Shown: positions 1 through 64,000 of the stretch, piece after piece
Numbering within the stretch: the stretch's first letter is position 1
How the letters are laid out: each line of letters begins with the position of its first letter
Assembly: GCA_913060875.1 (NCBI GenBank)
Contig: CAJXSL010000001.1
Span: 1,143,398-1,207,397 of the forward strand
DNA length: 64,000 nt
Source of the DNA: an uncultured Desulfobacteraceae bacterium
GTDB lineage: Bacteria > Desulfobacterota > Desulfobacteria > Desulfobacterales > UBA5852
Reading direction: 5' to 3'
Made by a program: the position numbers and the translations under genes
Notes under the pieces: model-generated
Databases searched by the model: none
What the model saw: the letters and a program-made list of their open reading frames with translations, nothing else
What the model was told of the DNA's origin: nothing

Positions 1-211
1 CGAAAACAATCACTTCGTCAATCAGCGGATGAAAATTGACCAGGGTTTGCCAGCTGGGCTCCACCAGCCATGTGACGGTGGCGGTCGGCCACTGCCGCTT
101 GATATGGCCGGGGAGGCAGAGACCACGGACGAGGTCGCCGAGTGATCCCATCAGGATGATCAGGATCGACGCCGGCGCCGGGAACGAATCGGGAGATAGA
201 TTGGATGCCAT
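1..211 (-). CDS. Heptosyltransferase (GT9, WaaC-like), 5' part only
   Basis: I translated this directly from the minus strand: an ATG at 209-211 opens a frame with no stop to the window edge, giving 70 residues. The start SILIILMGSLGDLVRGLCLP, followed by a WLVEPSW block, is the typical N-terminal nucleotide-sugar fold of ADP-heptose:LPS heptosyltransferases (GT9), where a G-[SD]-x-GD motif follows the first beta strand. WaaC/WaaF enzymes add L,D-heptose to Kdo or to the first heptose at the inner face of the cytoplasmic membrane. The gene runs off the left edge, so heptosyltransferase I versus II cannot be decided. The 97 bp separating it from the kinase downstream of waaF carry no gene I can see. 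Confidence 0.75.
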   Translation of the reverse strand, partial: MASNLSPDSFPAPASILIILMGSLGDLVRGLCLPGHIKRQWPTATVTWLVEPSWQTLVNFHPLIDEVIVF

Positions 212-308
212 CTTGGCAATCACGATAAAGTCGTTGTCATGCCATCAATCGGCCAGGGCCGCCTTGGGACCAGGTCCTTACAATAACCTATGTCTGTTTG
301 AGGATATC

Positions 309-1001
309 TCATGAGCCCAAAGCCTCTCTTGTCAGGATCGCCGCCAATGCAGGGGGGAGACCGTGTTTGGCGATGGCACGCTGCCAGCGCTTGATGTAAA
401 GCGACGTCAAACGGTCTCGATTTTTTAAATAGCGGGCCTTGTCGAAATCAATGATATGGGCCGTGCCTTTTTCGTCCACCAGAACGTTGCCCGGGTGCAG
501 ATCCCGATGCCAGATGCCATGGTGAATCAGAATTCGGATTTGCGCTACCACGCCCTCATAAACGGACTGGCGATGATCGCTTTTTTCCTGGGTGATTTGG
601 ATCAATGAACGCTGGCGGGGGATGGTCGTCATAACCAGCCAGCATGGTCCCATGCATTGGCCCTTGTATGCAAATGCAACCGGGCGAGGGGCCGCAAGAC
701 CGATCGCCCGGGCGACTTCCAGCCATTGGAACTCTTTTTCGCCACGGGACTGCGGCCAGTGAACATAGGTGCGGTTGTTGACATGCCGGATCAGGCCGCC
801 CCTGGCGTAATGTTTGACCGCAACAGATCCGAATCCCTTCAAAGAAGCGATGGTAACACCCTGCCGACCGGCCAGGACGTCATTGGCCGGCGGGGGCGGG
901 TTTTCGATGAGCAAGTGCAATTGCTGCACCTGATCGCTGGTCAATTCCCGAAACGCACCCAGGTGGTATCCATGATAATGATGGCGGTAAAAAGGACTCA
1001 T
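309..1001 (-). CDS. Kdo kinase-like LPS kinase (KdkA/InaA superfamily)
   Basis: This 230-residue protein has the minimal eukaryotic-like kinase fold used by LPS core kinases. Visible motifs are the ATP-binding lysine in VAVKHYARGG (about residue 63), the catalytic loop HRDLHPGNVLV (Asp167, Asn172) and the metal-binding IIDFDKAR (about 183-190). The pattern is that of Kdo kinase KdkA, which phosphorylates Kdo in the lipid A inner core. A longer frame starts at 1085, but the ATG at 1001 overlaps the waaF stop in an ATGA arrangement and begins with the conserved part of the domain, so I chose it. It sits immediately after waaA and waaF on the same strand, which fits a Kdo or heptose substrate. 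The exact acceptor sugar is inferred. Confidence 0.75.
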   Translation of the reverse strand: MSPFYRHHYHGYHLGAFRELTSDQVQQLHLLIENPPPPANDVLAGRQGVTIASLKGFGSVAVKHYARGGLIRHVNNRTYVHWPQSRGEKEFQWLEVARAIGLAAPRPVAFAYKGQCMGPCWLVMTTIPRQRSLIQITQEKSDHRQSVYEGVVAQIRILIHHGIWHRDLHPGNVLVDEKGTAHIIDFDKARYLKNRDRLTSLYIKRWQRAIAKHGLPPALAAILTREALGS

Positions 1002-2014
1002 GCTGATTTCAGGACCTTTTCCGCGGCTGCAATGATTTCTGCGGGCAGCAGGGCCTCCATGCAGGCACGCGTTCCCGTGGGGCAAGTCTTCCCCCCATGG
1101 CGCGCACAGGGTTTACAGGGCAAATTCTGTTTTTCCACAACGACAGCGTTGGGATTCTGCCAGGGGCCGAATCCGAAAGAAGGACAGGTGGCACAGAAAA
1201 TGGCAACGCAGGGGGTTTTAAACGCCGACGCCATATGGAGCGCCATGCTGTCGTTGCAGATCATGATCGCGGCGTTCCGGGCGATGGCCAGGGCCTCGGC
1301 CACGGATGTCTTGCCGGCCAGATCGGTTACGTCCAGCTGATCAGCCACCCGCTGGTTGACGTCCCGGTCGCCTGCCCCCCCCAGAAGGGCAACCGCATAC
1401 CCTTGTTCCCGAAAATGGGCGGCAACCGTTCGATAATGCGCCCAATGCCACATTTTCGTGGGCCAGGCACTGCCGGGAACCAGCAGTGCAATCGGTCTGT
1501 CCTGGGCCAGGAGGCTTTGGGCGTCAGGGCCGAGATCTTTGCGCGGAGGGGGGTATAATCGCAGCCGCCAATCGAATTCCTCCAGGGAGGCTTCATGGCC
1601 TAAAATCGATAGATTTCGCAGAACGTCGTGGTCGGCAGCTTGCCGGGCCTGTCTGGTGTGAAAGACAAAAGAAAGCTTGGCATTGTCAAACCCCGTGCGA
1701 TGGGGGATGCCGCTGGCCAATAGCATCAGGGCGGTGCGATAGGAGCGCTGCAGGGCGTAGACCCTGGCGAACCCCATTTTACGCAAATCGTGTCCCATCC
1801 GGATCAAACCCGATAGCCCGGCGGCGCGATTGCGCTTGTCAAACGCGATGACGCCCTTTAAAAGCGGATCCCGCTCCACGATCCCGGTGCCGGCCGGTGT
1901 GGTCATCATCCACAGTTCGGCTTCAGGGTAGAGCTTGTGGACACCGGCGATTACCGGTGTCGATAGGATCGTGTCACCGAGATAGCTCGTTTGAATGATT
2001 AGGATACGCGTCAA
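998..2014 (-). CDS. waaF: ADP-heptose:LPS heptosyltransferase (WaaF-like, GT9)
   Basis: This GT9 glycosyltransferase adds the second heptose of the LPS inner core from ADP-heptose. Supporting blocks are the N-terminal TRILIIQTSYLGDTILSTP, the donor-site VPGSAWPTKMW, NDSMALHMASA, and a C-terminal LPCKPC...TCPTGTRACM cysteine block of the WaaF type. I prefer a TTG start at 2014: it begins exactly at the conserved first strand, follows a G-rich ribosome-binding stretch, and overlaps the waaA stop as TTGA. An ATG at 2056 would add 14 basic residues and overlap waaA by 46 bases. It ends in a 4-base overlap with the Kdo-kinase-like gene, so waaA-waaF-kinase is a tight transcription unit. Confidence 0.85.
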   Translation of the reverse strand: MTRILIIQTSYLGDTILSTPVIAGVHKLYPEAELWMMTTPAGTGIVERDPLLKGVIAFDKRNRAAGLSGLIRMGHDLRKMGFARVYALQRSYRTALMLLASGIPHRTGFDNAKLSFVFHTRQARQAADHDVLRNLSILGHEASLEEFDWRLRLYPPPRKDLGPDAQSLLAQDRPIALLVPGSAWPTKMWHWAHYRTVAAHFREQGYAVALLGGAGDRDVNQRVADQLDVTDLAGKTSVAEALAIARNAAIMICNDSMALHMASAFKTPCVAIFCATCPSFGFGPWQNPNAVVVEKQNLPCKPCARHGGKTCPTGTRACMEALLPAEIIAAAEKVLKSA

Positions 2015-3333
2015 CTTGTCTGCCCCTGTCTTACCACGTCGCGATCTGCCGGACACTGCGGTTCTAACAGTTGTTCGATGGCCTGGACAGCCATGGCCGT
2101 GCCGCCCTGGCGTTCGGCTACATAGCGCTGAAGGGTGTCGATTACAGTTTGCGGCGGCGGCGGTGCTTCGATGGCTTTCAGCAAATGATCACCGGCCTGG
2201 CGCCAGTCCTCGGCGACATGGACAAGCCCCTGGCTAAAGATTTCCGGTCCGACCCATTCAAATGTTTTCCAGGAGGGACCAATGGTGGGAATAATGCCAC
2301 AGGTCAACGGTTCCAGAAAATTCTGCCCGCCCAGCGGGGCCAGCGACCCCCCCACAAACGCGCTGGTCGCGGCGGCATACCCGCTGGTCAGTTCACCGAA
2401 AACATCCCATAGGATAACCCCGCCGGGATTCACGGGCGCATCGATGCGGGAACGCAGATGGCAGGTGATACCGGCGGCCTTAAGTCGTTTCTGCCATGGT
2501 GCGGTGCGGTGCATGTGCCGGGGAAAAAGGCCGATCAGGATGCCCGGTCGCCGGTCAAGGAGATAGCCGATCAATTGGTCGACGGCAGCCTCCTCTTCCT
2601 GTCGTACCGATCCGAGAACGACAAACGGCGTTCCTGCCGGGATTAACCGCCTCACATGGTCAGGTTGCTCAGTCTTAGGGCTCGTACTGACCCGATCGAA
2701 CTTCATATTCGGCATGACCGACACCCGCGAAGTGCCGTAAAGACAGACGTAGCGATCCGCGTCTGCCGGGCTGACGGCCATAATGCGGTCGGGTCCCAGT
2801 GCATGCCAGAATCGGGGCCAAAGCTGGTAGTGACGCAAACTTTTGGCCTGCATGCGCCCATTGACGATGATCATCGGAATGCCCTTAACCTTTATGGCGT
2901 TCATGAGCCCCGGCCAGATTTCCGTTTCGAGAAGTACCATGATGCGGGGCTGGATGGCGTCCACGGCCTTTTGCATAAGCGACGGCCGATCGAACGGGAA
3001 GAATGCCGAGGCCCATTGGTCGCGCTTGCTGGCCGAACGCAGCCGTTGCATGACGGCATCGAGGATGTCTTTTCCCTGGCGCGTATTGGTCGTGACCAGG
3101 ATGCGGTAAGGGGTGTCCTCACCCAGCGTGTCGAGAATCATGCCGGCCAGGTAGGATTCACCGGCCGAAGCCGCCTGTATCCAGATATCCATGGGATCGA
3201 TAGGGAAAGACCGGCCCAGGCGTTGGGGTAAACCGTCGCGCAACCGATGGTTGCGGCCAAGAAAAGGTGTGGCACCACGCCAGAGCCACTCATAGGTATG
3301 CAAAGCCAACCGTATCGTACCAGAACGTTTCAC
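2011..3333 (-). CDS. waaA: Kdo transferase (3-deoxy-D-manno-octulosonic acid transferase)
   Basis: WaaA (KdtA, GT30) transfers Kdo from CMP-Kdo to the lipid A precursor at the cytoplasmic membrane. The 440-residue length is typical. Diagnostic pieces are the N-terminal membrane-proximal segment, WIQAASAGES (catalytic-base Glu of the [SA]xGE motif), FFPFD, LLETEIWPGL, NGRM and the C-terminal GGSLAPLGGQNFLEP donor block. It heads the minus-strand unit waaA-waaF-kinase and is divergent from kdsA, so Kdo synthesis and transfer share one intergenic region. Whether it adds one or two Kdo residues cannot be told from sequence. Adjacent kinase genes would fit phosphorylated Kdo, but that is inference. 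Confidence 0.92.
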   Translation of the reverse strand: MKRSGTIRLALHTYEWLWRGATPFLGRNHRLRDGLPQRLGRSFPIDPMDIWIQAASAGESYLAGMILDTLGEDTPYRILVTTNTRQGKDILDAVMQRLRSASKRDQWASAFFPFDRPSLMQKAVDAIQPRIMVLLETEIWPGLMNAIKVKGIPMIIVNGRMQAKSLRHYQLWPRFWHALGPDRIMAVSPADADRYVCLYGTSRVSVMPNMKFDRVSTSPKTEQPDHVRRLIPAGTPFVVLGSVRQEEEAAVDQLIGYLLDRRPGILIGLFPRHMHRTAPWQKRLKAAGITCHLRSRIDAPVNPGGVILWDVFGELTSGYAAATSAFVGGSLAPLGGQNFLEPLTCGIIPTIGPSWKTFEWVGPEIFSQGLVHVAEDWRQAGDHLLKAIEAPPPPQTVIDTLQRYVAERQGGTAMAVQAIEQLLEPQCPADRDVVRQGQTS

Positions 3334-3653
3334 TGTCGTGGATTACCCCTTTAAAAGACCTTCAAGATTGATTCCGCGCGTCATGATTACAATAACATAT
3401 TGAAACGGCGATACTATTTAAATGGGGTGCGGCTGTCAATTTAAAAGGGATTGCGCATTTCCCCTGAATATACAACAGCGGCGGCTCTGTGGAGTCGTTG
3501 TTGAAGGCGGGGGGGGATTATGCTATGAACATTGGGTTTAAAAACGGCGAAGCCCTGACAAACCGGGGACCTTCGCCATTGACCCGTTAATTGTTCAGCA
3601 GGACAATGCCGACAGCCTCCAATGCATACGGGAGGGGCATTGAAAGGAGAACT
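3334..3653. promoter_or_regulatory. Divergent waaA/kdsA intergenic region
   Basis: These 320 bp separate the divergent waaA and kdsA starts, so promoters for both directions should lie here. AT-rich tracts near 3385-3430 are the best place for the waaA promoter. A stem-loop is visible at 3546-3577 (GGCGAAG pairing with CTTCGCC, with a CCC/GGG inner extension), about 75 bases before the kdsA start. It could be a leader hairpin. I found no convincing -35/-10 pair and no operator. Confidence 0.35.
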
Positions 3654-4490
3654 ATGACAGCCCAACACCTTGTGTCGGTTGGCCCTGTGACGTGCGGTGC
3701 GGAGAAGCTTTTTTTAATTTCCGGACCTTGCGTGATCGAAGATGAGTCCATCATGATGCATACGGCGGAACAACTGAAGTTGATCGCCGAGCGTCTTGAT
3801 CTGCCGCTGATCTTCAAATCATCGTTTATGAAAGATAATCGCAGCGCCATGACCCATTATCATGGGCCGGGTCTGGATGAAGGGCTTGCACTGCTGGCCA
3901 AGATCCGGGAAACCTTCGAGGTGCCCATCATCACGGACGTGCATTTCCCCGAACAAGTCCAATCGACGGCCGAGGTGGCCGATATCATTCAGATTCCAGC
4001 CTATCTCTGCATGCAGACGGCCCTGGTGACAACGGCGGCTCAAACCGGTCGTGCCATTAACATCAAGCATGGCCAGTTTCTGGCACCGGCGAATATGATC
4101 AAACCGGTTCAGAAAATCGAAAGCCTCGGTTACCATGATATCCTGTTGACGGAACGAGGTTATACATTCGGCTACAACGATCTGATCGTCGATCCCCGCA
4201 GCTTTTACGAACTGCGCCAGATCGGATACCCGGTTGTCTTTGACATCACCCACAGTATCCGCCGCTACGGAATCCCCAGCAAGGATCCCCGTGGCAGCAG
4301 TCGCGAATACCTGACAACCATTGCCCGTGCCGGGGTTGCCGCCGGCGTCGATGGCATCTTCGTGGAAGCCCATCCAAACCCCCCGGAGGCGTTGTGCGAC
4401 GCGGCCAGTCAGCTGGCCCTGGATCAAGCCGAAGACTTTTTTAAACCCCTGATCGACATTCACAATCTCGTCAAAGAACAGCGCGATTGA
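3654..4490 (+). CDS. kdsA: 3-deoxy-8-phosphooctulonate synthase (Kdo-8-phosphate synthase)
   Basis: KdsA condenses D-arabinose 5-phosphate with PEP to give Kdo-8-phosphate in the cytoplasm. The 278-residue protein shows the family blocks ISGPCVIED, FKSSFMKDNRSA, IITDVHFPEQ, ADIIQIPAYLCMQT, NIKHGQFLAP, LTERGYTFGYN and VEAHPNPPEAL. Cys26 in the GPCVIE block is the metal ligand of the metal-dependent class (as in Aquifex); metal-free E. coli KdsA has Asn there. I chose the ATG at 3654 because AAGGAG lies just upstream; a frame opening at 3591 lacks such a site. It leads the operon kdsA / transaldolase-CBS / kdsC / acyltransferase / kinase, so its arabinose-5-phosphate source should be encoded nearby. 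Confidence 0.95.
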   Translation: MTAQHLVSVGPVTCGAEKLFLISGPCVIEDESIMMHTAEQLKLIAERLDLPLIFKSSFMKDNRSAMTHYHGPGLDEGLALLAKIRETFEVPIITDVHFPEQVQSTAEVADIIQIPAYLCMQTALVTTAAQTGRAINIKHGQFLAPANMIKPVQKIESLGYHDILLTERGYTFGYNDLIVDPRSFYELRQIGYPVVFDITHSIRRYGIPSKDPRGSSREYLTTIARAGVAAGVDGIFVEAHPNPPEALCDAASQLALDQAEDFFKPLIDIHNLVKEQRD

Positions 4491-4602
4491 TACGACGGCC
4501 TTAAGCGGACATCATACCGTTGGCAATGGCTTGTCGCCAATTTGTTAGAAAAAGCATCGCATCGAATGAAGAGCGTCATCCGGTGCAAAGAAAGGACTGA
4601 CT

Positions 4603-5628
4603 ATGGATTTGTATCTTGATTCGGCGGACTTCAAGGAAATCGAGGAAGCGTTTCAACTGGGTTTCATCAAGGGACTTACGACGACGCCGACATTCATGCA
4701 CCGCCACGGCATTACCGACATTGACGGTGCCATCGTCAAACTGTCCGGGATGGTGCCGGAGCTTCAGGTGGAAGCGCTGGGTGAAAAACACGATGAAATC
4801 GTTACCGAGGCCCATCGCCTTCTTGAACTTCCATTGGCCAAAGAACCTGTTTTTAAGGTACCGGTTTCTCTGGAAGGGTTGCGGGCATGTAAAACCCTGA
4901 CGGACGAGGGGCACCGCGTCAACGTGCATTTGATCTATACCCTCAACCAGGCTTACATGGCCATGGCGGCTGGCGCGGCTTTCGTATGTCCGCTGGCCGG
5001 ACGTTTGCAGGACCAGGGGCACGAAGCAATTCTGCTTTACGAGCAGTGCGTCGATCTGGTGGAACGCTATGGCTATTCCACCAAAATCATGTTTTCTTCC
5101 GTACGCTATCCGGACCATATCCGCCAGGCGGCTCTCGCCGGTGTCCATGTCTGTACGGTTCCCTGGGGCGTGATGAAGCGACTGTGCGACAATTCCCTGA
5201 CCAAGGTCGGCACGGAACAGTTTTTCGAACATACGCGTCTGATGACCGTCAAGGTCAAAGACGTCATTCGGGAAAACAACCCTATCTGCCGTCTTGCGGA
5301 AACCGTGAAAGACGCCCTGGTGAAAATGACCGCATCGCGTATTGGCGCGGTGACCCTCGTCAATGATGCCGGCGAATTGGCGGGTGTTTTTACCGATGGT
5401 GACGTGCGCCGCCGCCTCCAGGAGAATGGTGAGGGTATCCTGGATAAACAGATGAAGGATGCGGGCTACACACCGGATCCCTTTACCGTCAATGCGGATG
5501 CGCTTCTGTATGAAGCCGTCAACGTTTTCAATGCGCACCAGATCGACAATATCATCGTTCTGGAAGACAACCTACCCGTCGGGATCCTGGATATCCAGGA
5601 CCTGGTGAAAATGGGTCTTTTGGGATAA
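4603..5628 (+). CDS. Transaldolase/F6P-aldolase domain fused to a KdsD-like CBS pair
   Basis: Residues 1 to about 220 are a TalC/FSA-type class I aldolase: MDLYLDSADF with Asp6, GLTTTPT, and the Schiff-base lysine in VFKVPVS at residue 85, the same number as Lys85 of E. coli fructose-6-phosphate aldolase. Differences are TTTPT for the usual TTNP[ST], LQVEA with a Glu, and CPLAGRLQ where FSA has a Tyr. Residues about 225-341 are two CBS domains with FTDGDVRRRL and GILDIQDLVKMG, very like the CBS tail of arabinose-5-phosphate isomerase KdsD (IFTDGDLRR...HDLLRAG). The sugar-isomerase (SIS) domain of KdsD is thus replaced by an aldolase. Lying between kdsA and kdsC, where kdsD would be, it probably supplies or controls arabinose 5-phosphate. 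Activity is inferred. An AAAGGA site precedes the ATG. Confidence 0.88.
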   Translation: MDLYLDSADFKEIEEAFQLGFIKGLTTTPTFMHRHGITDIDGAIVKLSGMVPELQVEALGEKHDEIVTEAHRLLELPLAKEPVFKVPVSLEGLRACKTLTDEGHRVNVHLIYTLNQAYMAMAAGAAFVCPLAGRLQDQGHEAILLYEQCVDLVERYGYSTKIMFSSVRYPDHIRQAALAGVHVCTVPWGVMKRLCDNSLTKVGTEQFFEHTRLMTVKVKDVIRENNPICRLAETVKDALVKMTASRIGAVTLVNDAGELAGVFTDGDVRRRLQENGEGILDKQMKDAGYTPDPFTVNADALLYEAVNVFNAHQIDNIIVLEDNLPVGILDIQDLVKMGLLG

Positions 5629-5633
5629 CGGCC

Positions 5634-6365
5634 ATGACCACCAGCGGTTCCTTCCTGGCCCCCTGGGTGGCGGCCTTCCAAAAGGCCGGCGCCCAGTTCG
5701 TGATATCGCCGGAAGCGTTGCAGAAGAAGCTGGCCCGGGTGCGCGCCCTGATATTCGATTGGGATGGCGTTTTCAATACAGGGCAAAAAGGCGAAGGGGT
5801 GACCAGCCATTTTACCGAACCGGATTCCATGGGCAGCAACATGCTGCGTTTCGGGCTCTGGCTGCCCCAGGAATCCATGCCGATTGTCGCCGTGATTACC
5901 GGAGTGGATAACCGGTCGGCCATGCATCTGGCCCGGCGTGAGCATTTCCATGACGTCTACTTCAGCATTCGCAACAAGCGCGTCGCCGTGGAGCACCTCT
6001 GCTCGGCCCATGGCCTTCGGGCCGATCAGGTGGCTTGCCTTTTCGATGATATCAACGATCTTGAAATGGCGCAGATTTGCGGCGTGCGATGTCTTCTCCC
6101 ACGGACTGCAAGCCCCATGTTTACCCATTATGTCGTCCGTCGCGGTTTGGCGGACTATGTTACGGGCTGTGGCCCGGGTGAACACGGCGTGCGTGAATTC
6201 TCCGAGATGGTTTTGGCCGCATTGGGTCGCTACGAGCAAATTGTTGCCGCCCGGATGACCTGGAATAACCAGTACCAGGCCTATTTTACCCAGAGGCAGG
6301 CCATCCTGACGAATTTTTACACCCAAAAAGCCGATCAGATTCGACCGGCCTCCAATATTTCTTGA
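5634..6365 (+). CDS. kdsC: HAD phosphatase, KdsC-like (Kdo-8-phosphate phosphatase), extended
   Basis: KdsC removes phosphate from Kdo-8-phosphate to give Kdo. HAD motifs are IFDWDGVFNTG (nucleophile Asp42, acid Asp44), AVITG (Thr89), Lys115 in SIRNKRVAVEHL and LFDDINDLEMA (Asp138/139), with no large cap, as in the KdsC class. The start lies 5 bases after the transaldolase-CBS stop and the two are clearly co-transcribed. At 243 residues it is longer than usual (about 170-190). The extra length is a roughly 25-residue N-terminal lead and a C-terminal tail of about 45 residues rich in aromatic residues and Gln. Motif I reads DWDGV, not the common DVDGV, so the substrate could have shifted; context still favours Kdo-8-phosphate. 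Confidence 0.8.
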   Translation: MTTSGSFLAPWVAAFQKAGAQFVISPEALQKKLARVRALIFDWDGVFNTGQKGEGVTSHFTEPDSMGSNMLRFGLWLPQESMPIVAVITGVDNRSAMHLARREHFHDVYFSIRNKRVAVEHLCSAHGLRADQVACLFDDINDLEMAQICGVRCLLPRTASPMFTHYVVRRGLADYVTGCGPGEHGVREFSEMVLAALGRYEQIVAARMTWNNQYQAYFTQRQAILTNFYTQKADQIRPASNIS

Positions 6366-6393
6366 GGCCGAAGGTGGGATTTTTAATTAGGGT

Positions 6394-7356
6394 ATGCCGT
6401 TTGTTGCCCCGTGCGGGAAAAAGCCAGGGGGGATGCTGTTGAAGCCGATTGCGGGGTTGATGGGGCGTTTATCGGTATCCGCCATTGAGGCCATCGGCGG
6501 TCTTGTCGGCTGGTTGGCGTACACGCTCGACATCCGGCATCGCCGCATCATCCTCCAGAATCTGACCTTCATCTACCCGGACTTGAATGGGCGCCAGACC
6601 CGAATTTTGGCCAAGCGCATTTTCCGGCATTTTGCTATCGTTCTGTTTGAAATTTTTCAATTACCGTTCGTATCGAAAAAAAAATTGATTGAACGGGTCC
6701 GTTGCGAGGGGCTGGAAACCTTAGTCGAGGCCATGCATCATCCCCGTGGTTGCCTGATCTATTCAGCCCATATGGGGAATTGGGAATTGGGATTTCTGTC
6801 GCTTTCGGCCCGATTGAATCATTCGGTCCTGACGGTGGCCAAACCCATCAAGTGGCAGTTGGCCCATCAGTGGCTGACAACCCTACGATCCCGTTTTGGA
6901 AACCGGGTGGTTTTCAAAGAAGGGGCGATGCCCTTTATGATCCAATCCTTGCGCGCGGGGCATACGGTTGCGGTTCTCATTGATCAAGGGGTGCGCCGCA
7001 CCGAAGCGGTGGAAGTGACCTTTATGGGGAAGCGCACCATGGCAACGCCGGCCGCGGCATTGCTGGCCCTGCGCTGCCGCATGCCCGTGGTGCCTATTTT
7101 TTGCGTGAGACAGTCAGATGGGCACTATCTCATCCGCGTTGAGCCCCCCGTGGCCATCGAACGCACGGCATCGTTACGCGACGATATCAACACGTATACC
7201 CACAGCCTCATGCAGGTCCTGGAGACCGCAATAAGGAAGCACCCCGAGCAATGGTTCTGGTTCCACAAACGGTGGAAAAGAACTTATCCGGAAATTTACC
7301 CCCAGTATCAAGTCCTGCGGCGGCGGAAACGGATCAAAAAGGGACGGGAGGTTTAA
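6394..7356 (+). CDS. Lipid A acyltransferase, LpxL/HtrB-like
   Basis: A 320-residue membrane-associated acyltransferase of the LpxL/LpxM (HtrB/MsbB) family, which adds secondary acyl chains to Kdo2-lipid A at the inner leaflet. The catalytic HxxxxE is HMGNWE (His126, Glu131). Other family blocks are IDQGVRRTEAVEVTFMGKRT (the acceptor region) and the ending PEQWFWFHKRWK. A hydrophobic stretch at residues about 30-45 (AIEAIGGLVGWLAYTL) is the usual N-terminal anchor. It follows kdsC by 28 bases in the Kdo operon. An alternative ATG at 6433 has a G-rich site directly in front. Chain length and position (LpxL versus LpxM) cannot be told. Confidence 0.88.
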   Translation: MPFVAPCGKKPGGMLLKPIAGLMGRLSVSAIEAIGGLVGWLAYTLDIRHRRIILQNLTFIYPDLNGRQTRILAKRIFRHFAIVLFEIFQLPFVSKKKLIERVRCEGLETLVEAMHHPRGCLIYSAHMGNWELGFLSLSARLNHSVLTVAKPIKWQLAHQWLTTLRSRFGNRVVFKEGAMPFMIQSLRAGHTVAVLIDQGVRRTEAVEVTFMGKRTMATPAAALLALRCRMPVVPIFCVRQSDGHYLIRVEPPVAIERTASLRDDINTYTHSLMQVLETAIRKHPEQWFWFHKRWKRTYPEIYPQYQVLRRRKRIKKGREV

Positions 7357-7417
7357 TGCCTCAATCCCACGCAATAGAAGCATTTTCAGAATCGCTTCCG
7401 CTTTTTGGGAGCGTCCG

Positions 7418-8215
7418 ATGGCATCGGGTGCTTCGGTGAACGAATATATTCATCCCGAATGGCGATCAACGTTAATCGACAACGGGCTAACCGATTTCGA
7501 TGCGTTCTGGAACATGGACCTGCCGCTGCTGGATGCGCCCAACACGAGCCGAGGAGGCTTCAGCTCGGTGGCGCGGATGGATCTGATGAGCAACGAAGGC
7601 TACCATTGCCCCCTGATTCTCAAACGTCAGCAGAATCACAACAGCCGGACTTGGCGGCATCCTCTGCGGGGTCTGCCGACAGTCCAGAAAGAGTTTATCA
7701 ATATCTGCCGATTCAGGAAACGGGGCCTGGAAACGGTCACACCCGTTTTTTTTGCTCGGCGGAGGGTTCCCGATGGCGTGCAGGCCATCCTGGCCACGGA
7801 GTATCTAAGGGATTATCTTTCGTTTGAAGACGTGCTGGCGCAATGTGGAACTGCGCCGAAAAACAATCTGACAGGCAAACGGCGGGCGCTTCGCCTGAGC
7901 GCCGATTGGGTGCGCGGTATGCATAAAGCTGGCTTTCAGCACAATTGCCTGTATACCAAACACCTTTTTATCAATCTGGAAAACAGCCAAGTGCCGGTGA
8001 GGGGGATTGATCTTGAAAAGGCCCGTTGGCAGCCACGGGCCTCCAAACGCTGGCGCCATGACTTGGGTGCTTTATTCAGGCGCGCAAAAAGCATGAACAG
8101 GACCGACCGCCTTCGGTTTCTGAAATGTTATTTTGGAGCCGACACTGTGAATCCGGAAGTCCGGCGGGCCTGGTACCGCATTCATCAAGCCCTATACCAC
8201 AAAAAGAAACGATAG
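7418..8215 (+). CDS. LPS kinase, InaA-type
   Basis: A 265-residue protein of the InaA branch of the LPS kinase superfamily. It shows the nucleotide lysine in PLILKRQQNH, an E-containing helix (QKEFINICRFRKRG), ATEYLRDY, and the InaA-style catalytic loop FQHNCLYTKHLFI followed by GIDLEKAR. In InaA proteins the canonical HRD aspartate position carries Asn, as here, so that change is normal for the branch. A GGGAG site lies 8 bases before the ATG at 7418. It is the last gene of the kdsA operon, 61 bp after the acyltransferase, and faces a minus-strand kinase. A role in phosphorylating a core sugar is inferred; no substrate is known. Confidence 0.75.
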   Translation: MASGASVNEYIHPEWRSTLIDNGLTDFDAFWNMDLPLLDAPNTSRGGFSSVARMDLMSNEGYHCPLILKRQQNHNSRTWRHPLRGLPTVQKEFINICRFRKRGLETVTPVFFARRRVPDGVQAILATEYLRDYLSFEDVLAQCGTAPKNNLTGKRRALRLSADWVRGMHKAGFQHNCLYTKHLFINLENSQVPVRGIDLEKARWQPRASKRWRHDLGALFRRAKSMNRTDRLRFLKCYFGADTVNPEVRRAWYRIHQALYHKKKR

Positions 8216-8251
8216 GTAGGCGAAGACTAAATTGCTTGATCAAGGGAACGG

Positions 8252-8920
8252 TCAATGCTGTTGGAAATACGTTTCAAAACACCGGCGCAGACGGTTCTCT
8301 TGACGGTGGCCTAATTGCGTTGTTTGGCAATAGGTGTCGATAAAAATATGACGTACTGGCGCCATGCAGTCGATATCGGCATCATATCGAAAAAGATGGC
8401 GCAGATTTCGGATTCGCAACCCCGTATTGAGGGGGCCTCCGCGGAAACGCATATCGACCACATCAATCAAACCGAAGCGGCCGTCAGGGGTAAGCACCAC
8501 ATTGCCGAAGTGGATTGAGCGGAAGTAAACACCCTTTTCGTGGAGAGAAGCAAAAAAGCGTCCGAATCGTTTGGCGAGATGAGCATCCATTGCTGTCTGG
8601 CAGTATTCCCGAAGCGTCAAACCGGTTAGAAAACGGTAGTGCACGGCTGTCCGCTTGATTGCCGGTATCTGATAAACGGCCTTCAGGCTTACGGTGGAAA
8701 TGCCAAGGGCGTCAAGGCGCGCAACATTGTTTTTAAACCGCCGCGTGTGAGGATAAATGCGAGCTGAAGTCAGCACTCTTTTCAGGCGAAACAATTTCAG
8801 TATGCTGCGATCCGGCAGTTGCAGCACTTTATGGGTAATCTGGCCATCGACCAATTCGCAGACCAAAGGTGTTGCCTGCGCGATCAGGCCGTTATACTCT
8901 GATAATGAAAGCGTTTCCAT
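8252..8920 (-). CDS. Kinase-fold protein of the LPS kinase/toluene-tolerance type
   Basis: A 222-residue protein with LPS kinase-like architecture: ILKLFRLKR (lysine strand), TRRFKNNVARLDALGI, GLTLREYC, then VYFRSIHFGNVVL and FGLIDVVDMRF in the places of the catalytic and metal loops. The HRD aspartate is replaced (FRS), while the GN of the catalytic loop and the D of the DFG-like loop remain. The same replacement is, to my knowledge, common in the family annotated as toluene tolerance/BUD32-like. It is convergent with the preceding InaA-type gene and upstream of a 426-bp non-coding stretch. It may be an active atypical kinase or a binding protein. Confidence 0.65.
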   Translation of the reverse strand: METLSLSEYNGLIAQATPLVCELVDGQITHKVLQLPDRSILKLFRLKRVLTSARIYPHTRRFKNNVARLDALGISTVSLKAVYQIPAIKRTAVHYRFLTGLTLREYCQTAMDAHLAKRFGRFFASLHEKGVYFRSIHFGNVVLTPDGRFGLIDVVDMRFRGGPLNTGLRIRNLRHLFRYDADIDCMAPVRHIFIDTYCQTTQLGHRQENRLRRCFETYFQQH

Positions 8921-9346
8921 GTGAAATGATTCCTGGCTCGTGCGGCATGCATTTCGATATCGGATCCAGACAGGCCGCTGGTATATCGCTTTAAATGTGA
9001 GGGGTTGCCGAGCTGTTGGTCACCCGGTTTGTCTACACTCTCCTTGATAAGTGCGTTGGGCCCTCATCCACTTGAGGAGAAAGCCGAAGGATTCTTAGCA
9101 TATTTTGGTGGTAAACACGAAATGGTTTGTTGAGTCCCTGCGATAAGGCATGTGGAAAGGCAGCGAAGTCCAATGTCGGTTGCTTTCGTGCCCTTCAATG
9201 GCAACCGCATGTATTGGAAGTATCGTCGCGCCAAAGCGAGATGTGGCAGGGACGTTTATCAAAGGGTTATCCGTCATGACCAGTTTTTGCGATGTCTGGC
9301 ACCCATTGGCTCTGGATAACGCCATTACCAAAGAGGCTGATCAACG
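8921..9346. other. Non-coding stretch between divergent genes
   Basis: These 426 bp lie between a minus-strand kinase and a plus-strand acetyltransferase, so promoters for both are expected. I see no strong promoter pair, no RNA gene and no repeat. A 48-codon open frame at 9173-9319 exists but has a poor ribosome-binding site and no recognisable motif; I did not annotate it. Confidence 0.4.
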
Positions 9347-9946
9347 ATGCGGAAAAATCAATACCGACGTTTGTTTGGGCGGAAGAAACCAAGCTTGCAA
9401 GAACGTTATCCTCAGCACGACATTGGCAAATGGAGCTATGGGAGCCCCAAGATTCGCAGTTGGGGCGAGGGCGCTTCTTTGCGAATCGGCGCTTTTTGCT
9501 CTATCGCGGATGGGGTCAAAATTTACCTGGGCGGAGAACATCGTATGGATTGGGTCACCACTTTCCCTTTCAGTGTTCTCTGGGAGTCGGCCCGAGGCAT
9601 TGAAGGCCATCCTGCAACGAAAGGGGATGTGATTATTGGCAATGACGTCTGGATCGGTGCTGACTGCACAATCCTTTCCGGGGTCACCATAGGGGATGGT
9701 GCTGTCGTAGGTGCCAGGGCCGTGGTTGCACATGATATCCCCCCGTATGCGATCGTAACCGGCAACCCAGCCCAAATCCTACGGAAACGATTCGATGATC
9801 AGACGATTGACCGTTTGTTGCAAGCCAAGTGGTGGACTTGGAAGGATGACAGAATTGAAAAGGCCCTGCCCATGCTTCTCAACAATGATATCCATCGTTT
9901 TTTGAACCATGCGGAAACATTTTCAACTTCGAATTCGACGATATGA
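9347..9946 (+). CDS. Hexapeptide-repeat O-acetyltransferase (CatB/XAT-like)
   Basis: A 199-residue left-handed beta-helix acyltransferase. Hexapeptide repeats are clear in LRIGAFCSIADGVKIYLGG and GDVIIGNDVWIGADCTILSGV...GDGAVVGARAVVAHDIPPY, followed by the GNPAQILRKRF ending typical of xenobiotic/sugar acetyltransferases. The loop His is in GGEHRMDWVT. These enzymes use acetyl-CoA to acetylate a hydroxyl or amino group of a sugar. It overlaps the next methyltransferase gene in an ATGA, and a glycosyltransferase follows, so it most likely decorates an LPS or surface-polysaccharide sugar. Substrate is unknown. Confidence 0.85.
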   Translation: MRKNQYRRLFGRKKPSLQERYPQHDIGKWSYGSPKIRSWGEGASLRIGAFCSIADGVKIYLGGEHRMDWVTTFPFSVLWESARGIEGHPATKGDVIIGNDVWIGADCTILSGVTIGDGAVVGARAVVAHDIPPYAIVTGNPAQILRKRFDDQTIDRLLQAKWWTWKDDRIEKALPMLLNNDIHRFLNHAETFSTSNSTI

Positions 9947-10905
9947 AATCCATAGGTAACAACATGACAATCTGCCCGGTATGCGGTGCCGGCGGCACTT
10001 TTTCATTCGAGAGCCGTGATATGATGTACGACAAGCAGGAGGCCCACTGCTATCATGTCTGCCGCAATTGTCGGTCAGAATATCAGACGCCCATGCCAAA
10101 CGCCGCCCGGATCGCGTCATTCTATCCCGATGACTATGATCAGTATGTACCCCTTGGCGAATTGAATCGACCTAGCCATGCCAAAACGGCCGTATTGAAA
10201 TACCATTATGGTTACGTCCATTTACCGGCACCACCCTTTCCGTATCGGTTGATTTCCCGTGCGGTTGCCGCCGTCAGATACAAGGATGAACTGCCCTATA
10301 TCGCCGCCGGCCGTGCCCTGGATATTGGGTGCGGCAATGGTCGCTTTATCCGGAACATGAATGCGCTCGGATGGAACTGCGAGGGGGTGGAATTTAACCT
10401 AACGGCGGTCAATGTCTGCCGACAGGCCGGCTTGAAAGTATTTCACGGCGATCTCCATCAAGCCAAGTATGAAAGCGCCAGCTTCGATCTGGTTACAGCC
10501 CGGCATTTGATTGAGCATGTTCCTGAACCCGACGCCCTTGTAGCGGAGATTTCCAGAATACTCAAACCGGGAGGACAGGTTGCGATTGAAACCCCCAACA
10601 ATTGTTCTTGGGGTAGAAAAATGTTCGGCAGACGTTGGTTTGCCAATGAAGTGCCCCGCCATCTTGTCCTTTTCAATACAGCGAGTTTAACACGGCTGTT
10701 GAACCACCATGGTTTCCGGTTGCGGCAGCACCAAACCTCAGCATCGCCCAAGATTATCTTAAACAGCTGGGATTACGTTATCGGCAACAGGGGGGTACCG
10801 TCGCGCAAGAAAAAGTTGCGTCGTATTTTGGCGCGCCCCATATCCTTTTGGGCAGCGCTTTTTAATAAGGGGGACATCCTTTTTGCCGTCTATGAGAAGA
10901 CCTAA
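9943..10905 (+). CDS. Class I SAM methyltransferase with N-terminal zinc-ribbon
   Basis: A 320-residue protein with a Cys cluster at the N-terminus (CPVCG...CHVCRNC, about residues 12-47) followed by a Rossmann methyltransferase: ALDIGCGNGRFI is the SAM-binding motif I, then FDLVTARHLIEHVPEPDALV and LKPGGQVAIETPN. This layout is common among methyltransferases of surface-polysaccharide clusters. It starts in a 4-base overlap with the acetyltransferase; a second ATG at 9964 (MTICPVCG) would also give a complete protein. It ends 14 bases inside the following glycosyltransferase. Together the three look like a small sugar-decoration operon. The methyl acceptor is unknown. Confidence 0.8.
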   Translation: MKSIGNNMTICPVCGAGGTFSFESRDMMYDKQEAHCYHVCRNCRSEYQTPMPNAARIASFYPDDYDQYVPLGELNRPSHAKTAVLKYHYGYVHLPAPPFPYRLISRAVAAVRYKDELPYIAAGRALDIGCGNGRFIRNMNALGWNCEGVEFNLTAVNVCRQAGLKVFHGDLHQAKYESASFDLVTARHLIEHVPEPDALVAEISRILKPGGQVAIETPNNCSWGRKMFGRRWFANEVPRHLVLFNTASLTRLLNHHGFRLRQHQTSASPKIILNSWDYVIGNRGVPSRKKKLRRILARPISFWAALFNKGDILFAVYEKT

Positions 10906-11923
10906 GTTGAAGACGATCCTGTTTGTATCCAAGGAGGAGTCAGCCCCTTCCACCCGCTATCGCGCACTTGCTTATTTTGACCGGTTGCGTTCGGATGGCT
11001 GGAACCCGGTGCATCTTCCGGCCCCTCGGTCCCTATTTGCACGGCTGCGAATTCTGAAGGCCGCCCGAAAAGCAGATGTTGTTGTTCTTCTGCGCAAAAC
11101 GTTTGGGCGCGGGTACATTCGGTTGCTGCGAAAATATTCCCGGCGGCTGATCCTTGATTTTGACGATGCCGTATTTTGCAGAAGCAATGGCGGTTATTCT
11201 AAAACTAGACGATGCCGTTTTGAACGCTCGGTCAGCCTGTGTGATGGCATATGGGCCGGCAATCGCTTTCTATGTGATGCCGCCAAGGCGCATCATTCGA
11301 AAGTGTTTGTTTTACCCACTGCGTTGGACATCTCCAAATACGATGAAGAATCGATCAAACCGGATGACAAACTTGTTTTCGTCTGGATCGGCAGCCATTC
11401 GACACGGAAATACCTGGAGGCCGAACTGCCGACGCTGGAAAAAGTCGCGGAGCGTTTGGGCACCATTGAACTAAAAATTGTTGCGGACTTTACCCTTGAA
11501 TCCGGTCGTCTGTCGATTTCAGCTGTCCCCTGGAGTGCCGAAACGGAAGCCAGGGAGTTGCGGTCCGCCCACATCGGTATTGCCCCCATGCCGGATAATG
11601 ACTGGACCAAAGGGAAGTGTGGGCTGAAAGTCCTCCAGTATATGGCGGCCGGACTGCCTGTGATATCGACGCCATCGGGAGTTAACGCGGAAATCATAGA
11701 AAATGGCATGACCGGATTCCTGCCGCGCAATGATGAAGAGTGGTATCAGGTGACCAAAAAGCTCTCGGAAGACCCCGAATTGCGCGAACGGTTGGGAGAG
11801 GCAGGACGAGAAAAGGTTTGCCGGATGTACAGTGTGGATGTTGTCTATCAGGAGATGAAACGCTCACTGGATGAGATCCAGCAGGCTAGTTGCAAAAGCG
11901 AAAGACCGCCTGTCATCCGATAA
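10892..11923 (+). CDS. Glycosyltransferase, GT4-like
   Basis: A 343-residue glycosyltransferase with two Rossmann-like halves. The N-terminal half has TILFVSKEESAPSTRYRALA. The C-terminal half has KLVFVWIGSHSTRKYL, GIAPMPDNDWTKGKCGLKVL, QYMAAGLPVISTPSGVN and the E-x7-E-like AEIIENGMTGFL, all typical of retaining GT4 enzymes. I prefer the ATG at 10892 over the upstream TTG at 10883. It overlaps the methyltransferase gene by 14 bases and its end overlaps the convergent double-kinase gene by 11 bases. The likely job is addition of a core or O-chain sugar; donor and acceptor cannot be read. Confidence 0.82.
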   Translation: MRRPKLKTILFVSKEESAPSTRYRALAYFDRLRSDGWNPVHLPAPRSLFARLRILKAARKADVVVLLRKTFGRGYIRLLRKYSRRLILDFDDAVFCRSNGGYSKTRRCRFERSVSLCDGIWAGNRFLCDAAKAHHSKVFVLPTALDISKYDEESIKPDDKLVFVWIGSHSTRKYLEAELPTLEKVAERLGTIELKIVADFTLESGRLSISAVPWSAETEARELRSAHIGIAPMPDNDWTKGKCGLKVLQYMAAGLPVISTPSGVNAEIIENGMTGFLPRNDEEWYQVTKKLSEDPELRERLGEAGREKVCRMYSVDVVYQEMKRSLDEIQQASCKSERPPVIR

Positions 11924-13367
11924 ATTGTTTCAGACGTTTCAAAAGAGGTTGATTGACAAGAGGAAGGTTTTGCCAATTGCGCAGCAGACGTTTCAAGTCC
12001 TTGTGAAAAGCTTTCCTGAACGATGCCTGAGAGCGATGAGCCCGCATTCCGTCCAAATCCGCCAGATAGAGACGGCCGGCGGAAAGGAGGAAATTGGTTG
12101 CTTTGAAATCGCCATGACTGATGCGCGCGGTGGCAAGTTGTTCCAATAGGGCTACTAATTCATCAAGACGCCCCTCTATGGCCTGTCGATCACGAACCTC
12201 TTCATGAAATGTCTGATCCAGTGTAACCCCCTCAATGTGCGCCATGATAAAGTAGGCCCGTTGGCGCAGATATCCCCAACGCCTTTCGATGACGGCAAGG
12301 GGGCGTGGCGTATTGATGCCAAGAAACCTTAACCGGTGAGCATTTTCCCAGGATACCATGGCGCGACTGGGGCGAAAACAGCGACGCAATGCATGTCCGG
12401 CATCTTTGATATTGTACCGCTTGACCACAACCGTCTGAGAGTCGATTGTGACTTTGGCCACGGTGGCGCTATTGCCGGCCTTCAGGATGGTGCCGCTTTC
12501 GATGAAGTTATCTGGATTTTCGATCAGCGGTTGCCATGTCGGTGTATACCAATCCCGATCCCAGATGATGAAACGTCGCCAGTTTTTCACCGCGTGAAAC
12601 GCCGTGCAGGAACGTTTCGTTTTCGGTAAAAATTTTTTGAGGCGCCAATTACGCCAACGTTTGGTTTCGCCTCGGACACAATTTTGCCAATGTTGCGAAA
12701 CCGTCCAATTGCGACTTGCCCCATATACTGTGACGAGATCCGGCAACAGGGTATCGAACGAAGGGTAAAACTGGGCAAGAAACAGGGCCAAATTGGAAAG
12801 ACTTTCCTTTTGTGGAAGGGGGGCGGCCCCCGCGGCTTCGATATCGTCACCATCGATAATCATGACGTCCCCGGCCGACAAGAGAAAATTACCGGGATGA
12901 ATGTCCCTCTGTTTGAGACCCGCAATGTGCAAGCGGGCTATGGCCTGGACGGCACGGCTGAGGGCGTCAAAGTGATTTTCGGCACTGGCGGTGCTTGCCA
13001 GGTACTTGGAGAGGTCGGTGTGTGCCGTCATGTGCCGGAACAGAAGTACGGGCGCATGGCCTTCAGCCAATTTTCCCTTGAACAGGAGCTCAGGCGTTGG
13101 AATCCGGGCCGCTTGTAAAGCTTTAATGCCGCTCAATTCACGCTGATAATGCCGTTCGCAACCCGATGGGTCCAGGAAAATTTTTGCGACGCAAGGGCGG
13201 TGGTGGTTGCGGTGCCCGGTGCACACCAGTCGCTTGCCTGGGAGATGACGCAAAATAGCGGTGCATGTCAGATTACGACAGCTCGGCGCCGCATCCAGAA
13301 CCAATTGAAATGGGGGTGAAAGCTCTCGTCCTATAAGACGAAGCCCTTGGGCGTCATAGTGGCGCAT
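11913..13367 (-). CDS. Tandem double LPS kinase (two InaA-type modules in one chain)
   Basis: The 484-residue chain carries two complete kinase modules. Module 1 (about 1-240) has CVAKIFLDPSG, a QRDIHPGNFLL catalytic loop and MIIDGDDIEA. Module 2 (about 265-484) has VVVKRYNIKDAGHAL, ISHGDFKATNFLL and YLADLDGMRAHR. Both keep the nucleotide lysine, catalytic aspartate, loop Asn and metal aspartate, so both could be active. Most LPS kinases are single modules of 230-280 residues. I prefer the ATG at 13367, with GGGGAAA upstream, over a TTG at 13388. It follows another kinase gene by 43 bp in the waaG-waaP unit. Phosphorylation of two different core positions is a reasonable guess only. Confidence 0.78.
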   Translation of the reverse strand: MRHYDAQGLRLIGRELSPPFQLVLDAAPSCRNLTCTAILRHLPGKRLVCTGHRNHHRPCVAKIFLDPSGCERHYQRELSGIKALQAARIPTPELLFKGKLAEGHAPVLLFRHMTAHTDLSKYLASTASAENHFDALSRAVQAIARLHIAGLKQRDIHPGNFLLSAGDVMIIDGDDIEAAGAAPLPQKESLSNLALFLAQFYPSFDTLLPDLVTVYGASRNWTVSQHWQNCVRGETKRWRNWRLKKFLPKTKRSCTAFHAVKNWRRFIIWDRDWYTPTWQPLIENPDNFIESGTILKAGNSATVAKVTIDSQTVVVKRYNIKDAGHALRRCFRPSRAMVSWENAHRLRFLGINTPRPLAVIERRWGYLRQRAYFIMAHIEGVTLDQTFHEEVRDRQAIEGRLDELVALLEQLATARISHGDFKATNFLLSAGRLYLADLDGMRAHRSQASFRKAFHKDLKRLLRNWQNLPLVNQPLLKRLKQFIG

Positions 13368-13410
13368 GAATCGATTTCCCCAGGCCAACGTGGCGATCGC
13401 CGCAAGGGGA

Positions 13411-14178
13411 TTATTCCCTCCCGTGGAAGAACCGCAAGATTTTGCGAATTTTGTGTTTGTCCCTCTCCCCCAGCCGTTGGATACGCTCGTAATTCATGAA
13501 AAATTTAAGCCGCTGGGTGCGGGACAGCCGCATTTTCGCCACTTTGTCCAGGCATGCGATATCCTTGATGAACCACCTTGTCGCGTTGGGTCCGCGGCGT
13601 ATCTGGCCGGCCGGGCAGTCGAAAAAAGAGACTCGGGGGGTGTCTTGTAGGGATACCAGTATATTGCGCCATTTGAGATCCAGATGACCGAATCGCTTTT
13701 GGTGCAGCCGGCGCGTGTGCCGGGCGATTTGGTGGCTCACCGCCGCCACCCAATGCCGGTCTTTTAAAATGGGATGATCTTCAAGGTGCAGGGTATTAAG
13801 GTCCCTGCTATCTTGCAACTCGGCCGTCACAAGGGCTGCCCGTTTGAAAAGCCCTCCCCAGGTTTCCTGCCCATAGGCCACCAAAGGGGGGGTCGGGATG
13901 TCGAGTTGTTCAAAAAAAAAGAGGTTCTCCCATTCGGCCCGGGCCCGACTGCGGCCGAACCAGCGTCGCAGGCTTTTCCCACCTCGGGTATACGTTTTGA
14001 TGTAAACGGCCTTGCCTTGGATCTCGGTGCGGATAACGCGGCTGATCGGGCTGGACGTTACATACTGACCTGCGGTGTCAAAGGCCGCGGCCAAAGTAGG
14101 CAAAAAGTTTGCTATCGGTGTATCACGATAAGCAGGGGTTATTTCCCAGAAAGTTGACATAGACTTTCGATGCCGCAT
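13411..14178 (-). CDS. LPS kinase, InaA/WaaP-like
   Basis: A 255-residue single-module kinase: VYIKTYTRGGKSLRRWFGRS (nucleotide lysine strand and basic helix), AEWENLFFFEQLDI (Glu helix), VTAELQDSRDL, FGHLDLKWRNILV (catalytic Asp and Asn) and VSFFDCPAGQIRRG. The metal-loop reads FDCPAG and not the more usual IDFD/IDLH. It lies between waaP and the double-kinase gene on the same strand, with 43-58 bp gaps, so the four genes waaG-waaP-kinase-double kinase appear to be one operon. The substrate is probably a core heptose or Kdo, by context only. Confidence 0.75.
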   Translation of the reverse strand: MRHRKSMSTFWEITPAYRDTPIANFLPTLAAAFDTAGQYVTSSPISRVIRTEIQGKAVYIKTYTRGGKSLRRWFGRSRARAEWENLFFFEQLDIPTPPLVAYGQETWGGLFKRAALVTAELQDSRDLNTLHLEDHPILKDRHWVAAVSHQIARHTRRLHQKRFGHLDLKWRNILVSLQDTPRVSFFDCPAGQIRRGPNATRWFIKDIACLDKVAKMRLSRTQRLKFFMNYERIQRLGERDKHKIRKILRFFHGRE

Positions 14179-14236
14179 TTTAATGGCCCTACCTAGAGGC
14201 CGCCTGTGGTTGGATCGGAATCCCTATCGTTAAAGT

Positions 14237-15067
14237 TCATCGGGCCGACTCCCGAAACAACTCCGGGTTCTTTCGCTTGAATTCGCGATAGCCGGCATGA
14301 CCACGACGTTTCACTTTTTCCCAGAACTTGGTTTCTTTACGAAGGGCTTCCCGCCAGTGGCATTGCCTATATTCCTCAATGAATCGCAATAGATCTCTTT
14401 TTGTCAACCCGATATCCATGCTGGAAAAATAAAGCCCGGCCACGTCCTTGATGCGCCAGCGCTCTTTGAGATGCCGGTGCTGCTCGGCACGATGCAGATC
14501 GATTAGGTATAGCTGCGGTTCCCCGGAATTGAATTGACCGGGTGATGGCGTGGTGTCTAAAAGAAAATGGCACAGGTAAAAATCGCGATGCATGATTCCG
14601 TTGGCATGCAATGTCCTGGCGATTTGGGCCACGCTTTGGATCAAGGCGCGTTTCCACCGGGGGGACGGCGGGTTCACATTCCAATCGCGGCAGTAATCTT
14701 CCAGGCTAATCGTCGGTTTCAGCTCCTCGGTGATAAGAAAGGACTGGATTCGTGCCGGGTTGACCCCGCGTCGTCCATACCCTGCCAACTGCATGGTAGC
14801 GATGCCGATTCGCGTGAGGTTTTCGATGGCCTTTTTTTCATTTTCGGCGCTGACAATCGGTTTGCGGAATTTAAACAGACAGGCCAAAAGTGTTTTCCAG
14901 CCGACACCCATGAAGACCTTGGCGAAATAACTCTTGTCGGCCACCGCAAATCGAAAAGTCCGACGCCCTTCCTTTTCACGGTAAACCTCTCCGTCCAGCT
15001 GCATGAGCAGCTTATAGACATCCTGGCCCTGCCAGGCGGTTGCCAGGGATTTCTCAAGTGTTAGCAT
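14237..15067 (-). CDS. waaP: LPS core heptose(I) kinase WaaP (RfaP)
   Basis: WaaP phosphorylates heptose I of the inner core, which stabilises the outer membrane through divalent-cation bridges. The 276-residue protein matches E. coli WaaP along its length: LDGEVYREKEGRRTFRF, KSYFAKVF, FLITEELKPTISLEDYC, WNVNPP, IMHRDFYLCHFLL, LYLIDLHRA and the GLYFSSMDIGLTKRDLLRF block. The catalytic Asp is in MHRDFYLCHF. Its start overlaps the waaG stop by 7 bases, the classical waaG-waaP order. Nothing appears truncated. Confidence 0.93.
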   Translation of the reverse strand: MLTLEKSLATAWQGQDVYKLLMQLDGEVYREKEGRRTFRFAVADKSYFAKVFMGVGWKTLLACLFKFRKPIVSAENEKKAIENLTRIGIATMQLAGYGRRGVNPARIQSFLITEELKPTISLEDYCRDWNVNPPSPRWKRALIQSVAQIARTLHANGIMHRDFYLCHFLLDTTPSPGQFNSGEPQLYLIDLHRAEQHRHLKERWRIKDVAGLYFSSMDIGLTKRDLLRFIEEYRQCHWREALRKETKFWEKVKRRGHAGYREFKRKNPELFRESAR

Positions 15068-16179
15068 GGGCGGACTCCCTCGATAATTTCAGCGGCTTTT
15101 TCCGGCATGCTGAAGACATCGTTGCGGTTGACATAGCGCCAACCGTTTTCGCCCCATTTGGTCCGTTGGGGATCCGTCAGCATGTCAGCCAGCATCTGAT
15201 TCAGGGTTTCCTGATGAAACGGCGTGGGAATCAACCGGCCGGCATCGGCCCTGGTGATATAGCCGGCATAACCGCATACGTCGGTTGCCAGAACGGGAAG
15301 GCGTGCGGCCATGGCTTCAATCAAGACCGTTCCTGTGTTTTCCCGATAAGCGGGGTGCAGGAGGATATCGGCACTGAAAAGAAAGCGCGGGATATCGTCC
15401 CTTCCATGGAAAAACGTGATCTGATCAACAATGCCAAGGCGGCGGGCCAACCGGTGGAAAGGGCGAAAATTGTCCCTGCCGATGATAACCAAAACCGCCT
15501 GGCGGCGAATTGTCTCGGGCAGCGCGGCGAAAGCCCGCATGGCGCGATCGGTTCCTTTGGTTCGGAACCCGGAGCCCACCATGAGGATCATATGGGTGTC
15601 GACGGGGATGCCCAGTTCGCGCCGCAATTGATGCCGGGTTTCCCGGAGGTCGGGCGGTGCCAGCCTATCGCGGGCAATGCCGGGCGGCAATACGTGAAAG
15701 CGATCCGAGGGGGTCGCATAGAAGTGTTGATAAACCTCGCGATCCTTTTCGGTGAGGAGTAATATTTGCGTGTGCGAGCCGGGGGCAAAAACGGCTTTTT
15801 CCAAGGCCAGATAGGCCCGGCCCCGGCCGGTAATGGCATACCAGAATGGCTTGCTTTGCACCCGCTCGGCAAAGCAGCTGTCCGCAGCGTAATAATAGTC
15901 GAGGCCTGCCATTTTACTGAAACCCACCACGGCGTCATAGCGGTTGTTGCGGGACCGCCGTCGTACTTCCCGGGCCAGGGCCAACCGTCGCCCATGGTTG
16001 CTCAGGGCCTTGAGCTTTAGTACCGTGACATTCAGCTTCTCGGGTATCTCGCCCTGCCAGTAGGGGGTAAACACATCCACTTCATGTCCGTGTTTCAGGC
16101 AGGTTTCGGCAATACGCATAAAATCCCTTTGCAGACCGCCGAAAGGAAAATATTTGATTAGGGTGAAGGCAAACTTCAT
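15061..16179 (-). CDS. waaG: LPS core glucosyltransferase WaaG (RfaG)
   Basis: WaaG (GT4) adds the first outer-core hexose, in E. coli a glucose onto heptose II. The sequence follows E. coli WaaG closely: FTLIKYFPFGGLQRDFMRIA, VVGFSKMAGLDYYYAADSCF, FHVLPPGI, GSGFRTKGTDRAM, FFHGRDDIPRF, LLHPAYRENTGTVLIEAMAA and VCGYAGYI. A longer frame begins at 16257, but the ATG at 16179 starts exactly at the conserved first strand and has GGAG upstream, giving 372 residues against about 374 in E. coli. It is the first gene of the minus-strand unit waaG-waaP-kinase-double kinase. Confidence 0.93.
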   Translation of the reverse strand: MKFAFTLIKYFPFGGLQRDFMRIAETCLKHGHEVDVFTPYWQGEIPEKLNVTVLKLKALSNHGRRLALAREVRRRSRNNRYDAVVGFSKMAGLDYYYAADSCFAERVQSKPFWYAITGRGRAYLALEKAVFAPGSHTQILLLTEKDREVYQHFYATPSDRFHVLPPGIARDRLAPPDLRETRHQLRRELGIPVDTHMILMVGSGFRTKGTDRAMRAFAALPETIRRQAVLVIIGRDNFRPFHRLARRLGIVDQITFFHGRDDIPRFLFSADILLHPAYRENTGTVLIEAMAARLPVLATDVCGYAGYITRADAGRLIPTPFHQETLNQMLADMLTDPQRTKWGENGWRYVNRNDVFSMPEKAAEIIEGVRPC

Positions 16180-16495
16180 CCGTGCTCCGTTATATGAGCA
16201 AATCGTCGATCGTGCCGTGTCATTTTTATTTCGCCAAGCGCGAAGGGGTATCGGCACGGAGGATAAACGATCTCATTTTGCGTTGGCAATCGTTCAGCAA
16301 CACCTCGAAGGGCATCGGGTCTAATTTTGATTGGGTTCTATTAATCCAACCCCTGCCGGAATGCAAGCGTCGGCACCGAAAGAGGCCGGATTTCCAGTGC
16401 CCACGTCTTGCCAAAGAGAGGTAAGACTGATAACCATGTGCGCGTTCGGCCTAAATAGCTTTATCGAACCTTGTCGTGAAACGGAGCGATACATT
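16180..16495. other. Divergent intergenic region waaG / Trm112-like
   Basis: These 316 bp separate waaG (minus) from the Trm112-like gene (plus), so two promoters should lie here. No clear -35/-10 pair, repeat or RNA gene was recognised; open frames in it are overlapping and featureless. Confidence 0.35.
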
Positions 16496-16669
16496 ATGAG
16501 CCTGAATAAAGCCTTGTTGGATATTTTGGTTTGTCCCCAATGCAAGGGGGAGCTGCAACTGGAAGAGGATGAGAGCGGGCTGCGTTGTGAAGCCTGTCGG
16601 CTGCTTTATGCCATTCGGGATGATATCCCCATCATGCTGGTGGATGAAGCCCAAGCACTGGATTCATGA
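16496..16669 (+). CDS. Trm112/YcaR family small zinc-ribbon protein
   Basis: A 57-residue protein beginning MSLNKALLDILVCPQCKGEL, with a second Cys pair in LRCEACRLLY and the ending IRDDIPIMLVDEA, the standard bacterial Trm112-like (YcaR/UPF0434) pattern. It binds zinc or acts as a small chaperone-like partner; in other organisms Trm112 activates methyltransferases. The start at 16496 is set by ACGGAG upstream and by homology; the longer upstream frame has no family resemblance. It overlaps the DUF4416 gene in an ATGA. Confidence 0.9.
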   Translation: MSLNKALLDILVCPQCKGELQLEEDESGLRCEACRLLYAIRDDIPIMLVDEAQALDS

Positions 16670-17205
16670 GTGTCCCAGCCCCTCCCCGGCCGGCCAAACT
16701 GGTGGTGGGTTTTTTCCTGGTCCGTCGGGATATGGCCGAAGGGATCCTGGCTCGCCTGGAAGATCTCTTCGGACCGATCGATCTTGTCAGCCGCTGGCTT
16801 CCGTTCGACTACACGGATTATTATACCCGGGAGATGGGAGGCCCGCTTTATCGCAGGCTGGCCGCTTTTAAACACCTGATCGACCAGGAACAGCTGCCGG
16901 ACATCAAACACAGCACCAATGCCCTCGAGGCCGCGTATGCCGCCCGGGGAAGCCGGGGGGTCAATATCGATCCGGGCTATCTGCTGCTGGAGCGTCTGGT
17001 GTTGGCGACCGGCAAGAATTTTTCCCACCGCATTTATCTGCGCCGTGGTATTTATGCCGACCTGACCCTGGTTTATCGCAAGGGACGCTTCGAGTCGCTG
17101 CCATGGACGTATCCGGACTATGCCGATGCCCGGCTGCAGGATTTTCTTTATAAGGTTCGCGACAGGTATGCCCTTGACCTGAAGGCGGACCACAACGATC
17201 GGTAG
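16666..17205 (+). CDS. DUF4416 family protein
   Basis: A 179-residue cytoplasmic protein with the DUF4416 pattern: KLVVGFFLVRRDMAEGIL near the start, SRWLPFDYTDYYTREMGGPL, FKHLID, then RGVNIDPGYLLLERLVLATG and RGIYADLTLVYRKG. The family is of unknown function, and is common in deltaproteobacteria and related anaerobes, as far as I recall. It overlaps the Trm112-like gene by 4 bases and precedes yicC by 6 bp, so it belongs to the yicC-remA-gmk housekeeping unit. A nucleotide- or RNA-related role would fit the neighbours, but this is a guess. Confidence 0.85.
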   Translation: MSVPAPPRPAKLVVGFFLVRRDMAEGILARLEDLFGPIDLVSRWLPFDYTDYYTREMGGPLYRRLAAFKHLIDQEQLPDIKHSTNALEAAYAARGSRGVNIDPGYLLLERLVLATGKNFSHRIYLRRGIYADLTLVYRKGRFESLPWTYPDYADARLQDFLYKVRDRYALDLKADHNDR

Positions 17206-17211
17206 GAAACG

Positions 17212-18093
17212 ATGCTAAAAAGTATGACCGCCTATGCCCGGGCTGAAAATCGATCCGAGCCCTATGAAGCCGTTGCCGAGATTCGCAGCTACAACAGCAA
17301 AAATCTGGATATCGCCCTGCACCTGGCCCGACCCTTCCTGCCCCTGGAAGAGCGCATCAAAGCCGCTGTGGCGGCGGCGATTCATCGCGGACGGATTGAT
17401 ATTCGCATCGATATCAAGGAAAGCGGGGACGCGGGGCAGGCTTTTGAAATCGACTGGCCCCGGGCCAAGGCTTATCGCGATGCCCTGGAAGAACTGCAAC
17501 ACGAGTTGAATCTCCCGGGCGGCATATCGCTTGAATTGCTGGTCAGTGCCGGTGGCATCATTAAACCGGCGGAAAAAGAACGGGATCTCGAGCCGGTTTG
17601 GTCGACGGTCGAGGTGTGCCTGCGGGCGGCGCTGTCGGCCCTGGATGATATGCGACAGAGGGAAGGCGAAGCCCTGGGCGCTGATTTCCGGCGTCGTCTG
17701 GACGATATTGATCGTCAGCTGACGATGATCGAACAGGCCAGTGAGGGCTTGCTGGCGGTTTACCAAACCAAGCTTCTGGAGCGTATTCAGTCCCTGACCC
17801 AGGGGCAGGTGGAAATCGACCCCGGCCGTATCGCCCAAGAGGCTGCTTTTCTGGCGGATCGCAGCGACATTTCCGAAGAGATCGTGCGGGTCTACAGCCA
17901 TCTGGAACAGTTCCGGCACATAATGGATACCGAGGAGCCTGCCGGGCGCAAACTGAATTTCCTGTTGCAGGAGTTTAACCGGGAATTCAATACGATGGGC
18001 GCCAAGACGTCACGTACCGAAATCGCCCATCAGGTGGTCGCGCTCAAATCCGAGCTGGAAAAGATACGGGAGCAAGTTCAGAATATCGAGTAG
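17212..18093 (+). CDS. yicC: YicC-family endoribonuclease
   Basis: A 293-residue YicC/YloC protein: the start MLKSMTAYARAE, the SYNSKNLDI block, the PFLPLEERIKAAV helix and the C-terminal GRKLNFLLQEFNREFNTMGAK with ALKSELEKIREQVQNIE are family hallmarks. E. coli YicC is reported to be an endoribonuclease acting on small RNAs. A GGTAGGAAA ribosome-binding site precedes the ATG. The order yicC - remA(DUF370) - gmk is conserved across many bacteria and appears intact here. Confidence 0.93.
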   Translation: MLKSMTAYARAENRSEPYEAVAEIRSYNSKNLDIALHLARPFLPLEERIKAAVAAAIHRGRIDIRIDIKESGDAGQAFEIDWPRAKAYRDALEELQHELNLPGGISLELLVSAGGIIKPAEKERDLEPVWSTVEVCLRAALSALDDMRQREGEALGADFRRRLDDIDRQLTMIEQASEGLLAVYQTKLLERIQSLTQGQVEIDPGRIAQEAAFLADRSDISEEIVRVYSHLEQFRHIMDTEEPAGRKLNFLLQEFNREFNTMGAKTSRTEIAHQVVALKSELEKIREQVQNIE

Positions 18094-18142
18094 GTGGCAG
18101 CGGCCCCTTTGTTGGCCCTGTTGCTAGGAAGGAAAAGATCAG

Positions 18143-18397
18143 ATGGAAACGAATTTGCTGAATATCGGATTTGGCAGCACGGCGGTGGCGGAACGGGTCG
18201 TGGCCATTGTTTCTCCCAATTCAGCCCCCATGAAGCGGCTCAAGGACGAAGCCAAGAAGGATCAACGCCTGATCGATGCCACCCATGGTCGCCGGACCCG
18301 TTCGATCATTATCATGGACAGCAATCACGTCATTCTTTCAGCGATCCAGGCCGAGACGATTTCCCAGCGGTTTGCCATGCTCAAGGAAGGCAACTGA
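18143..18397 (+). CDS. remA: DUF370/RemA-like regulatory protein
   Basis: An 84-residue DUF370 protein ([58 protein letters not shown]). The Bacillus member RemA is a DNA-binding regulator of matrix genes; in Gram-negative bacteria the role is unclear. It lies between yicC and gmk, its usual place, with an AGGAAA ribosome-binding site. Expression is probably from the yicC operon promoter. Confidence 0.9.
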
Positions 18398-18416
18398 AAA
18401 GGACACGCCAACAGCA

Positions 18417-18992
18417 ATGACGTTATCCGATCCCCAGGGCCGACTGTTCATCATCTCGGCACCCTCAGGCGCCGGCAAATCGACCCTGTGCCGTTTATTG
18501 ATGGCGCGTGTGCCGGATTTACGCTACTCCGTTTCCACCACGACCCGGGCACCACGCCAAGGTGAGGTGGACGGCAAGGATTATTGGTTCACGGACCCGG
18601 AAACATTCGAGACCGGCATAAAGACCGACCGCTGGGCGGAGTGGGCGGAAGTACATGGCAACTATTACGGCACCTCGGCGACCTTTATCGACCAGCAGCG
18701 GGCTGACGGGCATGATGTGTTGCTGGATATCGACGTCCAGGGGGCGGCCCAGATCCAGACCAAGTACCCGCATGCCATTACCATTTTTATCATGCCGCCT
18801 TCCATGGCGGTCTTACGGCAGCGTCTGGAACAAAGAGGGACAGACACCCCTGCCACCATTGAGAAGCGCCTCGCCAATGCCCGTATAGAGATGGCACAGG
18901 GAGCCTCCTATCGGCATACCGTCGTGAACGATCATCTGGAAGAGGCTGTGGGGACGCTAATCGATATCGTCCAGCGGTATCGGAATGGGTAA
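18417..18992 (+). CDS. gmk: Guanylate kinase
   Basis: Gmk phosphorylates GMP to GDP with ATP. The 191-residue protein shows the P-loop SAPSGAGKST, the GMP-binding YSVSTTTRAPRQGEVDGKDY, HGNYYGTS and the VLLDIDVQGAAQI block with the ending NARIEMAQGASYRHTVVND. A longer frame from 18276 runs out of phase through the remA gene, so the ATG at 18417 is used. Its usual neighbour rpoZ does not follow; an rlmB-type methyltransferase does. Confidence 0.95.
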   Translation: MTLSDPQGRLFIISAPSGAGKSTLCRLLMARVPDLRYSVSTTTRAPRQGEVDGKDYWFTDPETFETGIKTDRWAEWAEVHGNYYGTSATFIDQQRADGHDVLLDIDVQGAAQIQTKYPHAITIFIMPPSMAVLRQRLEQRGTDTPATIEKRLANARIEMAQGASYRHTVVNDHLEEAVGTLIDIVQRYRNG

Positions 18993-19074
18993 TGTAATGC
19001 CCACCCTCTGTTATAGGGCGGACGATTGCCGGGGTGGGATGCGCCGCAGGGCGCAATCATGGAGATGATGCGGT

Positions 19075-19854
19075 ATGGCCCGCCCCAAAACAGAAATTTT
19101 GTATGGATTTCACCCTGTCTGCGAAGCGCTTCGCGCCAATCGGCGTGCGTTGCATGCGGTGCTGGTCCGCCGGGGACGTCAGGGTGGGCGTATGGCCACG
19201 CTCAGACAGCTGGCCGGTCCTCAGAATATTAGAATCGAAACGGTCGACGAATCCCGGCTTACGGAAGTGACGGGGCATGACGAGCACCAGGGGATTTGTG
19301 CCCGGGTGGCCCCTTTACCCTTTTCCGATTTGCCCGATGTTGTCGGGGCGGCCGAGGGCGCTGGTCGCAAAGCCTTTTTCGTCCTGCTTGACAATGTGCA
19401 GGATCCCCGCAACCTGGGAGCAATTATACGGACGGCCTATTGTGCCGGTGTCGACGGTCTCGTGATACCGCGCGATCGGTCCGCAGGTCCGACGCCGCTA
19501 GTTTCCAAGGCTTCGGCCGGCGCATTGGAACACCTTCCGATCATAAGGGTTGCCAACCTGGTCCAGGCCGTCCAGCAGTTGCAAAAAATGGGATTATGGA
19601 TTGTCGGGCTGGAGGGAGGGGCCGACCAGTCCCTTTACGCCTGTGATTTGAAAATGCCGTTGGGGCTGATTGTCGGCGGCGAGGAAAAGGGGTTGCGCCC
19701 CCTGGTGAAACGGCAGTGTGACTTCCTCGTGTCCATCCCCCATGCGCGGGTCTTTAACTCCCTGAACGCTTCCGTGGCGGCGGCCCTGGCGATATTTGAG
19801 GCCCGCCGGCAACGCTTGCCGGCGGAACAGACGACAGGGGGCGGTGGTGCTTAA
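19075..19854 (+). CDS. rlmB: 23S rRNA (guanosine-2'-O)-methyltransferase RlmB-like (SPOUT)
   Basis: RlmB methylates the 2'-O of G2251 in 23S rRNA. The 259-residue protein has the N-terminal substrate-binding domain (ILYGFHPVCEALRANRRALH, HQGICARVAP) and a SPOUT catalytic domain with the three motifs VQDPRNLGAIIRTAYCAGVD, GLIVGGEEKGLRPLV and SIPHARVFNSLNASVAAALA. The rest of the TrmH family is close, so a different target nucleotide is possible. It lies 82 bp after gmk. Confidence 0.9.
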   Translation: MARPKTEILYGFHPVCEALRANRRALHAVLVRRGRQGGRMATLRQLAGPQNIRIETVDESRLTEVTGHDEHQGICARVAPLPFSDLPDVVGAAEGAGRKAFFVLLDNVQDPRNLGAIIRTAYCAGVDGLVIPRDRSAGPTPLVSKASAGALEHLPIIRVANLVQAVQQLQKMGLWIVGLEGGADQSLYACDLKMPLGLIVGGEEKGLRPLVKRQCDFLVSIPHARVFNSLNASVAAALAIFEARRQRLPAEQTTGGGGA

Positions 19855-19950
19855 CATCGCCTGTGGGAATACGCTGGCCGGAGAAATCACCTGTATCACC
19901 TGAATGCGCAAAAACAGCCACATCGCCTCTGGGGTCACCTGGCTGCGCTG

Positions 19951-20787
19951 GTGGTTTATATCGTGCGAATCGTTGTTGAGGCCGCCTTTCCACGGAAATG
20001 CCGTGCCTGCAACCGTTACTGGCTGCCCGGTGACACCCCTGTCGAGGGGACTTATCGGCAGTGGGAGGGCGACGCTCCGGACGCGGGAATGGCCACCCTT
20101 TTTCAACGGGTGGCCAGTCCGTTTATCTGCCCGGAATGCCTCACGGATTTTGAGCCGATGGCGTCGCCACTATGCCGTCGCTGCGGTGTGATGTTCGGAA
20201 GCCGGATCGGTGAAGACCATTTGTGCGGCGACTGTCTGCAGCATCCCGGCCATTTCCGGCGCGCCCGATCGGCAGGTGCGTATGACGGGGCGCTCATGGC
20301 CCTGATTCATCAGTTAAAATACCGGGCCTGCCTGGCGCTGGATTATCCCTTGGCACGGCTTCTCCAGCAGGCGTTTGTCCGGGATTGGCAGATGGATGAA
20401 ATCGATTTGGTGTTGCCGGTACCCCTGCATGCGCGGCGGTTGCGACAGCGGGGATTCAACCAGGCTCAAATGCTGGTGAGGGCCTGGAAAAAAATGGATA
20501 AAGGGCTCATGGCCGGGGCCCGTTTTGCACGATCCCGGGATATCATGCTACGCTCCAAGCCCACGGTTCCTCAGACCGGATTGGGTAGAAAAGAACGCCG
20601 TCGCAACATCCGGGGGGCTTTCAAGGTAGTCGATCACCACCGGGTTGAGGGGAAGCGTATCCTTTTGGTGGATGATGTTTTTACCACCGGGGCAACGGCT
20701 GATGAGGCGGCCCGGGAGCTTAAAAAATGCGGTGCCGATTGCGTGGATGTCCTCACGGTGGCCCGCACCATGCCCCGTTCCTGGTAG
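19951..20787 (+). CDS. comF: ComF family protein (phosphoribosyltransferase-like)
   Basis: A 278-residue ComF/GntX-type protein: a zinc-finger-like N-terminus with CRACNRYW, CPECLTDF, CRRCGVMF and LCGDCL, followed by a phosphoribosyltransferase fold with VLPVPLHARRLRQRGFNQA, ARSRDIMLRSKPTVPQTG and the PRPP loop ILLVDDVFTTGATADEA. ComF is linked to DNA uptake/natural transformation, with a possible role in helicase loading. The frame opens with GTG at 19951, since no ATG precedes the conserved part. It follows rlmB by 96 bp. Confidence 0.88.
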   Translation: MVYIVRIVVEAAFPRKCRACNRYWLPGDTPVEGTYRQWEGDAPDAGMATLFQRVASPFICPECLTDFEPMASPLCRRCGVMFGSRIGEDHLCGDCLQHPGHFRRARSAGAYDGALMALIHQLKYRACLALDYPLARLLQQAFVRDWQMDEIDLVLPVPLHARRLRQRGFNQAQMLVRAWKKMDKGLMAGARFARSRDIMLRSKPTVPQTGLGRKERRRNIRGAFKVVDHHRVEGKRILLVDDVFTTGATADEAARELKKCGADCVDVLTVARTMPRSW

Positions 20788-20829
20788 TGGGGCCCCGGCT
20801 AAAATGGTGACGAACTTGGAAGGCATGCG

Positions 20830-21315
20830 ATGAACAACGTCCCTAAACAGATGTCCCGGGAAGCGGCCGTGGCTGTCGTCCGGTCAGCTCACCAGGCCGG
20901 GCGGCGCGTGGCCTTCACCAACGGCTGCTTCGATATTTTACATGCCGGGCATGTCCGCTATCTCACCGCCGCACGGTCCACCGCCGATATGCTGGTGGTG
21001 GGCCTGAATGCCGATATCTCCGTCCGAAAAATCAAAGACCCCCATCGGCCCATCAATCCCGAAGCCCTGCGGGCCGAGGTCCTTGCCGGGCTGGCATGCG
21101 TGGATGTGGTAATCCTCTTTGAGGAACCGGATCCGCTGGAACTGATCCGGTCGTTGGAACCGGATGTCCTGGTGAAAGGGGCTGACTGGGCGGAAGTTGA
21201 CATTATTGGCGCCGACTTTGTCAAACAGCGGGGCGGACAGGTCGAACGGGTCGAACTGGTTCCGGATATTTCCACATCGGCACTGATTGAGACCATCAGG
21301 GAACGGTATTGTTGA
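20830..21315 (+). CDS. rfaE2: D-glycero-beta-D-manno-heptose-1-phosphate adenylyltransferase (RfaE2)
   Basis: This makes ADP-D,D-heptose, the precursor used by the heptosyltransferases at the left of the window. The 161-residue protein is the free-standing C-terminal half of HldE: FTNGCFDILHAGHVRYLTAA with the HxGH nucleotidyltransferase motif, VVGLNADISVRKIK, RPINPEALRAEVLAGL and the ending ISTSALIETIRER. The kinase half (HldE-N/RfaE1) is not next to it. A GGAAGG site precedes the ATG. Confidence 0.92.
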   Translation: MNNVPKQMSREAAVAVVRSAHQAGRRVAFTNGCFDILHAGHVRYLTAARSTADMLVVGLNADISVRKIKDPHRPINPEALRAEVLAGLACVDVVILFEEPDPLELIRSLEPDVLVKGADWAEVDIIGADFVKQRGGQVERVELVPDISTSALIETIRERYC

Positions 21316-21439
21316 ATCTGTCCGCGTCCCTGGCCTATTTTTTTCGTATGGTGGTTGGTGGCATTGTTTTGAATCGAAATCCTTTACTTCCAGTGGAGAC
21401 TTCGGAAGGGGTTGACCGGTTGATGGGGTGTTCCCGAGC

Positions 21440-22213
21440 ATGAAAATTGCGCACAACAACGGAATTCCTTTGTATTTCTTTCATAACCTGTCCGTCTTTC
21501 CGCAGCTTTATCACGGCGTCACCACCCGCCAGGGCGGGGTGAGTGCGCCGCCGTTCGACAGCCTCAATATGGCCCGGCACGTTGGCGACGCCGATCGCCA
21601 GGTAGCCGTCAACCGGCAACGGGTATGGTCCCGGTTTAGCGGCACCGATCCGGTTTGCATCCATCAGGTGCACGGCAACACAGTTGTCGTGCTCGATGGT
21701 GCCGCGGTAAAGGGGGCGGCCCCGTTGCCGGCTGAAGCCGATGCCATGGTGACCGATCGGCCCGGACAATTGTTGACCATTCTCGTGGCCGACTGCCAGG
21801 CGGTCATGCTCTTCGACCCGTCGCGTGCGGTCATCGCCAACATTCATTCCGGCTGGCGGGGCAGTATCGCCAATATCATCGGCCGAACCGTGGCCGTCAT
21901 GCGGGATCGCTTCGGATGCGATCCGACCGGGATCCAGGCGGGGATCGGACCGTCCCTGGGACCCTGCTGTGCGGAATTCGTCAATTACAAGGAGGAAATA
22001 CCCGCAGCCCTGTGGTCCTATCGAGTGTCGGAAAACCATTTTGATTTTTGGGCTTTAAGCCGGGATCAACTGGTGCGCGCCGGGCTTTCCGAAGATCATA
22101 TTGAAACCGCCCGGATGTGTACCCGTTGCCGGAGTGATCTGTTTTTTTCCTATCGCGCCAGCAGGAGGACCGGTCGCATGGCGGCGGTTATCGGTATGAT
22201 GCCGCGGCAATGA
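21440..22213 (+). CDS. pgeF: PgeF/YfiH (LACC1-like) peptidoglycan-editing or purine-nucleoside phosphorylase
   Basis: A 257-residue multi-copper-polyphenol-oxidase-like protein: HGVTTRQGGVSAPPFDSLN, VCIHQVHGNTVVVLD, LLTILVADCQAVMLFDP, IANIHSGWRGSIANI (zinc/Cys-His site) and AGIGPSLGPCCAEF. E. coli YfiH edits peptidoglycan cytoplasmic precursors, and relatives cleave purine nucleosides. I chose the ATG at 21440 over the GTG at 21428. A weak RBS suggests modest translation. It lies 124 bp downstream of rfaE2. Confidence 0.9.
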   Translation: MKIAHNNGIPLYFFHNLSVFPQLYHGVTTRQGGVSAPPFDSLNMARHVGDADRQVAVNRQRVWSRFSGTDPVCIHQVHGNTVVVLDGAAVKGAAPLPAEADAMVTDRPGQLLTILVADCQAVMLFDPSRAVIANIHSGWRGSIANIIGRTVAVMRDRFGCDPTGIQAGIGPSLGPCCAEFVNYKEEIPAALWSYRVSENHFDFWALSRDQLVRAGLSEDHIETARMCTRCRSDLFFSYRASRRTGRMAAVIGMMPRQ

Positions 22214-22237
22214 GTGTGTTCGGTAGGTGAGGAAATC

Positions 22238-23032
22238 ATGATCCAAGATCGAGCTGAAATCCTATCCAATGCGAGCGTTGCACCGGGATATCGCACCCTG
22301 ACGCTGCGGTGCGGCAAGGCCTTTGGTGCGGCCCGCCCCGGACAGTTTGTCATGCTGTCCGTCGGTGACGGCCCAACCCCGCTGCTGCGCCGCCCTTTTT
22401 CCATTCACCGAATGGTGGCGCAGGGGGCGGGGGAGGTGACCATGGCGCTGCTTTACAAAATCGTGGGTGAAGGCACCGCCATGATGGCCCGCCTGCCTGC
22501 CGGCACAACGGTGGACATTCTGGGGCCGCTGGGCCGGGGATTCACCCTGCAAGAGGATTACCGGCGGATCTATCTGGCTGCCGGCGGCATCGGTGCCGCT
22601 CCCATGGTCTTTCTGCTGGAAACCCTCCGGCAACAGCATCGACAGGGTGAATACCATGTCTTCCTGGGGGGGCGGACCCGAGACGATCTGCTGTGCCGTG
22701 AGATCTTTGAAGGCCTGGCCCATAAGGTTCATTACACCACGGATGACGGCAGTGAGGGCGCCCAGTGTTTTCTGACCAGCCCTTTGGAGAATGAAACACG
22801 GCGCCGGCCGCCGGATGTGATCATGGCCTGTGGCCCGATGGATATGCTGGCCTGTGTCGCTGGTATCGCTGCAGGGTTGAAGATTCCCTGCCAGCTTTCC
22901 ATCGAGTCGGTCATGGCCTGTGGCATGGGGGCCTGTCTGGGATGTGCCGTCCGGGCGGCGGATGACAAGAGCGGTTATCTGCATGTCTGCAAGGATGGGC
23001 CGGTTTTCGATGCCCGCTCCTTGCGGCTTTGA
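22238..23032 (+). CDS. pyrK: Dihydroorotate dehydrogenase electron-transfer subunit PyrK-like
   Basis: A 264-residue FAD- and 2Fe-2S-binding reductase subunit. FAD binding is shown by LLRRPFSIHRM (RPxS motif), nucleotide binding by LAAGGIGAAPMVFLLETL, and the cluster by MACGMGACLGCAV...HVCKDGPVF, the PyrK cysteine pattern. PyrK passes electrons from PyrD's FMN to NAD. No pyrD follows; F0 ATP synthase genes do. So it either pairs with a distant PyrD or serves another oxidoreductase. The ATG at 22238 has GTGAGGAAA upstream and is preferred to 22214. Confidence 0.88.
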   Translation: MIQDRAEILSNASVAPGYRTLTLRCGKAFGAARPGQFVMLSVGDGPTPLLRRPFSIHRMVAQGAGEVTMALLYKIVGEGTAMMARLPAGTTVDILGPLGRGFTLQEDYRRIYLAAGGIGAAPMVFLLETLRQQHRQGEYHVFLGGRTRDDLLCREIFEGLAHKVHYTTDDGSEGAQCFLTSPLENETRRRPPDVIMACGPMDMLACVAGIAAGLKIPCQLSIESVMACGMGACLGCAVRAADDKSGYLHVCKDGPVFDARSLRL

Positions 23033-23077
23033 AGGGGGGGCGACGCAAGGCTTTTTCGTTGACTTCACCCGGGAGCT

Positions 23078-23365
23078 ATGTTAGATGCTCTTGACTCTAA
23101 CAGGGCGGAAACCGTCCTGGTTTTGGTCGATACGTCGATTCTGCCCATGAAAAGAGAAACCCGGCGAGCCATCAGGGAGCTTGCATATTACAGCAGTCTG
23201 GGGCTGCAAGTCGCCCTGTCCATATTCATCGGACTCTTTCTGGGGCTTTATTTTGATCGGCGTCTGGGCATAACGCCCTGGTTGACCCTTATCGGCCTGG
23301 GTATGGGCATTGTGGCGGGTTATCGCAACATCGGGCTTGCGATTAAAAAGAGCCGCAAACTCTGA
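23078..23365 (+). CDS. atpZ: AtpZ/AtpI-like F0F1 ATP synthase-associated membrane protein
   Basis: A 95-residue protein with two transmembrane segments (about LGLQVALSIFIGLFLGLYF and WLTLIGLGMGIVAGYRNIGLA) and the AtpZ-type motif FDRRLGITPWLTLIGLGMG. It is thought to aid ATP synthase assembly or ion (Mg/Ca) supply. The start at 23078 has GGGAG very close to the ATG; a shorter version from 23147 (MKRETRRAI) matches family length better. It opens the F0 gene group. Confidence 0.82.
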   Translation: MLDALDSNRAETVLVLVDTSILPMKRETRRAIRELAYYSSLGLQVALSIFIGLFLGLYFDRRLGITPWLTLIGLGMGIVAGYRNIGLAIKKSRKL

Positions 23366-23406
23366 ACGTCATCACGGCTACCGAATCAAGGACGAACAGG
23401 ACCAAC

Positions 23407-23793
23407 TTGGACATTCAGACGCGAATACTCCGCTTCATTACCCGCGCCAACTGGATTTTATTTGCGGCGGCCCTCCTGATCGGGTTGATCGCCTTCAAAC
23501 ATGATTTTGCTTTAGGGATTTTTGCCGGCGGTCTGATTGTTACCATCAACTTCCACCTGCTGGCGCGAACCCTTAAAAAATCCCTGACGCCCCCTCATCT
23601 CGTCTCCCATAATGTCATTATCGCCAAATACTACGTCCGCTTCATTGCCAGCGGCGTTATTATATTCTTCCTGATTTCCGGCCACTATGTCGACCCGCTG
23701 GGATTGTTCGTCGGGTTGTCGATCGTGGTTGCCAGTATTGTTGTCGCGACCCTGCGCGAGTTGAAAAATCTTATTTTCAAGGAGGCGTTTTAA
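23407..23793 (+). CDS. atpI: ATP synthase subunit I (AtpI)
   Basis: A 128-residue protein with four predicted membrane segments (ANWILFAAALLIGLIAF, GIFAGGLIVTINFHLLA, VRFIASGVIIFFLISG, LFVGLSIVVASIVVATL), matching the AtpI/UncI family encoded ahead of subunit a. AtpI assists c-ring assembly. The start is TTG at 23407 with AGGA upstream. It ends 2 bp before atpB and is clearly co-transcribed with it. Confidence 0.85.
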   Translation: MDIQTRILRFITRANWILFAAALLIGLIAFKHDFALGIFAGGLIVTINFHLLARTLKKSLTPPHLVSHNVIIAKYYVRFIASGVIIFFLISGHYVDPLGLFVGLSIVVASIVVATLRELKNLIFKEAF

Positions 23794-23795
23794 GG

Positions 23796-24491
23796 ATGGA
23801 ACACCCGTGGCTGTTTCTAGTTAAATTTTGCGAGATGCTTGGTCCGGGCCCGGCCCACTTTGCCCATGAATATCCTCACGTCCTCTATACTTGGCTGGTG
23901 ATGCTGTTTCTGATAGCCTTGGCTATCCTGGGCGCCAAGAGCATCAAAATGATTCCGGGCAAAGCCCAGAATTTTTTTGAGGTGGTTGTCAGTGGCATTG
24001 AAGAATTCATGGTCGATGTTACCGGGGAGGAAGGTCGCTGGCTGTTACCATTGGCGGCAACGATATTCATTTTTATTTTTATCAGCAATCTGGCGGGGAT
24101 GGTACCGACCTGTTTCCCTCCCACGGCAGACCTGAATACGACATTGGGTTGTGCCCTGGTCGTGGTCATCTTTACGCACATAATCGGTGTAAAGTACCAC
24201 GGTGCTGGTTACATCAAGCATTTCCTGGGACCGGTATGGTGGATGGTTCCGATCATTTTCCCGATTGAGTTGATTGGACATTTCGCACGGATTCTTTCCC
24301 TCACATTTCGTCTTTTTGGAAATATGATGGGGCATGAACTGGTGTTGACGATCCTGTTCGGTCTGGCGGGCGCCTTTTTTGCGCCTTTGCCGATCATGGC
24401 CCTGGGGGTTTTTGTGGCCCTGGTGCAAGCCTTTGTGTTTTTCCTGCTGTCGATTATGTATTTTACCGGTGCCATGGAACACGCCCATTGA
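23796..24491 (+). CDS. atpB: F0F1 ATP synthase subunit a
   Basis: Subunit a provides the ion half-channels next to the c-ring. The 231-residue protein has five or six hydrophobic segments. The essential arginine is in the ILSLTFRLFGNMMGHELV segment, the strict family motif. The final helices (IMALGVFVALVQAFVFFLLSIMYF) are also standard. GGAGG sits shortly before the ATG. No F1 genes or subunit b follow; only the c-subunit gene comes next. Confidence 0.95.
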   Translation: MEHPWLFLVKFCEMLGPGPAHFAHEYPHVLYTWLVMLFLIALAILGAKSIKMIPGKAQNFFEVVVSGIEEFMVDVTGEEGRWLLPLAATIFIFIFISNLAGMVPTCFPPTADLNTTLGCALVVVIFTHIIGVKYHGAGYIKHFLGPVWWMVPIIFPIELIGHFARILSLTFRLFGNMMGHELVLTILFGLAGAFFAPLPIMALGVFVALVQAFVFFLLSIMYFTGAMEHAH

Positions 24492-24594
24492 AGGGTGTGG
24501 ATTTACCGGAAAATAATTATTCAGCCTGTTATGCCTTTAATGGGGGCATTGGAAGAAGCCTAAATTAACTTTTTAACAAGGAGGTAGTGTAAGT

Positions 24595-24873
24595 ATGGAA
24601 GCTGAAGCTCTAAAATTCTTTATCGCTTGTGTAACGGCAGCTGGGTTCGGAATCGCCATCGCCGCGTTCGGTTGCGGCATCGGCCAGGGCCTCGGCCTCA
24701 AGTCGGCCGTTGAGGGTATTGCCCGCAATCCGGAATCCTCCGGTAAAGTAACCGTTACGATGCTGATCGGTCTGGCCATGATCGAGTCTCTCTGTATTTA
24801 CGCCCTGGTTATCTCGCTGATTTTGATCTATGCGACACCCATGGCAGGTATCGTGGAAGGCCTGTTGAAGTAA
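24595..24873 (+). CDS. atpE: F0F1 ATP synthase subunit c, with Na+-type ligand residues
   Basis: Subunit c forms the rotor ring. The 92-residue hairpin has helix 1 with FGCGIGQGLG, the polar loop ARNPE and helix 2 with LAMIESLCIYALVISLIL. The ion carboxylate is Glu64. Gln31, Ser65 and Tyr69 fall at the places of Gln32, Ser66 and Tyr70 of the sodium-binding Ilyobacter c-ring; Val63 is Met62 here. A Gln-ES-Y set is the usual sign of Na+ coupling, although some proton rings share Gln. A strong AAGGAGG precedes the ATG, as expected for a highly made subunit. A terminator follows. Confidence 0.95.
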   Translation: MEAEALKFFIACVTAAGFGIAIAAFGCGIGQGLGLKSAVEGIARNPESSGKVTVTMLIGLAMIESLCIYALVISLILIYATPMAGIVEGLLK

Positions 24874-24893
24874 AGCGCTTTTCGATTTACCCC

Positions 24894-24923
24894 AAAAGCC
24901 CGGCTTTCGGCCGGGCTTTTTTT
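24894..24923. terminator. Bidirectional terminator between atpE and uvrA
   Basis: AAAAGCCCGGC-TTTC-GGCCGGGCTTTTTTT forms a GC-rich stem with a four-base loop, a T-run on the plus strand and an A-run on the other side. It would stop both the atp transcript and the convergent uvrA transcript. Its right end overlaps the uvrA stop codon. Confidence 0.9.
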
Positions 24924-27774
24924 ATGGTTCGGCGGATGTGGCTATCGATGGTGTTGTCTTGGCAATTACCTGGCCCAGAAAGTGGGCTGTGTGGGAATCC
25001 GTAGTCCGGACAAACCTTTCCGGTGATCCGCAACCCAGCAGTTGCCCTCCATCTTCCCCGCCTTCCGGGCCGAGATCGATGATATAGTCGGCCGTTTTCA
25101 CCAGATCCATATTGTGTTCGATAACAATAACGGTATTGCCGGCGTCAACCAGTCGATGCAGGACCTCCAGTAATTTGCGGGTGTCTTCAAAGTGCAGACC
25201 GGTTGTCGGTTCGTCCAGGATATAGATGGTCCGCCCCGTATCCTTGCGGCTGAGTTCCTTGGCCAGTTTGACGCGCTGGGATTCACCGCCCGACAAGGTG
25301 ATGGCGGACTGGCCCAACCGGATGTAGCCCAACCCGACGTCAATCAGGGTTTCCAGTTTGCTCCGAATTTTCCCCAGGCGGTTGAAAAACCGGTAGGCCT
25401 GATTCACGGTCATGTCCAGAATATCCACGATATTCCGGCCGCGGTATTTGATTTCAAGGGTTTCCCGGTTGTAGCGCAGCCCCTGGCAGGCATCACAGGT
25501 GACGAAGATGTCCGGCAGGAAATGCATTTCGATTTTGATGATCCCGTCGCCACGGCATGCTTCGCAACGGCCGCCCTTGACATTGAAACTGAAGCGGCCG
25601 GGTTTATAGCCGCGTGCCCGCGCCTCGGGGGTGCGGGCGAACAGCTCCCGTATCAGGGTGAACAGGCCCGAATAGGTGCCGGGATTGGATCGGGGCGTCT
25701 TGCCGATGGGGGACTGGTCGATGTGGACGATTTTATCCAGATGATGGAAGCCTTCGAGACATGCATGCTTACCGGCGGTGGTGCCGGTCCGATGAAGTTT
25801 CTGGAGGAGGGCAGGGTAAAGGGTCTCCAGGATCAAGGTTGATTTGCCGGAACCGGAAACGCCGGTGACACAGATGAAACAACCTAAGGGAAAATGGACG
25901 TCGATATGCCGAAGGTTGTTTTGGGCGGCACCCGTTAAATGCAGTGCCAAACCATTGCCGGCGCGTCGCTGGCGGGGCGTGGGAATTTGTTTGCGTCCGG
26001 ACAGGTAATCGGCGGTCAGGGAGAGCTCGGCCCGCATCAGACTTTCCGGATTGCCGCTGAAAACCACCTCGCCGCCCTGAATGCCGGCGCCGGGGCCCAT
26101 ATCTACGATATAGTCGGCACTGAGAATGGTTTCGGCATCGTGCTCCACCACCAGGACGGTGTTGCCCGTATCTCGCATGGCTTTAAGGGATTTCAGCAAA
26201 CGACGGTTGTCCCGCGGATGGAGCCCTATGCTCGGCTCGTCGAGTACATAGAGGACACCGGTCAGTTTAGAGCCGATCTGCGTGGCCAGCCGGATTCGCT
26301 GGCTTTCCCCACCGGAAAGGGTGGCGGCACGACGGTCGAGGGTCAGGTAGGGCAGGCCGACGTCAACGATGAATTGCAACCGCTGTGTGATTTCCGTCAG
26401 AACCTTTTCGGCGATGACATGCTCTTGACCAGATAGGGACAGATGTTCGATCCATTCCAGGGCGGATGCGGCGCTGAGAGAGGACAATTCGGCGATGGTT
26501 TTATCCCCGATCCGCACGGCACTGGACGATGGATTCAAGCGGGTTCCGCCGCATGCCGGGCAGGGTTGATCCTGCATATAGCGGCGGATTTCTTCGCGCG
26601 ATGTGCTCGACTCGGATTCGCGATAGCGGCGCAGCAGGTAAGGGATGACGCCTTCAAAGGGCTTGCGGTAGGTATGGCGGCGCCCTTTTTCAAAGAAAAA
26701 TTCGATCTCTTCTTCGCCGGAACCGTTGAGAAGGACGTGTTGAAACCGCTCCGGGAGGTCTTTGTATGGGGTATAAATATCACTGCTGTAGTGAGCGGCC
26801 AGGGCGGTCATGAACTCACTGAAATGAACGGAATGCCGGTGCGACCAGGGGGCGATGGCCCCCTCCCTCAGGGAAAGCCCGGGGTCGGGCACAATCCGAT
26901 CCGGATCTAACGCGGTTGTGACGCCAAGGCCGTCGCATGTGTGGCAGGCCCCCTGGGGGGAATTAAAGGAAAAGCTGGCCGGTGTGAATTGGGGATGGCC
27001 AATATGACAGACAGGGCAGACGGCCTCTTCGCTATAGGCATGGCCAGGGCCGTCGATTTCTTCCACCAAAACCCGATCTCCGGACAGGGCCAGGGCCAAC
27101 TCAAGAGAGTCGGCCAGACGGTTGCGGATTTTGGCCCTTACGATCAGGCGATCAACCACCACTTCCATGGGAGGTGAAACCTTTTCCCGTGATGCCGGGA
27201 TATCCTCCATTTCATAGATTGTCCCGTCTATTCGGACGCGTGCAAAGCCCTCCCGCCGCAATTTCCGAATGCGATCATTGCGGGAAATGGAGGGCAGAGC
27301 GGCTAAAGGGGCGAAGATGATCAAGCGCGTACCTTCGTCCATAGACAGGATTTGGTCGATAAACTGGTCCAGTGTCTGGGACTCGATGGGACGGCCGCAA
27401 CGATGGCAATGGGGGCGGCCAACGCGAGCATATAAGAGGCGCAGGAAATCGTGGATTTCGGTAATCGTTCCGACGGTTGAACGCGGATTGTGGCCGGAGG
27501 ATTTTTGTTCGATAGCGATGGCCGGTGACAGGCCGTCAATGCGTTCGACTTCGGGTTTGGCCATCCGTTCCAGGAATTGCCGGGCATAGGTCGAAAGCGA
27601 TTCGACGTAGCGGCGCTGGCCTTCCGCATAAAGCGTATCAAACGCCAACGTGGATTTCCCGGAACCGGACAGCCCGGTGATAACGATCAAACGGTCCCGG
27701 GGCAGGTCCAAATCGATATTTTTAAGATTGTGGTGCCGGGCACCCCTGATTTTAATGATACGGGTTTTCATCAT
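24922..27774 (-). CDS. uvrA: Excinuclease ABC subunit A
   Basis: UvrA recognises DNA damage with UvrB in nucleotide excision repair. The 950-residue protein is full length: two ABC modules with Walker A GLSGSGKSTLAF near the start and GVSGSGKSTLILETLYP in the second half, signature LSGGESQRI and LSGGESQRVKLA, and zinc-finger cysteines (CPVCHIGHPQF...CHTCDGLG; CEACRGDG...CDACQGLRYN). A 274-bp dispersed repeat begins 14 bp upstream of its ATG, so its promoter lies in or beyond that repeat. No LexA-type operator was recognised. Confidence 0.97.
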   Translation of the reverse strand: MMKTRIIKIRGARHHNLKNIDLDLPRDRLIVITGLSGSGKSTLAFDTLYAEGQRRYVESLSTYARQFLERMAKPEVERIDGLSPAIAIEQKSSGHNPRSTVGTITEIHDFLRLLYARVGRPHCHRCGRPIESQTLDQFIDQILSMDEGTRLIIFAPLAALPSISRNDRIRKLRREGFARVRIDGTIYEMEDIPASREKVSPPMEVVVDRLIVRAKIRNRLADSLELALALSGDRVLVEEIDGPGHAYSEEAVCPVCHIGHPQFTPASFSFNSPQGACHTCDGLGVTTALDPDRIVPDPGLSLREGAIAPWSHRHSVHFSEFMTALAAHYSSDIYTPYKDLPERFQHVLLNGSGEEEIEFFFEKGRRHTYRKPFEGVIPYLLRRYRESESSTSREEIRRYMQDQPCPACGGTRLNPSSSAVRIGDKTIAELSSLSAASALEWIEHLSLSGQEHVIAEKVLTEITQRLQFIVDVGLPYLTLDRRAATLSGGESQRIRLATQIGSKLTGVLYVLDEPSIGLHPRDNRRLLKSLKAMRDTGNTVLVVEHDAETILSADYIVDMGPGAGIQGGEVVFSGNPESLMRAELSLTADYLSGRKQIPTPRQRRAGNGLALHLTGAAQNNLRHIDVHFPLGCFICVTGVSGSGKSTLILETLYPALLQKLHRTGTTAGKHACLEGFHHLDKIVHIDQSPIGKTPRSNPGTYSGLFTLIRELFARTPEARARGYKPGRFSFNVKGGRCEACRGDGIIKIEMHFLPDIFVTCDACQGLRYNRETLEIKYRGRNIVDILDMTVNQAYRFFNRLGKIRSKLETLIDVGLGYIRLGQSAITLSGGESQRVKLAKELSRKDTGRTIYILDEPTTGLHFEDTRKLLEVLHRLVDAGNTVIVIEHNMDLVKTADYIIDLGPEGGEDGGQLLGCGSPERFVRTTDSHTAHFLGQVIAKTTPSIATSAEP

Positions 27775-27787
27775 ACCGACAGTTTAT

Positions 27788-28061
27788 TTGGTCCAGAAAA
27801 CATGGTCCTGTGGGCCAGGTCAGAGATAATTGGCTCCGCCGTAATCGTCGTCTATGAATTCAGGAGCCAGAATCCAGAAGTCAGAATAAGGTTTTCGCCT
27901 TCGGCGCATTCGATCTTTTTCAAAAGACGGAGCGAAGCGACATCAAAATCCTTCTGGCTCCTGAATTCTGTCTTCTGACGCCTATTGCCTCTCGTGATTG
28001 GAGCATCCCCCCCTTCCAGGGGGAACCCAAAGCCGGGTCCTCCGGGCCCGGATATATACTT
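27788..28061. repeat. Dispersed intergenic repeat, copy 1 (upstream of uvrA)
   Basis: This stretch is nearly identical to 63345-63632. Both run from TTGGTCCAGAAAAC to GGATATATACTT on the plus strand, with only scattered substitutions and small indels. Inside is a perfect 16-bp inverted repeat (AATTCAGGAGCCAGAA ... TTCTGGCTCCTGAATT) bracketing about 95 bp, and a small CCTGGCCC/GGACCAGG hairpin near the gene-proximal end. It has no convincing coding frame. It abuts uvrA with the same end and in the same orientation as copy 2 abuts the YcaO gene. A non-autonomous mobile element or a mobile leader/promoter element fits. Confidence 0.85.
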
Positions 28062-28753
28062 TAATATGCTTTGCTATCTGTGTCACGCGGCCCCGGTCCC
28101 AACCGAACAGGGCGCAATAGTTTTGGTTTCTGACCCATGGGCGCAGATTTGTTTATAGAATTGCGGAGCCCAGATATCAAACCAAAAGGTAAGCAGCGGT
28201 CAACCGTGTCGACCGATGTCCCATTCTGCGACAATGCAAGGCAATGTGTGGTTTGCAAGCCGGTTAGACGGTCCCCGGACGATTCGGCGCATTGCCTTCA
28301 TCTTCCCGGGCGGAAGGAGTGAATGATTTTCATTAATTAGAATTTTATTTGAGATATGTTAAAATGGTAGAAAATAGGAGGAAATAAAAGATAATCGCAG
28401 ATCGAAAAAATGTTAATAACTGGCTGGCAGGCGTGGATATCCTTAAAATTCCTACAAAAATTTACCACATCAAAAATGATCGTATTTCAAGACATTTGGG
28501 ATGCAGTAACGATAAAAAATCAATGAAAACAGATATATGCTATTTGTTGATAACGGGGTCCGGAATTATGAAAAACCTCATATGATTCGGTTTGACTTTG
28601 ATCGGCCTTTCCCATAAACAGGTCCCTGTTTTTCTCACATGTTTTTCTGATAATCAAATGTAAATATCCAAAAACGACTGTTATCATTTTCATTTTTATT
28701 AGCGTTGCGCTAGCGGCGGCCTGATTCAGACGATCATTGCCTGCCGTATAAGG
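28062..28753. other. AT-rich, structured region upstream of dnaA (weak oriC candidate)
   Basis: These 692 bp hold no gene. Two inverted repeats are visible: TTTTGGTTT at 28121-28129 with AAACCAAAA at 28179-28187, and AAGGCAATG at 28238-28246 with CATTGCCTT at 28290-28298. From about 28325 onward the sequence is strongly AT-rich. Only two near matches to a relaxed DnaA box (TTWTNCACA) were found, at 28461-28469 and 28631-28639, each with one mismatch. An origin next to dnaA would be ordinary, but the evidence here is thin, and the dnaA itself is divergent. Confidence 0.3.
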
Positions 28754-30112
28754 ATGACGATAGAAGATCACATGGGCAATATCTGGAAGCGGGTCAAGTC
28801 AGCAATTGAAGTTCAAGTTCCTTCACATTGTTTTCGCATGTGGATTGACCCGATCACGGGCAACGAAACCGACGACGGTATTCTGGTCCTGACCTGCCCC
28901 AATGCCTTTTCCTGCCGACGCGTTCAGGAACATTACGGGGCCCTCATTCACCAGACGATTCTTGGACATGGGGGCCGGGATTGCCGCTTTGTAGCAAAAA
29001 ACGGTTCCAAAACCGAATCGGATAAACCGCTTGCCGTCAACGGGACCCAGATGGCCATTCCGGAATTGGCCTCGAAACCGACGGCGGGTCGTTTTTTGCA
29101 CAAAGATTTCACGTTCGACCAGTTCATTGTGGGACGCAGTAATGATTTTGCCTACTCGGCCTCTCTTTCGATGGCCTCACGCCGCCGATCCGATCAGAGC
29201 TGTTTGTTCCTGATGTCCAAAACCGGATTGGGAAAGAGCCATTTGGCCCAGGCGATTGGCCACCATATTATTCAGGAATACCCGCACGAGCGTGTCTATT
29301 ATGTGACGGCTGAAGATTTCAGCAACGAGATGGTCGCATCGTTTCGAAACGACTGTTTTGACCAGTTCAAGGGCAAGTATCGCCGCCAGTGCGATGTCCT
29401 GTTGCTGGAAGATGTGCATTGCCTGGGCGGCAAGGATCGCACCCAGCAGGAGTTGGCCTCAACATTGGACTCGCTTTATGATGCGGGTAAAAAAATTATT
29501 TTTTCGAGCTGTTATCGCCCCACTGAAATACCCCGTCTGAACGACAAATTACGGTCCCGCTTTTCCTATGGCCTGGTGTCCACCATCGAACCGCCGGATT
29601 TCAAGACGCGTGTTCGCATTTTGAATCAAAAAGCCAAGGCTAAAAAGGTAGCGATCCCCAGAGACGTTGCGCACTATCTCGCCGGTGAACTGACCGAAGA
29701 TATCCGGCAACTGGAAAGCGGCGTCATCCAGGTGGCCGCCAAGTCGTCCCTGCTGGGAATGCCCATCGACAATCAACTGGCCGAGAGCGTCATCCGCAAC
29801 ATCATCTGCAGCCGCAAGGCGATCACGGTGGATGTTATCAAAAAAATGGTTTGCCGCCATTACAATGTCTCCCTCAAAGACCTTGTATCCCGGTCACGCA
29901 AACAGGCCATCGTGAGACCCCGCCAGATGGCCATATTTTTATCCCGGCGATATACGGATGCCCCTTTGCAGGCCATCGGGAAAGCGTTCAACCGTTATCA
30001 TGCCACCGCTCTGCATTCCATCAATGCCATTGAAAAAGGGGTTCACAAGAGCGCGGCGTTGCGCAAGCAGTTGGACTATTTGACCGAAAAACTCGATCGC
30101 GGAGATTTCTAA
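28754..30112 (+). CDS. dnaA: DnaA-family replication initiator, divergent
   Basis: The 452-residue protein has all DnaA domains: an N-terminal domain I (about 1-80), short linker, AAA+ ATPase and C-terminal helix-turn-helix. FTFDQFIVGRSNDFAYSAS and RSRFSYGLVSTIEPPD are typical. It departs at key spots. Walker A reads LMSKTGLGKSHLA (the usual GGVGLGKTHL), Walker B reads LLLEDVHCL (usual LIDDIQFL), and the recognition block reads FNRYHATALHS in place of the near-invariant GGRDHSTVxHA. DNA-binding specificity may therefore differ. dnaN and recF do not follow. It could be the sole initiator of this lineage or a second DnaA-like protein. Confidence 0.87.
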   Translation: MTIEDHMGNIWKRVKSAIEVQVPSHCFRMWIDPITGNETDDGILVLTCPNAFSCRRVQEHYGALIHQTILGHGGRDCRFVAKNGSKTESDKPLAVNGTQMAIPELASKPTAGRFLHKDFTFDQFIVGRSNDFAYSASLSMASRRRSDQSCLFLMSKTGLGKSHLAQAIGHHIIQEYPHERVYYVTAEDFSNEMVASFRNDCFDQFKGKYRRQCDVLLLEDVHCLGGKDRTQQELASTLDSLYDAGKKIIFSSCYRPTEIPRLNDKLRSRFSYGLVSTIEPPDFKTRVRILNQKAKAKKVAIPRDVAHYLAGELTEDIRQLESGVIQVAAKSSLLGMPIDNQLAESVIRNIICSRKAITVDVIKKMVCRHYNVSLKDLVSRSRKQAIVRPRQMAIFLSRRYTDAPLQAIGKAFNRYHATALHSINAIEKGVHKSAALRKQLDYLTEKLDRGDF

Positions 30113-30212
30113 ACAGAGAGGGTCATGCCTGGAAGGCACGATCGGTCCAGTGGGAACCCCGGCCGTATTTGCGGAAGGATTGTTGGGGGTAACGACCGGG
30201 GTACGATCCGCA

Positions 30213-30410
30213 TTATTGCATTTTCATGGTATATCCGTCTGAGGCGATGAGATCTTCCAGGAGTTCCATGCGGGAATGATGATCTTTCTCGATGGCACAT
30301 CGCAGGTTTAACGCACAATGTTTTTGACAGATGGGGTCTTCGCCTGAATAACTCCCGTAGCATCCCAGGTATTGGTCGAGGTTCTTGCCATCTAGGCCAT
30401 CTTTTTTCAT
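30213..30410 (-). CDS. Small Cys-rich protein, unknown function
   Basis: A 65-residue protein with four cysteines at positions 17, 28, 32 and 38 (GCYGS, PICQKHC, LRCAIEKD), followed by a charged helix. The spacing suggests a small metal- or cluster-binding fold, though it could also be disulfide- or structure-only. Its ATG overlaps the stop of suhB in an ATGA, which strongly supports translation. I do not recognise the family. Another short Cys-rich protein with a similar C-A-x-x-[RE]-K-D stretch lies at 57746-57895. Confidence 0.7.
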   Translation of the reverse strand: MKKDGLDGKNLDQYLGCYGSYSGEDPICQKHCALNLRCAIEKDHHSRMELLEDLIASDGYTMKMQ

Positions 30411-31195
30411 TCTGATCCCTTCAAATCCAGCAGGTTGATCATTCTATCGTGAATGTGGCCATTCGAAGCCAGAATAGATTTCATTTCAGGCGTAAATAAC
30501 CGGTTGTCAAAATCGGTAACGCGTCCGCCCGCCTCCATGACGATCAGGTGCCCGGCGGCCGTGTCCCACGGATGAAGCTGCTCTTCCCAAAAGGCTTCAA
30601 AACGCCCTGCGGCGACATAGCAGAGATCCAAAGCCGCAGAGCCCAGCCGGCGGACTCCCTGTGAAGCGGTCAGGCAGCGGGTCAGGCGCTGCATGACAGG
30701 GGCCAGGATTTCTTTGACATTATAAGGGAACCCTGTCACCAGCAGGCTGTCGTGCACCTGGTCGATGGCGGAAACCGACAGGCGGCGTCCATTGAGAAAG
30801 GCCCCCCCGCCTCTGGCGGCTGAGAACAGTTCCGCAGTGAAAGGATTCCACACGATGCCCACAAGGGGCTGCCCATCCAGCACCAGTGCTATGGATACGC
30901 AACACGCTGTCATTCCGTGGGCAAAATTAGTGGTGCCATCCAACGGGTCGATGATCCACTGATATTCACTTGGACCACCGGAAAGACCGCATTCTTCCGA
31001 AAGAATGGCATGGCTTGGGAAGCTGGCCCGTATGGTCTCGATAATTCGCTTCTCGGAGCCCAGGTCCGCCTCGGTGACCAGGTCGATGTCACCCTTGTGT
31101 TCGATCCGCCGGGTGCGATCCTGTCTGCTTAGGATATAATTCCCGCCGCTGTATGCCGCTGCCAGGGCCACTGCCCTTAGATGATTCAAATCCAT
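30407..31195 (-). CDS. suhB: Inositol-1-monophosphatase family phosphatase (SuhB-like)
   Basis: The 262-residue protein has the Mg-dependent phosphatase motifs: EADLGSEKRI, LSEECG, WIIDPLDGTTNFAHG (metal-binding DPLDGT) and the C-terminal HPWDTAAGHLIVMEAGG. The family hydrolyses inositol or related sugar monophosphates; SuhB also acts in rRNA antitermination in E. coli. It is translationally coupled to the small Cys-rich gene. hflX ends 69 bp upstream of its start on the same strand. Confidence 0.9.
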   Translation of the reverse strand: MDLNHLRAVALAAAYSGGNYILSRQDRTRRIEHKGDIDLVTEADLGSEKRIIETIRASFPSHAILSEECGLSGGPSEYQWIIDPLDGTTNFAHGMTACCVSIALVLDGQPLVGIVWNPFTAELFSAARGGGAFLNGRRLSVSAIDQVHDSLLVTGFPYNVKEILAPVMQRLTRCLTASQGVRRLGSAALDLCYVAAGRFEAFWEEQLHPWDTAAGHLIVMEAGGRVTDFDNRLFTPEMKSILASNGHIHDRMINLLDLKGSE

Positions 31196-31264
31196 AAGAT
31201 TACAAGTTTATATTAGAGTTCCTCTGGTTGTCAAATTGAAACCGGGAATTTGGGGTGGTGGTTT

Positions 31265-32941
31265 TCAAGGTGATGAAACCGGTACGATTCCGGTTTTCCT
31301 GTCCCCTGTCTGAATCTGGCCGGTGGCGAAATAATGATCCATCGCATCGATCAGGGGATGCAAGGTCGCACGATCGATGGCGGCAATGGGAATTCCCTGA
31401 AGGCTGTTGACGCGTTGGGCCAGATCGGCGGGGGGGACGCAATCCTGCTTGTTCAGGACGCGCAGGGTGGGTAGGTGGGCGAGCCCGAGTTCCTCCAGGA
31501 TCCGCTCCACGGATTGCACCTGGTTTTGGTATTGGGCATGGCCGATATCGATGACGTGAAGCAACAGGTCGGCATTGGCAAGCTCTTCCAGGGTGGCCCG
31601 AAAGGCCGTCATCAGTTCCTGCGGCAGGTCCCGGATAAACCCCACGGTATCGGTGATGATAACTTCGGCATCGCGCGGGAACTTCATGCGGCGACTGGAA
31701 GGGTCCAGGGTCGCAAAAAGGCGATTTTCGGCTTTGACGCGGCTGCGTGTCAGGTTGTTGAGCAGCGTCGATTTGCCGGCATTGGTGTACCCAATGATGG
31801 ATACGACCGGCAGGTGGCGCTTGCTGCGGCGGGCACGCTGCTGTTTGCGCTGCTTCTGGACATCCTGCAAGGCCTTCTCCAGGCGGTTGAGGCGATCACG
31901 GGTCAACCGTCGGTTGAGCTCGAGTTTGGTTTCGCCGGGGCCCCGTCCGCCGATGCCGCCGGTCAACCGTGACATGGCTGTATTTTTGGTCACCAGACGC
32001 GGCAGCAAATATTTGAGTTGGGCCAGCTCGACCTGCAGTTTGCCTTCGCGGGTTTGGGCGCGTTGGGCGAAGATATCCAGGATCAATTGGGTGCGGTCGA
32101 TGACCTTGAGTTCCACCTGGTCGGTAATGGACTTGATCTGGGACGGGTTGAGTTCCTGGTCGAACACCAGCATGGAGACGTGCCGCTGCATGGCCGTAAT
32201 GGCGAGGTCGCGGAGCTTACCGGAACCCAGTAAAATGCGCGGGTCGATCCGCGTTCGCTGCTGCAAAATAGTGTCGACCACCTCGATGCCTGCCGAACTG
32301 GCGAGTTGTTGCAACTCGTGGAGGGACTCCAGCGCTTCACGGCGGGGGGCGGTGGTAACGCTGACCAGCAGGACGCGTTCCTTCCCACCACCGGCGTCCC
32401 GCAAGGCCTGCTGCTGGGCCATCTCGTTTTCAAGGGCCAGAATCGTTTCCAGGCAGAAACGATCCGGGTGGTGCGGATCGATGGGCGGCATCAATTCAGA
32501 GGCTTCACCCTTTTGATCGCCGGGCAGGATGTGGGCGGCATGGATTTGATCCGGTCGCCCGTCAGCGGTCATGGTAATACTGGCCATCATGTCGAGACGC
32601 AACAGGACGAGATCGGTCAGGTCGTCCTGGGACAGGGGCTCCGGTTTGAGGTGGGTATGGATGCAGCGTAAACCGCTCAGCCGTCCCGGTGCCACGCGCT
32701 GGGCCACGAAGCCGGGGATAAAGATGCGGTGGTGGTCGCCCACGATGACGCACGCGACCTTGCCCTTGCGGTTGATCAGGAGCCCCACTTGCCGCCGGAT
32801 TTCGCTGGAAATCCGCGCCACGTCACGGGTGAGTTCCGGGGAAATGAGAATCGCCGGCGATACACGGCGCCCGGTGATGCGTTCGAGCCGTTTCAGCTGA
32901 CTGGGCTTGAGACCGGTCAGGTTTCCGTAGAGTCGTTTCAT
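31265..32941 (-). CDS. hflX: GTPase HflX
   Basis: HflX is a ribosome-associated GTPase that splits stalled or heat-stressed 70S ribosomes. The 558 residues include an extra N-terminal domain of about 180 residues (KRLYGNLTGLKPSQLKRLER, then VGLLINRKGKVACVIVGD), the glycine-rich HflX region (GGIGGRGPGETKLELNRR), and the G domain with G1 GYTNAGKSTLLN, G3 DTVGFIRDLP and G4 NKQD. The long N-terminal extension is seen in a subset of HflX proteins. It lies between dnaB and suhB on the same strand, 159 bp after dnaB. Confidence 0.95.
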   Translation of the reverse strand: MKRLYGNLTGLKPSQLKRLERITGRRVSPAILISPELTRDVARISSEIRRQVGLLINRKGKVACVIVGDHHRIFIPGFVAQRVAPGRLSGLRCIHTHLKPEPLSQDDLTDLVLLRLDMMASITMTADGRPDQIHAAHILPGDQKGEASELMPPIDPHHPDRFCLETILALENEMAQQQALRDAGGGKERVLLVSVTTAPRREALESLHELQQLASSAGIEVVDTILQQRTRIDPRILLGSGKLRDLAITAMQRHVSMLVFDQELNPSQIKSITDQVELKVIDRTQLILDIFAQRAQTREGKLQVELAQLKYLLPRLVTKNTAMSRLTGGIGGRGPGETKLELNRRLTRDRLNRLEKALQDVQKQRKQQRARRSKRHLPVVSIIGYTNAGKSTLLNNLTRSRVKAENRLFATLDPSSRRMKFPRDAEVIITDTVGFIRDLPQELMTAFRATLEELANADLLLHVIDIGHAQYQNQVQSVERILEELGLAHLPTLRVLNKQDCVPPADLAQRVNSLQGIPIAAIDRATLHPLIDAMDHYFATGQIQTGDRKTGIVPVSSP

Positions 32942-33100
32942 AGGTCAGGACACCTTCAACGGGATGATCCCTGCCAGGTCATGCCTGAATTCATGGTTGG
33001 AGCGATTGCCGAAATGAACAGGTCGCCTTGCCAAAAGATGTGGTTTAAGGGTGAGAATTGCCACAGGTGATCAAAATGCTGCGGTAAGGCCCGGCAGCCG

Positions 33101-34483
33101 CTAATCGGGTTCGGGCACGAATGTATCCCGGGCCAGGTTTTCAAAGCGTGTATACGCATGGATGAAGGCCAAATTCACGTCGCCCGTCGGCCCGTTGCGA
33201 TGCTTGGCGACGATAATCTCGGCTTTGCCGATATTGGGATTGTTTTCCTCGCGGTTGTAGACTTCATCACGGTAAATAAACATGACAACGTCCGCATCCT
33301 GTTCCAAGGCCCCGGATTCGCGCAAGTCGGAAAGCTTGGGGCGCTTATCGGTCCGTTCTTCAAGCTTGCGGTTGAGCTGGGAAAGGGCAATGACCGGTAC
33401 GTCCAGTTCTTTGGCCAGGCCCTTCAGGGACCGGGAGATCTCCGATATTTCAAGGTCGCGGCGTTCGATATTCTGCCGTCCCTGCATCAACTGCAGGTAA
33501 TCAATAATAATCAGTCCCAGCTTGTTGTCCATTTTCAGGCGTCGGGCTTTGGCCCGGACGTCTATGGATGTCAGGTCCGGTGAATCATCTATAAAGATTG
33601 GGGCTTCAGACAGTACGCTGGCCGCATGGGTCAGGTTGCCCCAGTCATCGTTGCTCAAAAAGCCGCCCCGCAGCCGATGGGAATCGACCCGCGCCTCGGC
33701 ACAGAGCATGCGCATGGAAAGCTGCTCCTTGGACATTTCCAGCGAGAACAAGGCGACCGCCGTATTGGTTTCCACGGCGGTATTGCGCGCCATGTTCAGC
33801 GCGAAAGCGGTTTTACCCATACTGGGGCGCGCCGCCAGAATGATCAGGTCGGAGGGTTGAAATCCCGAAGTCAGGTAGTCAAGATCCGTGAACCCGGTGG
33901 GCACACCGGTAATGAGGGCCTTGTTGCCTTGCCGTTCTTCGAGTTTGTCGATATTTTTTTCGATGAGAGAACTGATGGGATGAAAGGTTTTGCGGGATTT
34001 GTTCTCGGCGATTTCGAAGACGGACTGTTCGGCAAAATCGAGAAGATCGTCCACATTGCCGCGATCTTCAAAACATTTTTGAACGATTTGGTTCGACTTG
34101 GCGATCAGGCGCCTCACACTGGCCTTATCGTGGACAATTTTGGCATAGTGGGCGGCATTGATAGCCACGGGGGCGGTATCCACCAGTTTGGAGAGAAAAG
34201 CGGCGCCCCCGATATCCTCCAGATACCCTTTTTCTTTTAAGACATTGGCCAGTGTAACGAGGTCGACCGGTTCGCTGCGGGCAAAAAGGTCGGTAATCCC
34301 TTCGAATATGCGCTGATGGGCCGATCGATAGAAATCTTCCGGGGAAAGGATTTCGAGGATGTCCAGCAACGCGGTATTGTCGATCAGAATGGCGCTGATC
34401 AGGGAGGCCTCCGCCTCCAGGTTCTGGGGTGGCAGATGATGAAGGGATGGATCTTTAACAGACGGTGTCGGCGTCGCGGCCAT
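33101..34483 (-). CDS. dnaB: Replicative DNA helicase DnaB
   Basis: DnaB is the hexameric replicative helicase. The 460-residue protein has the N-terminal domain starting PPQNLEAEASLISAIL and the RecA-like domain with Walker A ILAARPSMGKTAFALNMA, LFSLEMSKEQLSMRML, IIIDYLQLMQGR and SRSLKGLAKELDVPVIALSQ. No intein is present. It is the last gene of the rpsF-rpsR-rplI-dnaB operon, a classical arrangement, 120 bp after rplI. Confidence 0.97.
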   Translation of the reverse strand: MAATPTPSVKDPSLHHLPPQNLEAEASLISAILIDNTALLDILEILSPEDFYRSAHQRIFEGITDLFARSEPVDLVTLANVLKEKGYLEDIGGAAFLSKLVDTAPVAINAAHYAKIVHDKASVRRLIAKSNQIVQKCFEDRGNVDDLLDFAEQSVFEIAENKSRKTFHPISSLIEKNIDKLEERQGNKALITGVPTGFTDLDYLTSGFQPSDLIILAARPSMGKTAFALNMARNTAVETNTAVALFSLEMSKEQLSMRMLCAEARVDSHRLRGGFLSNDDWGNLTHAASVLSEAPIFIDDSPDLTSIDVRAKARRLKMDNKLGLIIIDYLQLMQGRQNIERRDLEISEISRSLKGLAKELDVPVIALSQLNRKLEERTDKRPKLSDLRESGALEQDADVVMFIYRDEVYNREENNPNIGKAEIIVAKHRNGPTGDVNLAFIHAYTRFENLARDTFVPEPD

Positions 34484-34603
34484 GGGGCAATGCCTATCGT
34501 TCGGTTTGCGCGGGTCCGGTGGTGTCGCGAAGGCCTCGGGTCACCGTCCTGCTGTTTTCAGAAAGGTGACCAGAGGCCTCGTTTGGCAGGTTGGGTGCAG
34601 GCG

Positions 34604-35059
34604 TTAGGCTGTTTCTTCTTCCGGTTCCACATGAACCGTAATTTCCGGTTCGACATCCCGGTACACCCGGATCGGCACCTGGTAAGTCCCAATCGCTTTG
34701 ATGGGCTCTTTGAGAAGGACCACCCGTCGTTCAACCTGTACATCCTGTTTGGCAAGGGCGTCAACAATATCACGCACGGTGACCGAGCCATAAAGCCGTT
34801 CTTCATCGGCTGTCTTGGCCTTGATGGTACAGGTGACACCGTCCAGGCGCTGAGCCATTTCTTCCGCCATGGATTTCTCTTTAGCAATCTGCAGATCGAA
34901 TTTGGCCTTTTCCTGTTCGAGCATGCGGCGATTCTGCGGCGTTGCCTTGACGGCCTTGCCTTGTGGGAATAGATAATTGCGCGCATAGCCGTCGGCCACT
35001 TCCACCTCACTCCCGATAATGCCCAGGGATTCGATGGTTTCTTTTAAAATGATTCGCAT
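34604..35059 (-). CDS. rplI: 50S ribosomal protein L9
   Basis: A 151-residue L9: MRIILKETIESLGIIGSEVE, DGYARNYLFPQGKAVKAT, the long connecting helix and the C-terminal domain LYGSVTVRDIVDAL, with an acidic tail. The ATG at 35059 has GGAGG upstream and matches the family start; the frame open to 35140 is extended by non-homologous residues. L9 binds 23S rRNA near the L1 stalk. Confidence 0.95.
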   Translation of the reverse strand: MRIILKETIESLGIIGSEVEVADGYARNYLFPQGKAVKATPQNRRMLEQEKAKFDLQIAKEKSMAEEMAQRLDGVTCTIKAKTADEERLYGSVTVRDIVDALAKQDVQVERRVVLLKEPIKAIGTYQVPIRVYRDVEPEITVHVEPEEETA

Positions 35060-35212
35060 AACGATAAACCTCCGAAAAACGCAATGAGCCGTGAACTCGT
35101 CACGAATGCCAACCCGGTGGATGGAGAATCGCCGCGGCATCCGAATGTGAATGCCTGCACCTTTCAGGCGCCGTCGAATGACGGCGGGATCCTCCGCGGG
35201 TTGCTTATGGTT

Positions 35213-35479
35213 TTACTTGAAATCGAGCGTTCCCACATAGGGCAACAGTGCAATCATGCGCGCCCGCTTGATGGCCAGGGTCAATTTGCGCTGGTGTTTG
35301 GCGCAGGCCCCGGAAATGCGCCGAGGGATGATCTTGCCGCGCTCGGTCGTGAAATTCCGCAGCGTTCGGGGTTCCTTGTAATCGATGACCAGACTGCGAT
35401 CCGCGCAGAAACGGCAGACTTTACGGCGATGATAAACGCGTCTTCTTCTTTTACGGGGACGGGGACGGGCATGTGCCAT
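35213..35479 (-). CDS. rpsR: 30S ribosomal protein S18
   Basis: An 88-residue S18 with a basic N-terminus, [19 protein letters not shown] and the signature [20 protein letters not shown]. The Cys set (CRFC plus a later Cys) is of the zinc-binding form. It begins 1 bp after the rpsF stop. S18 forms a dimer with S6 on the platform of the 30S subunit. Confidence 0.96.
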
Positions 35480-35480
35480 T

Positions 35481-35957
35481 TTACACTTCCTCCTTCTTGG
35501 CTTCGGATTCGGTCGGTTCAGGGGCTGTTTCCGGCTCGGCTTCCGCCGGTTTCTCCTCGGCGGTTGCCTCGGCCGGTGCTTCCGGCGCTTCTACCGCCTC
35601 GGTTTCCGTCGCCGTTTCGGCTTCGGCCTCAGATTCTGACATTGCCTCCTGGATGCGTTCCATATCCGCTTCCTTGTCAAGAAGAACCGTCATGTATTTC
35701 ATGACACGGTCATCGATGCGGAACTGCCGTTCCATCTCGCTGACAAGATCGCCGCCACCGCAATAGTCAACACGCACATAGTAGCCGCGTTGTTTCTTTT
35801 TGATCTCATAGGCCAGTTTACGGCCTCCCCATTCGTCAAACTCCACCAGCAGACCCCCCTTCTGGGGAATCAGCTCGCGAATCCGGTCGAACACGGGACC
35901 GCGCTGCTCTTCGCCGAGGTCCGGATCGACGATCACGATTGTTTCATATCTACGCAT
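35481..35957 (-). CDS. rpsF: 30S ribosomal protein S6, with long acidic tail
   Basis: S6 fold is shown by [37 protein letters not shown] and [11 protein letters not shown]. The ATG at 35957 has GGAGGA upstream. The core ends near residue 105; about 50 further residues are almost entirely Glu, Ala, Pro and Thr, a low-complexity acidic tail. E. coli S6 carries a short poly-Glu tail added after translation, so a genetically encoded acidic tail is notable but not unique. First gene of the operon. Confidence 0.96.
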
Positions 35958-36043
35958 ACGTCCTCCTTGTGGATGTAAAGCCCCGGGAGCGACCCGGAGC
36001 AAGGATCAGGCCGATGGATATCGGCCAATAAATAAAACAGATC

Positions 36044-36072
36044 TTTTAATCCCTTTTTTTGAATTTTGTCAA
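36044..36072 (-). promoter_or_regulatory. Sigma-70 promoter for rpsF operon
   Basis: On the minus strand a perfect -35 TTGACA (36067-36072) is followed after 17 bp by TTAAAA (36044-36049), in an AT-rich stretch about 87 bp upstream of rpsF. Confidence 0.6.
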
Positions 36073-36143
36073 TAAAATATTTCACCATTCTCGGCCTTCA
36101 GGACGGGGAATGGGTCCGGGTACGATAATGGTATGGATATTCC

Positions 36144-36182
36144 AAATAAAAAGGGGCGGATCCCCCAAGGATTCTGCCCCTT
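36144..36182 (-). terminator. Terminator downstream of the tRNA-Lys relic
   Basis: On the minus strand TAAGGGGCAGA...CCGCCCCTTTTTATTT forms a stem (AAGGGGC with GCCCCTT) followed by a T-rich tail. It lies just after the 3' end of the tRNA-Lys pseudogene, where a tRNA terminator belongs, and ahead of the rpsF promoter. Confidence 0.65.
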
Positions 36183-36194
36183 ATATTGCAATTG

Positions 36195-36263
36195 TGGTGG
36201 GCCGTGAAGGAATCTAACCTTCAACCTACGGAGTAAGCGTATGCCCTAATTACGTACTGGCCC
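36195..36263 (-). pseudogene. tRNA-Lys relic (direct-repeat partner of the tRNA at 50365-50441)
   Basis: Read on the minus strand, the last 35 bases (variable loop end, T arm, acceptor 3' strand and CCA) match the intact tRNA-Lys with one change (T-loop TTCGATT to TTAGATT). The 5' half still resembles it (GGGCC, AATTAGG, ACTC, GTAGG) but has lost about 8 bases, including most of the anticodon arm, so it cannot be a working tRNA. It may be a displaced original tRNA end left by island integration, or a decayed duplicate. Confidence 0.75.
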
Positions 36264-36294
36264 CGACGCGGTCGCAGACTGTTGATTGCCCCTG

Positions 36295-37287
36295 TCATGG
36301 AATGAGGACAATTTTTGCGGCTGCCGTCCGGCCTTTGTCCAAATCACGAAAAGCTTGCGCACCCTCCGAAAGGGGGCGGGTTTCCACCCAGGTCAAATCG
36401 CCGAGCTGCCCGCTGGCAAGGCTTCGTGCCGCAGCCCGCACATCCTCCGGGGTGTAGCAATAGACACCGAGCAGGGTAATTTCGAAAAGGGTGAGTTTGC
36501 GGATATCCAGTTCGCCGGCCGCATCCATCAGGCCGATATGAACAAAAATTCCTCCGGGTTTGATGGCGGCCATGGCCGTTTTGCGGGTGACCCCGCCGCC
36601 CACGGCGTCGACCGCCAAGTCGAAGGAATCATTTTCCAGGGCCGGGTCGTTGATCGGGTCGTGGACCCGGCATCCCGCATGCGCCGCCAGGCTTTCCCGG
36701 CGCAGCGGGTTGGTTTCCGATACAACAAGGCGTTTACAGCCATAGGCCCGCAGCAACAGTGCGGCCAGAAACCCAACGGCACCACCGCCGATGACCAGCG
36801 TGTTGAGTTCCGCTAACGGGCGGTGCGACGCCTTGCGGGCCAGGTTCAATGCATGCAGGGCCGTCGCCGTCGGTTCGGTCAAGGATGCATGTACGGCATT
36901 CATGGAATCCGGTATAGCGATGATATTGGTGGATGGAATGATGACGTACTCGGCATAAGCTCCGGCCAGCCGCATGCCGATCAATTCACGGTCGGCGCAC
37001 AGGTGGGAACGCCCTGTGTCACAATAGGCACATCGGCCGCAGGTGATCAGCGGATTGATAACGATTCGCGTGCCGGCATCCGTTCCGGAAACCACACTGC
37101 CAGCGACTTCATGGCCGAGAATCAGCGGCGGCACCCGACGCGGATCCTTGCCGTGAAAGGCGTGCATGTCGGAACCGCAGATTCCCGTCGCCTCAACCTT
37201 GACCAGCACATCATCCGGCCCGGGAACCGGGTCCGGCTCGTCCCGGTAAACAATCCGGTTCGTATCAGTGTACACCAATGCTTTCAT
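36295..37287 (-). CDS. Zinc-dependent medium-chain alcohol dehydrogenase
   Basis: A 330-residue MDR protein. Catalytic zinc ligands are in GICGSDMHAFHG and GHEVAGSV; the structural zinc loop is CGRCAYCDTGRSHLC; NAD binding is LVIGGGAVGFLAALLL. The family oxidises secondary or polyol hydroxyls (threonine, sorbitol and the like). It is the last gene of the minus-strand island operon, 48 bp after an SDR. In C3-sulfonate pathways MDR and SDR enzymes (HpsP/HpsO type) interconvert the 2-hydroxy stereoisomers of dihydroxypropanesulfonate; that role is my inference from context, not from a specific motif. Confidence 0.88.
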   Translation of the reverse strand: MKALVYTDTNRIVYRDEPDPVPGPDDVLVKVEATGICGSDMHAFHGKDPRRVPPLILGHEVAGSVVSGTDAGTRIVINPLITCGRCAYCDTGRSHLCADRELIGMRLAGAYAEYVIIPSTNIIAIPDSMNAVHASLTEPTATALHALNLARKASHRPLAELNTLVIGGGAVGFLAALLLRAYGCKRLVVSETNPLRRESLAAHAGCRVHDPINDPALENDSFDLAVDAVGGGVTRKTAMAAIKPGGIFVHIGLMDAAGELDIRKLTLFEITLLGVYCYTPEDVRAAARSLASGQLGDLTWVETRPLSEGAQAFRDLDKGRTAAAKIVLIP

Positions 37288-37335
37288 GAAATATCACTCC
37301 ATTCGAATTTTATACGGTGCGGATGCCGCACAAGG

Positions 37336-38112
37336 TTATTTAGCTGTCCAGCCACCGTCGATAAATATGGTCTGGCCGGTAATATAGTCCGAGGCTGGCG
37401 AAGACAGGAAGATCGTCAACCCGTCAATATCCTCCACCACGCCCGTTCGCCCTGTGATCGTCTGTCGGGCAAGGGCCCGGATCACGTCCTCTTTTTCGTA
37501 AAGCGGCGCGGTGAGGCCGGTCTTAAAGAAACCGGGAGCAATGGCATTGCAGGTGATACCGCTGTGATCGGCCGACCAGGACTCAGCCATGGCCCGGGTC
37601 AACTGCATGACGCCGCCTTTGGACGTCCCATAGGCCAATCCGTTTTTAAAGGCCCGCACCGACTGTAGCGAGGCAATGTTGACAATTTTGCCCCACCCCT
37701 TGGCCAGCATGCCGGGAACCACCAGTTTGGCCAGGAAAAAAGGCGCACCCAGGTTGAGGGCCATGGTATCGTGCCATATTTCTTTGGTAATCTCCTGCCA
37801 GGGCCGCCGGGGGTTTACGCCGGCGGCATTGATCAGGATGTCGACCGGCCCGAAGCAGGTCTCTGCCTGTCTGGCCAAGTCATCCAATTCGCCAATACGA
37901 CCGACATCATAAGCCACATGGTCGGCCCGGCCGCCGGTTTCACGGACAGCGTTCACCGCCTCCCGCAGGGCGTCTTCGCTTCGGGCCACGTGAACGACGG
38001 CAGCGCCGGCAGCCGCCAGTGCCCGGGCCATGCCTTTTCCGATTCCGGAACTGGCACCGGTCACCAATGCAACTTTGCCGTCAAGACGAAATAGCTTTTC
38101 GATCATCGTCAT
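37336..38112 (-). CDS. SDR-family oxidoreductase
   Basis: A 258-residue classical short-chain dehydrogenase: VALVTGASSGIGKGMA (cofactor site), LINAAGVNP (NNAG-type motif), the Ser in IASLQSV, the YGTSK catalytic pair (YxxxK) and the ending FIDGGWTAK. HVARSEDAL after strand 2 has Arg, which may favour NADP. The best general resemblance is to gluconate 5-dehydrogenase/3-oxoacyl-ACP-reductase-like SDRs. It precedes the zinc dehydrogenase gene. Substrate probably a hydroxyl of the sulfonate or sugar acid handled by the island. Confidence 0.88.
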   Translation of the reverse strand: MTMIEKLFRLDGKVALVTGASSGIGKGMARALAAAGAAVVHVARSEDALREAVNAVRETGGRADHVAYDVGRIGELDDLARQAETCFGPVDILINAAGVNPRRPWQEITKEIWHDTMALNLGAPFFLAKLVVPGMLAKGWGKIVNIASLQSVRAFKNGLAYGTSKGGVMQLTRAMAESWSADHSGITCNAIAPGFFKTGLTAPLYEKEDVIRALARQTITGRTGVVEDIDGLTIFLSSPASDYITGQTIFIDGGWTAK

Positions 38113-38226
38113 TTTCCGTTCTGTATGTAAGCTGGTTTACGCGCCTGATCCACCAGGGTCTTAAAAATCCCATTTAATTTCAAAGGGAACGATCCTAAGC
38201 GCACCGGACCAGCCGCGTTTCGGCGA

Positions 38227-38303
38227 CGGCGCCGGGAAACTGTCTCATCGGCTTCAGGGCCGAACGAACCGCAGCGCCCGGACCGTTCCTCGTCCCGGCG
38301 CCG
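38227..38303. repeat. 11-bp inverted repeat between dehydrogenase genes
   Basis: CGGCGCCGGGA at 38227-38237 and TCCCGGCGCCG at 38293-38303 are perfect inverted arms 55 bp apart in the 211-bp gap between two island dehydrogenase genes. A stable long-loop hairpin could form in the operon mRNA. There is no T-run, so it is not a classical terminator; an mRNA processing or stability element is possible. Confidence 0.5.
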
Positions 38304-38323
38304 CTGTTGCTCAGCCCGACAGC

Positions 38324-39193
38324 TTACTCAATGACCTTGTAGACAGCATTGCAGTCATCACCGCCAAATCCCGCGGCATTGGCCTGCTTGAAGTAATCAA
38401 GCGCTACTTTCATCAGTCTCGGATCCTTATTCCACTGATTGGCCATCTCGCAGCCTAACCGAACATCCTTCAGGGCCAAATCCAGGCCAAAGCGCGGGGC
38501 AAAGTCACCATTGGCAATCCAGGGGGCGCGCAACGCCGACTGAAAACTCTTGCCACCGGTCTCTTCAATCAGTTCGGCCATCAGGGACGGCGCAATGCCC
38601 GCCTTTTCACCCAACCGGATTCCCTCGGCAATCACCGCAACATTCGTCATGCCCATCATGTTGGAAATCAACTTGAAGGCCTGAGACGCTTCGACTTCTC
38701 CCATGTAGTAGACCGGGTCGCCCACGATCTGGAGGATTTCCTTGAGTTCTTCGTAGGTCTCTTTTTTCCCACCCGCGAATATCGGTTCCTCGGCCTTTTC
38801 GGCGGCGGCGGGGTTTTTCCCCAGCGGGCAGGCAAGAAAACGGATGCTGAGCGCCTCGCAGGCATTGGACACTTTGCGCGCGGACTGCGGATCGATGGTG
38901 CTGACATCGATATAGGCCGCGCCGGTCTTCATGGCTGCCAGCAAACCGTCCGGCCCGAGCATCACCTGTTCGATGTGGGATGGCAGCGGCAACGAGGTAA
39001 AAACGACATCTGCATCGGCCAGATCTTCCACGGCGCCAGCGGCTTTGCCGGAAGTCCCGGCCGCCAGTGTCTTTTCGATAGCTTCCTGGCTCAGGTCATA
39101 AGCCAGAACATCTTTACCGGCCCGAATCAGGTTCCGTGCCAGTCCTCCACCCATGTTTCCCAATCCGATAAATCCGAAAAGCATAGTTTTCAC
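38324..39193 (-). CDS. Beta-hydroxyacid (3-hydroxyisobutyrate-like) dehydrogenase
   Basis: A 289-residue beta-HAD: FGFIGLGNMGGGLARNLI (NAD(P) site), DVSTIDPQSARKV, and the catalytic lysine in SQAFKLISNMMGMTN. The usual substrate block PVSGG is replaced here by CPLGKNPAAAEKAEEP; a Lys/Arg in this block is, as I recall, also a feature of sulfolactaldehyde reductase YihU, whose substrate carries a sulfonate. This would suit oxidation of dihydroxypropanesulfonate to sulfolactaldehyde. That assignment is inference; tartronate-semialdehyde or succinate-semialdehyde type substrates remain possible. Confidence 0.88.
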   Translation of the reverse strand: MKTMLFGFIGLGNMGGGLARNLIRAGKDVLAYDLSQEAIEKTLAAGTSGKAAGAVEDLADADVVFTSLPLPSHIEQVMLGPDGLLAAMKTGAAYIDVSTIDPQSARKVSNACEALSIRFLACPLGKNPAAAEKAEEPIFAGGKKETYEELKEILQIVGDPVYYMGEVEASQAFKLISNMMGMTNVAVIAEGIRLGEKAGIAPSLMAELIEETGGKSFQSALRAPWIANGDFAPRFGLDLALKDVRLGCEMANQWNKDPRLMKVALDYFKQANAAGFGGDDCNAVYKVIE

Positions 39194-39297
39194 TCCTTAG
39201 TTGTTTTCCGTTATGAAATTGAAATGTCGTTGCCGAGCCGGCAACGAAACGCATTCGGTCTCCCCGGGGCTTGAATTCCATGCCCGGCGCATATCAT

Positions 39298-39525
39298 CTA
39301 TCCACCGCCAATGGGCGGTATCATCGTAACCGTGTCTCCTTCGGTCAATATCCGGTCGAAAGTGGCACTGCGACCGTTGACCGCCAGGATGCCGACTTCG
39401 ATTTCGTTGAGTGCCAGATGGCCAAGCAGGTCCCGAACAGTGGATCCGTCGTCGATGTCGATCATGTTCGGCGATATGCCCGGTTCCTTTTCACAAACAG
39501 CAAAACGTTTAACTGTGACTCTCAT
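39298..39525 (-). CDS. MoaD/ThiS-family sulfur-carrier-like protein
   Basis: A 75-residue ubiquitin-fold protein: MRVTVKRFAV, GSTVRDLLGHLAL, VGILAVNGR and ending in IPPIGGG, with the C-terminal Gly-Gly used for thiocarboxylation or adenylation. It overlaps the end of the AOR gene by 17 bases. MoaD-like genes paired with AOR genes are common and are presumed to serve synthesis of the tungsto- or molybdopterin cofactor. Confidence 0.85.
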   Translation of the reverse strand: MRVTVKRFAVCEKEPGISPNMIDIDDGSTVRDLLGHLALNEIEVGILAVNGRSATFDRILTEGDTVTMIPPIGGG

Positions 39526-41398
39526 TGACCAACCATTCCAGGTTCAGTTCGATCAGTTTGCCGCGGGTCGGTCGCCCCTGCTTATCCCAGCCCGACATTT
39601 CGTAATAAAGGTCGATGGCCTCCCGAAACACCACCGGATCAATAAGCTGCCCCTTGATGGGGCCGTTGGGCATTGGCTGGTGCCACCTGCGAATCACCCG
39701 GTCGTCCTTTGGCTTAAATCCTTCCCGGTTATTGAACACCCGGGCCATGACCGTCCCCCGTTCCGAAACCTTAATCATATCGTGAAGGCTGGTGTCCCAA
39801 CCGGTGATCGCCCTGACTGAATCCACCAGTTTCTCGAAGGTCATGGCGTGGATCGGGACCGAGCAAAAATTGCAGATCCCATAGCAATTGTTGATCTGCC
39901 AGGCCTTCTGCCCGTTGACGAAAAAGCGGACTTTTTCGGCGTTGGTCTCCAGCGGTTTGACCGGATCGAAAATCCCGAGGGGATGCAGTTTGCTCACCCC
40001 CTCGCCCTGAAAGGCGACGTCGTGGGGTGTTTCGATATGGTCGGCCCCGGTGGGGCACAGCGCAAACCCCATGCCCATGCCGGTCTTTCCGCGGCCGTCG
40101 TGCAAGGGCAGTTCCTGGCCCTTGATGTGGAAGGCGTATTTTTCGGCTCCCTTGCCGAGGATTTCGGCGGCCTTTTTCACACCCATGGAAAGGATCTCTC
40201 CGATCCCACTGCAATGGGCTATCTCCTCGATCAGCCAGATCATGGCGTCGGCATCCCCCCAGTTCAGCGACCGGCCGCCCGTGTGCTTTTCGGTGATAAT
40301 CCCGTGTTCAAAACACTCGAAGGCAAAAGCGATGACGCAGCCGGTGGAGATGGTATCCAGCCCGTATAGATTGCATAGCTGGTTACCTCGGGCCACGGCC
40401 GGCAGGTTATCGATGTCGCACAGGGAACCCAGTGCCGCCAGGGTCTCGTATTCCGCGCCGCCAAAACGTTTATCCAGAGGGTATTTGTCGTTGTCCAGGG
40501 TGACCCGCCGCTTGCAACGGACCGCACAGGAATAGCAGGTACTGGCCGAATGGAAGATGGTGTCGTGGTATGCTTCGTGACCGATCTTGTCTGCGCCCTC
40601 GAAAACCCCATCCCGAAAATTGTGGGTGGTCAGAATACCAGTATCGTTGAGGGCCTTGACTAGCACCGTGGTGCCAACCTTGGACAAGCCGACGTTGGGC
40701 GGATGCACCTTGATCCGGGCATTGTGCCACTTGCGCAGCGCCTTGACTTTTTCCGGATCGGCCATCTCTGTCTTCTTCCGTCCACGGGCCGCAACGGCCT
40801 TCAGGTTCTTGGATCCCATCACCGCACCCATACCGCAGCGGCCGTTATAATGTTCCATGTCGTTCTGGACACAGGCATAGGGGATCCTGCGCTCACCGGC
40901 GGGCCCGATGGAGGCCACCCGAACCATTTTCTCTCCGGTATCTTCACGAATGCGCTCCAGGGTCCTCCAGTTGTCCTGCCCCCAGATGGCGGCGGCATCC
41001 CGGATCTCCACATCACCGTCTTTCAAGTAGAGATAAACCGGTTTGGGAGCACGCCCCTGCACAACGATGGCGTCGAACCCGGCAAACTTCAGTTCGGGCC
41101 CGAAGTACCCGCCGGCTTCGGTACGCCCGAAGGCCCCGGTCAGCGGCGATTTGGCGGCTATCGAATAGCGGCTGTACCCGGACAGGGGAGCACCGGTCAC
41201 CACCGAGCAGGCAAACACCAGAACATTTTCAGCGGAGAGCGGATCGACGCCCGGTTTCAAGAGTTTGAGCAGGTAATAGGCGGCCAATGACGATCCCCCG
41301 ATGTATGTCCGGTACCAGTTTTCGCCTGGTTCTTCTATCTCCCAGGTGCTGTCCGTCAAATTGACGTGCAGTATTTTCCCGTTGTATCCAAAAGGCAT
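39509..41398 (-). CDS. Aldehyde:ferredoxin oxidoreductase (tungsten AOR family)
   Basis: A 629-residue AOR. Family blocks are GYNGKILHVNLT, YIGGSSLAAYYLL, GAFGRTEAGGYFGPELKFAG and HYNGRCGMGAVMGSKNLKAV. Iron-sulfur ligands are C288-x2-C291-x3-C295 (CYSCAVRC), the same numbers as in Pyrococcus AOR, with C505/C509/C512 nearby for the fourth. AORs oxidise aldehydes to acids, passing electrons to ferredoxin at a bis-tungstopterin. In this island it could oxidise sulfolactaldehyde (or a sugar-acid aldehyde) to the acid. The substrate is inferred. It lies between the TRAP genes and the MoaD-like gene. Confidence 0.93.
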   Translation of the reverse strand: MPFGYNGKILHVNLTDSTWEIEEPGENWYRTYIGGSSLAAYYLLKLLKPGVDPLSAENVLVFACSVVTGAPLSGYSRYSIAAKSPLTGAFGRTEAGGYFGPELKFAGFDAIVVQGRAPKPVYLYLKDGDVEIRDAAAIWGQDNWRTLERIREDTGEKMVRVASIGPAGERRIPYACVQNDMEHYNGRCGMGAVMGSKNLKAVAARGRKKTEMADPEKVKALRKWHNARIKVHPPNVGLSKVGTTVLVKALNDTGILTTHNFRDGVFEGADKIGHEAYHDTIFHSASTCYSCAVRCKRRVTLDNDKYPLDKRFGGAEYETLAALGSLCDIDNLPAVARGNQLCNLYGLDTISTGCVIAFAFECFEHGIITEKHTGGRSLNWGDADAMIWLIEEIAHCSGIGEILSMGVKKAAEILGKGAEKYAFHIKGQELPLHDGRGKTGMGMGFALCPTGADHIETPHDVAFQGEGVSKLHPLGIFDPVKPLETNAEKVRFFVNGQKAWQINNCYGICNFCSVPIHAMTFEKLVDSVRAITGWDTSLHDMIKVSERGTVMARVFNNREGFKPKDDRVIRRWHQPMPNGPIKGQLIDPVVFREAIDLYYEMSGWDKQGRPTRGKLIELNLEWLVNESHS

Positions 41399-41474
41399 GA
41401 TATCACCTCATCATTAAATCTTATCAGTTCTGGTGGCTGCCAAAACGCTGAAAGAGGCCAGCCGGCACTTGGTA

Positions 41475-42782
41475 TCATAGCAACGAAAGTGAAAGTGGCG
41501 GGACAAAGGCCAGTAACATCAGGATCATCAGCATCGTCACCACAAAAATAATGGCGTGACGGGATATCGCCAGAACGGATGTCCCGGTAACGCCGGATAC
41601 CACAAACAGGTTGAGCCCGAGGGGCGGCGTAATGAACCCGATACCCAGCGCCGTGATCATGAAGATGCAAAAATGGACTTCATTCATCCCGATCTCCTGG
41701 GCTAGGGGCAGGAGCAGCGGCGAAAGGATCACGATGTTGGGCGTGGTTTCCATCACGCAGCCGGCGATCATCAGGATGATTACCATGATCAGAACGATCA
41801 GGACCTTGTTGGTGGTCAGAGCCGTCATCGAATATACGAAGAACTGCGGCACCTGGAGCGATGCAAGGGTCTGTGCCAACGGCAGAGACATGGCAATAAT
41901 CGGAACGATGACACCGTTGACCTTGGCCGAAGTCTCTAGCATCTCCGGAAAATCGGCCAATTTCAGCGTCCCCTGACAAAACCCGATGATAATGGTAGTG
42001 ACCACGGCCACCGCGGCCGATTCGGTTGGGGTAAACAGTCCGGAATAGATTCCACCCAAGATGATAAACGGGATCAACAGCGCGAAGCGCGCCCCATAAA
42101 CAGTCTTGAGCCAATACTGGAAATTAAAACCGATGTCCGAGGCTTCGTAACCCTTGACCCGGTTTACCAGGGTGTTGGTAATCATCACCGATGACAGGAT
42201 CAAGACGCCTGGTACCGCAGCGGCCAGGAATAGGGTCGAGGCTGAAATCCCGAGTATAAGACCGATGATGATGTATGATATCGACGGAGGGATAAGCACA
42301 CCGGTACAGGCGCCGGCCGCCACCAGTGCACAGGCATATCCTTTGGGGTAACCCCTCTCGACAAGTCGGTGGATGGTAATACGACTTATGGCGGCGGCAT
42401 CCGCAGCGTCAGACCCAGAGATACAGGCAAAAAATCCGCAGCCGAGCACAGTGGATGTCCCCAGGCCCGCTCGTTGCCACCCCATGGTGGCCTCGGCCAC
42501 ATCGAGAAGTTTGTTGGACAGTCCCGTTCGCACCAGAACATCACCGGTAAGGATAAAAAGCGGCACGGCGATGAGTGCAAAGGAATCTACACCGTCGAAC
42601 AACGCTTCTCCCATCAGCGTCGGAGGAAGGACCCCGGTTGTCAGTAGCATTATGAGCGAACCGAGCCCGACGACCACCCAGATGCGGACGGCCAGCAGAA
42701 TCATAATCACCATGCCAATCAGCGGCAGATAAAAATCCCAGCCGAGGCTCAGCGTCTGTTGCTGCATCATGTATTGATACAT
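41475..42782 (-). CDS. TRAP transporter large membrane subunit (DctM)
   Basis: A 435-residue DctM-type permease with about 12 hydrophobic segments: MVIMILLAVRIWVVVGLGS, AVPLFILTGDVLVRTGLSNK, LGTSTVLGCGFFACISGSDAADAAA (the SGSS-like motif), YPKGYACALVAAGACTGVLIPPS and ITPPLGLNLFVVSGVTGTS. It forms the sodium-driven channel of a tripartite ATP-independent transporter for small acids. Starts 14 bp after dctQ ends. Confidence 0.93.
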   Translation of the reverse strand: MYQYMMQQQTLSLGWDFYLPLIGMVIMILLAVRIWVVVGLGSLIMLLTTGVLPPTLMGEALFDGVDSFALIAVPLFILTGDVLVRTGLSNKLLDVAEATMGWQRAGLGTSTVLGCGFFACISGSDAADAAAISRITIHRLVERGYPKGYACALVAAGACTGVLIPPSISYIIIGLILGISASTLFLAAAVPGVLILSSVMITNTLVNRVKGYEASDIGFNFQYWLKTVYGARFALLIPFIILGGIYSGLFTPTESAAVAVVTTIIIGFCQGTLKLADFPEMLETSAKVNGVIVPIIAMSLPLAQTLASLQVPQFFVYSMTALTTNKVLIVLIMVIILMIAGCVMETTPNIVILSPLLLPLAQEIGMNEVHFCIFMITALGIGFITPPLGLNLFVVSGVTGTSVLAISRHAIIFVVTMLMILMLLAFVPPLSLSLL

Positions 42783-42796
42783 TGTTTCGTCAGCTC

Positions 42797-43318
42797 CTAA
42801 TCAAAAAGTTTGTTACCCTCAAACACCGGTCGACCCGCTTTCAGGTCCTTCCAGTCACGCCGCATGGACTGCAGCAGGCGGACGACCATCATGCAAAAAC
42901 CGAGGGGAACGGCGGCGAGAAACCATGCCTGGCTGATTCTTAGCCCATGGGTGACCGAACCGAAATGGATGGATGTCAGCACCGATTCCATGGACCAGTA
43001 AATGGCCAAAACGGCAAGGATCAACGTGACGATATCGCCGAAAAAGAAAAGAACGCCGCGCATCCGCTCGGAAAAAAGTGGAAGGATGACATCGATACGG
43101 ATATGCGCTCGCTCTTTGATGGCGGACGAGGCACCGATCCAGGCCACATAGATAAACGCATATCGGGCAATTTCCTCCGCCCAGATCGATGAATAGGAGA
43201 GCAGGCTTCGCCGTAGAACCTCCATGAAAACCGTGATCACAATCATGGCGTAGAGCGGTAGCAACAGGTAGCGTTCGCCATTTTCGTCTATTTGTTTTAC
43301 CACTTTGTTGAATTGCAT
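42797..43318 (-). CDS. TRAP transporter small membrane subunit (DctQ)
   Basis: A 173-residue four-helix membrane protein: LLPLYAMIVITVFMEVLRR, SIWAEEIARYAFIYVAWIGAS (the typical EEIARY/W motif), HIRIDVILPLF and an ending in ISQAWFLAAVPLGFCMMV. DctQ links the large channel subunit to the periplasmic receptor. It lies between dctP and dctM, the standard gene order. Confidence 0.9.
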   Translation of the reverse strand: MQFNKVVKQIDENGERYLLLPLYAMIVITVFMEVLRRSLLSYSSIWAEEIARYAFIYVAWIGASSAIKERAHIRIDVILPLFSERMRGVLFFFGDIVTLILAVLAIYWSMESVLTSIHFGSVTHGLRISQAWFLAAVPLGFCMMVVRLLQSMRRDWKDLKAGRPVFEGNKLFD

Positions 43319-43401
43319 ATACCATCCTCGGATCGCGTCATCGTCGGCGGGACGTCACCGTGCGTGCCATCGGTGGCCTCCCGCCGACAGGTTACGGGCG
43401 G

Positions 43402-44556
43402 CTATATATCGTGGACATAAAAATTGTTGAAGGTATTGGCCGCTTCTTCCAGCCTGGCGAAATTGGCCTGGGAGCCGACCAGTTCCTTCTTGATTTCATC
43501 CCATGCTGGGAGCTGCGCGCCGGCTTTGGCCACCCACATCTCCTTTTCCCCGGGAGTCGGCGCGTAAAACTCGACCCCTGCCCGGCCCAACTCCGCCATG
43601 GCATACGCACGGGCGGCCGGAACCTTGGCCAAGTTCTGGCGACTGGTCAATTCACTGGCAAACTCGATCCCCTCCTGGACATCCTTAGGCAGGCTCTTGA
43701 ACCACTTCAGGTTACAGGAATAGACTTGGGAATCGGGTACGGCGGCATTGAAGGTAACGCTGGAGAGAATTTCCTTGAAGCCGAACACCAGAAGGGCCTC
43801 CACACTCGGATCGAGGGCATCGGCCACGCCCTGTTTGATGGCCGAGGAGGTTTCGCCCCAGGCCACGGGCGTGGGGTTGGCACCTACCAACTGATAGAAC
43901 TTCTGGAGAATTTTGGAGCCGGGAACACGGAACTTGATGCCTCTCAACTGCTCCGGAGTTTTAATCGGCCCTTTGACCCCATTGCGAATGGCAACCGTCC
44001 GGGGATCGATGCACACATACCAGAGCGCCTTGAATCCCTTGGCTTCGATCTTTGGGTTGATCTCGTTCTTCCAGGCATCTGAGGTGACCAGGTTGATGAA
44101 CTTCTGGTTTTCACCGCACCAGTAGGGAACGTTGATCACGTCAGCCGCCGGGGCAAAGGGGGCGAAGTTGGAAATCGAATGTTGAGCCGCCTGGATCGTT
44201 CCGGCCTGAACCTTCTGCACAAGGGCACTGCCGGCGCCAAGCTGTCCTCCCGGCGCAAGTTTGACATACACCTTCCCGTGGGTGGCATTTTGGATGTTTT
44301 CCTTGAAATCCAGTTGCATGATTGGATAGGTACGCGAAGCTCCAAGGATGTATGCCGTGGCGACGTTCATGGTGTACTTGGATCTCTTCTGACGGTCCTT
44401 TTCCTCGTTGGCCGTCATAGCCATGGCCTCTTTGGATCCAATCGCTCCTGTTGTCAGCGCAACGGCGGCGGCGGTAAAGCCGAATTTGGCGCTAGCCGCC
44501 ATGAAATGACGACGTTCTTCGGATTTAAGGCCTTTGAGTTCCTTCTTTTCCATCAT
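43402..44556 (-). CDS. TRAP transporter periplasmic substrate-binding protein (DctP)
   Basis: A 384-residue DctP-type receptor. It has a twin-arginine-like leader (EERRHFMAASAKFGFTAAAV, then a hydrophobic run ending at AMA), which is common for DctP proteins in sulfate reducers. The core shows LDFKENIQNATHGKVYVKLA, GGQLGAGSALVQKVQAGTIQ, and the carboxylate-binding Arg in KFRVPGSKILQKFYQL, then AWGETSSAIKQGVADA. Ligand is probably a small anionic compound; a sulfonate is inferred from the lyase genes. The start overlaps the preceding small membrane gene by 32 bases, so a second ATG at 44553 or later is possible. Confidence 0.92.
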   Translation of the reverse strand: MMEKKELKGLKSEERRHFMAASAKFGFTAAAVALTTGAIGSKEAMAMTANEEKDRQKRSKYTMNVATAYILGASRTYPIMQLDFKENIQNATHGKVYVKLAPGGQLGAGSALVQKVQAGTIQAAQHSISNFAPFAPAADVINVPYWCGENQKFINLVTSDAWKNEINPKIEAKGFKALWYVCIDPRTVAIRNGVKGPIKTPEQLRGIKFRVPGSKILQKFYQLVGANPTPVAWGETSSAIKQGVADALDPSVEALLVFGFKEILSSVTFNAAVPDSQVYSCNLKWFKSLPKDVQEGIEFASELTSRQNLAKVPAARAYAMAELGRAGVEFYAPTPGEKEMWVAKAGAQLPAWDEIKKELVGSQANFARLEEAANTFNNFYVHDI

Positions 44557-44833
44557 GGTTCCCTCCTAATTTTTTGTCTGGAGTTCGGGTCAACTTCTTC
44601 ACCGCCTCACGATGCAACGCGGCGACGATAAACGCTACAGAGGCGGCAAGCAGGATCAGGAATTCGCCGACGTTCCCGATGTGGTAGGTCTTCCATCCGA
44701 AAACGATCGTTGCTTTTCCGAGCAATACGTTAACGATGTATGATCCGAAAAAAACACCGAATAGCGTCACTGCGATTCGATCACCCCTGCTGAAAGCGGT
44801 GGTATTTTGCTGATTCATCATCAGTTTGCTCAC
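44525..44833 (-). CDS. Small two-helix membrane protein, unknown
   Basis: A 102-residue protein with two hydrophobic helices (RIAVTLFGVFFGSYIVNVLLG and VGEFLILLAASVAFIVAAL) and a basic C-terminus. It is next to dctP on the same strand and overlaps its start, which supports co-translation. I do not recognise the family; an accessory part of the TRAP system is possible. Confidence 0.6.
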   Translation of the reverse strand: MSKLMMNQQNTTAFSRGDRIAVTLFGVFFGSYIVNVLLGKATIVFGWKTYHIGNVGEFLILLAASVAFIVAALHREAVKKLTRTPDKKLGGNHDGKEGTQRP

Positions 44834-45022
44834 CCCTCGTTGAATGGCCTTGGGGGGGGCGGCGTATCCCCCTGATATTAGTTATGGGTTGATCGGTGAA
44901 CCGGCCCGGGCTACGACCGGTCGGTGTGGACCGGACCGGCAGATGTCAATATTCACCGTAGTATTTGCCGCTCAACCAGCGATCAACGGCACACCGGCTA
45001 GGCACCAGGTGCTTGGCGTCAT

Positions 45023-46195
45023 TTATGCGCTTTCGTACAGTTTGGTCAGCACGAATTCCTCGTGGCCGAGCACTTCCTGGGCCGTCAGGCGGCCTTCACA
45101 GGTGCGAATCAGCATATTGAGGAGGCTGTCGCCGGACGCATCCAGGGTCATTTCACCTTTGAGAATGGCAGAACAATCGTAGTCGATGTGCTCGACCATA
45201 TCGGAAACGGTGCGCGGATTGGCAGACAGTTTGATTACCGGTTCGATCGGGTTGCCGATGATGTTACCTTGGCCCGTGGGGAAGAAATGGGCCACGAAGC
45301 CGGCTGCTGCCCACAGTGTCACCGCCTCTGCAGCGGCGCTGGAGGTATCCATGTACCAGAGTCCCTTTCCTGTGGGGGCTTCGGCTTTGTCCAGAACGCC
45401 CACGTAATTGATGGTCTTGCCGATCTTCTGCAGGTTGCCGAACGCTTTTTCCTCGATGGTGGTCAGGCCGCCGGCAATATTTCCCTTGGTCGGCTGGGAG
45501 CCGGACAGGTCATCGGTTTTGTTGCGATCAATCATGTCCTGGTATTTGTTGAAAACAGCCATGAATTGCTCGCCCACCTCAGGGGTTGCCGCTCGCTCCT
45601 TGCAGACCATCTCGGCGCCGGTAATTTCACTGGTCTCACCGAAGCAGCAGGTGGATCCCATCCCCACTAGTTTTTCTAAGGCGTTGCCCACGGTGGGATT
45701 GGAAGCCAAACCGCTGGTTGTATCCGATTCTCCACACTTAACGCTGACCCAGATCTCATTCAGGTCGCACGCTTCACGTTTCAATTCGCTGGCCCACTGC
45801 ATGTATTCTTTGGCTTTCCAACTGGCCTGTTCAACCGTTTTGATTTCACCTTGTCGCTCTATAGAAAAACCGGTGACAGGTTTGCCTGTCTCGGCTATGC
45901 CGTCCACAATGACATGGGTCCAATCCGGTTCGATACCAACGACCACAACAGCCGCTACGTTGGGGTTTGAGCCTATGCCGATCAGGGTGCGAAAGAACAA
46001 TTGGAGGTCCTCTCCAAACTGAAGTCGACCGTAAGCATGGGGCAATGCTTTGCAGCCTTTGACGTTAAATGCGATTTTTTCGCAGGCAGAGTTGCTCAAG
46101 TCATCCAGCGGCAGGATGATGACGTGGTTGCGAATACCGACGCGTCCGTTTTCACGACGATAAGCCATAACTTTCGGATTGCTCATGATTACCAC
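45023..46195 (-). CDS. suyB: UxaA-family lyase large subunit, probably (2R)-sulfolactate sulfo-lyase SuyB
   Basis: A 390-residue protein of the altronate/galactarate dehydratase (UxaA) family: [81 protein letters not shown] and [12 protein letters not shown]. Among UxaA relatives, the split form with a 390-residue large subunit and separate small subunit, plus the KCGESDTT and [11 protein letters not shown] wording, fits SuyB as I remember it. SuyAB splits (2R)-3-sulfolactate into pyruvate and sulfite. A split sugar-acid dehydratase remains possible. It overlaps the small subunit by 7 bases. Confidence 0.75.
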
Positions 46196-46467
46196 CTCCT
46201 GGTTTTTAAGTTGTGTGTGTGCACATGTTCGCCGGCTTTGATTTCGTCCACAACCCGCCCGATATCAGATCCGTATTTAATGACCGCAGCATCCGTCTCA
46301 ATATCTGCGAGAGCGATTTTATGCCCCAGCGGGATATCGTTCTGGGTTTTCATCTTCAGATCTTCCTGGCTGTCCATATACAGCCCCTGGGCCACTTCAC
46401 CGCTTTTGATATCTACGGTGGCAACGCCAACGTTATCGGTCTTTTCGTGAACCAAAAATTGAATCAT
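46189..46467 (-). CDS. suyA: SAF-domain lyase small subunit, probably SuyA
   Basis: A 92-residue SAF-domain protein: [67 protein letters not shown] and the ending [11 protein letters not shown]. In E. coli UxaA this domain is fused at the N-terminus; a separate 8-10 kDa subunit ending in NxKTxRW is the SuyA form. It is the first gene of the long minus-strand operon, 126 bp downstream of a sigma-54 promoter. Confidence 0.75.
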
Positions 46468-46592
46468 GTCAGGTCTCCTATCTTTGAGTAGATGATCCCA
46501 TGGGAAGCATTAAGGTCGCCATGGGGGTTGAAAAAGAAATCGTCAAAAGGCATCAGGGATGCCAATGGGTAGCAAACTGTTCTTTTGGCCAA

Positions 46593-46608
46593 AGCAAAAT
46601 AAATGCCA
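46593..46608 (-). promoter_or_regulatory. Sigma-54 (-24/-12) promoter for the suyAB-TRAP-AOR operon
   Basis: On the minus strand TGGCAT-TTATT-TTGCT matches the sigma-54 consensus TGGCAC-N5-TTGCW, with invariant GG and GC at the correct 10-base spacing. It lies about 125 bp upstream of suyA. A sigma-54 activator is encoded divergently on the other side of the region. Confidence 0.75.
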
Positions 46609-46669
46609 AAGAACAAAAATTTGATATCGCTATAGATTACGGAGTGTTGAGAAGTAATCCATTGCGAAT

Positions 46670-46731
46670 CTAACGGATTACGAATGCCGACTATTGAGCT
46701 TTGTGCTCAATAATCGGCGCACATCCGTTAG
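46670..46731. promoter_or_regulatory. 62-bp palindrome, candidate activator-binding site
   Basis: Outer arms CTAACGGAT (46670-46678) and ATCCGTTAG (46723-46731) and inner arms GCCGACTATTGAGC and GCTCAATAATCGGC form an almost continuous inverted repeat with a five-base centre. Its near edge is about 62 bp upstream of the sigma-54 promoter, the usual distance for an enhancer (UAS) bound by a sigma-54 activator. As RNA it would be a strong hairpin, but no T-run follows. Confidence 0.6.
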
Positions 46732-47371
46732 AATAGTAGTTGATGGTGGAATACCAATTGGTTAGGAGGGCACGAAGGCGAGTTAGAACTTCAGATCTAA
46801 GTGTTTCTTGGTATAATCCTGCCATAGAAACGCAGTGTTTTAGGTGTTCCATCGCTGTGCTTAATAATGGGCACTCTAAGCCGGGGTCATGTAATGCTCT
46901 ACTGCAGCCGATAGGGCTCTGTGTCTCTTTTTCGCTGTCGGCAAACAAAGAGAAGAAAATGAAAAGAGCTACTTTACTTTTACGGCAATGTTTACAGGTG
47001 GATAAACAAAGGACGATAGTCTGGTTGAGGTCAGAGCAAAAAGGATTGATTATCCCGGGTTAATTCGACCAACACAAGGCCGGGTAAATGGCCGGAGAAC
47101 TGGCATATAATTTGCTAAGTTTCCACAATAAATATTGAACCTTGAAAAAATCACTGGGTCTGAAAATGCTAAAAATTGATGAGACTTTGGCACATAGACG
47201 AGTCTGCCGCGCAGTAATTTTGATGTGTGCAAAAAAGGCCGGCGCTAACTGTAAAAAAAACTGACACTTCCCCAAAAAAATTGACATCAAATAGCCAAAA
47301 GTTTTTGAAGCTACGGAAGAAGTCCCTCTCTTGGGTACCCGTTGCAATCAGGATTTGAAAATGAACAGATT

Positions 47372-48973
47372 ATGAAACTGGAGAAAGTTCATAATAGAGA
47401 AAAAAGTGGCATGCAATGGGATGCCGCAACGCGATACAAATTACTCTTGCGGCTCAACAACGACATTGTTTCTGCCTGCACTAGGCACGATGTTTTTTTG
47501 GCAATCGCGAATTCATTGAAAGAAATTTTCCATTTTGATCGATTGAGCATCCACATTTTTGAAGAAAAGACGAATACTCTCAGCTATTTTGCCGAAGCGG
47601 AGGGTGTAGCGCCTATAGAAATCAGCGAAGATATCAGGCCTCTGGCTAACTGTGCCATTGCCAGCACGGTTATACGTTCCGGACAGCCTTTTATTATTCC
47701 GGATCTCGCAACCCGCAATTATTGGCAATCGGTAAAAGCATTGCAGGCCGCCGGGTTGCATACCACGATGGCCTTTCCGCTAGTCGTTCGAAATCAGGTC
47801 AAGGGAACCCTGCACATAAGCTACGTCCGAGAACCCGAGCATTTTGAGGAAATAGTTGCGTTTTTAACCGAGGTCTCTTCGCGCATTGCGATCGCAGTAG
47901 ACCACATGATGATCTATACCCGGATAAGAGATAGTAATAAACGGCTCAGGAGGCAGAAAGAGTTTTTAGAATCTCAATCAATATTCGGCCAAAAATTAGG
48001 AGAATTTATCTATTCAAGCCAAGCTATGGCTGCGGTGATCCAAAAGGCCAGAATGGTGGCTAATTCAGATATCTCCGTCGCCCTCAATGGTGAAACCGGA
48101 ACCGGTAAAGGAATGATTGCGCAGTTTATCCATAAGTTATCAAATCGAAATGGCGCTCTTTTTGTTAAAGTAAACTGCCCGGCCTTGAACAGCGCGCTTT
48201 TTGAAAGCGAACTTTTCGGTCATTCCAAAGGTGCTTTCACCGGCGCACAGACAAGTCGGGTAGGCAGATTCGAGATGGCCGACCAAGGCACAATTTTTCT
48301 GGATGAAATTGGTGAATTAAGTATCCATCTCCAGGCGAAGCTGCTTCAAGTCCTTCAGGACAAGATGATTGAAAAGGTGGGTGAAAGTCATCCGAAAAAC
48401 CTGGATTTCAGGTTGATATCGGCGACGAACAAGAACCTTGAGAAAGCTATCCAGGAAGGCTTTTTTCGTTCGGACCTCTATTATCGATTGAACACGTTGA
48501 CAATCAGAATTCCGCCGTTGCGTGAACGCAAAGATGACATTCCTTTACTGGTGGAGAAACTATCTGCAGATCAATCGGCGGAAACAAATCTATCGCCGCC
48601 AAAATTTTCAGAGTCCTGCATGAGAGTCATGACAAATTACCCCTGGCCGGGCAACGTCAGAGAACTCAAGAATGTTGTAAAAAGGTTGATTATTCTTCGT
48701 CCCGGAGAGGTAATAACCGGAACTGAAATAAATAAGCAACTCAGTGGACTGCGCAATACTGCCTGCCCGAAGCAGATGACACTGGCAGAAGTAGAACGCC
48801 AGCACATCATTACCACGCTGAAGAGTACCCGGGGTGTCGTTGGCGGTCCCGAAGGAGCCGCTGCTATTTTGGGCGTTCCTCGGCAAACACTGCAATATAG
48901 AATGCGCAAGCACAACATCTTGGCGGGCAGTTTGGATAAGGATAAAACAAGTTTGTCGCCAATGCATGTCTGA
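47372..48973 (+). CDS. Sigma-54-dependent transcriptional activator with GAF sensor
   Basis: A 533-residue enhancer-binding protein: an N-terminal GAF domain (about 25-180, with RLSIHIFEEKTN and TMAFPLVVRNQVKG), a central AAA+ domain with Walker A GETGTGKG (240-247), the sigma-54 contact motif GAFTGA (287-292), DQGTIFLDEIGELS, RSDLYYRLNTLTIRIPPLRER and YPWPGNVRELKNV, and a C-terminal Fis-type HTH (AAAILGVPRQTLQYRMRKH). It is divergent from the suyA operon and very likely its activator. The start is uncertain: TTG 47342, ATG 47372 or ATG 47411. The gene is more AT-rich than the window average. Confidence 0.92.
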   Translation: MKLEKVHNREKSGMQWDAATRYKLLLRLNNDIVSACTRHDVFLAIANSLKEIFHFDRLSIHIFEEKTNTLSYFAEAEGVAPIEISEDIRPLANCAIASTVIRSGQPFIIPDLATRNYWQSVKALQAAGLHTTMAFPLVVRNQVKGTLHISYVREPEHFEEIVAFLTEVSSRIAIAVDHMMIYTRIRDSNKRLRRQKEFLESQSIFGQKLGEFIYSSQAMAAVIQKARMVANSDISVALNGETGTGKGMIAQFIHKLSNRNGALFVKVNCPALNSALFESELFGHSKGAFTGAQTSRVGRFEMADQGTIFLDEIGELSIHLQAKLLQVLQDKMIEKVGESHPKNLDFRLISATNKNLEKAIQEGFFRSDLYYRLNTLTIRIPPLRERKDDIPLLVEKLSADQSAETNLSPPKFSESCMRVMTNYPWPGNVRELKNVVKRLIILRPGEVITGTEINKQLSGLRNTACPKQMTLAEVERQHIITTLKSTRGVVGGPEGAAAILGVPRQTLQYRMRKHNILAGSLDKDKTSLSPMHV

Positions 48974-49052
48974 CTATTTTTAAACTATTCCCAACCCTTC
49001 TATTGGTCTTGCGACGTTTTTGGGAAAACCGTCAGTTTATCGAGGGCTGGCA

Positions 49053-49973
49053 ATGCTGCAAAATATACTTTTTCCTATTTGTTTCCTTGTTGCTCTGGGA
49101 GCCCTTCTCAGGAAAACCGGCTTCATCAATGCGCAATTTGTTAAATCGGGCACTGAATTCATGTACCGTCTCTTGCTGCCGGCATATTTTTTCTTGATCA
49201 TTGCCGGAGGAAGAAAATTTACACTATTTGACTGGAGAGTATATACAGCGGCGGCGACTTCAATAATGATTATTTTTTTGGCAGCCCACCTGTTAAATTA
49301 CATTTGTAAAATTCCGGATGAGCTATCTTTTGCTTTTACAAACAGCTGTTACCGATTTAATGTGTTCCTTGGCATTGCATTTATCTTCTATGTGTTTAAT
49401 GAAACAGTGATGCATCAGTTTTGCATTTTCCTTCTATTCATAATTCCAGTCACTGATATTTTTACAGTGATCGGCGCGAGGATTACACGCAAGGAGTCCG
49501 CGATAAACGGCCTGAAATTAGGTTTATATTTTAAGTTGATATTTTTGAATCCTATACTATTAGCAGGGTATTTAGGATTATTGGCATCATGTTTAGGCAT
49601 TTCATTTGGCGGCTATTTAAATCAAAGTATTAAAATGCTTGCTGCAATCATTTCCCCCATGGCCTTAATTCTTACTGGTGGGGCGTTGATCCACCCTCAG
49701 GTTAAGAGTCTGAGTGAATTATCTGTAGTTGGAGTCGGGTTGAAAACGATCGTTTTGCCCGTATTGGTCTATTTGTTCTTACAGCTTTTAAATTCCAAAG
49801 CTGCCGTGTTTCGAACAGTGGTTCCTTTTTTTGCCTTGCCGTTGATGTTAGATAGGCCGATTGTTAAGTCGGCACATACCCTCCGGCATGACAATACCCT
49901 ACCATTCAGTATATTGTCTGTAGTCATTTCCTTTATGAGCATTTCGCTTTGGTTGATTTTATTGCCAGGGTAG
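49053..49973 (+). CDS. AEC family transporter (auxin-efflux-carrier type)
   Basis: A 306-residue membrane protein with about ten hydrophobic segments, matching the AEC/MdcF-like family: FPICFLVALGALLRKTGFIN at the start, YRLLLPAYFFLIIAG, and FTNSCYRFNVFLGIAF (family N-x-x-F region). These permeases carry small organic anions. The ATG at 49053 has GAGGG upstream. It follows the regulator and is as AT-rich. It may give an export or extra uptake route for the island's substrate or product (for example pyruvate/sulfonate), by inference. Confidence 0.82.
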   Translation: MLQNILFPICFLVALGALLRKTGFINAQFVKSGTEFMYRLLLPAYFFLIIAGGRKFTLFDWRVYTAAATSIMIIFLAAHLLNYICKIPDELSFAFTNSCYRFNVFLGIAFIFYVFNETVMHQFCIFLLFIIPVTDIFTVIGARITRKESAINGLKLGLYFKLIFLNPILLAGYLGLLASCLGISFGGYLNQSIKMLAAIISPMALILTGGALIHPQVKSLSELSVVGVGLKTIVLPVLVYLFLQLLNSKAAVFRTVVPFFALPLMLDRPIVKSAHTLRHDNTLPFSILSVVISFMSISLWLILLPG

Positions 49974-50364
49974 AACGATGCGGCGCCATCCGATACAGCG
50001 CGAATTAAAAATACGTACCTATAATTGTGACTTGTGAAGGACAAGCAACGGGCCTTGCGATATGCCCCGCCTGACCATACACAACAATTATTTGACGATT
50101 CTTACGGACCGGGTGCGGATGGCCCGTTTCCAACACCACTGCATATAGAGATCTTTTAGCTTAAACAGACAAGCTAAAGTTTCCATGTTTCTTTTATGAA
50201 TAGGGAATCCTTAATCATTAAAAAGAAATATTCTATTCAAATATTCTCAGTACAGAAATGGAGAGAGTGGAATGGTTTTCTCACAGGTCGAAGAAAACAA
50301 AAGAATATAACATGAGCGGGATGTTGGGCAGAAAGTCCAACATCCCGCTCTTGATATGTCTAAT
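49974..50364. other. Non-coding right end of the island
   Basis: These 391 bp between the AEC gene and tRNA-Lys contain the tRNA terminator (50314-50350) and otherwise AT-rich sequence. I see no integrase remnant and no gene. Confidence 0.45.
50314..50350 (-). terminator. Terminator after tRNA-Lys
   Basis: GAGCGGGATGTTGG (50314-50327) pairs perfectly with CCAACATCCCGCTC (50337-50350); on the minus strand a T-rich tail (ATGTTATATTCTTTTG) follows. It lies 15 bp beyond the tRNA CCA end. Confidence 0.8.
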
Positions 50365-50441
50365 TGGTGGGCCGTGAAGGAATCGAACCTTCAACCTACT
50401 GATTAAGAGTCAGGTGCTCTGCCTAGTTGAGCTAACGGCCC
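50365..50441 (-). tRNA. tRNA-Lys (anticodon CTT)
   Basis: The minus strand reads as a complete tRNA: acceptor GGGCCGT paired with ACGGCCC, D arm AGCTCAACTAGGCAGAGCA, anticodon loop CTCTTAA with CTT at positions 34-36, T loop GGTTCGATTCC and an encoded CCA. It decodes AAG. A decayed copy lies at 36195-36263. Confidence 0.95.
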
Positions 50442-50528
50442 AAATGATTGCCGGTAGGCAACCGGGTGTGCTTCGTAACAGCTTTGCCGGGGGATGTCAA
50501 ACGGTTTTTCTTTTCCGTCTGTTTGTCA

Positions 50529-51290
50529 TTAGACGGGTTTGTCGCGGCGTTCTTTCCAGCGGCGCGCTTTCCGGCGTTCCTTCTTCCAATCCTTGGCGCC
50601 AGGCTTGCGGCCCCCGGCTTTTCCGGACCCAGGACCCTGCGTCAGGCGTTCCATATCCACCGTGAAACTTCCGGGTGTTCGGGGCGGTGATGGCGGGGAC
50701 GCAGCGGTTGTGCCCTCCGGTTCGCGGCGCCTGATGGATTTGGGCACTTTGGGCAGGCGGCAGCAGTCGGGCGGCACTTCGGCCGTGAGAAAGACGCGAT
50801 CACCGAATTGTTGGAACCCATGTCCCCGCTGGAGGGTATTTTGGACATGCACCGTGACGATGACGGGTTCGGTATCCCGCCGCTGTCCGACTCTCTGGGC
50901 AAGGTCCCGGGTGGCCAACAGGACCACCCGGCCGGTGTGTCCCTGGGGACGCAATCCATATTTTTGCGTGGTTTCGTAAGCCCGCCGGCGGACAGGGGTG
51001 TAGAGCAATTTGGGGCAATCGGCTGTTTCCCGGAATCCATCCAGCTGGGACCGGTCTGCGGCCCGCATGAGGTGCCCCTGTATCTCAAGGACAGGTTTTC
51101 TCAAGTGGTAGGACAAGTTTTCCAGGTGATGGCCCCGGACGGCATGCCAACCCTCTTCATGCAATGCCTTGAGCACATCGGCGGTGGGGATATAGCCTTG
51201 GGCATTGGTGACCAGACCGAATTCATCGGGATGGCGCCCCGTCAGGTAGTGAATGAAACGCGCCAGTTGTTCGGTTTTCTTGAGATCCAT
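50529..51290 (-). CDS. KptA/Tpt1-like RNA 2'-phosphotransferase, with altered active-site motif
   Basis: A 253-residue protein. N-terminal part ARFIHYLTGRHPDEFGLVTN with GYIPTADVLKAL, and central part KYGLRPQGHTGRVVLLATRD, GQRRDTEPVIVTVHV and FLTAEVPPDC follow KptA. KptA/Tpt1 removes a 2'-phosphate from RNA using NAD+. The usual HGT motif appears as LLYTPVRRR, so a catalytic His/Arg arrangement may be altered. A Lys/Arg-rich tail of about 60 residues is unusual. It is divergent from hemL. Confidence 0.75.
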   Translation of the reverse strand: MDLKKTEQLARFIHYLTGRHPDEFGLVTNAQGYIPTADVLKALHEEGWHAVRGHHLENLSYHLRKPVLEIQGHLMRAADRSQLDGFRETADCPKLLYTPVRRRAYETTQKYGLRPQGHTGRVVLLATRDLAQRVGQRRDTEPVIVTVHVQNTLQRGHGFQQFGDRVFLTAEVPPDCCRLPKVPKSIRRREPEGTTAASPPSPPRTPGSFTVDMERLTQGPGSGKAGGRKPGAKDWKKERRKARRWKERRDKPV

Positions 51291-51606
51291 GGTGTCTCTT
51301 TCGGTGGCATGAATCGAAAAAGCAGGCTATGCCAAGGGGTCGCTTGACCCTGCGGTGTCGATTTGTTAAATTTTTATGCTTATTTATACAATGCGCAGCC
51401 TTCGACTGACCGATGATGCCGGTCCTGTTTGATAATGCCAAGCGCCATCGGCAGCGTTACTGAACATCCGGTGATACGTCCATGTCAAGAATCATTTCCG
51501 AATGCGGTCCTTGGATTTGGCTGGCAAATCACCGCCGAAGGGACGGACGGAGGCCCATGGCGGGGGCAGGCGTGATTCATTTTCCGGAAGAAAGGGATTT
51601 CCAACC
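51291..51606. promoter_or_regulatory. Divergent region kptA-like / hemL with a promoter candidate
   Basis: In these 316 bp the plus strand has TTGTTA (51363-51368), a 16-bp spacer and TATACA (51385-51390), a plausible sigma-70 promoter for hemL in the only AT-rich stretch. The rest holds no gene or repeat that I can see. Confidence 0.45.
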
Positions 51607-52896
51607 ATGAAAACCGATCGTTCGACGACGCTGTTTCAGCGTTCCCAAGCATTCATCCCGGGGGGGGTCAACAGCCCGGTCCGGGCCTGTAAGTCCGTTG
51701 GCAGTCTTCCCCGGTTTATCGACCGGGCCGAAGGGTGTCGCCTGGTCGATGCGGATGGCAATACCTATATCGATTATGTGGGCTCCTGGGGGCCGATGAT
51801 ACTGGGGCACCGCCACCCGGCCGTGGTCCAGGCCATTTCCGATGTGCTCGCGCGGGGCACCAGTTTCGGCGCTCCCACCGACCTCGAACTGGAACTCGCG
51901 CGCCGGGTGACCGAAGCGGTTCCTTCAGTCGAGATGGTCCGGATGGTCAATTCGGGCACCGAAGCCACCATGAGCGCCATCCGCCTGGCCCGGGGCGTGA
52001 CCGGGCGGGACATTGTGATTAAATTCGACGGCTGCTATCATGGCCATGCCGACACCCTTCTGGTGGACGCCGGATCGGGCGTCGCCACCTTGAATATCCC
52101 GGGCAGTCCCGGCGTCCCGGCGTCCGTTGTCCAGCACACCCTGTCGCTGCCCTATAACAGCCCGGAGGCGGTCCAAGCCGTCATGGCGGAAAAAGGCGGG
52201 GATGTGGCGGCCATTATCGTGGAGCCTGTGGCCGGCAATATGGGCATGGTGGCGCCCAAGCCCGGTTTTCTGGAAACCCTGCGGGAGGTGACGGCGCAAA
52301 ACGGCAGTCTGTTGATCTTCGATGAAGTCATGTGCGGGTTCCGCGTGGCTTACGGCGGCGCCCAAAGCCTGTACGATATTCGCCCGGACCTGACCTGCTT
52401 TGGCAAAATCATCGGCGGGGGCATGCCGGTGGGGGCCTATGGCGGGCGGCAGGATATCATGGGCCAGATTGCGCCGGAAGGGGCGATTTATCAGGCGGGA
52501 ACCCTTTCCGGCAACCCCGTGGCCATGGCTGCGGGGCTGGCCACCCTGGAACAGTTGCGAAAGCCCGGTGCCTACGAAACGTTGGAGAACCGCTCGCGAC
52601 GCCTGGCCGAGGGGTTGGCCGAAGCCGCCCGGCGCAACAGGATACCGGTGTCATTCAACCGGGTGGGCTCCATGTTGGGCATGTTTTTTACGGATCAGCC
52701 GGTTGTGGATTTCGCATCTGCCAAAATGAGTGATCTGGACCGTTTCGGGCGTTACTACCGGCACATGCTGGATGCCGGTATCTATCTGGCGCCGTCCCAG
52801 TTCGAAGCCGGTTTTGTATCCCTGGCCCATGATGACGACGCCATAGCGCAAACGCTTGAAGCTGCTGACGCCGCGCTGGCGACCCTTTCCGCGTAA
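51607..52896 (+). CDS. hemL: Glutamate-1-semialdehyde 2,1-aminomutase
   Basis: HemL makes 5-aminolevulinate from glutamate-1-semialdehyde in the C5 haem/sirohaem/corrinoid pathway, with PLP. The 429-residue protein shows FIPGGVNSPVRACKSVG, DYVGSWGPMILGHRHP, MVNSGTEATMSAIRLARG, DEVMCGFRVAYGG and the PLP lysine in TCFGKIIGGGMPVGAYGG. The ATG at 51607 has an AAAGGGA site. It is followed by a cyclase gene 20 bp on. Confidence 0.96.
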   Translation: MKTDRSTTLFQRSQAFIPGGVNSPVRACKSVGSLPRFIDRAEGCRLVDADGNTYIDYVGSWGPMILGHRHPAVVQAISDVLARGTSFGAPTDLELELARRVTEAVPSVEMVRMVNSGTEATMSAIRLARGVTGRDIVIKFDGCYHGHADTLLVDAGSGVATLNIPGSPGVPASVVQHTLSLPYNSPEAVQAVMAEKGGDVAAIIVEPVAGNMGMVAPKPGFLETLREVTAQNGSLLIFDEVMCGFRVAYGGAQSLYDIRPDLTCFGKIIGGGMPVGAYGGRQDIMGQIAPEGAIYQAGTLSGNPVAMAAGLATLEQLRKPGAYETLENRSRRLAEGLAEAARRNRIPVSFNRVGSMLGMFFTDQPVVDFASAKMSDLDRFGRYYRHMLDAGIYLAPSQFEAGFVSLAHDDDAIAQTLEAADAALATLSA

Positions 52897-52916
52897 GGGG
52901 AGGGCGGTTATCTCCA

Positions 52917-55544
52917 ATGATGGGAGAAAATGAAATGGGCGTAAGGAGTTGGTTCCAAAAACTGTCGCTCGGCCAGAAGGATCTTTACTATCGCATGATT
53001 CTGGCCTTCGGCCTGTTTTTTCTGTCGCCGCTGGTGGGATTCCTTTACTTTGCCTACACGTACGATCTCCTTCAGAATCCTTACACCCTTTATTTTTTGC
53101 TGAGTTTTTTCGTGTTGTCGCTGGCCGGGTTTTTCATGCTGCGGCGTCTTTTCGACCAGATCCACAATGTCTCCCGCGATGTTGCCCGCAAGGTGGTGAC
53201 CGGTTTCCACGTCGACCAGTTGACCACCGGTAAAAACGAACTGCAGAACATTGTCCAGTCGGTCAACGCCATCGAAAACCAGTTTGGGCGAACCTTGCAT
53301 CAACTGGAGATGAAAGCTTCGGAAATGGCCATCCTCAAGGAGCTTTCCGAGCTTTGCTATGTGACGTTCGATCCGGAAGAGATTCTCTATGTCACCCTTG
53401 AACGGGCCCTTTCCCTGACCAAGTCCGATATCGGCTCGGTGCTGGTTCTGGAAAAAGCCGATGCGCGCTATTTTACGGTCAAAGCCAGTATCGGCACCGG
53501 CCGGCATATCAAAATCGGTGACCGCATTGATTTCGAAACCAGCATCGCCAAATATGCCGTCATCAACAAATCCCCCCTGGTTGTGGAGGACGTGGAGAAA
53601 GACAGCCGTTTTGGCCGGGCCAACCTGGCCCAATACGGTACGAAATCTTTTATCTGCATGCCCATCAAAACCAGCAAGGAAATCGTCGGCGTGGTGACGA
53701 TTTCCCGACGGGATGGCGCCCGAACCTACACCCATGATGATGTGGAGGCCCTGACGCCTTTGCTGAGCAACGCCGCCTTTTCCTATGAAAATCTTCAATT
53801 GATTCAGCAGAACGAGGAGAACGGCAGGCAGTTGAAGACGATTGAAAAAGTCTTTCGTATCATCAATTCCAGTTTTCGCGATGCGGAGTTGCTGCATGCC
53901 ATTATGGCGGAAATCAAGGCCATCATTCCGTTCACCATGGCGACCGTGATGACCCTGAGCGAAAACAGGGCGGGGCACCTGACGATTTATGAAGTCCTGT
54001 CGTCAGGACCGAACCGGATTGCGCGCGGCAGCAGTTTCCCGTTGCAGGGGACTGTTTTCGAGCGTGTCATCCGGCAGGACGCCCTGGTCTTCGTCGATGA
54101 CTTCCGTCAATTGCAGCATCCCGCCGAGCGCCGGCTCATGGGGCCTGAAGGCAGTCGTGCCGGCGTGGCGGCCCCCTTGCGGATGGAGGGGGAGGTCAAA
54201 GGGGTCTTGGCCATGGCCGGGCCTGACGATGCCCTTTTCCGTGAGCGCAAGGAACTCATCGGTTGGATGGCCAATACCCTGGCCCTGGCCATCGAGCGCA
54301 GCAACCTTTCGGCCGCTGTTTTCAAAAGGGACCGGGAGTTGGGCAGCATCAAACAAATCGGAAGCGCCCTGGCGTCCTCCACCTTTGAAATGAAGCAGGT
54401 GCTCAAGTACACCATGGATATGATCCGCGTGATCATGAATGTGGAGGCGGGTTCGCTGTTGTTCCTCAAAGGGGATGAACTTAAATTTGCCGTGGCCTTC
54501 AATACCAAGGTGAAATCCAACATGACCCACCCCATTCGTCTGGGGCAGGGGATTGCCGGCTATGTGGCTGCCAAGGGCAAGGCCATCATCGTGAATGACA
54601 CCAACCGTTCGCCGCATTTTTTTTCCGGTGTCGATCGTTCGACCGGATTCAGCACCCGTTCGGCGCTGTGTGTGCCCATGATTTCCAAGGGGCGGGTGAT
54701 CGGTGTCATCGAAGTTCTCAACAAGATCAACGGTGATTTTACGGCCGGCGATGAAGATTTGCTCCAGTCGATTGCTTCCTCGGTGAGCATTGCCATCGAA
54801 AATGCGCGGCTGTACCGTGAGACTGTTTCCATGGCCGATCACGAGCGCAGCATGCGGCGCATGTTCCAGAAATTCGTGCCCAAAGAAGTCCTGGACCGCA
54901 TCCTGCACGGATCGGAAACCGAAAAAACCGTTATCGAGGAGTTGCGAACCCTCACCCTGCTGAACCTGGACATCCGTGGATTTTCACTTTTATCCAAGAA
55001 TATCGGCCCCCAGAAGACCGTCTCCCTGCTGAACCGGTTTTTTACCCTCATGGGGGACATTGTTTTCAAACATCACGGCATCGTGGATAAATATCTGGGG
55101 GATGGATTCCTGGCCATCTTCGGGGCTCCGGTTGCCAGCACGCGGGATGCGGACAATGCGCTGACCGCGGCCCTTGAGATGCGGCGGGCCCTTAAACGGG
55201 CCAACCAGATTTTTCGCAAAGAATTCGGAACCGCCATTAATATCGGCACCAGCATCCTGACCGGCGAGGTGGTGGTGGGGAATATCGGTTTCGAAAAAAA
55301 GATGGACTACACGGTGATCGGCGATGCGGTCAACGCCGTTTTCCGTCTCCAGGATTTGACCCGCTTTTACCCCGATGGGATTTTGCTTGGGGAAACCACC
55401 CGCCGTGCCTGCCGTTCCACCTTCAACCTCATGCGCATTGACGAAATGCTCGGCGATTTGAAGCTCTATGCGCTGCTGGATGAAACCAACGAAGAAACCG
55501 CCCGGGGAAAACTGGTGGAGTTGGCCCAGCCGGGCCGGTCCTGA
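52917..55544 (+). CDS. Membrane adenylate/guanylate cyclase (class III) with GAF domains
   Basis: An 875-residue signalling protein. Two membrane helices (about 25-47 and 57-75) are followed by a HAMP-like linker, then three GAF-like domains (about 130-300, 305-460 and 475-640) and a class III cyclase domain (about 660-860). Cyclase metal aspartates are in LNLDIRGFSLLS and DKYLGDGFLAIFG; the transition-state Asn/Arg pair lies in VIGDAVNAVFRLQ. There is no periplasmic sensor of size, so signals are probably cytoplasmic small molecules. cAMP versus cGMP cannot be judged surely. It is coupled closely to hemL (20 bp). Confidence 0.9.
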   Translation: MMGENEMGVRSWFQKLSLGQKDLYYRMILAFGLFFLSPLVGFLYFAYTYDLLQNPYTLYFLLSFFVLSLAGFFMLRRLFDQIHNVSRDVARKVVTGFHVDQLTTGKNELQNIVQSVNAIENQFGRTLHQLEMKASEMAILKELSELCYVTFDPEEILYVTLERALSLTKSDIGSVLVLEKADARYFTVKASIGTGRHIKIGDRIDFETSIAKYAVINKSPLVVEDVEKDSRFGRANLAQYGTKSFICMPIKTSKEIVGVVTISRRDGARTYTHDDVEALTPLLSNAAFSYENLQLIQQNEENGRQLKTIEKVFRIINSSFRDAELLHAIMAEIKAIIPFTMATVMTLSENRAGHLTIYEVLSSGPNRIARGSSFPLQGTVFERVIRQDALVFVDDFRQLQHPAERRLMGPEGSRAGVAAPLRMEGEVKGVLAMAGPDDALFRERKELIGWMANTLALAIERSNLSAAVFKRDRELGSIKQIGSALASSTFEMKQVLKYTMDMIRVIMNVEAGSLLFLKGDELKFAVAFNTKVKSNMTHPIRLGQGIAGYVAAKGKAIIVNDTNRSPHFFSGVDRSTGFSTRSALCVPMISKGRVIGVIEVLNKINGDFTAGDEDLLQSIASSVSIAIENARLYRETVSMADHERSMRRMFQKFVPKEVLDRILHGSETEKTVIEELRTLTLLNLDIRGFSLLSKNIGPQKTVSLLNRFFTLMGDIVFKHHGIVDKYLGDGFLAIFGAPVASTRDADNALTAALEMRRALKRANQIFRKEFGTAINIGTSILTGEVVVGNIGFEKKMDYTVIGDAVNAVFRLQDLTRFYPDGILLGETTRRACRSTFNLMRIDEMLGDLKLYALLDETNEETARGKLVELAQPGRS

Positions 55545-55548
55545 CCCA

Positions 55549-56892
55549 TCATGCGACCGCGGCCAGGACCAGTCGAAGATCCATGACGTTGGTGTTGGTG
55601 GGGCCGGTCAGCAGCAAATCACCCAGCCGTTCAAACAGGGGATAGGCGTCGTTCTCGACCAGGTGGCGTCGGGGATCCATACCGCAGCTGCGGGCGCGGG
55701 AGGTGGTATGACCGTCCGCGATCGCTCCGGCGGCATCGGTCGGGCCGTCCGTGCCGTCCGTCCCGCCGCTGAGAATCACGATATTTTTCGCCCCCGCGAT
55801 GTCCAGCGCGGCCGACAGGGCAAACTCCTGGTTGCGCCCCCCGCGGCCGCCGCCCTTCAGCGTCACGGTTGTTTCGCCTCCCGAAATGAGGCAGGCCGGG
55901 ACCGGGGCCGGGTGGCCCGTGGCCAGGATCTCCCGCCCCATGGCACCATGTACCCGGGCCACATCCCGTGTTTCCCCTTCCATCAGCGATGACAGGATCA
56001 GGGTGTGGTAACCGCGGGCTTCAGCTTCCTTGCGCGCGGCCTGGACACATTGGCGGTTGCTGCCGACGATGAGATTCTGGGTGCGCGCGAAGCACGCGGC
56101 CGAGGCTTTGGGGGATTCCGGGATTTCCCCGGCGACCCCCCGGCGCAGGTGATGGATGACACGCTCCGGCAGGCGGTCCCGGATGCCGTAATGGTCGACA
56201 ATGGCCATGGCATCCTGGAAGGTGCCGGGGTCGGGCACGGTGGGACCGGAGGCAATGATGTCCAGATCGTCGCCCACCACATCGGAGAGAATGAGGGTGC
56301 AGAGATCGGCCGGATGGACGGCCGCGGCCAGGCGTCCGCCTTTGATGGCGGAAAGATGTTTGCGAATCGTATTCATCTCATGGATGGAAGCTCCGCAGGA
56401 CAGGAGCACCCGGCTGGCCGCCTGTTTGTCGGCCAGCGTCAGTCCCTGATCCGGCAGGGGCAGCAGGGCGGATCCGCCGCCGGATATCAGACAGAAGACA
56501 AGATCACGCGGACCGGATTCACGGGCCATGGCCAGTATCTGTTGGGCGCCGTCGCAGCCGTTTGCGTCCGGGACGGGATGCCCCGCTTCAATAAGGCGTA
56601 CGTTGCGAAGGGGCGCCAGGTGGTCGTACTTAACGGTGACCAAACCGTCTTCCGCCCGATCTTCCAAAAGCGCTTCCAGGGTCCGGGCCATTTCCGCCGC
56701 GGCCTTGCCGGTGCCGATGATGCGAATTTTTTCATAACGGGACAATTCGTAGACTTTGGATCCCACGTGCAGGCGATCGCCGTCCCGGCGGCAATGGGCT
56801 CGTATGGCCGGATCGGGGGCCACGGCGGCAAGTCCGGACTGAAAGATGGCAAGGGCGTCGGCACGCATATCCTGAAGGGATTTGACCGGCAT
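55549..56892 (-). CDS. Glycerate 2-kinase (MOFRL family, GckA/TtuD)
   Basis: A 447-residue type II glycerate kinase: IIGTGKAAAEMARTLE, EAGHPVPDANG, FCLISGGGSALLPLP, INTIRKHLSAIKGGRLA (here MNTIRKHLS), LILSDVVGDDLDIIASGPT and the MOFRL signature GGGRGGRNQEFAL with SGGTDGTDGPTDAAG. It phosphorylates D-glycerate to 2-phosphoglycerate. The ATG at 56892 has GGAG upstream and is preferred to a TTG at 56916. It is convergent with the cyclase, 4 bp from its stop. Confidence 0.92.
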   Translation of the reverse strand: MPVKSLQDMRADALAIFQSGLAAVAPDPAIRAHCRRDGDRLHVGSKVYELSRYEKIRIIGTGKAAAEMARTLEALLEDRAEDGLVTVKYDHLAPLRNVRLIEAGHPVPDANGCDGAQQILAMARESGPRDLVFCLISGGGSALLPLPDQGLTLADKQAASRVLLSCGASIHEMNTIRKHLSAIKGGRLAAAVHPADLCTLILSDVVGDDLDIIASGPTVPDPGTFQDAMAIVDHYGIRDRLPERVIHHLRRGVAGEIPESPKASAACFARTQNLIVGSNRQCVQAARKEAEARGYHTLILSSLMEGETRDVARVHGAMGREILATGHPAPVPACLISGGETTVTLKGGGRGGRNQEFALSAALDIAGAKNIVILSGGTDGTDGPTDAAGAIADGHTTSRARSCGMDPRRHLVENDAYPLFERLGDLLLTGPTNTNVMDLRLVLAAVA

Positions 56893-57145
56893 GGTGATTT
56901 TCTCCGTTGGGTTCAAGGCTCAGGGCATCTAAACGGATCTGTCGGGCAACCTATCAACCTGAAGGGGGTTTGACAATGGACGGGAAATGATTTCGCCAGA
57001 CCGCCACGTATGCAAGATGGGGCTAGTTCTTGACATCCCCCACGCTTCCACGTATGGCCATACCATGATGTTAATTCAAGGGCTTGGGTAGGCAGCAAAC
57101 GCCCATCCTGCCGATTGATTGCTTGTTGTGAAAGAGAATCGCCTG

Positions 57146-57712
57146 ATGACAGACTACCCCGAATCGCTGAAAGGCCAGTTTCTCATGGCCATGCCGGGTT
57201 TGCTGGATCCGAATTTTCATCAAACCGTTATTTGCCTCTCGGAGCATACCCGCGAGGGTGCCGTCGGTATCGTGATCAACCGGGCCCACCCCTCCCTGCG
57301 GGCCGAAACCATTTTCAGCGAGCTGGATATGGCGCATCAGACCGACATCGGGCAGGCCCCGGTCTATCTGGGGGGGCCCGTGCATGCCAGTGAAGTTTTC
57401 ATCCTCCATGGCCGCCCCTTCGACGCGGCGGTCAGCCTGGAAATTACCCCCCACCTGGCCATGAGCACCACCCGGGAGGTGCTGTCGCGCATCGCCATGG
57501 GCAAGGGGCCGGAAGCCTTTATGATCAGCCTGGGATGTGCCGGCTGGGGACCCGGTCAGCTCGAGGCCGAAATTCAGCAAAACGCATGGCTGACAAGTGA
57601 TATCGACGAGGCCATCTTGTTTGAGACACCTGTCGGAGACCGTTGGGAGCGTGCCATGCGGAAGTTGGGGATTGACCCGACCCTGTTGATCGATGCGGCC
57701 GGGCATGCGTGA
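57146..57712 (+). CDS. YqgE/AlgH family protein
   Basis: A 188-residue AlgH-family protein: LKGQFLMAMPGLLDPNFHQT, GAVGIVINR, YLGGPVHASEVFILHG, SLGCAGWGPGQLEAEIQQNAWL. The family is widespread; its function is not settled (a regulatory role was reported for alginate in Pseudomonas). The ATG at 57146 begins at the usual MTDY... start. It is divergent from the glycerate kinase gene and convergent with a small gene at 57746. Confidence 0.92.
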   Translation: MTDYPESLKGQFLMAMPGLLDPNFHQTVICLSEHTREGAVGIVINRAHPSLRAETIFSELDMAHQTDIGQAPVYLGGPVHASEVFILHGRPFDAAVSLEITPHLAMSTTREVLSRIAMGKGPEAFMISLGCAGWGPGQLEAEIQQNAWLTSDIDEAILFETPVGDRWERAMRKLGIDPTLLIDAAGHA

Positions 57713-57745
57713 ATTGGGGTATACGGCCAGGCGGTGCAGAACGCG

Positions 57746-57895
57746 TTATTTTTTCTGGGATTTGGTTTTGTTTTTGGGCTTCTTTTTTTTGAGACAGGTT
57801 TTATCCTTACGGACAAAGGCACACAGCTTCGGATTGTAGTATTCCTTGCAGTTGAGAGGATTATACAGAGGACATTCCGGATGCTTTTCAGACAT
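57746..57895 (-). CDS. Small Cys-rich basic-tailed protein, unknown
   Basis: Translated by hand: 49 residues from ATG at 57895 to TAA at 57746. Cysteines are at 8, 16, 25 and 34 with nearly equal spacing (x7, x8, x8), in ECPLYNPLNCKEYYNP, KLCAFVRKD and TCLKKKK, followed by a tail of Lys/Asn/Gln. An AAAGGGA site lies ahead of the ATG. The regular Cys spacing argues for a real product with a metal-binding or compact fold. I do not recognise a family. Confidence 0.65.
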   Translation of the reverse strand: MSEKHPECPLYNPLNCKEYYNPKLCAFVRKDKTCLKKKKPKNKTKSQKK

Positions 57896-58206
57896 GGGGT
57901 CGATTCCCTTTGAGCTTCTGGTGTTTTCAGCAGTCAGCGTCGTTTTGGTAACATAAAATCGTTGATTTTACAAGCGCTTATGTTTTTCTCCATATACAAT
58001 GGGCCCTTTTTCAGCCGTTTATCTTGCCGTGTAAATCGTTTTGACAATCACCTTAAGACATTGTAATCATTGGCCGCGCCGGGACAATCGCCGCCCACCG
58101 GACGATGGATGGGGCGGTGCTCATCCCTGCGGTCTCGTTTCCATGGATTTCAGCAACCACATTAAAGGCAAACGGCCATTCCGGCTGTTGGTGACACCGA
58201 TACAGC
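57896..58206. promoter_or_regulatory. Intergenic region with sigma-70 promoter for the dynamin-like gene
   Basis: On the plus strand TTGACA (58041-58046) is followed after 17 bp by TAATCA (58064-58069), or after 15 bp by TGTAAT. This is a plausible promoter about 135 bp upstream of the dynamin-like ATG. The left part is AT-rich and may hold the promoter of the minus-strand small gene. No RNA gene was seen. Confidence 0.5.
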
Positions 58207-60450
58207 ATGCAAGCATACGACGATCTTAAAAACGAACTGATCGATCTCACTCAGGAATTTGCCGCCTTGATCGAAAGGGCCGGCACAACCAACGGCCTGG
58301 CCGGGGAATCGCTTCAGAAAAGCCTGGCCTCCTGTCAAACGATCAAGCGGCAGTTGGATGAAGAAACCATCCGGGTCGCGGTGGTCGGCCCCATCAAGTC
58401 CGGCAAGAGTTCCTTTGCCAATGCGCTTCTCGGCGGCGACTACCTGAAACGGGGCGCCGGGGTCGTGACGTCTTTCGTCACCCGGGTTCATTGCGGCACA
58501 GATCTCAAAGCCGAGTTGCAGTTCAAGACCTGGGATGAAATCAACGAGGATATCGAACACGCCCTGGTGTTGTTTCCCTCCCTGGACTGGCATGCGGAGG
58601 AGGGCGGCTTCGACATCCGCCGGGATGCGGAGCGCCGCGCCCTGCAGCAGGCCCTGGATGCGCTCAACCCCGATCAATTGCTTTCCCGCGATGCCCGTAA
58701 TGCCAACAGCGTTCTGCTGTCCTCCTACCTGAAGGGCTTTGAGCGCGTAAAGGACATTCTGTCGTCGACCCACGAAACCATCTGTTACGAGGCCGACCGG
58801 TTTGCCGAACACCGGGATTTTGCCGGCGACGATGCCCTGGCCGTCTATTTGAACGACATTCGCCTGGAAATCGACAGCCCTCATCTAAAACCCCACATGG
58901 AACTGGCAGACTGCCAGGGCAGTGATTCGCCGAATCCACTGCACCTGGCCATGATCCAGGATTATCTCCTGCAGACCCATCTCCTGGTCTATGTCATCAG
59001 CAGCCGCACCGGGCTGCGGCGCGCCGATATCCGTTTTCTCTCCATCATCAAGAAGATGGGGATCATCGACAATATGCTGTTCATCCTGAACATCGATTTC
59101 AGTGAACATGATTCCCTGGAGGATCTGGAGCAGCTCGAGCGCAAAGTCGCCGATGAACTGGCCCTCCTGCGCCCGGAGCCCCAGATATTTTCCCTCTCCG
59201 CCCTGTTGAATCTCTTCCGGGCCCAGCCCGATCAATTGTCCGCCAAGGATCGCCAGCGTCTGGAACAGTGGGAAAAAGACCCGGACCTGAAGGCCTACTC
59301 CGATGGGGAGACCAAGCGTTTCCTGGCGGCCCTGAAGGACAAGCTGATCAATGAATCCCTCACCCTGCTGTTGCGCAATCACGTGGAGCGCCTGCTGGTC
59401 ATGACCGCCGATTTGAGCAATATGGTGGGGGTGAAACGCGAACTGCTGCTGGCGGACGAATCCAAGGCGGTGGAGATCGTGGCCCGCATCATGCGCAACC
59501 AGGATCAGATGGCCCGCATCCGATCGGTGATCCGGAGCACCCTGGAGGGCAGCATCCGGAAGATTCGCAAGGAGCTGCGCAGCGATGTGGACCGCTTCTT
59601 CGATCCCCGCTCCGGCGACATCATGACGGCGGTGGTGGATTTCATCCGTCGCTACAACGTGCCGTCCTGGCAGGAGCATCTGGACGGCCTGACGGCGTCC
59701 GGATTTGCGAACACCCTCTATCAGGTCTTCCAGGAATTCAAGCAGGCCCTGGACGGGTTTATCGCCGAGTCCGTGAACCCGGAAATCTTTCATTTCGTGC
59801 GCGAACGTGAACAGCGGATTGTGGACTATATGCACGATGTGGCCGGTCCCTACGGGGCCATGGTGGAAGATGCCGTCCATGATTTCCAGAAGACGGCGGA
59901 AGATCTCGAAATTTCCCAGCCGGTGAACAACGTGCGCCACCAACCGGCCCTGCCGGGGCTGGAAACCATTCGTCAGGCGGCCGGCCTGAAACTGCCGCCG
60001 GCCGGTGCCGCCATGCGCTATTCGGCCAAGGTTAAAACCGAAGCCATCATGCGCCTGGGGGCCTACAAACTCCTGCGGGGGTTCCGGAAGCTGATCCGCA
60101 AGCCGGTGGCTGCCGATCGGCGGGAAGAAATCCAGGCCCTCAAAGACGGCGTCGAACGGATGAAGAAGGAAACCGAGCGTTCCGTGCTTTTCCACTTCAA
60201 AGACTACCGCGAAAACATAAAATTCAGATATATTTTTCAAATGGTGGAGTCAGTTGCCACGCAGATCTCGGACGCCCTTCTGGACCGGTTCCAGACGTAC
60301 GAGGACGATCTGACCCAGATGGCCGAATCGATCGATGCAACCCAGGCGGACAAGAGTTCCCGGGCGGATGCCCTGCGGGAATTTGCCGCCGGCACGGATC
60401 TTCTCTACCAGCGGGCCCAACGCCTGCGGGATGCCGTCGTGCCGCATTGA
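58207..60450 (+). CDS. Bacterial dynamin-like GTPase
   Basis: A 747-residue dynamin-superfamily protein. The GTPase domain has P-loop GPIKSGKSSF (61-70), a switch region GVVTSFVTRVH, G3-like ELADCQGSDSPNP and G4-like FILNIDFSEHD. A long helical part follows (about 380-740) with membrane-active-type amphipathic stretches and no clear transmembrane helix, as in bacterial dynamin-like and YjdA/CrfC relatives. Such proteins act on membranes or chromosome positioning. A ParA-type ATPase gene follows 95 bp on. Its function here is not known. Confidence 0.85.
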   Translation: MQAYDDLKNELIDLTQEFAALIERAGTTNGLAGESLQKSLASCQTIKRQLDEETIRVAVVGPIKSGKSSFANALLGGDYLKRGAGVVTSFVTRVHCGTDLKAELQFKTWDEINEDIEHALVLFPSLDWHAEEGGFDIRRDAERRALQQALDALNPDQLLSRDARNANSVLLSSYLKGFERVKDILSSTHETICYEADRFAEHRDFAGDDALAVYLNDIRLEIDSPHLKPHMELADCQGSDSPNPLHLAMIQDYLLQTHLLVYVISSRTGLRRADIRFLSIIKKMGIIDNMLFILNIDFSEHDSLEDLEQLERKVADELALLRPEPQIFSLSALLNLFRAQPDQLSAKDRQRLEQWEKDPDLKAYSDGETKRFLAALKDKLINESLTLLLRNHVERLLVMTADLSNMVGVKRELLLADESKAVEIVARIMRNQDQMARIRSVIRSTLEGSIRKIRKELRSDVDRFFDPRSGDIMTAVVDFIRRYNVPSWQEHLDGLTASGFANTLYQVFQEFKQALDGFIAESVNPEIFHFVREREQRIVDYMHDVAGPYGAMVEDAVHDFQKTAEDLEISQPVNNVRHQPALPGLETIRQAAGLKLPPAGAAMRYSAKVKTEAIMRLGAYKLLRGFRKLIRKPVAADRREEIQALKDGVERMKKETERSVLFHFKDYRENIKFRYIFQMVESVATQISDALLDRFQTYEDDLTQMAESIDATQADKSSRADALREFAAGTDLLYQRAQRLRDAVVPH

Positions 60451-60545
60451 AGGGGCGGGGTTGCGCCTAAACGCCCACCCGTCGCCACCCGGCCGCAATG
60501 CTGTTGGCAGACCTGACCTGCCGCAAAATCAAGGGAGGTGTGTGC

Positions 60546-61325
60546 ATGGCGTCCAGGAAGACACGCAAGATCGCGGTAGCCAATGAAAAGGGCGGCGTCG
60601 GGAAAACGGCCACCATCGTCAATTTGGGGGCCGCCCTGGCAAAAGGGGGCCAAAACGTCCTGATCGTGGACATGGATCCCCAGTTCAATGCCACCCAGGG
60701 CTTGGGGGTTGCACTGGAAGATGTCACCCATTCGGTCTATGACCTGCTGCAGGACGCCCCGGAGATCGATTCCCGCGATGCCATCGTGCCGACCCCGTGG
60801 CAAGGGCTCGATTTATTGCCCTCGGTCCCCGACCTGGCCGGTGCGGAAGTCGAACTGGTGGATGCGGAAGGGCGCGAGAACCGCCTCAAGGAGGGGGTGG
60901 CCGGCATCGACGGCCGTTACGATTTTATTCTGCTGGATACCCCGCCGAGCCTGTCCCTGCTGACCGTCAATGTGTTCGCCTACGCCGATGAGGTGCTGGT
61001 GCCCTGCCAGACCCATCCCTATGCCTTCGGAGCCCTCAACGAGCTTTTCGATACCATCGGTGCCATCCGCCGGGGAATCAATCCGAAGCTCAAAACCACC
61101 GGTGTGGTGGCCACCTTTTACGACCAGCGCACCCGGGTCAGCAACAACACCCTGGAACGCCTCAAATCGGATGAGCGCTACGGGCCGTTGCTCTTCGATA
61201 CGGTGATCCGGTCCAACACCACCGTGGCGGAGAGTGCCGACGTGGGCAAACCGGTGGTTTTCTACCGTCCGGGCAGCTACGGCGCCCGGGATTATATCCA
61301 GCTGGCCGAGGAACTGGCAGGCTGA
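60546..61325 (+). CDS. ParA/MinD-type ATPase (Soj-like), orphan
   Basis: A 259-residue ParA: deviant Walker A NEKGGVGKTATIVNLGAAL, DMDPQFNATQGLG, LLDTPPSLSLLTVNVF and VLVPCQTHPYAFGALNELFD. The ATG at 60546 has a strong GGAGGTG site; a longer frame from 60498 is less likely. No parB and no parS-like palindrome are near, so it is an orphan ParA that may position something other than the chromosome, possibly linked to the dynamin-like protein before it. A strong terminator follows. Confidence 0.88.
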   Translation: MASRKTRKIAVANEKGGVGKTATIVNLGAALAKGGQNVLIVDMDPQFNATQGLGVALEDVTHSVYDLLQDAPEIDSRDAIVPTPWQGLDLLPSVPDLAGAEVELVDAEGRENRLKEGVAGIDGRYDFILLDTPPSLSLLTVNVFAYADEVLVPCQTHPYAFGALNELFDTIGAIRRGINPKLKTTGVVATFYDQRTRVSNNTLERLKSDERYGPLLFDTVIRSNTTVAESADVGKPVVFYRPGSYGARDYIQLAEELAG

Positions 61326-61390
61326 CGTTTGACCGACCCGGGGTGATGTCTCCAATTATTTCTTCATAGCCGAACGGGCACAAAAGGAAT

Positions 61391-61431
61391 AGGGCCATCG
61401 GATCGGGGCGGATCCGTGGCCCTCTGTTTTT
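61391..61431 (+). terminator. Terminator after the ParA-type gene
   Basis: AGGGCCATCGGATC (61391-61404) pairs with GGATCCGTGGCCCT (61410-61423) with one bulge, followed by CTGTTTTTGG. Confidence 0.75.
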
Positions 61432-61583
61432 GGTTCTCAGCCCGAATAGTTCACGCGTTTGCGAGGTCCATTGGGTGGCATCAGGGGCGCTGCTGTACGA
61501 ATGCTCCCGAAAGCCCCTGATAACGCGGGCAAGGGGCATCTCGGGCGCGCCCGCAGGGTGAAATGTCCGGGTTAGCGGCGCTG

Positions 61584-63326
61584 TCAGGATAGGTCGGTGC
61601 CGGTCAAGCGGGCCAGGTTGTCCCGGGCGAAGCCGATGCCCGGATCGATTTCCAGGGCCATGCGATAGTAGCGGATGGCCTCGTCGTTCCGGCCCAGATC
61701 CCGGTAGTTGGAGGCGATATTGGCGTAGTCGATGGCAGAGCCGGGGTCCAGGCGGATGACGGCCTCGAAACTTTTAATGGCTTCCTCGTGCTCCTTGAGC
61801 TGGAAATGGCAGAACCCCATCAGGTTGTGGAGGTCCGTGCGTTCGTCGTCCACCGCCACCCCATGCTGCAGGACTTCCAGCGCTTCCCGGTAGCGGCCGA
61901 GGTCTTTCAGGCACACCCCCATATAGGATAAAATACTGGCCCTGTCCTCCGCCATGGGCTCCAGCTCCAGGGCGCGCAGCAGGTGGGGCAGGGCAGCGTC
62001 CGGGCGGCCGGCGTTCAGGTGGCACAACCCCATGTAAAACTTGAGATAATAGCGATCCGGCAGGAGGGCATCGAATTTCGCCAATTCGGAAAGGGCCTGT
62101 TCCGGCGGCTGGTTTTCCACCACCAGTTTGGCGGAAAACATACCCACGCTGGTCCCCTCGGCCCGCTCCCGGAAATGGGTTCCCGGCACGATGGTGTAGA
62201 AGGCCGGTATGCCCAGCCGGGGGTGCATGGTGTTGATCACCAGGACTTCCAGGCCCCTGCGGTCGAGGGCGGATACCAGGTTTTCCACTTCCACGCGGAT
62301 ATTGTCGTCGGAAAGATCAGGCAGGGTGGCGATATCGACGCTCGTGGCCGGATTGATGAGAAATCCGGCCTGATCCAGGCGGGTGTATTTGGGCAGGCCG
62401 CTGGCCACGTAGTTGGCATTGGAATTGAAATCACCTGCCAGCTGGGCCACTTCGGTCAGGGCCCGGCTCAAGGCCTTTTCAGGACCGGGGGTGGTGCCGG
62501 CCGTCCACACCAGTTCGCTGGATTCGGGAAATGTGGTCGGATCGTATGCCATTACCCCCACCGTGGGAATCCCCATGTCCATGGTCATATCCTGCACGTA
62601 AAGCTGTATGCCGTTTTTTTGGTATTTCTGCAGCATCTCCCGCACCATGGCATCGTCGGCTGATTCGGGACGAATACCGGGCATCGGGGGCGGTTGGCGG
62701 CTGGCCAGGGAAGACACGTGCCGCTCGACGATTTCGCAGATCCCCTGGCTCAGGGCCTCTTCCTGGCAGTTGCCGGCGGAGGGCCCGTTGAATTCGTTGA
62801 TGGCGTAGAACCAGTCGAAGGGCACCAGGACCTCCCGACCGGCGGTCAGGTTCCAGGCCCGGGTCCAACGCATGGGGATGGTCTCGAAAACCCTGCAGGC
62901 CGCGTCCTGATCTCCGGTGGTGTCGTGGACCGACAGCGCGATGGCGTCGAAGGGCAGGGCGTCTTTTTTGAGATTGGCAAAGGTGTCGACAATGAAATGG
63001 GACGGATCTTTGCAAAAGCTGAAGAAGCTGAAACGCTCCGCCAGTTCCATGATGGCGCTGGCTTCGGCCTGGGCCGGGCTGGCCCCCTTGCCCATCTGTT
63101 TTTTGTTGCCGATGATTTCCCGGGCATCCTTGCCGCAGACGCTGAAAAATACCGGAATATCGAGCCGGCCGTTGTCGATCCGGACGGTATGATCCAGGAT
63201 GTCCAGCTGGGCGCCTTGCAGCCGGTCCCGGTAGGTGGCGATGGTTTCCTCCGGGGACATGATTTTGTCCTGGTCGTAGGTGGAGGTTTTATAAGCGTCC
63301 TGCAGGGTGATTTTGACGTCCGTCAT
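61584..63326 (-). CDS. YcaO-domain protein with C-terminal TPR repeats
   Basis: A 580-residue protein. Residues about 70-410 are a YcaO domain with ATP-binding motifs ASAIMELAERFSFF, CQEEALSQGICEIVERH and ALSRALTEVAQL. Residues about 430-580 are TPR repeats (for example YMGVCLKDLGRYREALEVLQ, NIASNYRDLGRNDEAIRYYR), in place of the Pro-rich C-terminus of azoline-forming YcaO enzymes. E. coli YcaO, linked to methylthiolation of ribosomal S12, has a similar TPR-like tail. YcaO enzymes use ATP to activate amide backbones. No E1-like partner, dehydrogenase or precursor peptide is adjacent. A dispersed repeat begins 19 bp upstream of its ATG. Confidence 0.87.
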   Translation of the reverse strand: MTDVKITLQDAYKTSTYDQDKIMSPEETIATYRDRLQGAQLDILDHTVRIDNGRLDIPVFFSVCGKDAREIIGNKKQMGKGASPAQAEASAIMELAERFSFFSFCKDPSHFIVDTFANLKKDALPFDAIALSVHDTTGDQDAACRVFETIPMRWTRAWNLTAGREVLVPFDWFYAINEFNGPSAGNCQEEALSQGICEIVERHVSSLASRQPPPMPGIRPESADDAMVREMLQKYQKNGIQLYVQDMTMDMGIPTVGVMAYDPTTFPESSELVWTAGTTPGPEKALSRALTEVAQLAGDFNSNANYVASGLPKYTRLDQAGFLINPATSVDIATLPDLSDDNIRVEVENLVSALDRRGLEVLVINTMHPRLGIPAFYTIVPGTHFRERAEGTSVGMFSAKLVVENQPPEQALSELAKFDALLPDRYYLKFYMGLCHLNAGRPDAALPHLLRALELEPMAEDRASILSYMGVCLKDLGRYREALEVLQHGVAVDDERTDLHNLMGFCHFQLKEHEEAIKSFEAVIRLDPGSAIDYANIASNYRDLGRNDEAIRYYRMALEIDPGIGFARDNLARLTGTDLS

Positions 63327-63344
63327 CGATGGGACTCCTTTTAA

Positions 63345-63632
63345 TTGGTCCAGAAAACCTGGTCCTCTGGGCCAGGTCAGAGATAATTGGCTCCGCCGTA
63401 ATCGTCGTATAGGAATTCAGGAGCCAGAATCCAGAAGTCAGAATAAGGTTTTCGCCTTCGGCGCATTCGATCTTTTTTAAAAGACGGAGCGAAGCGACAT
63501 CAAAATCCTTCTGGCTCCTGAATTCTGACTCCTGACTCCTGACTCCTGACGCCTATTGTCTCTCGTGATTGGAGCATCCCCCCTTTCCAGGGGGAACCCA
63601 AAACCGAGTCCTCCGGGCCTGGATATATACTT
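63345..63632. repeat. Dispersed intergenic repeat, copy 2 (upstream of the YcaO gene)
   Basis: Nearly identical to 27788-28061, same end next to the gene, same orientation. It keeps the 16-bp inverted repeat AATTCAGGAGCCAGAA / TTCTGGCTCCTGAATT. The main difference is an expansion of a 7-bp unit: TGACTCC three times then TGACGCC (about 63525-63551), where copy 1 has a shorter, diverged stretch (ctgtcttctgacgcc). Confidence 0.85.
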
Positions 63633-63857
63633 GATAACGATGCTGCGCTCGAATCATTAACAGCTGCAATACTGTCAGCCCGAGGGCTTCAAGGGCTGCC
63701 GGGGCCAATCCTGACGCCGATATACCGCCGTGCAAAAGGCCCATAGGGATGCCCTAAAAGGTTGCGCGGGTGTGTAAATCAAAAACCTTGGCCTGACAAG
63801 GTTTTTTTTGAATTGATTCCTGCGGTTGGATCTGCTAAGACAAGCCCCGTTTCCCGT
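63633..63857. other. Non-coding gap between repeat copy 2 and tRNA-Ala
   Basis: A 225-bp stretch with no gene apart from a hairpin at 63781-63809. A tRNA promoter must lie just upstream of 63858 but no clear pair was read. Confidence 0.35.
63781..63809. terminator. Bidirectional hairpin terminator
   Basis: AAAAACCTTG-GCCTGA-CAAGGTTTTTTTT: a perfect short stem flanked by A- and T-runs, so it can end transcription from either side. It isolates the tRNA-Ala gene from upstream transcripts. Confidence 0.65.
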
Positions 63858-63933
63858 GGGGATGTAGCTCAGCTGGGAGAGCGCAGCGTTCGCAACGCTG
63901 AGGTCGAGGGTTCGAATCCCTTCATCTCCACCA
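63858..63933 (+). tRNA. tRNA-Ala (anticodon CGC)
   Basis: Complete cloverleaf with encoded CCA: acceptor GGGGATG paired with CATCTCC, including the G3:U70 wobble that marks alanine tRNAs; D arm GCTCAGCTGGGAGAGC; anticodon stem CAGCG/CGCTG with loop TTCGCAA (CGC at 34-36); T arm GAGGGTTCGAATCCCTT. It decodes GCG. Confidence 0.96.
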
Positions 63934-63950
63934 TCAATCGTATAGCCTAA

Positions 63951-63979
63951 GGCCGATCCATCAAGGGTCGGCTTTTTTT
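63951..63979 (+). terminator. Terminator after tRNA-Ala
   Basis: GGCCGATCC-ATCAA-GGGTCGGC followed by TTTTTTT directly downstream of the tRNA. Confidence 0.8.
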
Positions 63980-64000
63980 ATTTTCCGCTCACGAATCGCG

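Follow-up and report, generated by a model that had tools for sequence, protein, structure and literature searches.

Kdo is a near-universal constituent of Gram-negative lipopolysaccharide, and the arabinose 5-phosphate (A5P) step on the way to it is treated as an isomerase step. What, then, supplies KdsA in a Kdo cluster where the gene beside kdsA codes for a transaldolase-like barrel joined to the regulatory tail of the isomerase KdsD? This question is raised by a locus of an uncultured Desulfobacteraceae bacterium, within the 64,000-nucleotide stretch of DNA analysed here (hereafter the window). The gene (4603..5628, + strand, ATG start) encodes a 341-residue TAL_FSA-CBS-CBS fusion, a putative Schiff-base A5P-forming enzyme with a KdsD-type regulatory tail.

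Upstream of the fusion lies kdsA (3654..4490, +). Its longest frame starts at TTG 3591, and ATG 3654 is preceded by a Shine-Dalgarno-like aaaggag. The KdsA protein is clearly over the cut-off of NF003543 (329.2 bits, cut-off 242) and narrowly over that of TIGR01362 (316.3 bits, cut-off 314); the copy of a genome of the same genus (G004) falls just below the latter with 313.5 bits. Downstream, a HAD-type phosphatase (5634..6365, +) is only weakly KdsC-like (NF007019, 40.9 bits, cut-off 208) and, like three of its relatives, reaches no Pfam cut-off; its profile match and neighbourhood make it a candidate Kdo8P phosphatase of the module. The first-pass annotation had placed the gene between kdsA and kdsC. 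The cluster also contains genes for the Kdo transferase WaaA/KdtA (2011..3333, −; PF04413, 138.4 bits), a family 9 glycosyltransferase of the heptosyltransferase type (998..2056, −; PF01075, 128 bits) and an LpxL/HtrB-type lipid A acyltransferase (6394..7356, +; PF03279, 198.7 bits). Together, these neighbours identify the region as a Kdo/inner-core cluster. Small kinase-like ORFs lie around it (309-1085, 7418-8215, 8252-8920, 11913-13388 and 13411-14178) and resemble, by eye, WaaP/InaA kinases of the LPS core.

The barrel of the fusion (residues 3-219; 4609..5259, +) belongs to the TAL_FSA superfamily (PF00923, 116.8 bits, cut-off 27), and the CBS pair (residues 218-339; 5254..5619, +) gives two CBS stretches with 59.6 bits against a cut-off of 24. 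The match to the fructose-6-phosphate aldolase profile TIGR00875 (150.9 bits) stays below the equivalog cut-off of 245.95, and no NCBIfam cut-off is passed by the protein. Its tail aligns with the C-terminal part alone of KpsF (TIGR00393, positions 153-266, 73.4 bits) and of KdsD (NF008141, positions 200-327, 53.4 bits), and no SIS domain was matched by Pfam in the fusion. An AlphaFold model (46 input sequences) has a mean pLDDT of 91.3 and a pTM of 0.65, the latter making the arrangement of the domains less sure. It adopts the transaldolase fold (3r8r, Z 29.6, rmsd 1.5, 210 aligned residues; FSA 1l6w, Z 27.5, rmsd 1.8, 214 aligned residues), and in the sequence alignment residues 1-196 of 1l6w correspond to residues 1-196 of the fusion. 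When the CBS tail was modelled by itself, its best structural match was the CBS pair of the A5P isomerase 4o9k (Z 18.9, rmsd 1.9, 127 aligned residues); two other A5P-isomerase pairs, 3k2v and 3fna (Z 17.6 and 17.3), are tied with further CBS pairs. The tail is 24-34% identical to 22 KdsD tails, and the tails of fusions form a branch separate from those of KdsD (support 0.976). Profiles and fold comparison thus bear out the TalC/FSA-type barrel with a KdsD-like two-CBS tail and no SIS domain that had been read from the sequence at first. Overall, the fusion has in common with KdsD/KpsF/GutQ (SIS plus CBS pair, TIGR00393) the C-terminal CBS pair, as seen by profiles and structure comparison, and the place in the pathway, beside kdsA and a kdsC-like gene. 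Where these enzymes have a SIS isomerase domain, however, it has a Lys-dependent aldolase barrel.

The closest relatives of the fusion in fold and sequence are short transaldolases of the B. subtilis/T. maritima type (3r8r, 1vpx; 31-34% identity), with which it shares E57 and N107. With FsaA (TIGR00875; 1l6w), it shares the fold and residues D6, T26, K85, R134 and S166, whereas N28, T109, Gln59 and Y131 of FsaA are T28, H109, E57 and L131 in the fusion; FsaA also lacks the CBS tail and the Kdo-operon place. Across 81 fusions, D6, T26, E57, K85 (codon 4855-4857), N107, R134, S166 and R168 are always kept, and T28 and H109 (codon 4927-4929) are found in every copy where all 21 standalone relatives (one protein each from 21 of 146 related genomes) have N28 and T109; residues T26-M32 and 115-121 lie within the two search patterns, so that invariance there in the 80 loci, including that of T28, is partly ascertained. 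Hence, the Schiff-base lysine and partner aspartate of PF00923 enzymes are present throughout, and the residues expected of a transaldolase (EC 2.2.1.2) are replaced at positions 28 and 109. Residue 129 is Ser in 21/21 standalone proteins and Cys (75, the protein of the window included) or Thr (6) in the fusions, residue 131 is Phe in 21/21 against Leu in all 81, and residue 136 is Asp in the standalone relatives against Gln (77) or His (4). In a tree, fusions and standalone relatives split with support 1.0. We take the kept residues to be the Schiff-base lysine, its aspartate, the acid glutamate and the phosphate clamp for glyceraldehyde 3-phosphate (G3P), and the changed ones to line the site holding the dihydroxyacetone hydroxyls and the catalytic water, by comparison with TalB and FSA (presumed comparison sites Asn35, Glu96, Thr156 and Ser176 in TalB; Gln59, Thr109, Ala129 and Tyr131 in FSA). 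The residue pattern would thus fit an unchanged acceptor and a changed donor. D6, T28, K85 and L131 are where the first-pass annotation had placed them, and its view that altered active-site positions point to a changed substrate is strengthened by the fixation of the donor-site changes.

Does the genome have another A5P isomerase? An ordinary SIS-domain KdsD elsewhere, named beforehand as evidence that would speak against the proposal, was searched for in the window's own genome (G000; 30 contigs, completeness 99.73) with SIS and kpsF profiles and rejected, as none was found. The four SIS-domain matches, read by eye, are three proteins with an N-terminal RpiR-like HTH region and one giant GlmS-like protein. 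No KpsF/KdsD match is over cut-off in this genome, and the best KpsF match is the tail of the fusion itself. The genome retains one KdsB in addition to the WaaA of the window. It also contains one further TAL_FSA gene, standalone and ordinary (G000:C25). Such standalone transaldolases were considered as the missing A5P enzyme and rejected: they are present with and without KdsD and do not track the gap.

The fusion is widespread. One scan of species genomes by tblastn gave at least 539 relatives of any kind, the full fusion being checked for fewer. In the best 80 of these, the match covers at least 325 of the 341 residues with 58-93% identity, and the record titles name Deltaproteobacteria/Desulfobacterales, Gammaproteobacteria, Rhodospirillaceae, Scalindua, one Nitrospira MAG and many Bacteroidota, among them the cultured Thermonema rossianum, Raineya orbicola and Thermoflexibacter ruber. 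A set of Gammaproteobacteria contained the fusion in 2/274 genomes, one being the centre of the set, which is too few for statistics. In plasmid records, no match covered 80% of the fusion; 76 records had partial matches, annotated as FSA wherever a name was given.

Two groups were surveyed for the relation between the fusion and KdsD: the 146 relatives of the window's genome and the 247 genomes of the class of Raineya orbicola (G185), which we take, from record titles, to be Desulfobacterota and Bacteroidia, respectively. The full fusion occurs in ten of the relatives (G000, G002, G003, G004, G005, G039, G061, G107, G133 and G139). In G005, the frame is split by an assembly NN (L053:7657-7658) and would be annotated automatically as two genes; two real genes were rejected in favour of one interrupted gene, which was counted as a fusion. 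KdsD is over cut-off in 0/10 fusion genomes and in 119/136 others (Fisher 9.5e-9, a descriptive and overstated value like those that follow, given that the species lack statistical independence). In the class of G185, 48 genomes contain the fusion, a frequency that is no rate for the class because the set was drawn around one fusion genome, and 128 contain KdsD over cut-off, with no overlap (0/48 against 128/199 others, Fisher 1.2e-18). Leaving out five degenerate fusions does not change the picture (0/43, Fisher 1.9e-16); in one of their genomes, G343, the SIS part alone is matched, below threshold. Replacement is also seen at short range. In genus g43, G133 has the fusion without KdsD, and its congeners G046 and G098 have KdsD without the fusion; in family f35, G039 has the fusion, and G095 and G131 have KdsD instead. 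Mutual exclusion in two unrelated groups, together with the switch within a genus, carries more weight than the P values.

Not every gap is filled by the fusion. KdsD is below cut-off or absent in 27 of the 146 relatives, of which 17 also lack the fusion. Eight of these 17 have weak KdsA matches, at DAHP-synthase strength, and nine have ordinary KdsA over cut-off (G007, G020, G029, G041, G055, G099, G116, G134 and G145; three of them 96-97% complete), which indicates that KdsD may be missing for other reasons; these nine may have a third A5P source or missing contigs. Conversely, KdsD is over cut-off in 8/50 fusion genomes that we picked from the best 80 (G173, G174 and G185 being also in the class set). 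Hence, the absence of SIS-CBS KdsD expected by the first-pass annotation holds in both surveyed groups and fails in part of this third set. Two KdsA genes are present in ten of these 50 genomes, and one genome lacks any KdsA match at E 1e-50. A second, ordinary KdsA is found in 6/8 genomes with KdsD against 4/42 without (Fisher 3e-4), suggesting that a persisting KdsD usually comes with its own KdsA. The exceptions, G151 (record titled chromosome) and G195, have the fusion, one KdsA and KdsD. On the other hand, G158, G162, G171 and G172 combine ordinary KdsA and the fusion with a KdsD below cut-off or none.

The co-occurrence with kdsA and kdsC proposed for survey at the outset was indeed observed: in the best 80 of at least 539 loci, KdsA adjoins the fusion in 60 and the KdsC-like protein in 55. 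The 20 loci without adjoining KdsA include some short contigs; most are from Bacteroidota, several having kdsA on another contig. With the window's KdsA as query, the class of G185 falls into two groups. The first has 60-69% identity and comprises 42 genomes (one with a fragment), with E-values of 1e-116 or stronger save for that of the G277 fragment, which is 65% identical. The second, with 50% identity or less among the matches listed, is the sole type in 136 genomes, some of them classed by best E-value (about 2e-78 or weaker). Every one of the 42 genomes with window-type KdsA carries the fusion, and KdsD is absent from all of them. In contrast, the 136 with ordinary KdsA alone have the fusion in no case, KdsD in 124, a sub-threshold KdsD match in ten and neither in two (G208 and G367). 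Window-type KdsA is found in 42/43 genomes with a non-degenerate fusion, the remaining one (G346) having its fusion at a contig end. In addition, tree distances of fusion and KdsA are correlated (r 0.66, 59 loci), to a degree reached by 0/2000 permutations.

The KdsA of the module is itself peculiar. Ordinary and module KdsA separate fully in a tree (32 and 87 rows, support 1.0, branch 0.47), the 87 rows including the same gene fetched twice and 69 being distinct. Like metal-type KdsA (Aquifex 1fwn), module KdsA has the metal ligands C25, H199, E237 and D248 in 87/87 rows, and the window's copy keeps them. It departs from the metal-type enzyme by KDNRS and CMQ, both fixed, by IKHGQF, which is nearly so, and by an extended loop following THS. 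Relative to ordinary KdsA, the fixed changes are A60D, R119M, Q202R, P204Y and one inserted residue, with K138H nearly fixed (85/87). A60D turns KANRS, presumably the sugar-site motif of KdsA, into KDNRS in all module rows, the window's included, against KANRS or KANRT in 32/32 ordinary ones. The partner KdsA is thus, by its sequence, its own subfamily with fixed changes in the sugar-site motif. Therefore, the enzyme either handles A5P in another way or uses an aldose phosphate other than A5P. This tempers the initial interpretation: the fusion as a stand-in for KdsD is supported, but the distinct KdsA subfamily had been missed, and a different aldose phosphate might be formed.

KdsB is over cut-off in 60/65 genomes searched, with one match each in the ten genomes that have both KdsA types; among the genomes searched, none was found in G098, G146, G152 and G174. 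The KdsB of G039 is 77% identical to that of the fusion genome G148 and 66% to that of G000, against 45-47% to the KdsB proteins of G046, G095 and G131, which have KdsD. The KdsB of G133 is nearest to those of three Bacteroidota fusion genomes (50-53%), with 45% identity to that of its congener G046, and the fusion of G133 has its nearest relatives among both Bacteroidota and Desulfobacterota copies. G002 is an exception, with a sole KdsB match under cut-off (153.1 bits) that is 36% identical to G000 KdsB; a second KdsB match in G004 also has 153.1 bits. KdsB thus appears to follow the module as a tendency, not uniformly, and fusion plus KdsA, in cases with KdsB, may be read as a transferable cassette. 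When neighbours within about 6 kb were clustered across the 80 loci, the groups found in at least 7 of them were the fusion, KdsA, the KdsC-like protein, KdtA, KdsB-like, HepI and LpxL proteins and, by eye, an ABC-transporter ATPase, kinase-like proteins, glycosyltransferases and antisense frames; no glycolaldehyde supplier stood out among these groups.

How might the fusion make the substrate of KdsA? KdsA needs an aldehyde substrate, and an FSA-type aldol addition yields an aldose only if the donor is itself an aldehyde. The donor would then be an aldehyde, and glycolaldehyde plus G3P with FSA stereochemistry gives D-arabinose 5-phosphate. Transketolase can release glycolaldehyde. A5P is said, in the paper accompanying PDB entry 3upb, to inhibit transaldolase. 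We propose that the fusion is a class I aldolase of the transaldolase/FSA fold that would form a Schiff base on Lys85. As an enamine, a C2 donor (glycolaldehyde, either free or transferred) would most likely add to D-glyceraldehyde 3-phosphate, whose phosphate would be held by Arg134, Ser166 and Arg168, and the (2S,3R) product, D-arabinose 5-phosphate, would be supplied to the adjacent KdsA. The aldolase fusion would in this way substitute for the isomerase KdsD, and its KdsD-type CBS pair would sense a pathway product, as presumed for KdsD; the related 4o9k structure contains CMP-Kdo. A precedent for the reaction exists: E. coli FsaA is reported to make A5P from glycolaldehyde and G3P (PMC6298115, PMC9947464), with glycolaldehyde as its preferred donor and G3P as acceptor (PMC6298115), and the reaction has served a synthetic pathway in E. 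coli (PMC9947464). The use of glycolaldehyde as a donor by FSA, on which the proposal was first built, is in line with these reports. A transaldolase bound covalently to A5P, PDB entry 3upb, lends the proposal further chemical plausibility.

The explanation as a whole, an aldolase that supplies A5P to KdsA in place of KdsD, most likely from glycolaldehyde and G3P, has in our estimate a probability of roughly 0.6. Against it speak the fusion genomes that retain KdsD, the relatives with ordinary KdsA that lack both KdsD and the fusion, and the fact that no glycolaldehyde source stood out beside the module. Its parts differ in strength. Replacement of KdsD by the fusion is strongly supported by distribution and linkage. 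A5P is likely to be the product. The predicted aldol reaction of glycolaldehyde with G3P comes next, at somewhat better than even odds, and the C2 donor and the CBS effector are less certain than the product.

Among other readings, one keeps the product and changes the chemistry. The fusion could make A5P by C2 epimerisation of ribose 5-phosphate without free glycolaldehyde: Lys85 would form a Schiff base with the C1 aldehyde, either C2 would lose its proton or the C2-C3 bond would break and re-form on the opposite face, and His109 would be the new acid/base. The replacement of Thr by His109 (21/21 standalone relatives against 81/81 fusions) speaks for this scheme, as does a substrate that is a pentose phosphate already in cells, and the linkage evidence serves it as well as the aldol reaction. 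We know of no precedent for epimerisation in the transaldolase fold, however, and the kept D6, T26, E57 and K85 fit C-C bond chemistry equally well, so that we consider it unlikely. The title of entry 3upb, a transaldolase in covalent complex with Arabinose-5-P, is in its favour in that an aldopentose phosphate is held covalently by a transaldolase. By one chemistry or the other, aldol addition or Schiff-base epimerisation, the fusion very probably makes the aldose phosphate of KdsA, judging from its residues and genomic setting. Another reading changes the product: the module would make some other aldose phosphate, which KdsA would condense with PEP into a Kdo analogue or isomer. The fixed differences of module KdsA (A60D, R119M, Q202R, P204Y), the divergence of the KdsC-like protein and the association of KdsB with the module in several Desulfobacterota (G039 KdsB resembling those of G148 and G000) are arguments for it, and the sugar-motif changes weigh against the aldolase explanation, as they would not be needed if the source of A5P alone had changed. 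Yet genomes with both KdsA types have one KdsB each and WaaA belongs to the ordinary family, so that both types apparently feed into a single route of activation and transfer; an FSA-type enzyme with glycolaldehyde and G3P yields A5P; and the four genomes that combine ordinary KdsA and the fusion without KdsD over cut-off are what one would expect with an A5P-forming fusion, provided that the assemblies are complete. A product other than A5P therefore seems doubtful to us.

Two further readings deny the fusion a new activity, and both fare worse. An ordinary transaldolase or fructose-6-phosphate aldolase with incidental CBS domains would agree with the fold and the catalytic lysine. It is very improbable given that the protein scores under the FSA equivalog cut-off, that a standard TAL_FSA gene exists elsewhere in the genome, that N28, T109, S129 and F131 are changed across the fusion family, and that the gene is linked to kdsA and excludes KdsD. 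A catalytically dead barrel, the protein merely regulating KdsA through its CBS pair, would have a parallel in the class of G185, where five genomes carry degenerate copies that lack Lys85. These copies occur, however, in genomes with no KdsA match at E 1e-45. None of the 81 fusions compared deviates at D6, E57, K85 or the phosphate site, and genomes with the fusion only would be left with no known A5P source; the chance of a dead barrel is accordingly slight.

Should the aldolase explanation be correct, a second route to Kdo would exist, in which a CBS-regulated aldolase joins a C2 aldehyde and G3P into A5P for a KdsA evolved alongside it. The route would occur in hundreds of species across several phyla, and a cassette of fusion and KdsA, often with the KdsC-like protein and KdsB, would move between lineages and displace KdsD and ordinary KdsA. 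For this broader picture, we see even odds. It would change pathway annotation in hundreds of genomes and would explain many kdsA-bearing genomes without kdsD. It would also give a natural role to the FSA-type glycolaldehyde chemistry, which appears as an in vitro and engineering reaction in the two papers cited, and would raise the question of the source of the two-carbon unit in bacteria with the fusion. A CBS-regulated A5P aldolase would in addition be usable in the design of carbon-conserving pathways. In the open-licence PMC literature, we found no description of the fusion; a prior description is possible.

Some loci show additional features. The module of a Woeseiaceae MAG lies between two distinct members of the Kdo-transferase family (L104:3804-5126 and L104:7748-9040), and KdsD and ordinary KdsA are encoded in the same genome. 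This MAG may make a second glycan that contains Kdo. In other loci, too, the module is bordered by similar pairs of KdtA-like genes. Finally, the five degenerate TAL-CBS relatives in the class of G185 (L252:6277-7281, −; L253:6389-7390, −; L254:6374-7417, +; L255:6427-7437, −; L256:6132-7151, +), 35-39% identical, have lost Lys85 and the TTTPT loop and kept the CBS tail, and are possibly pseudoenzymes.
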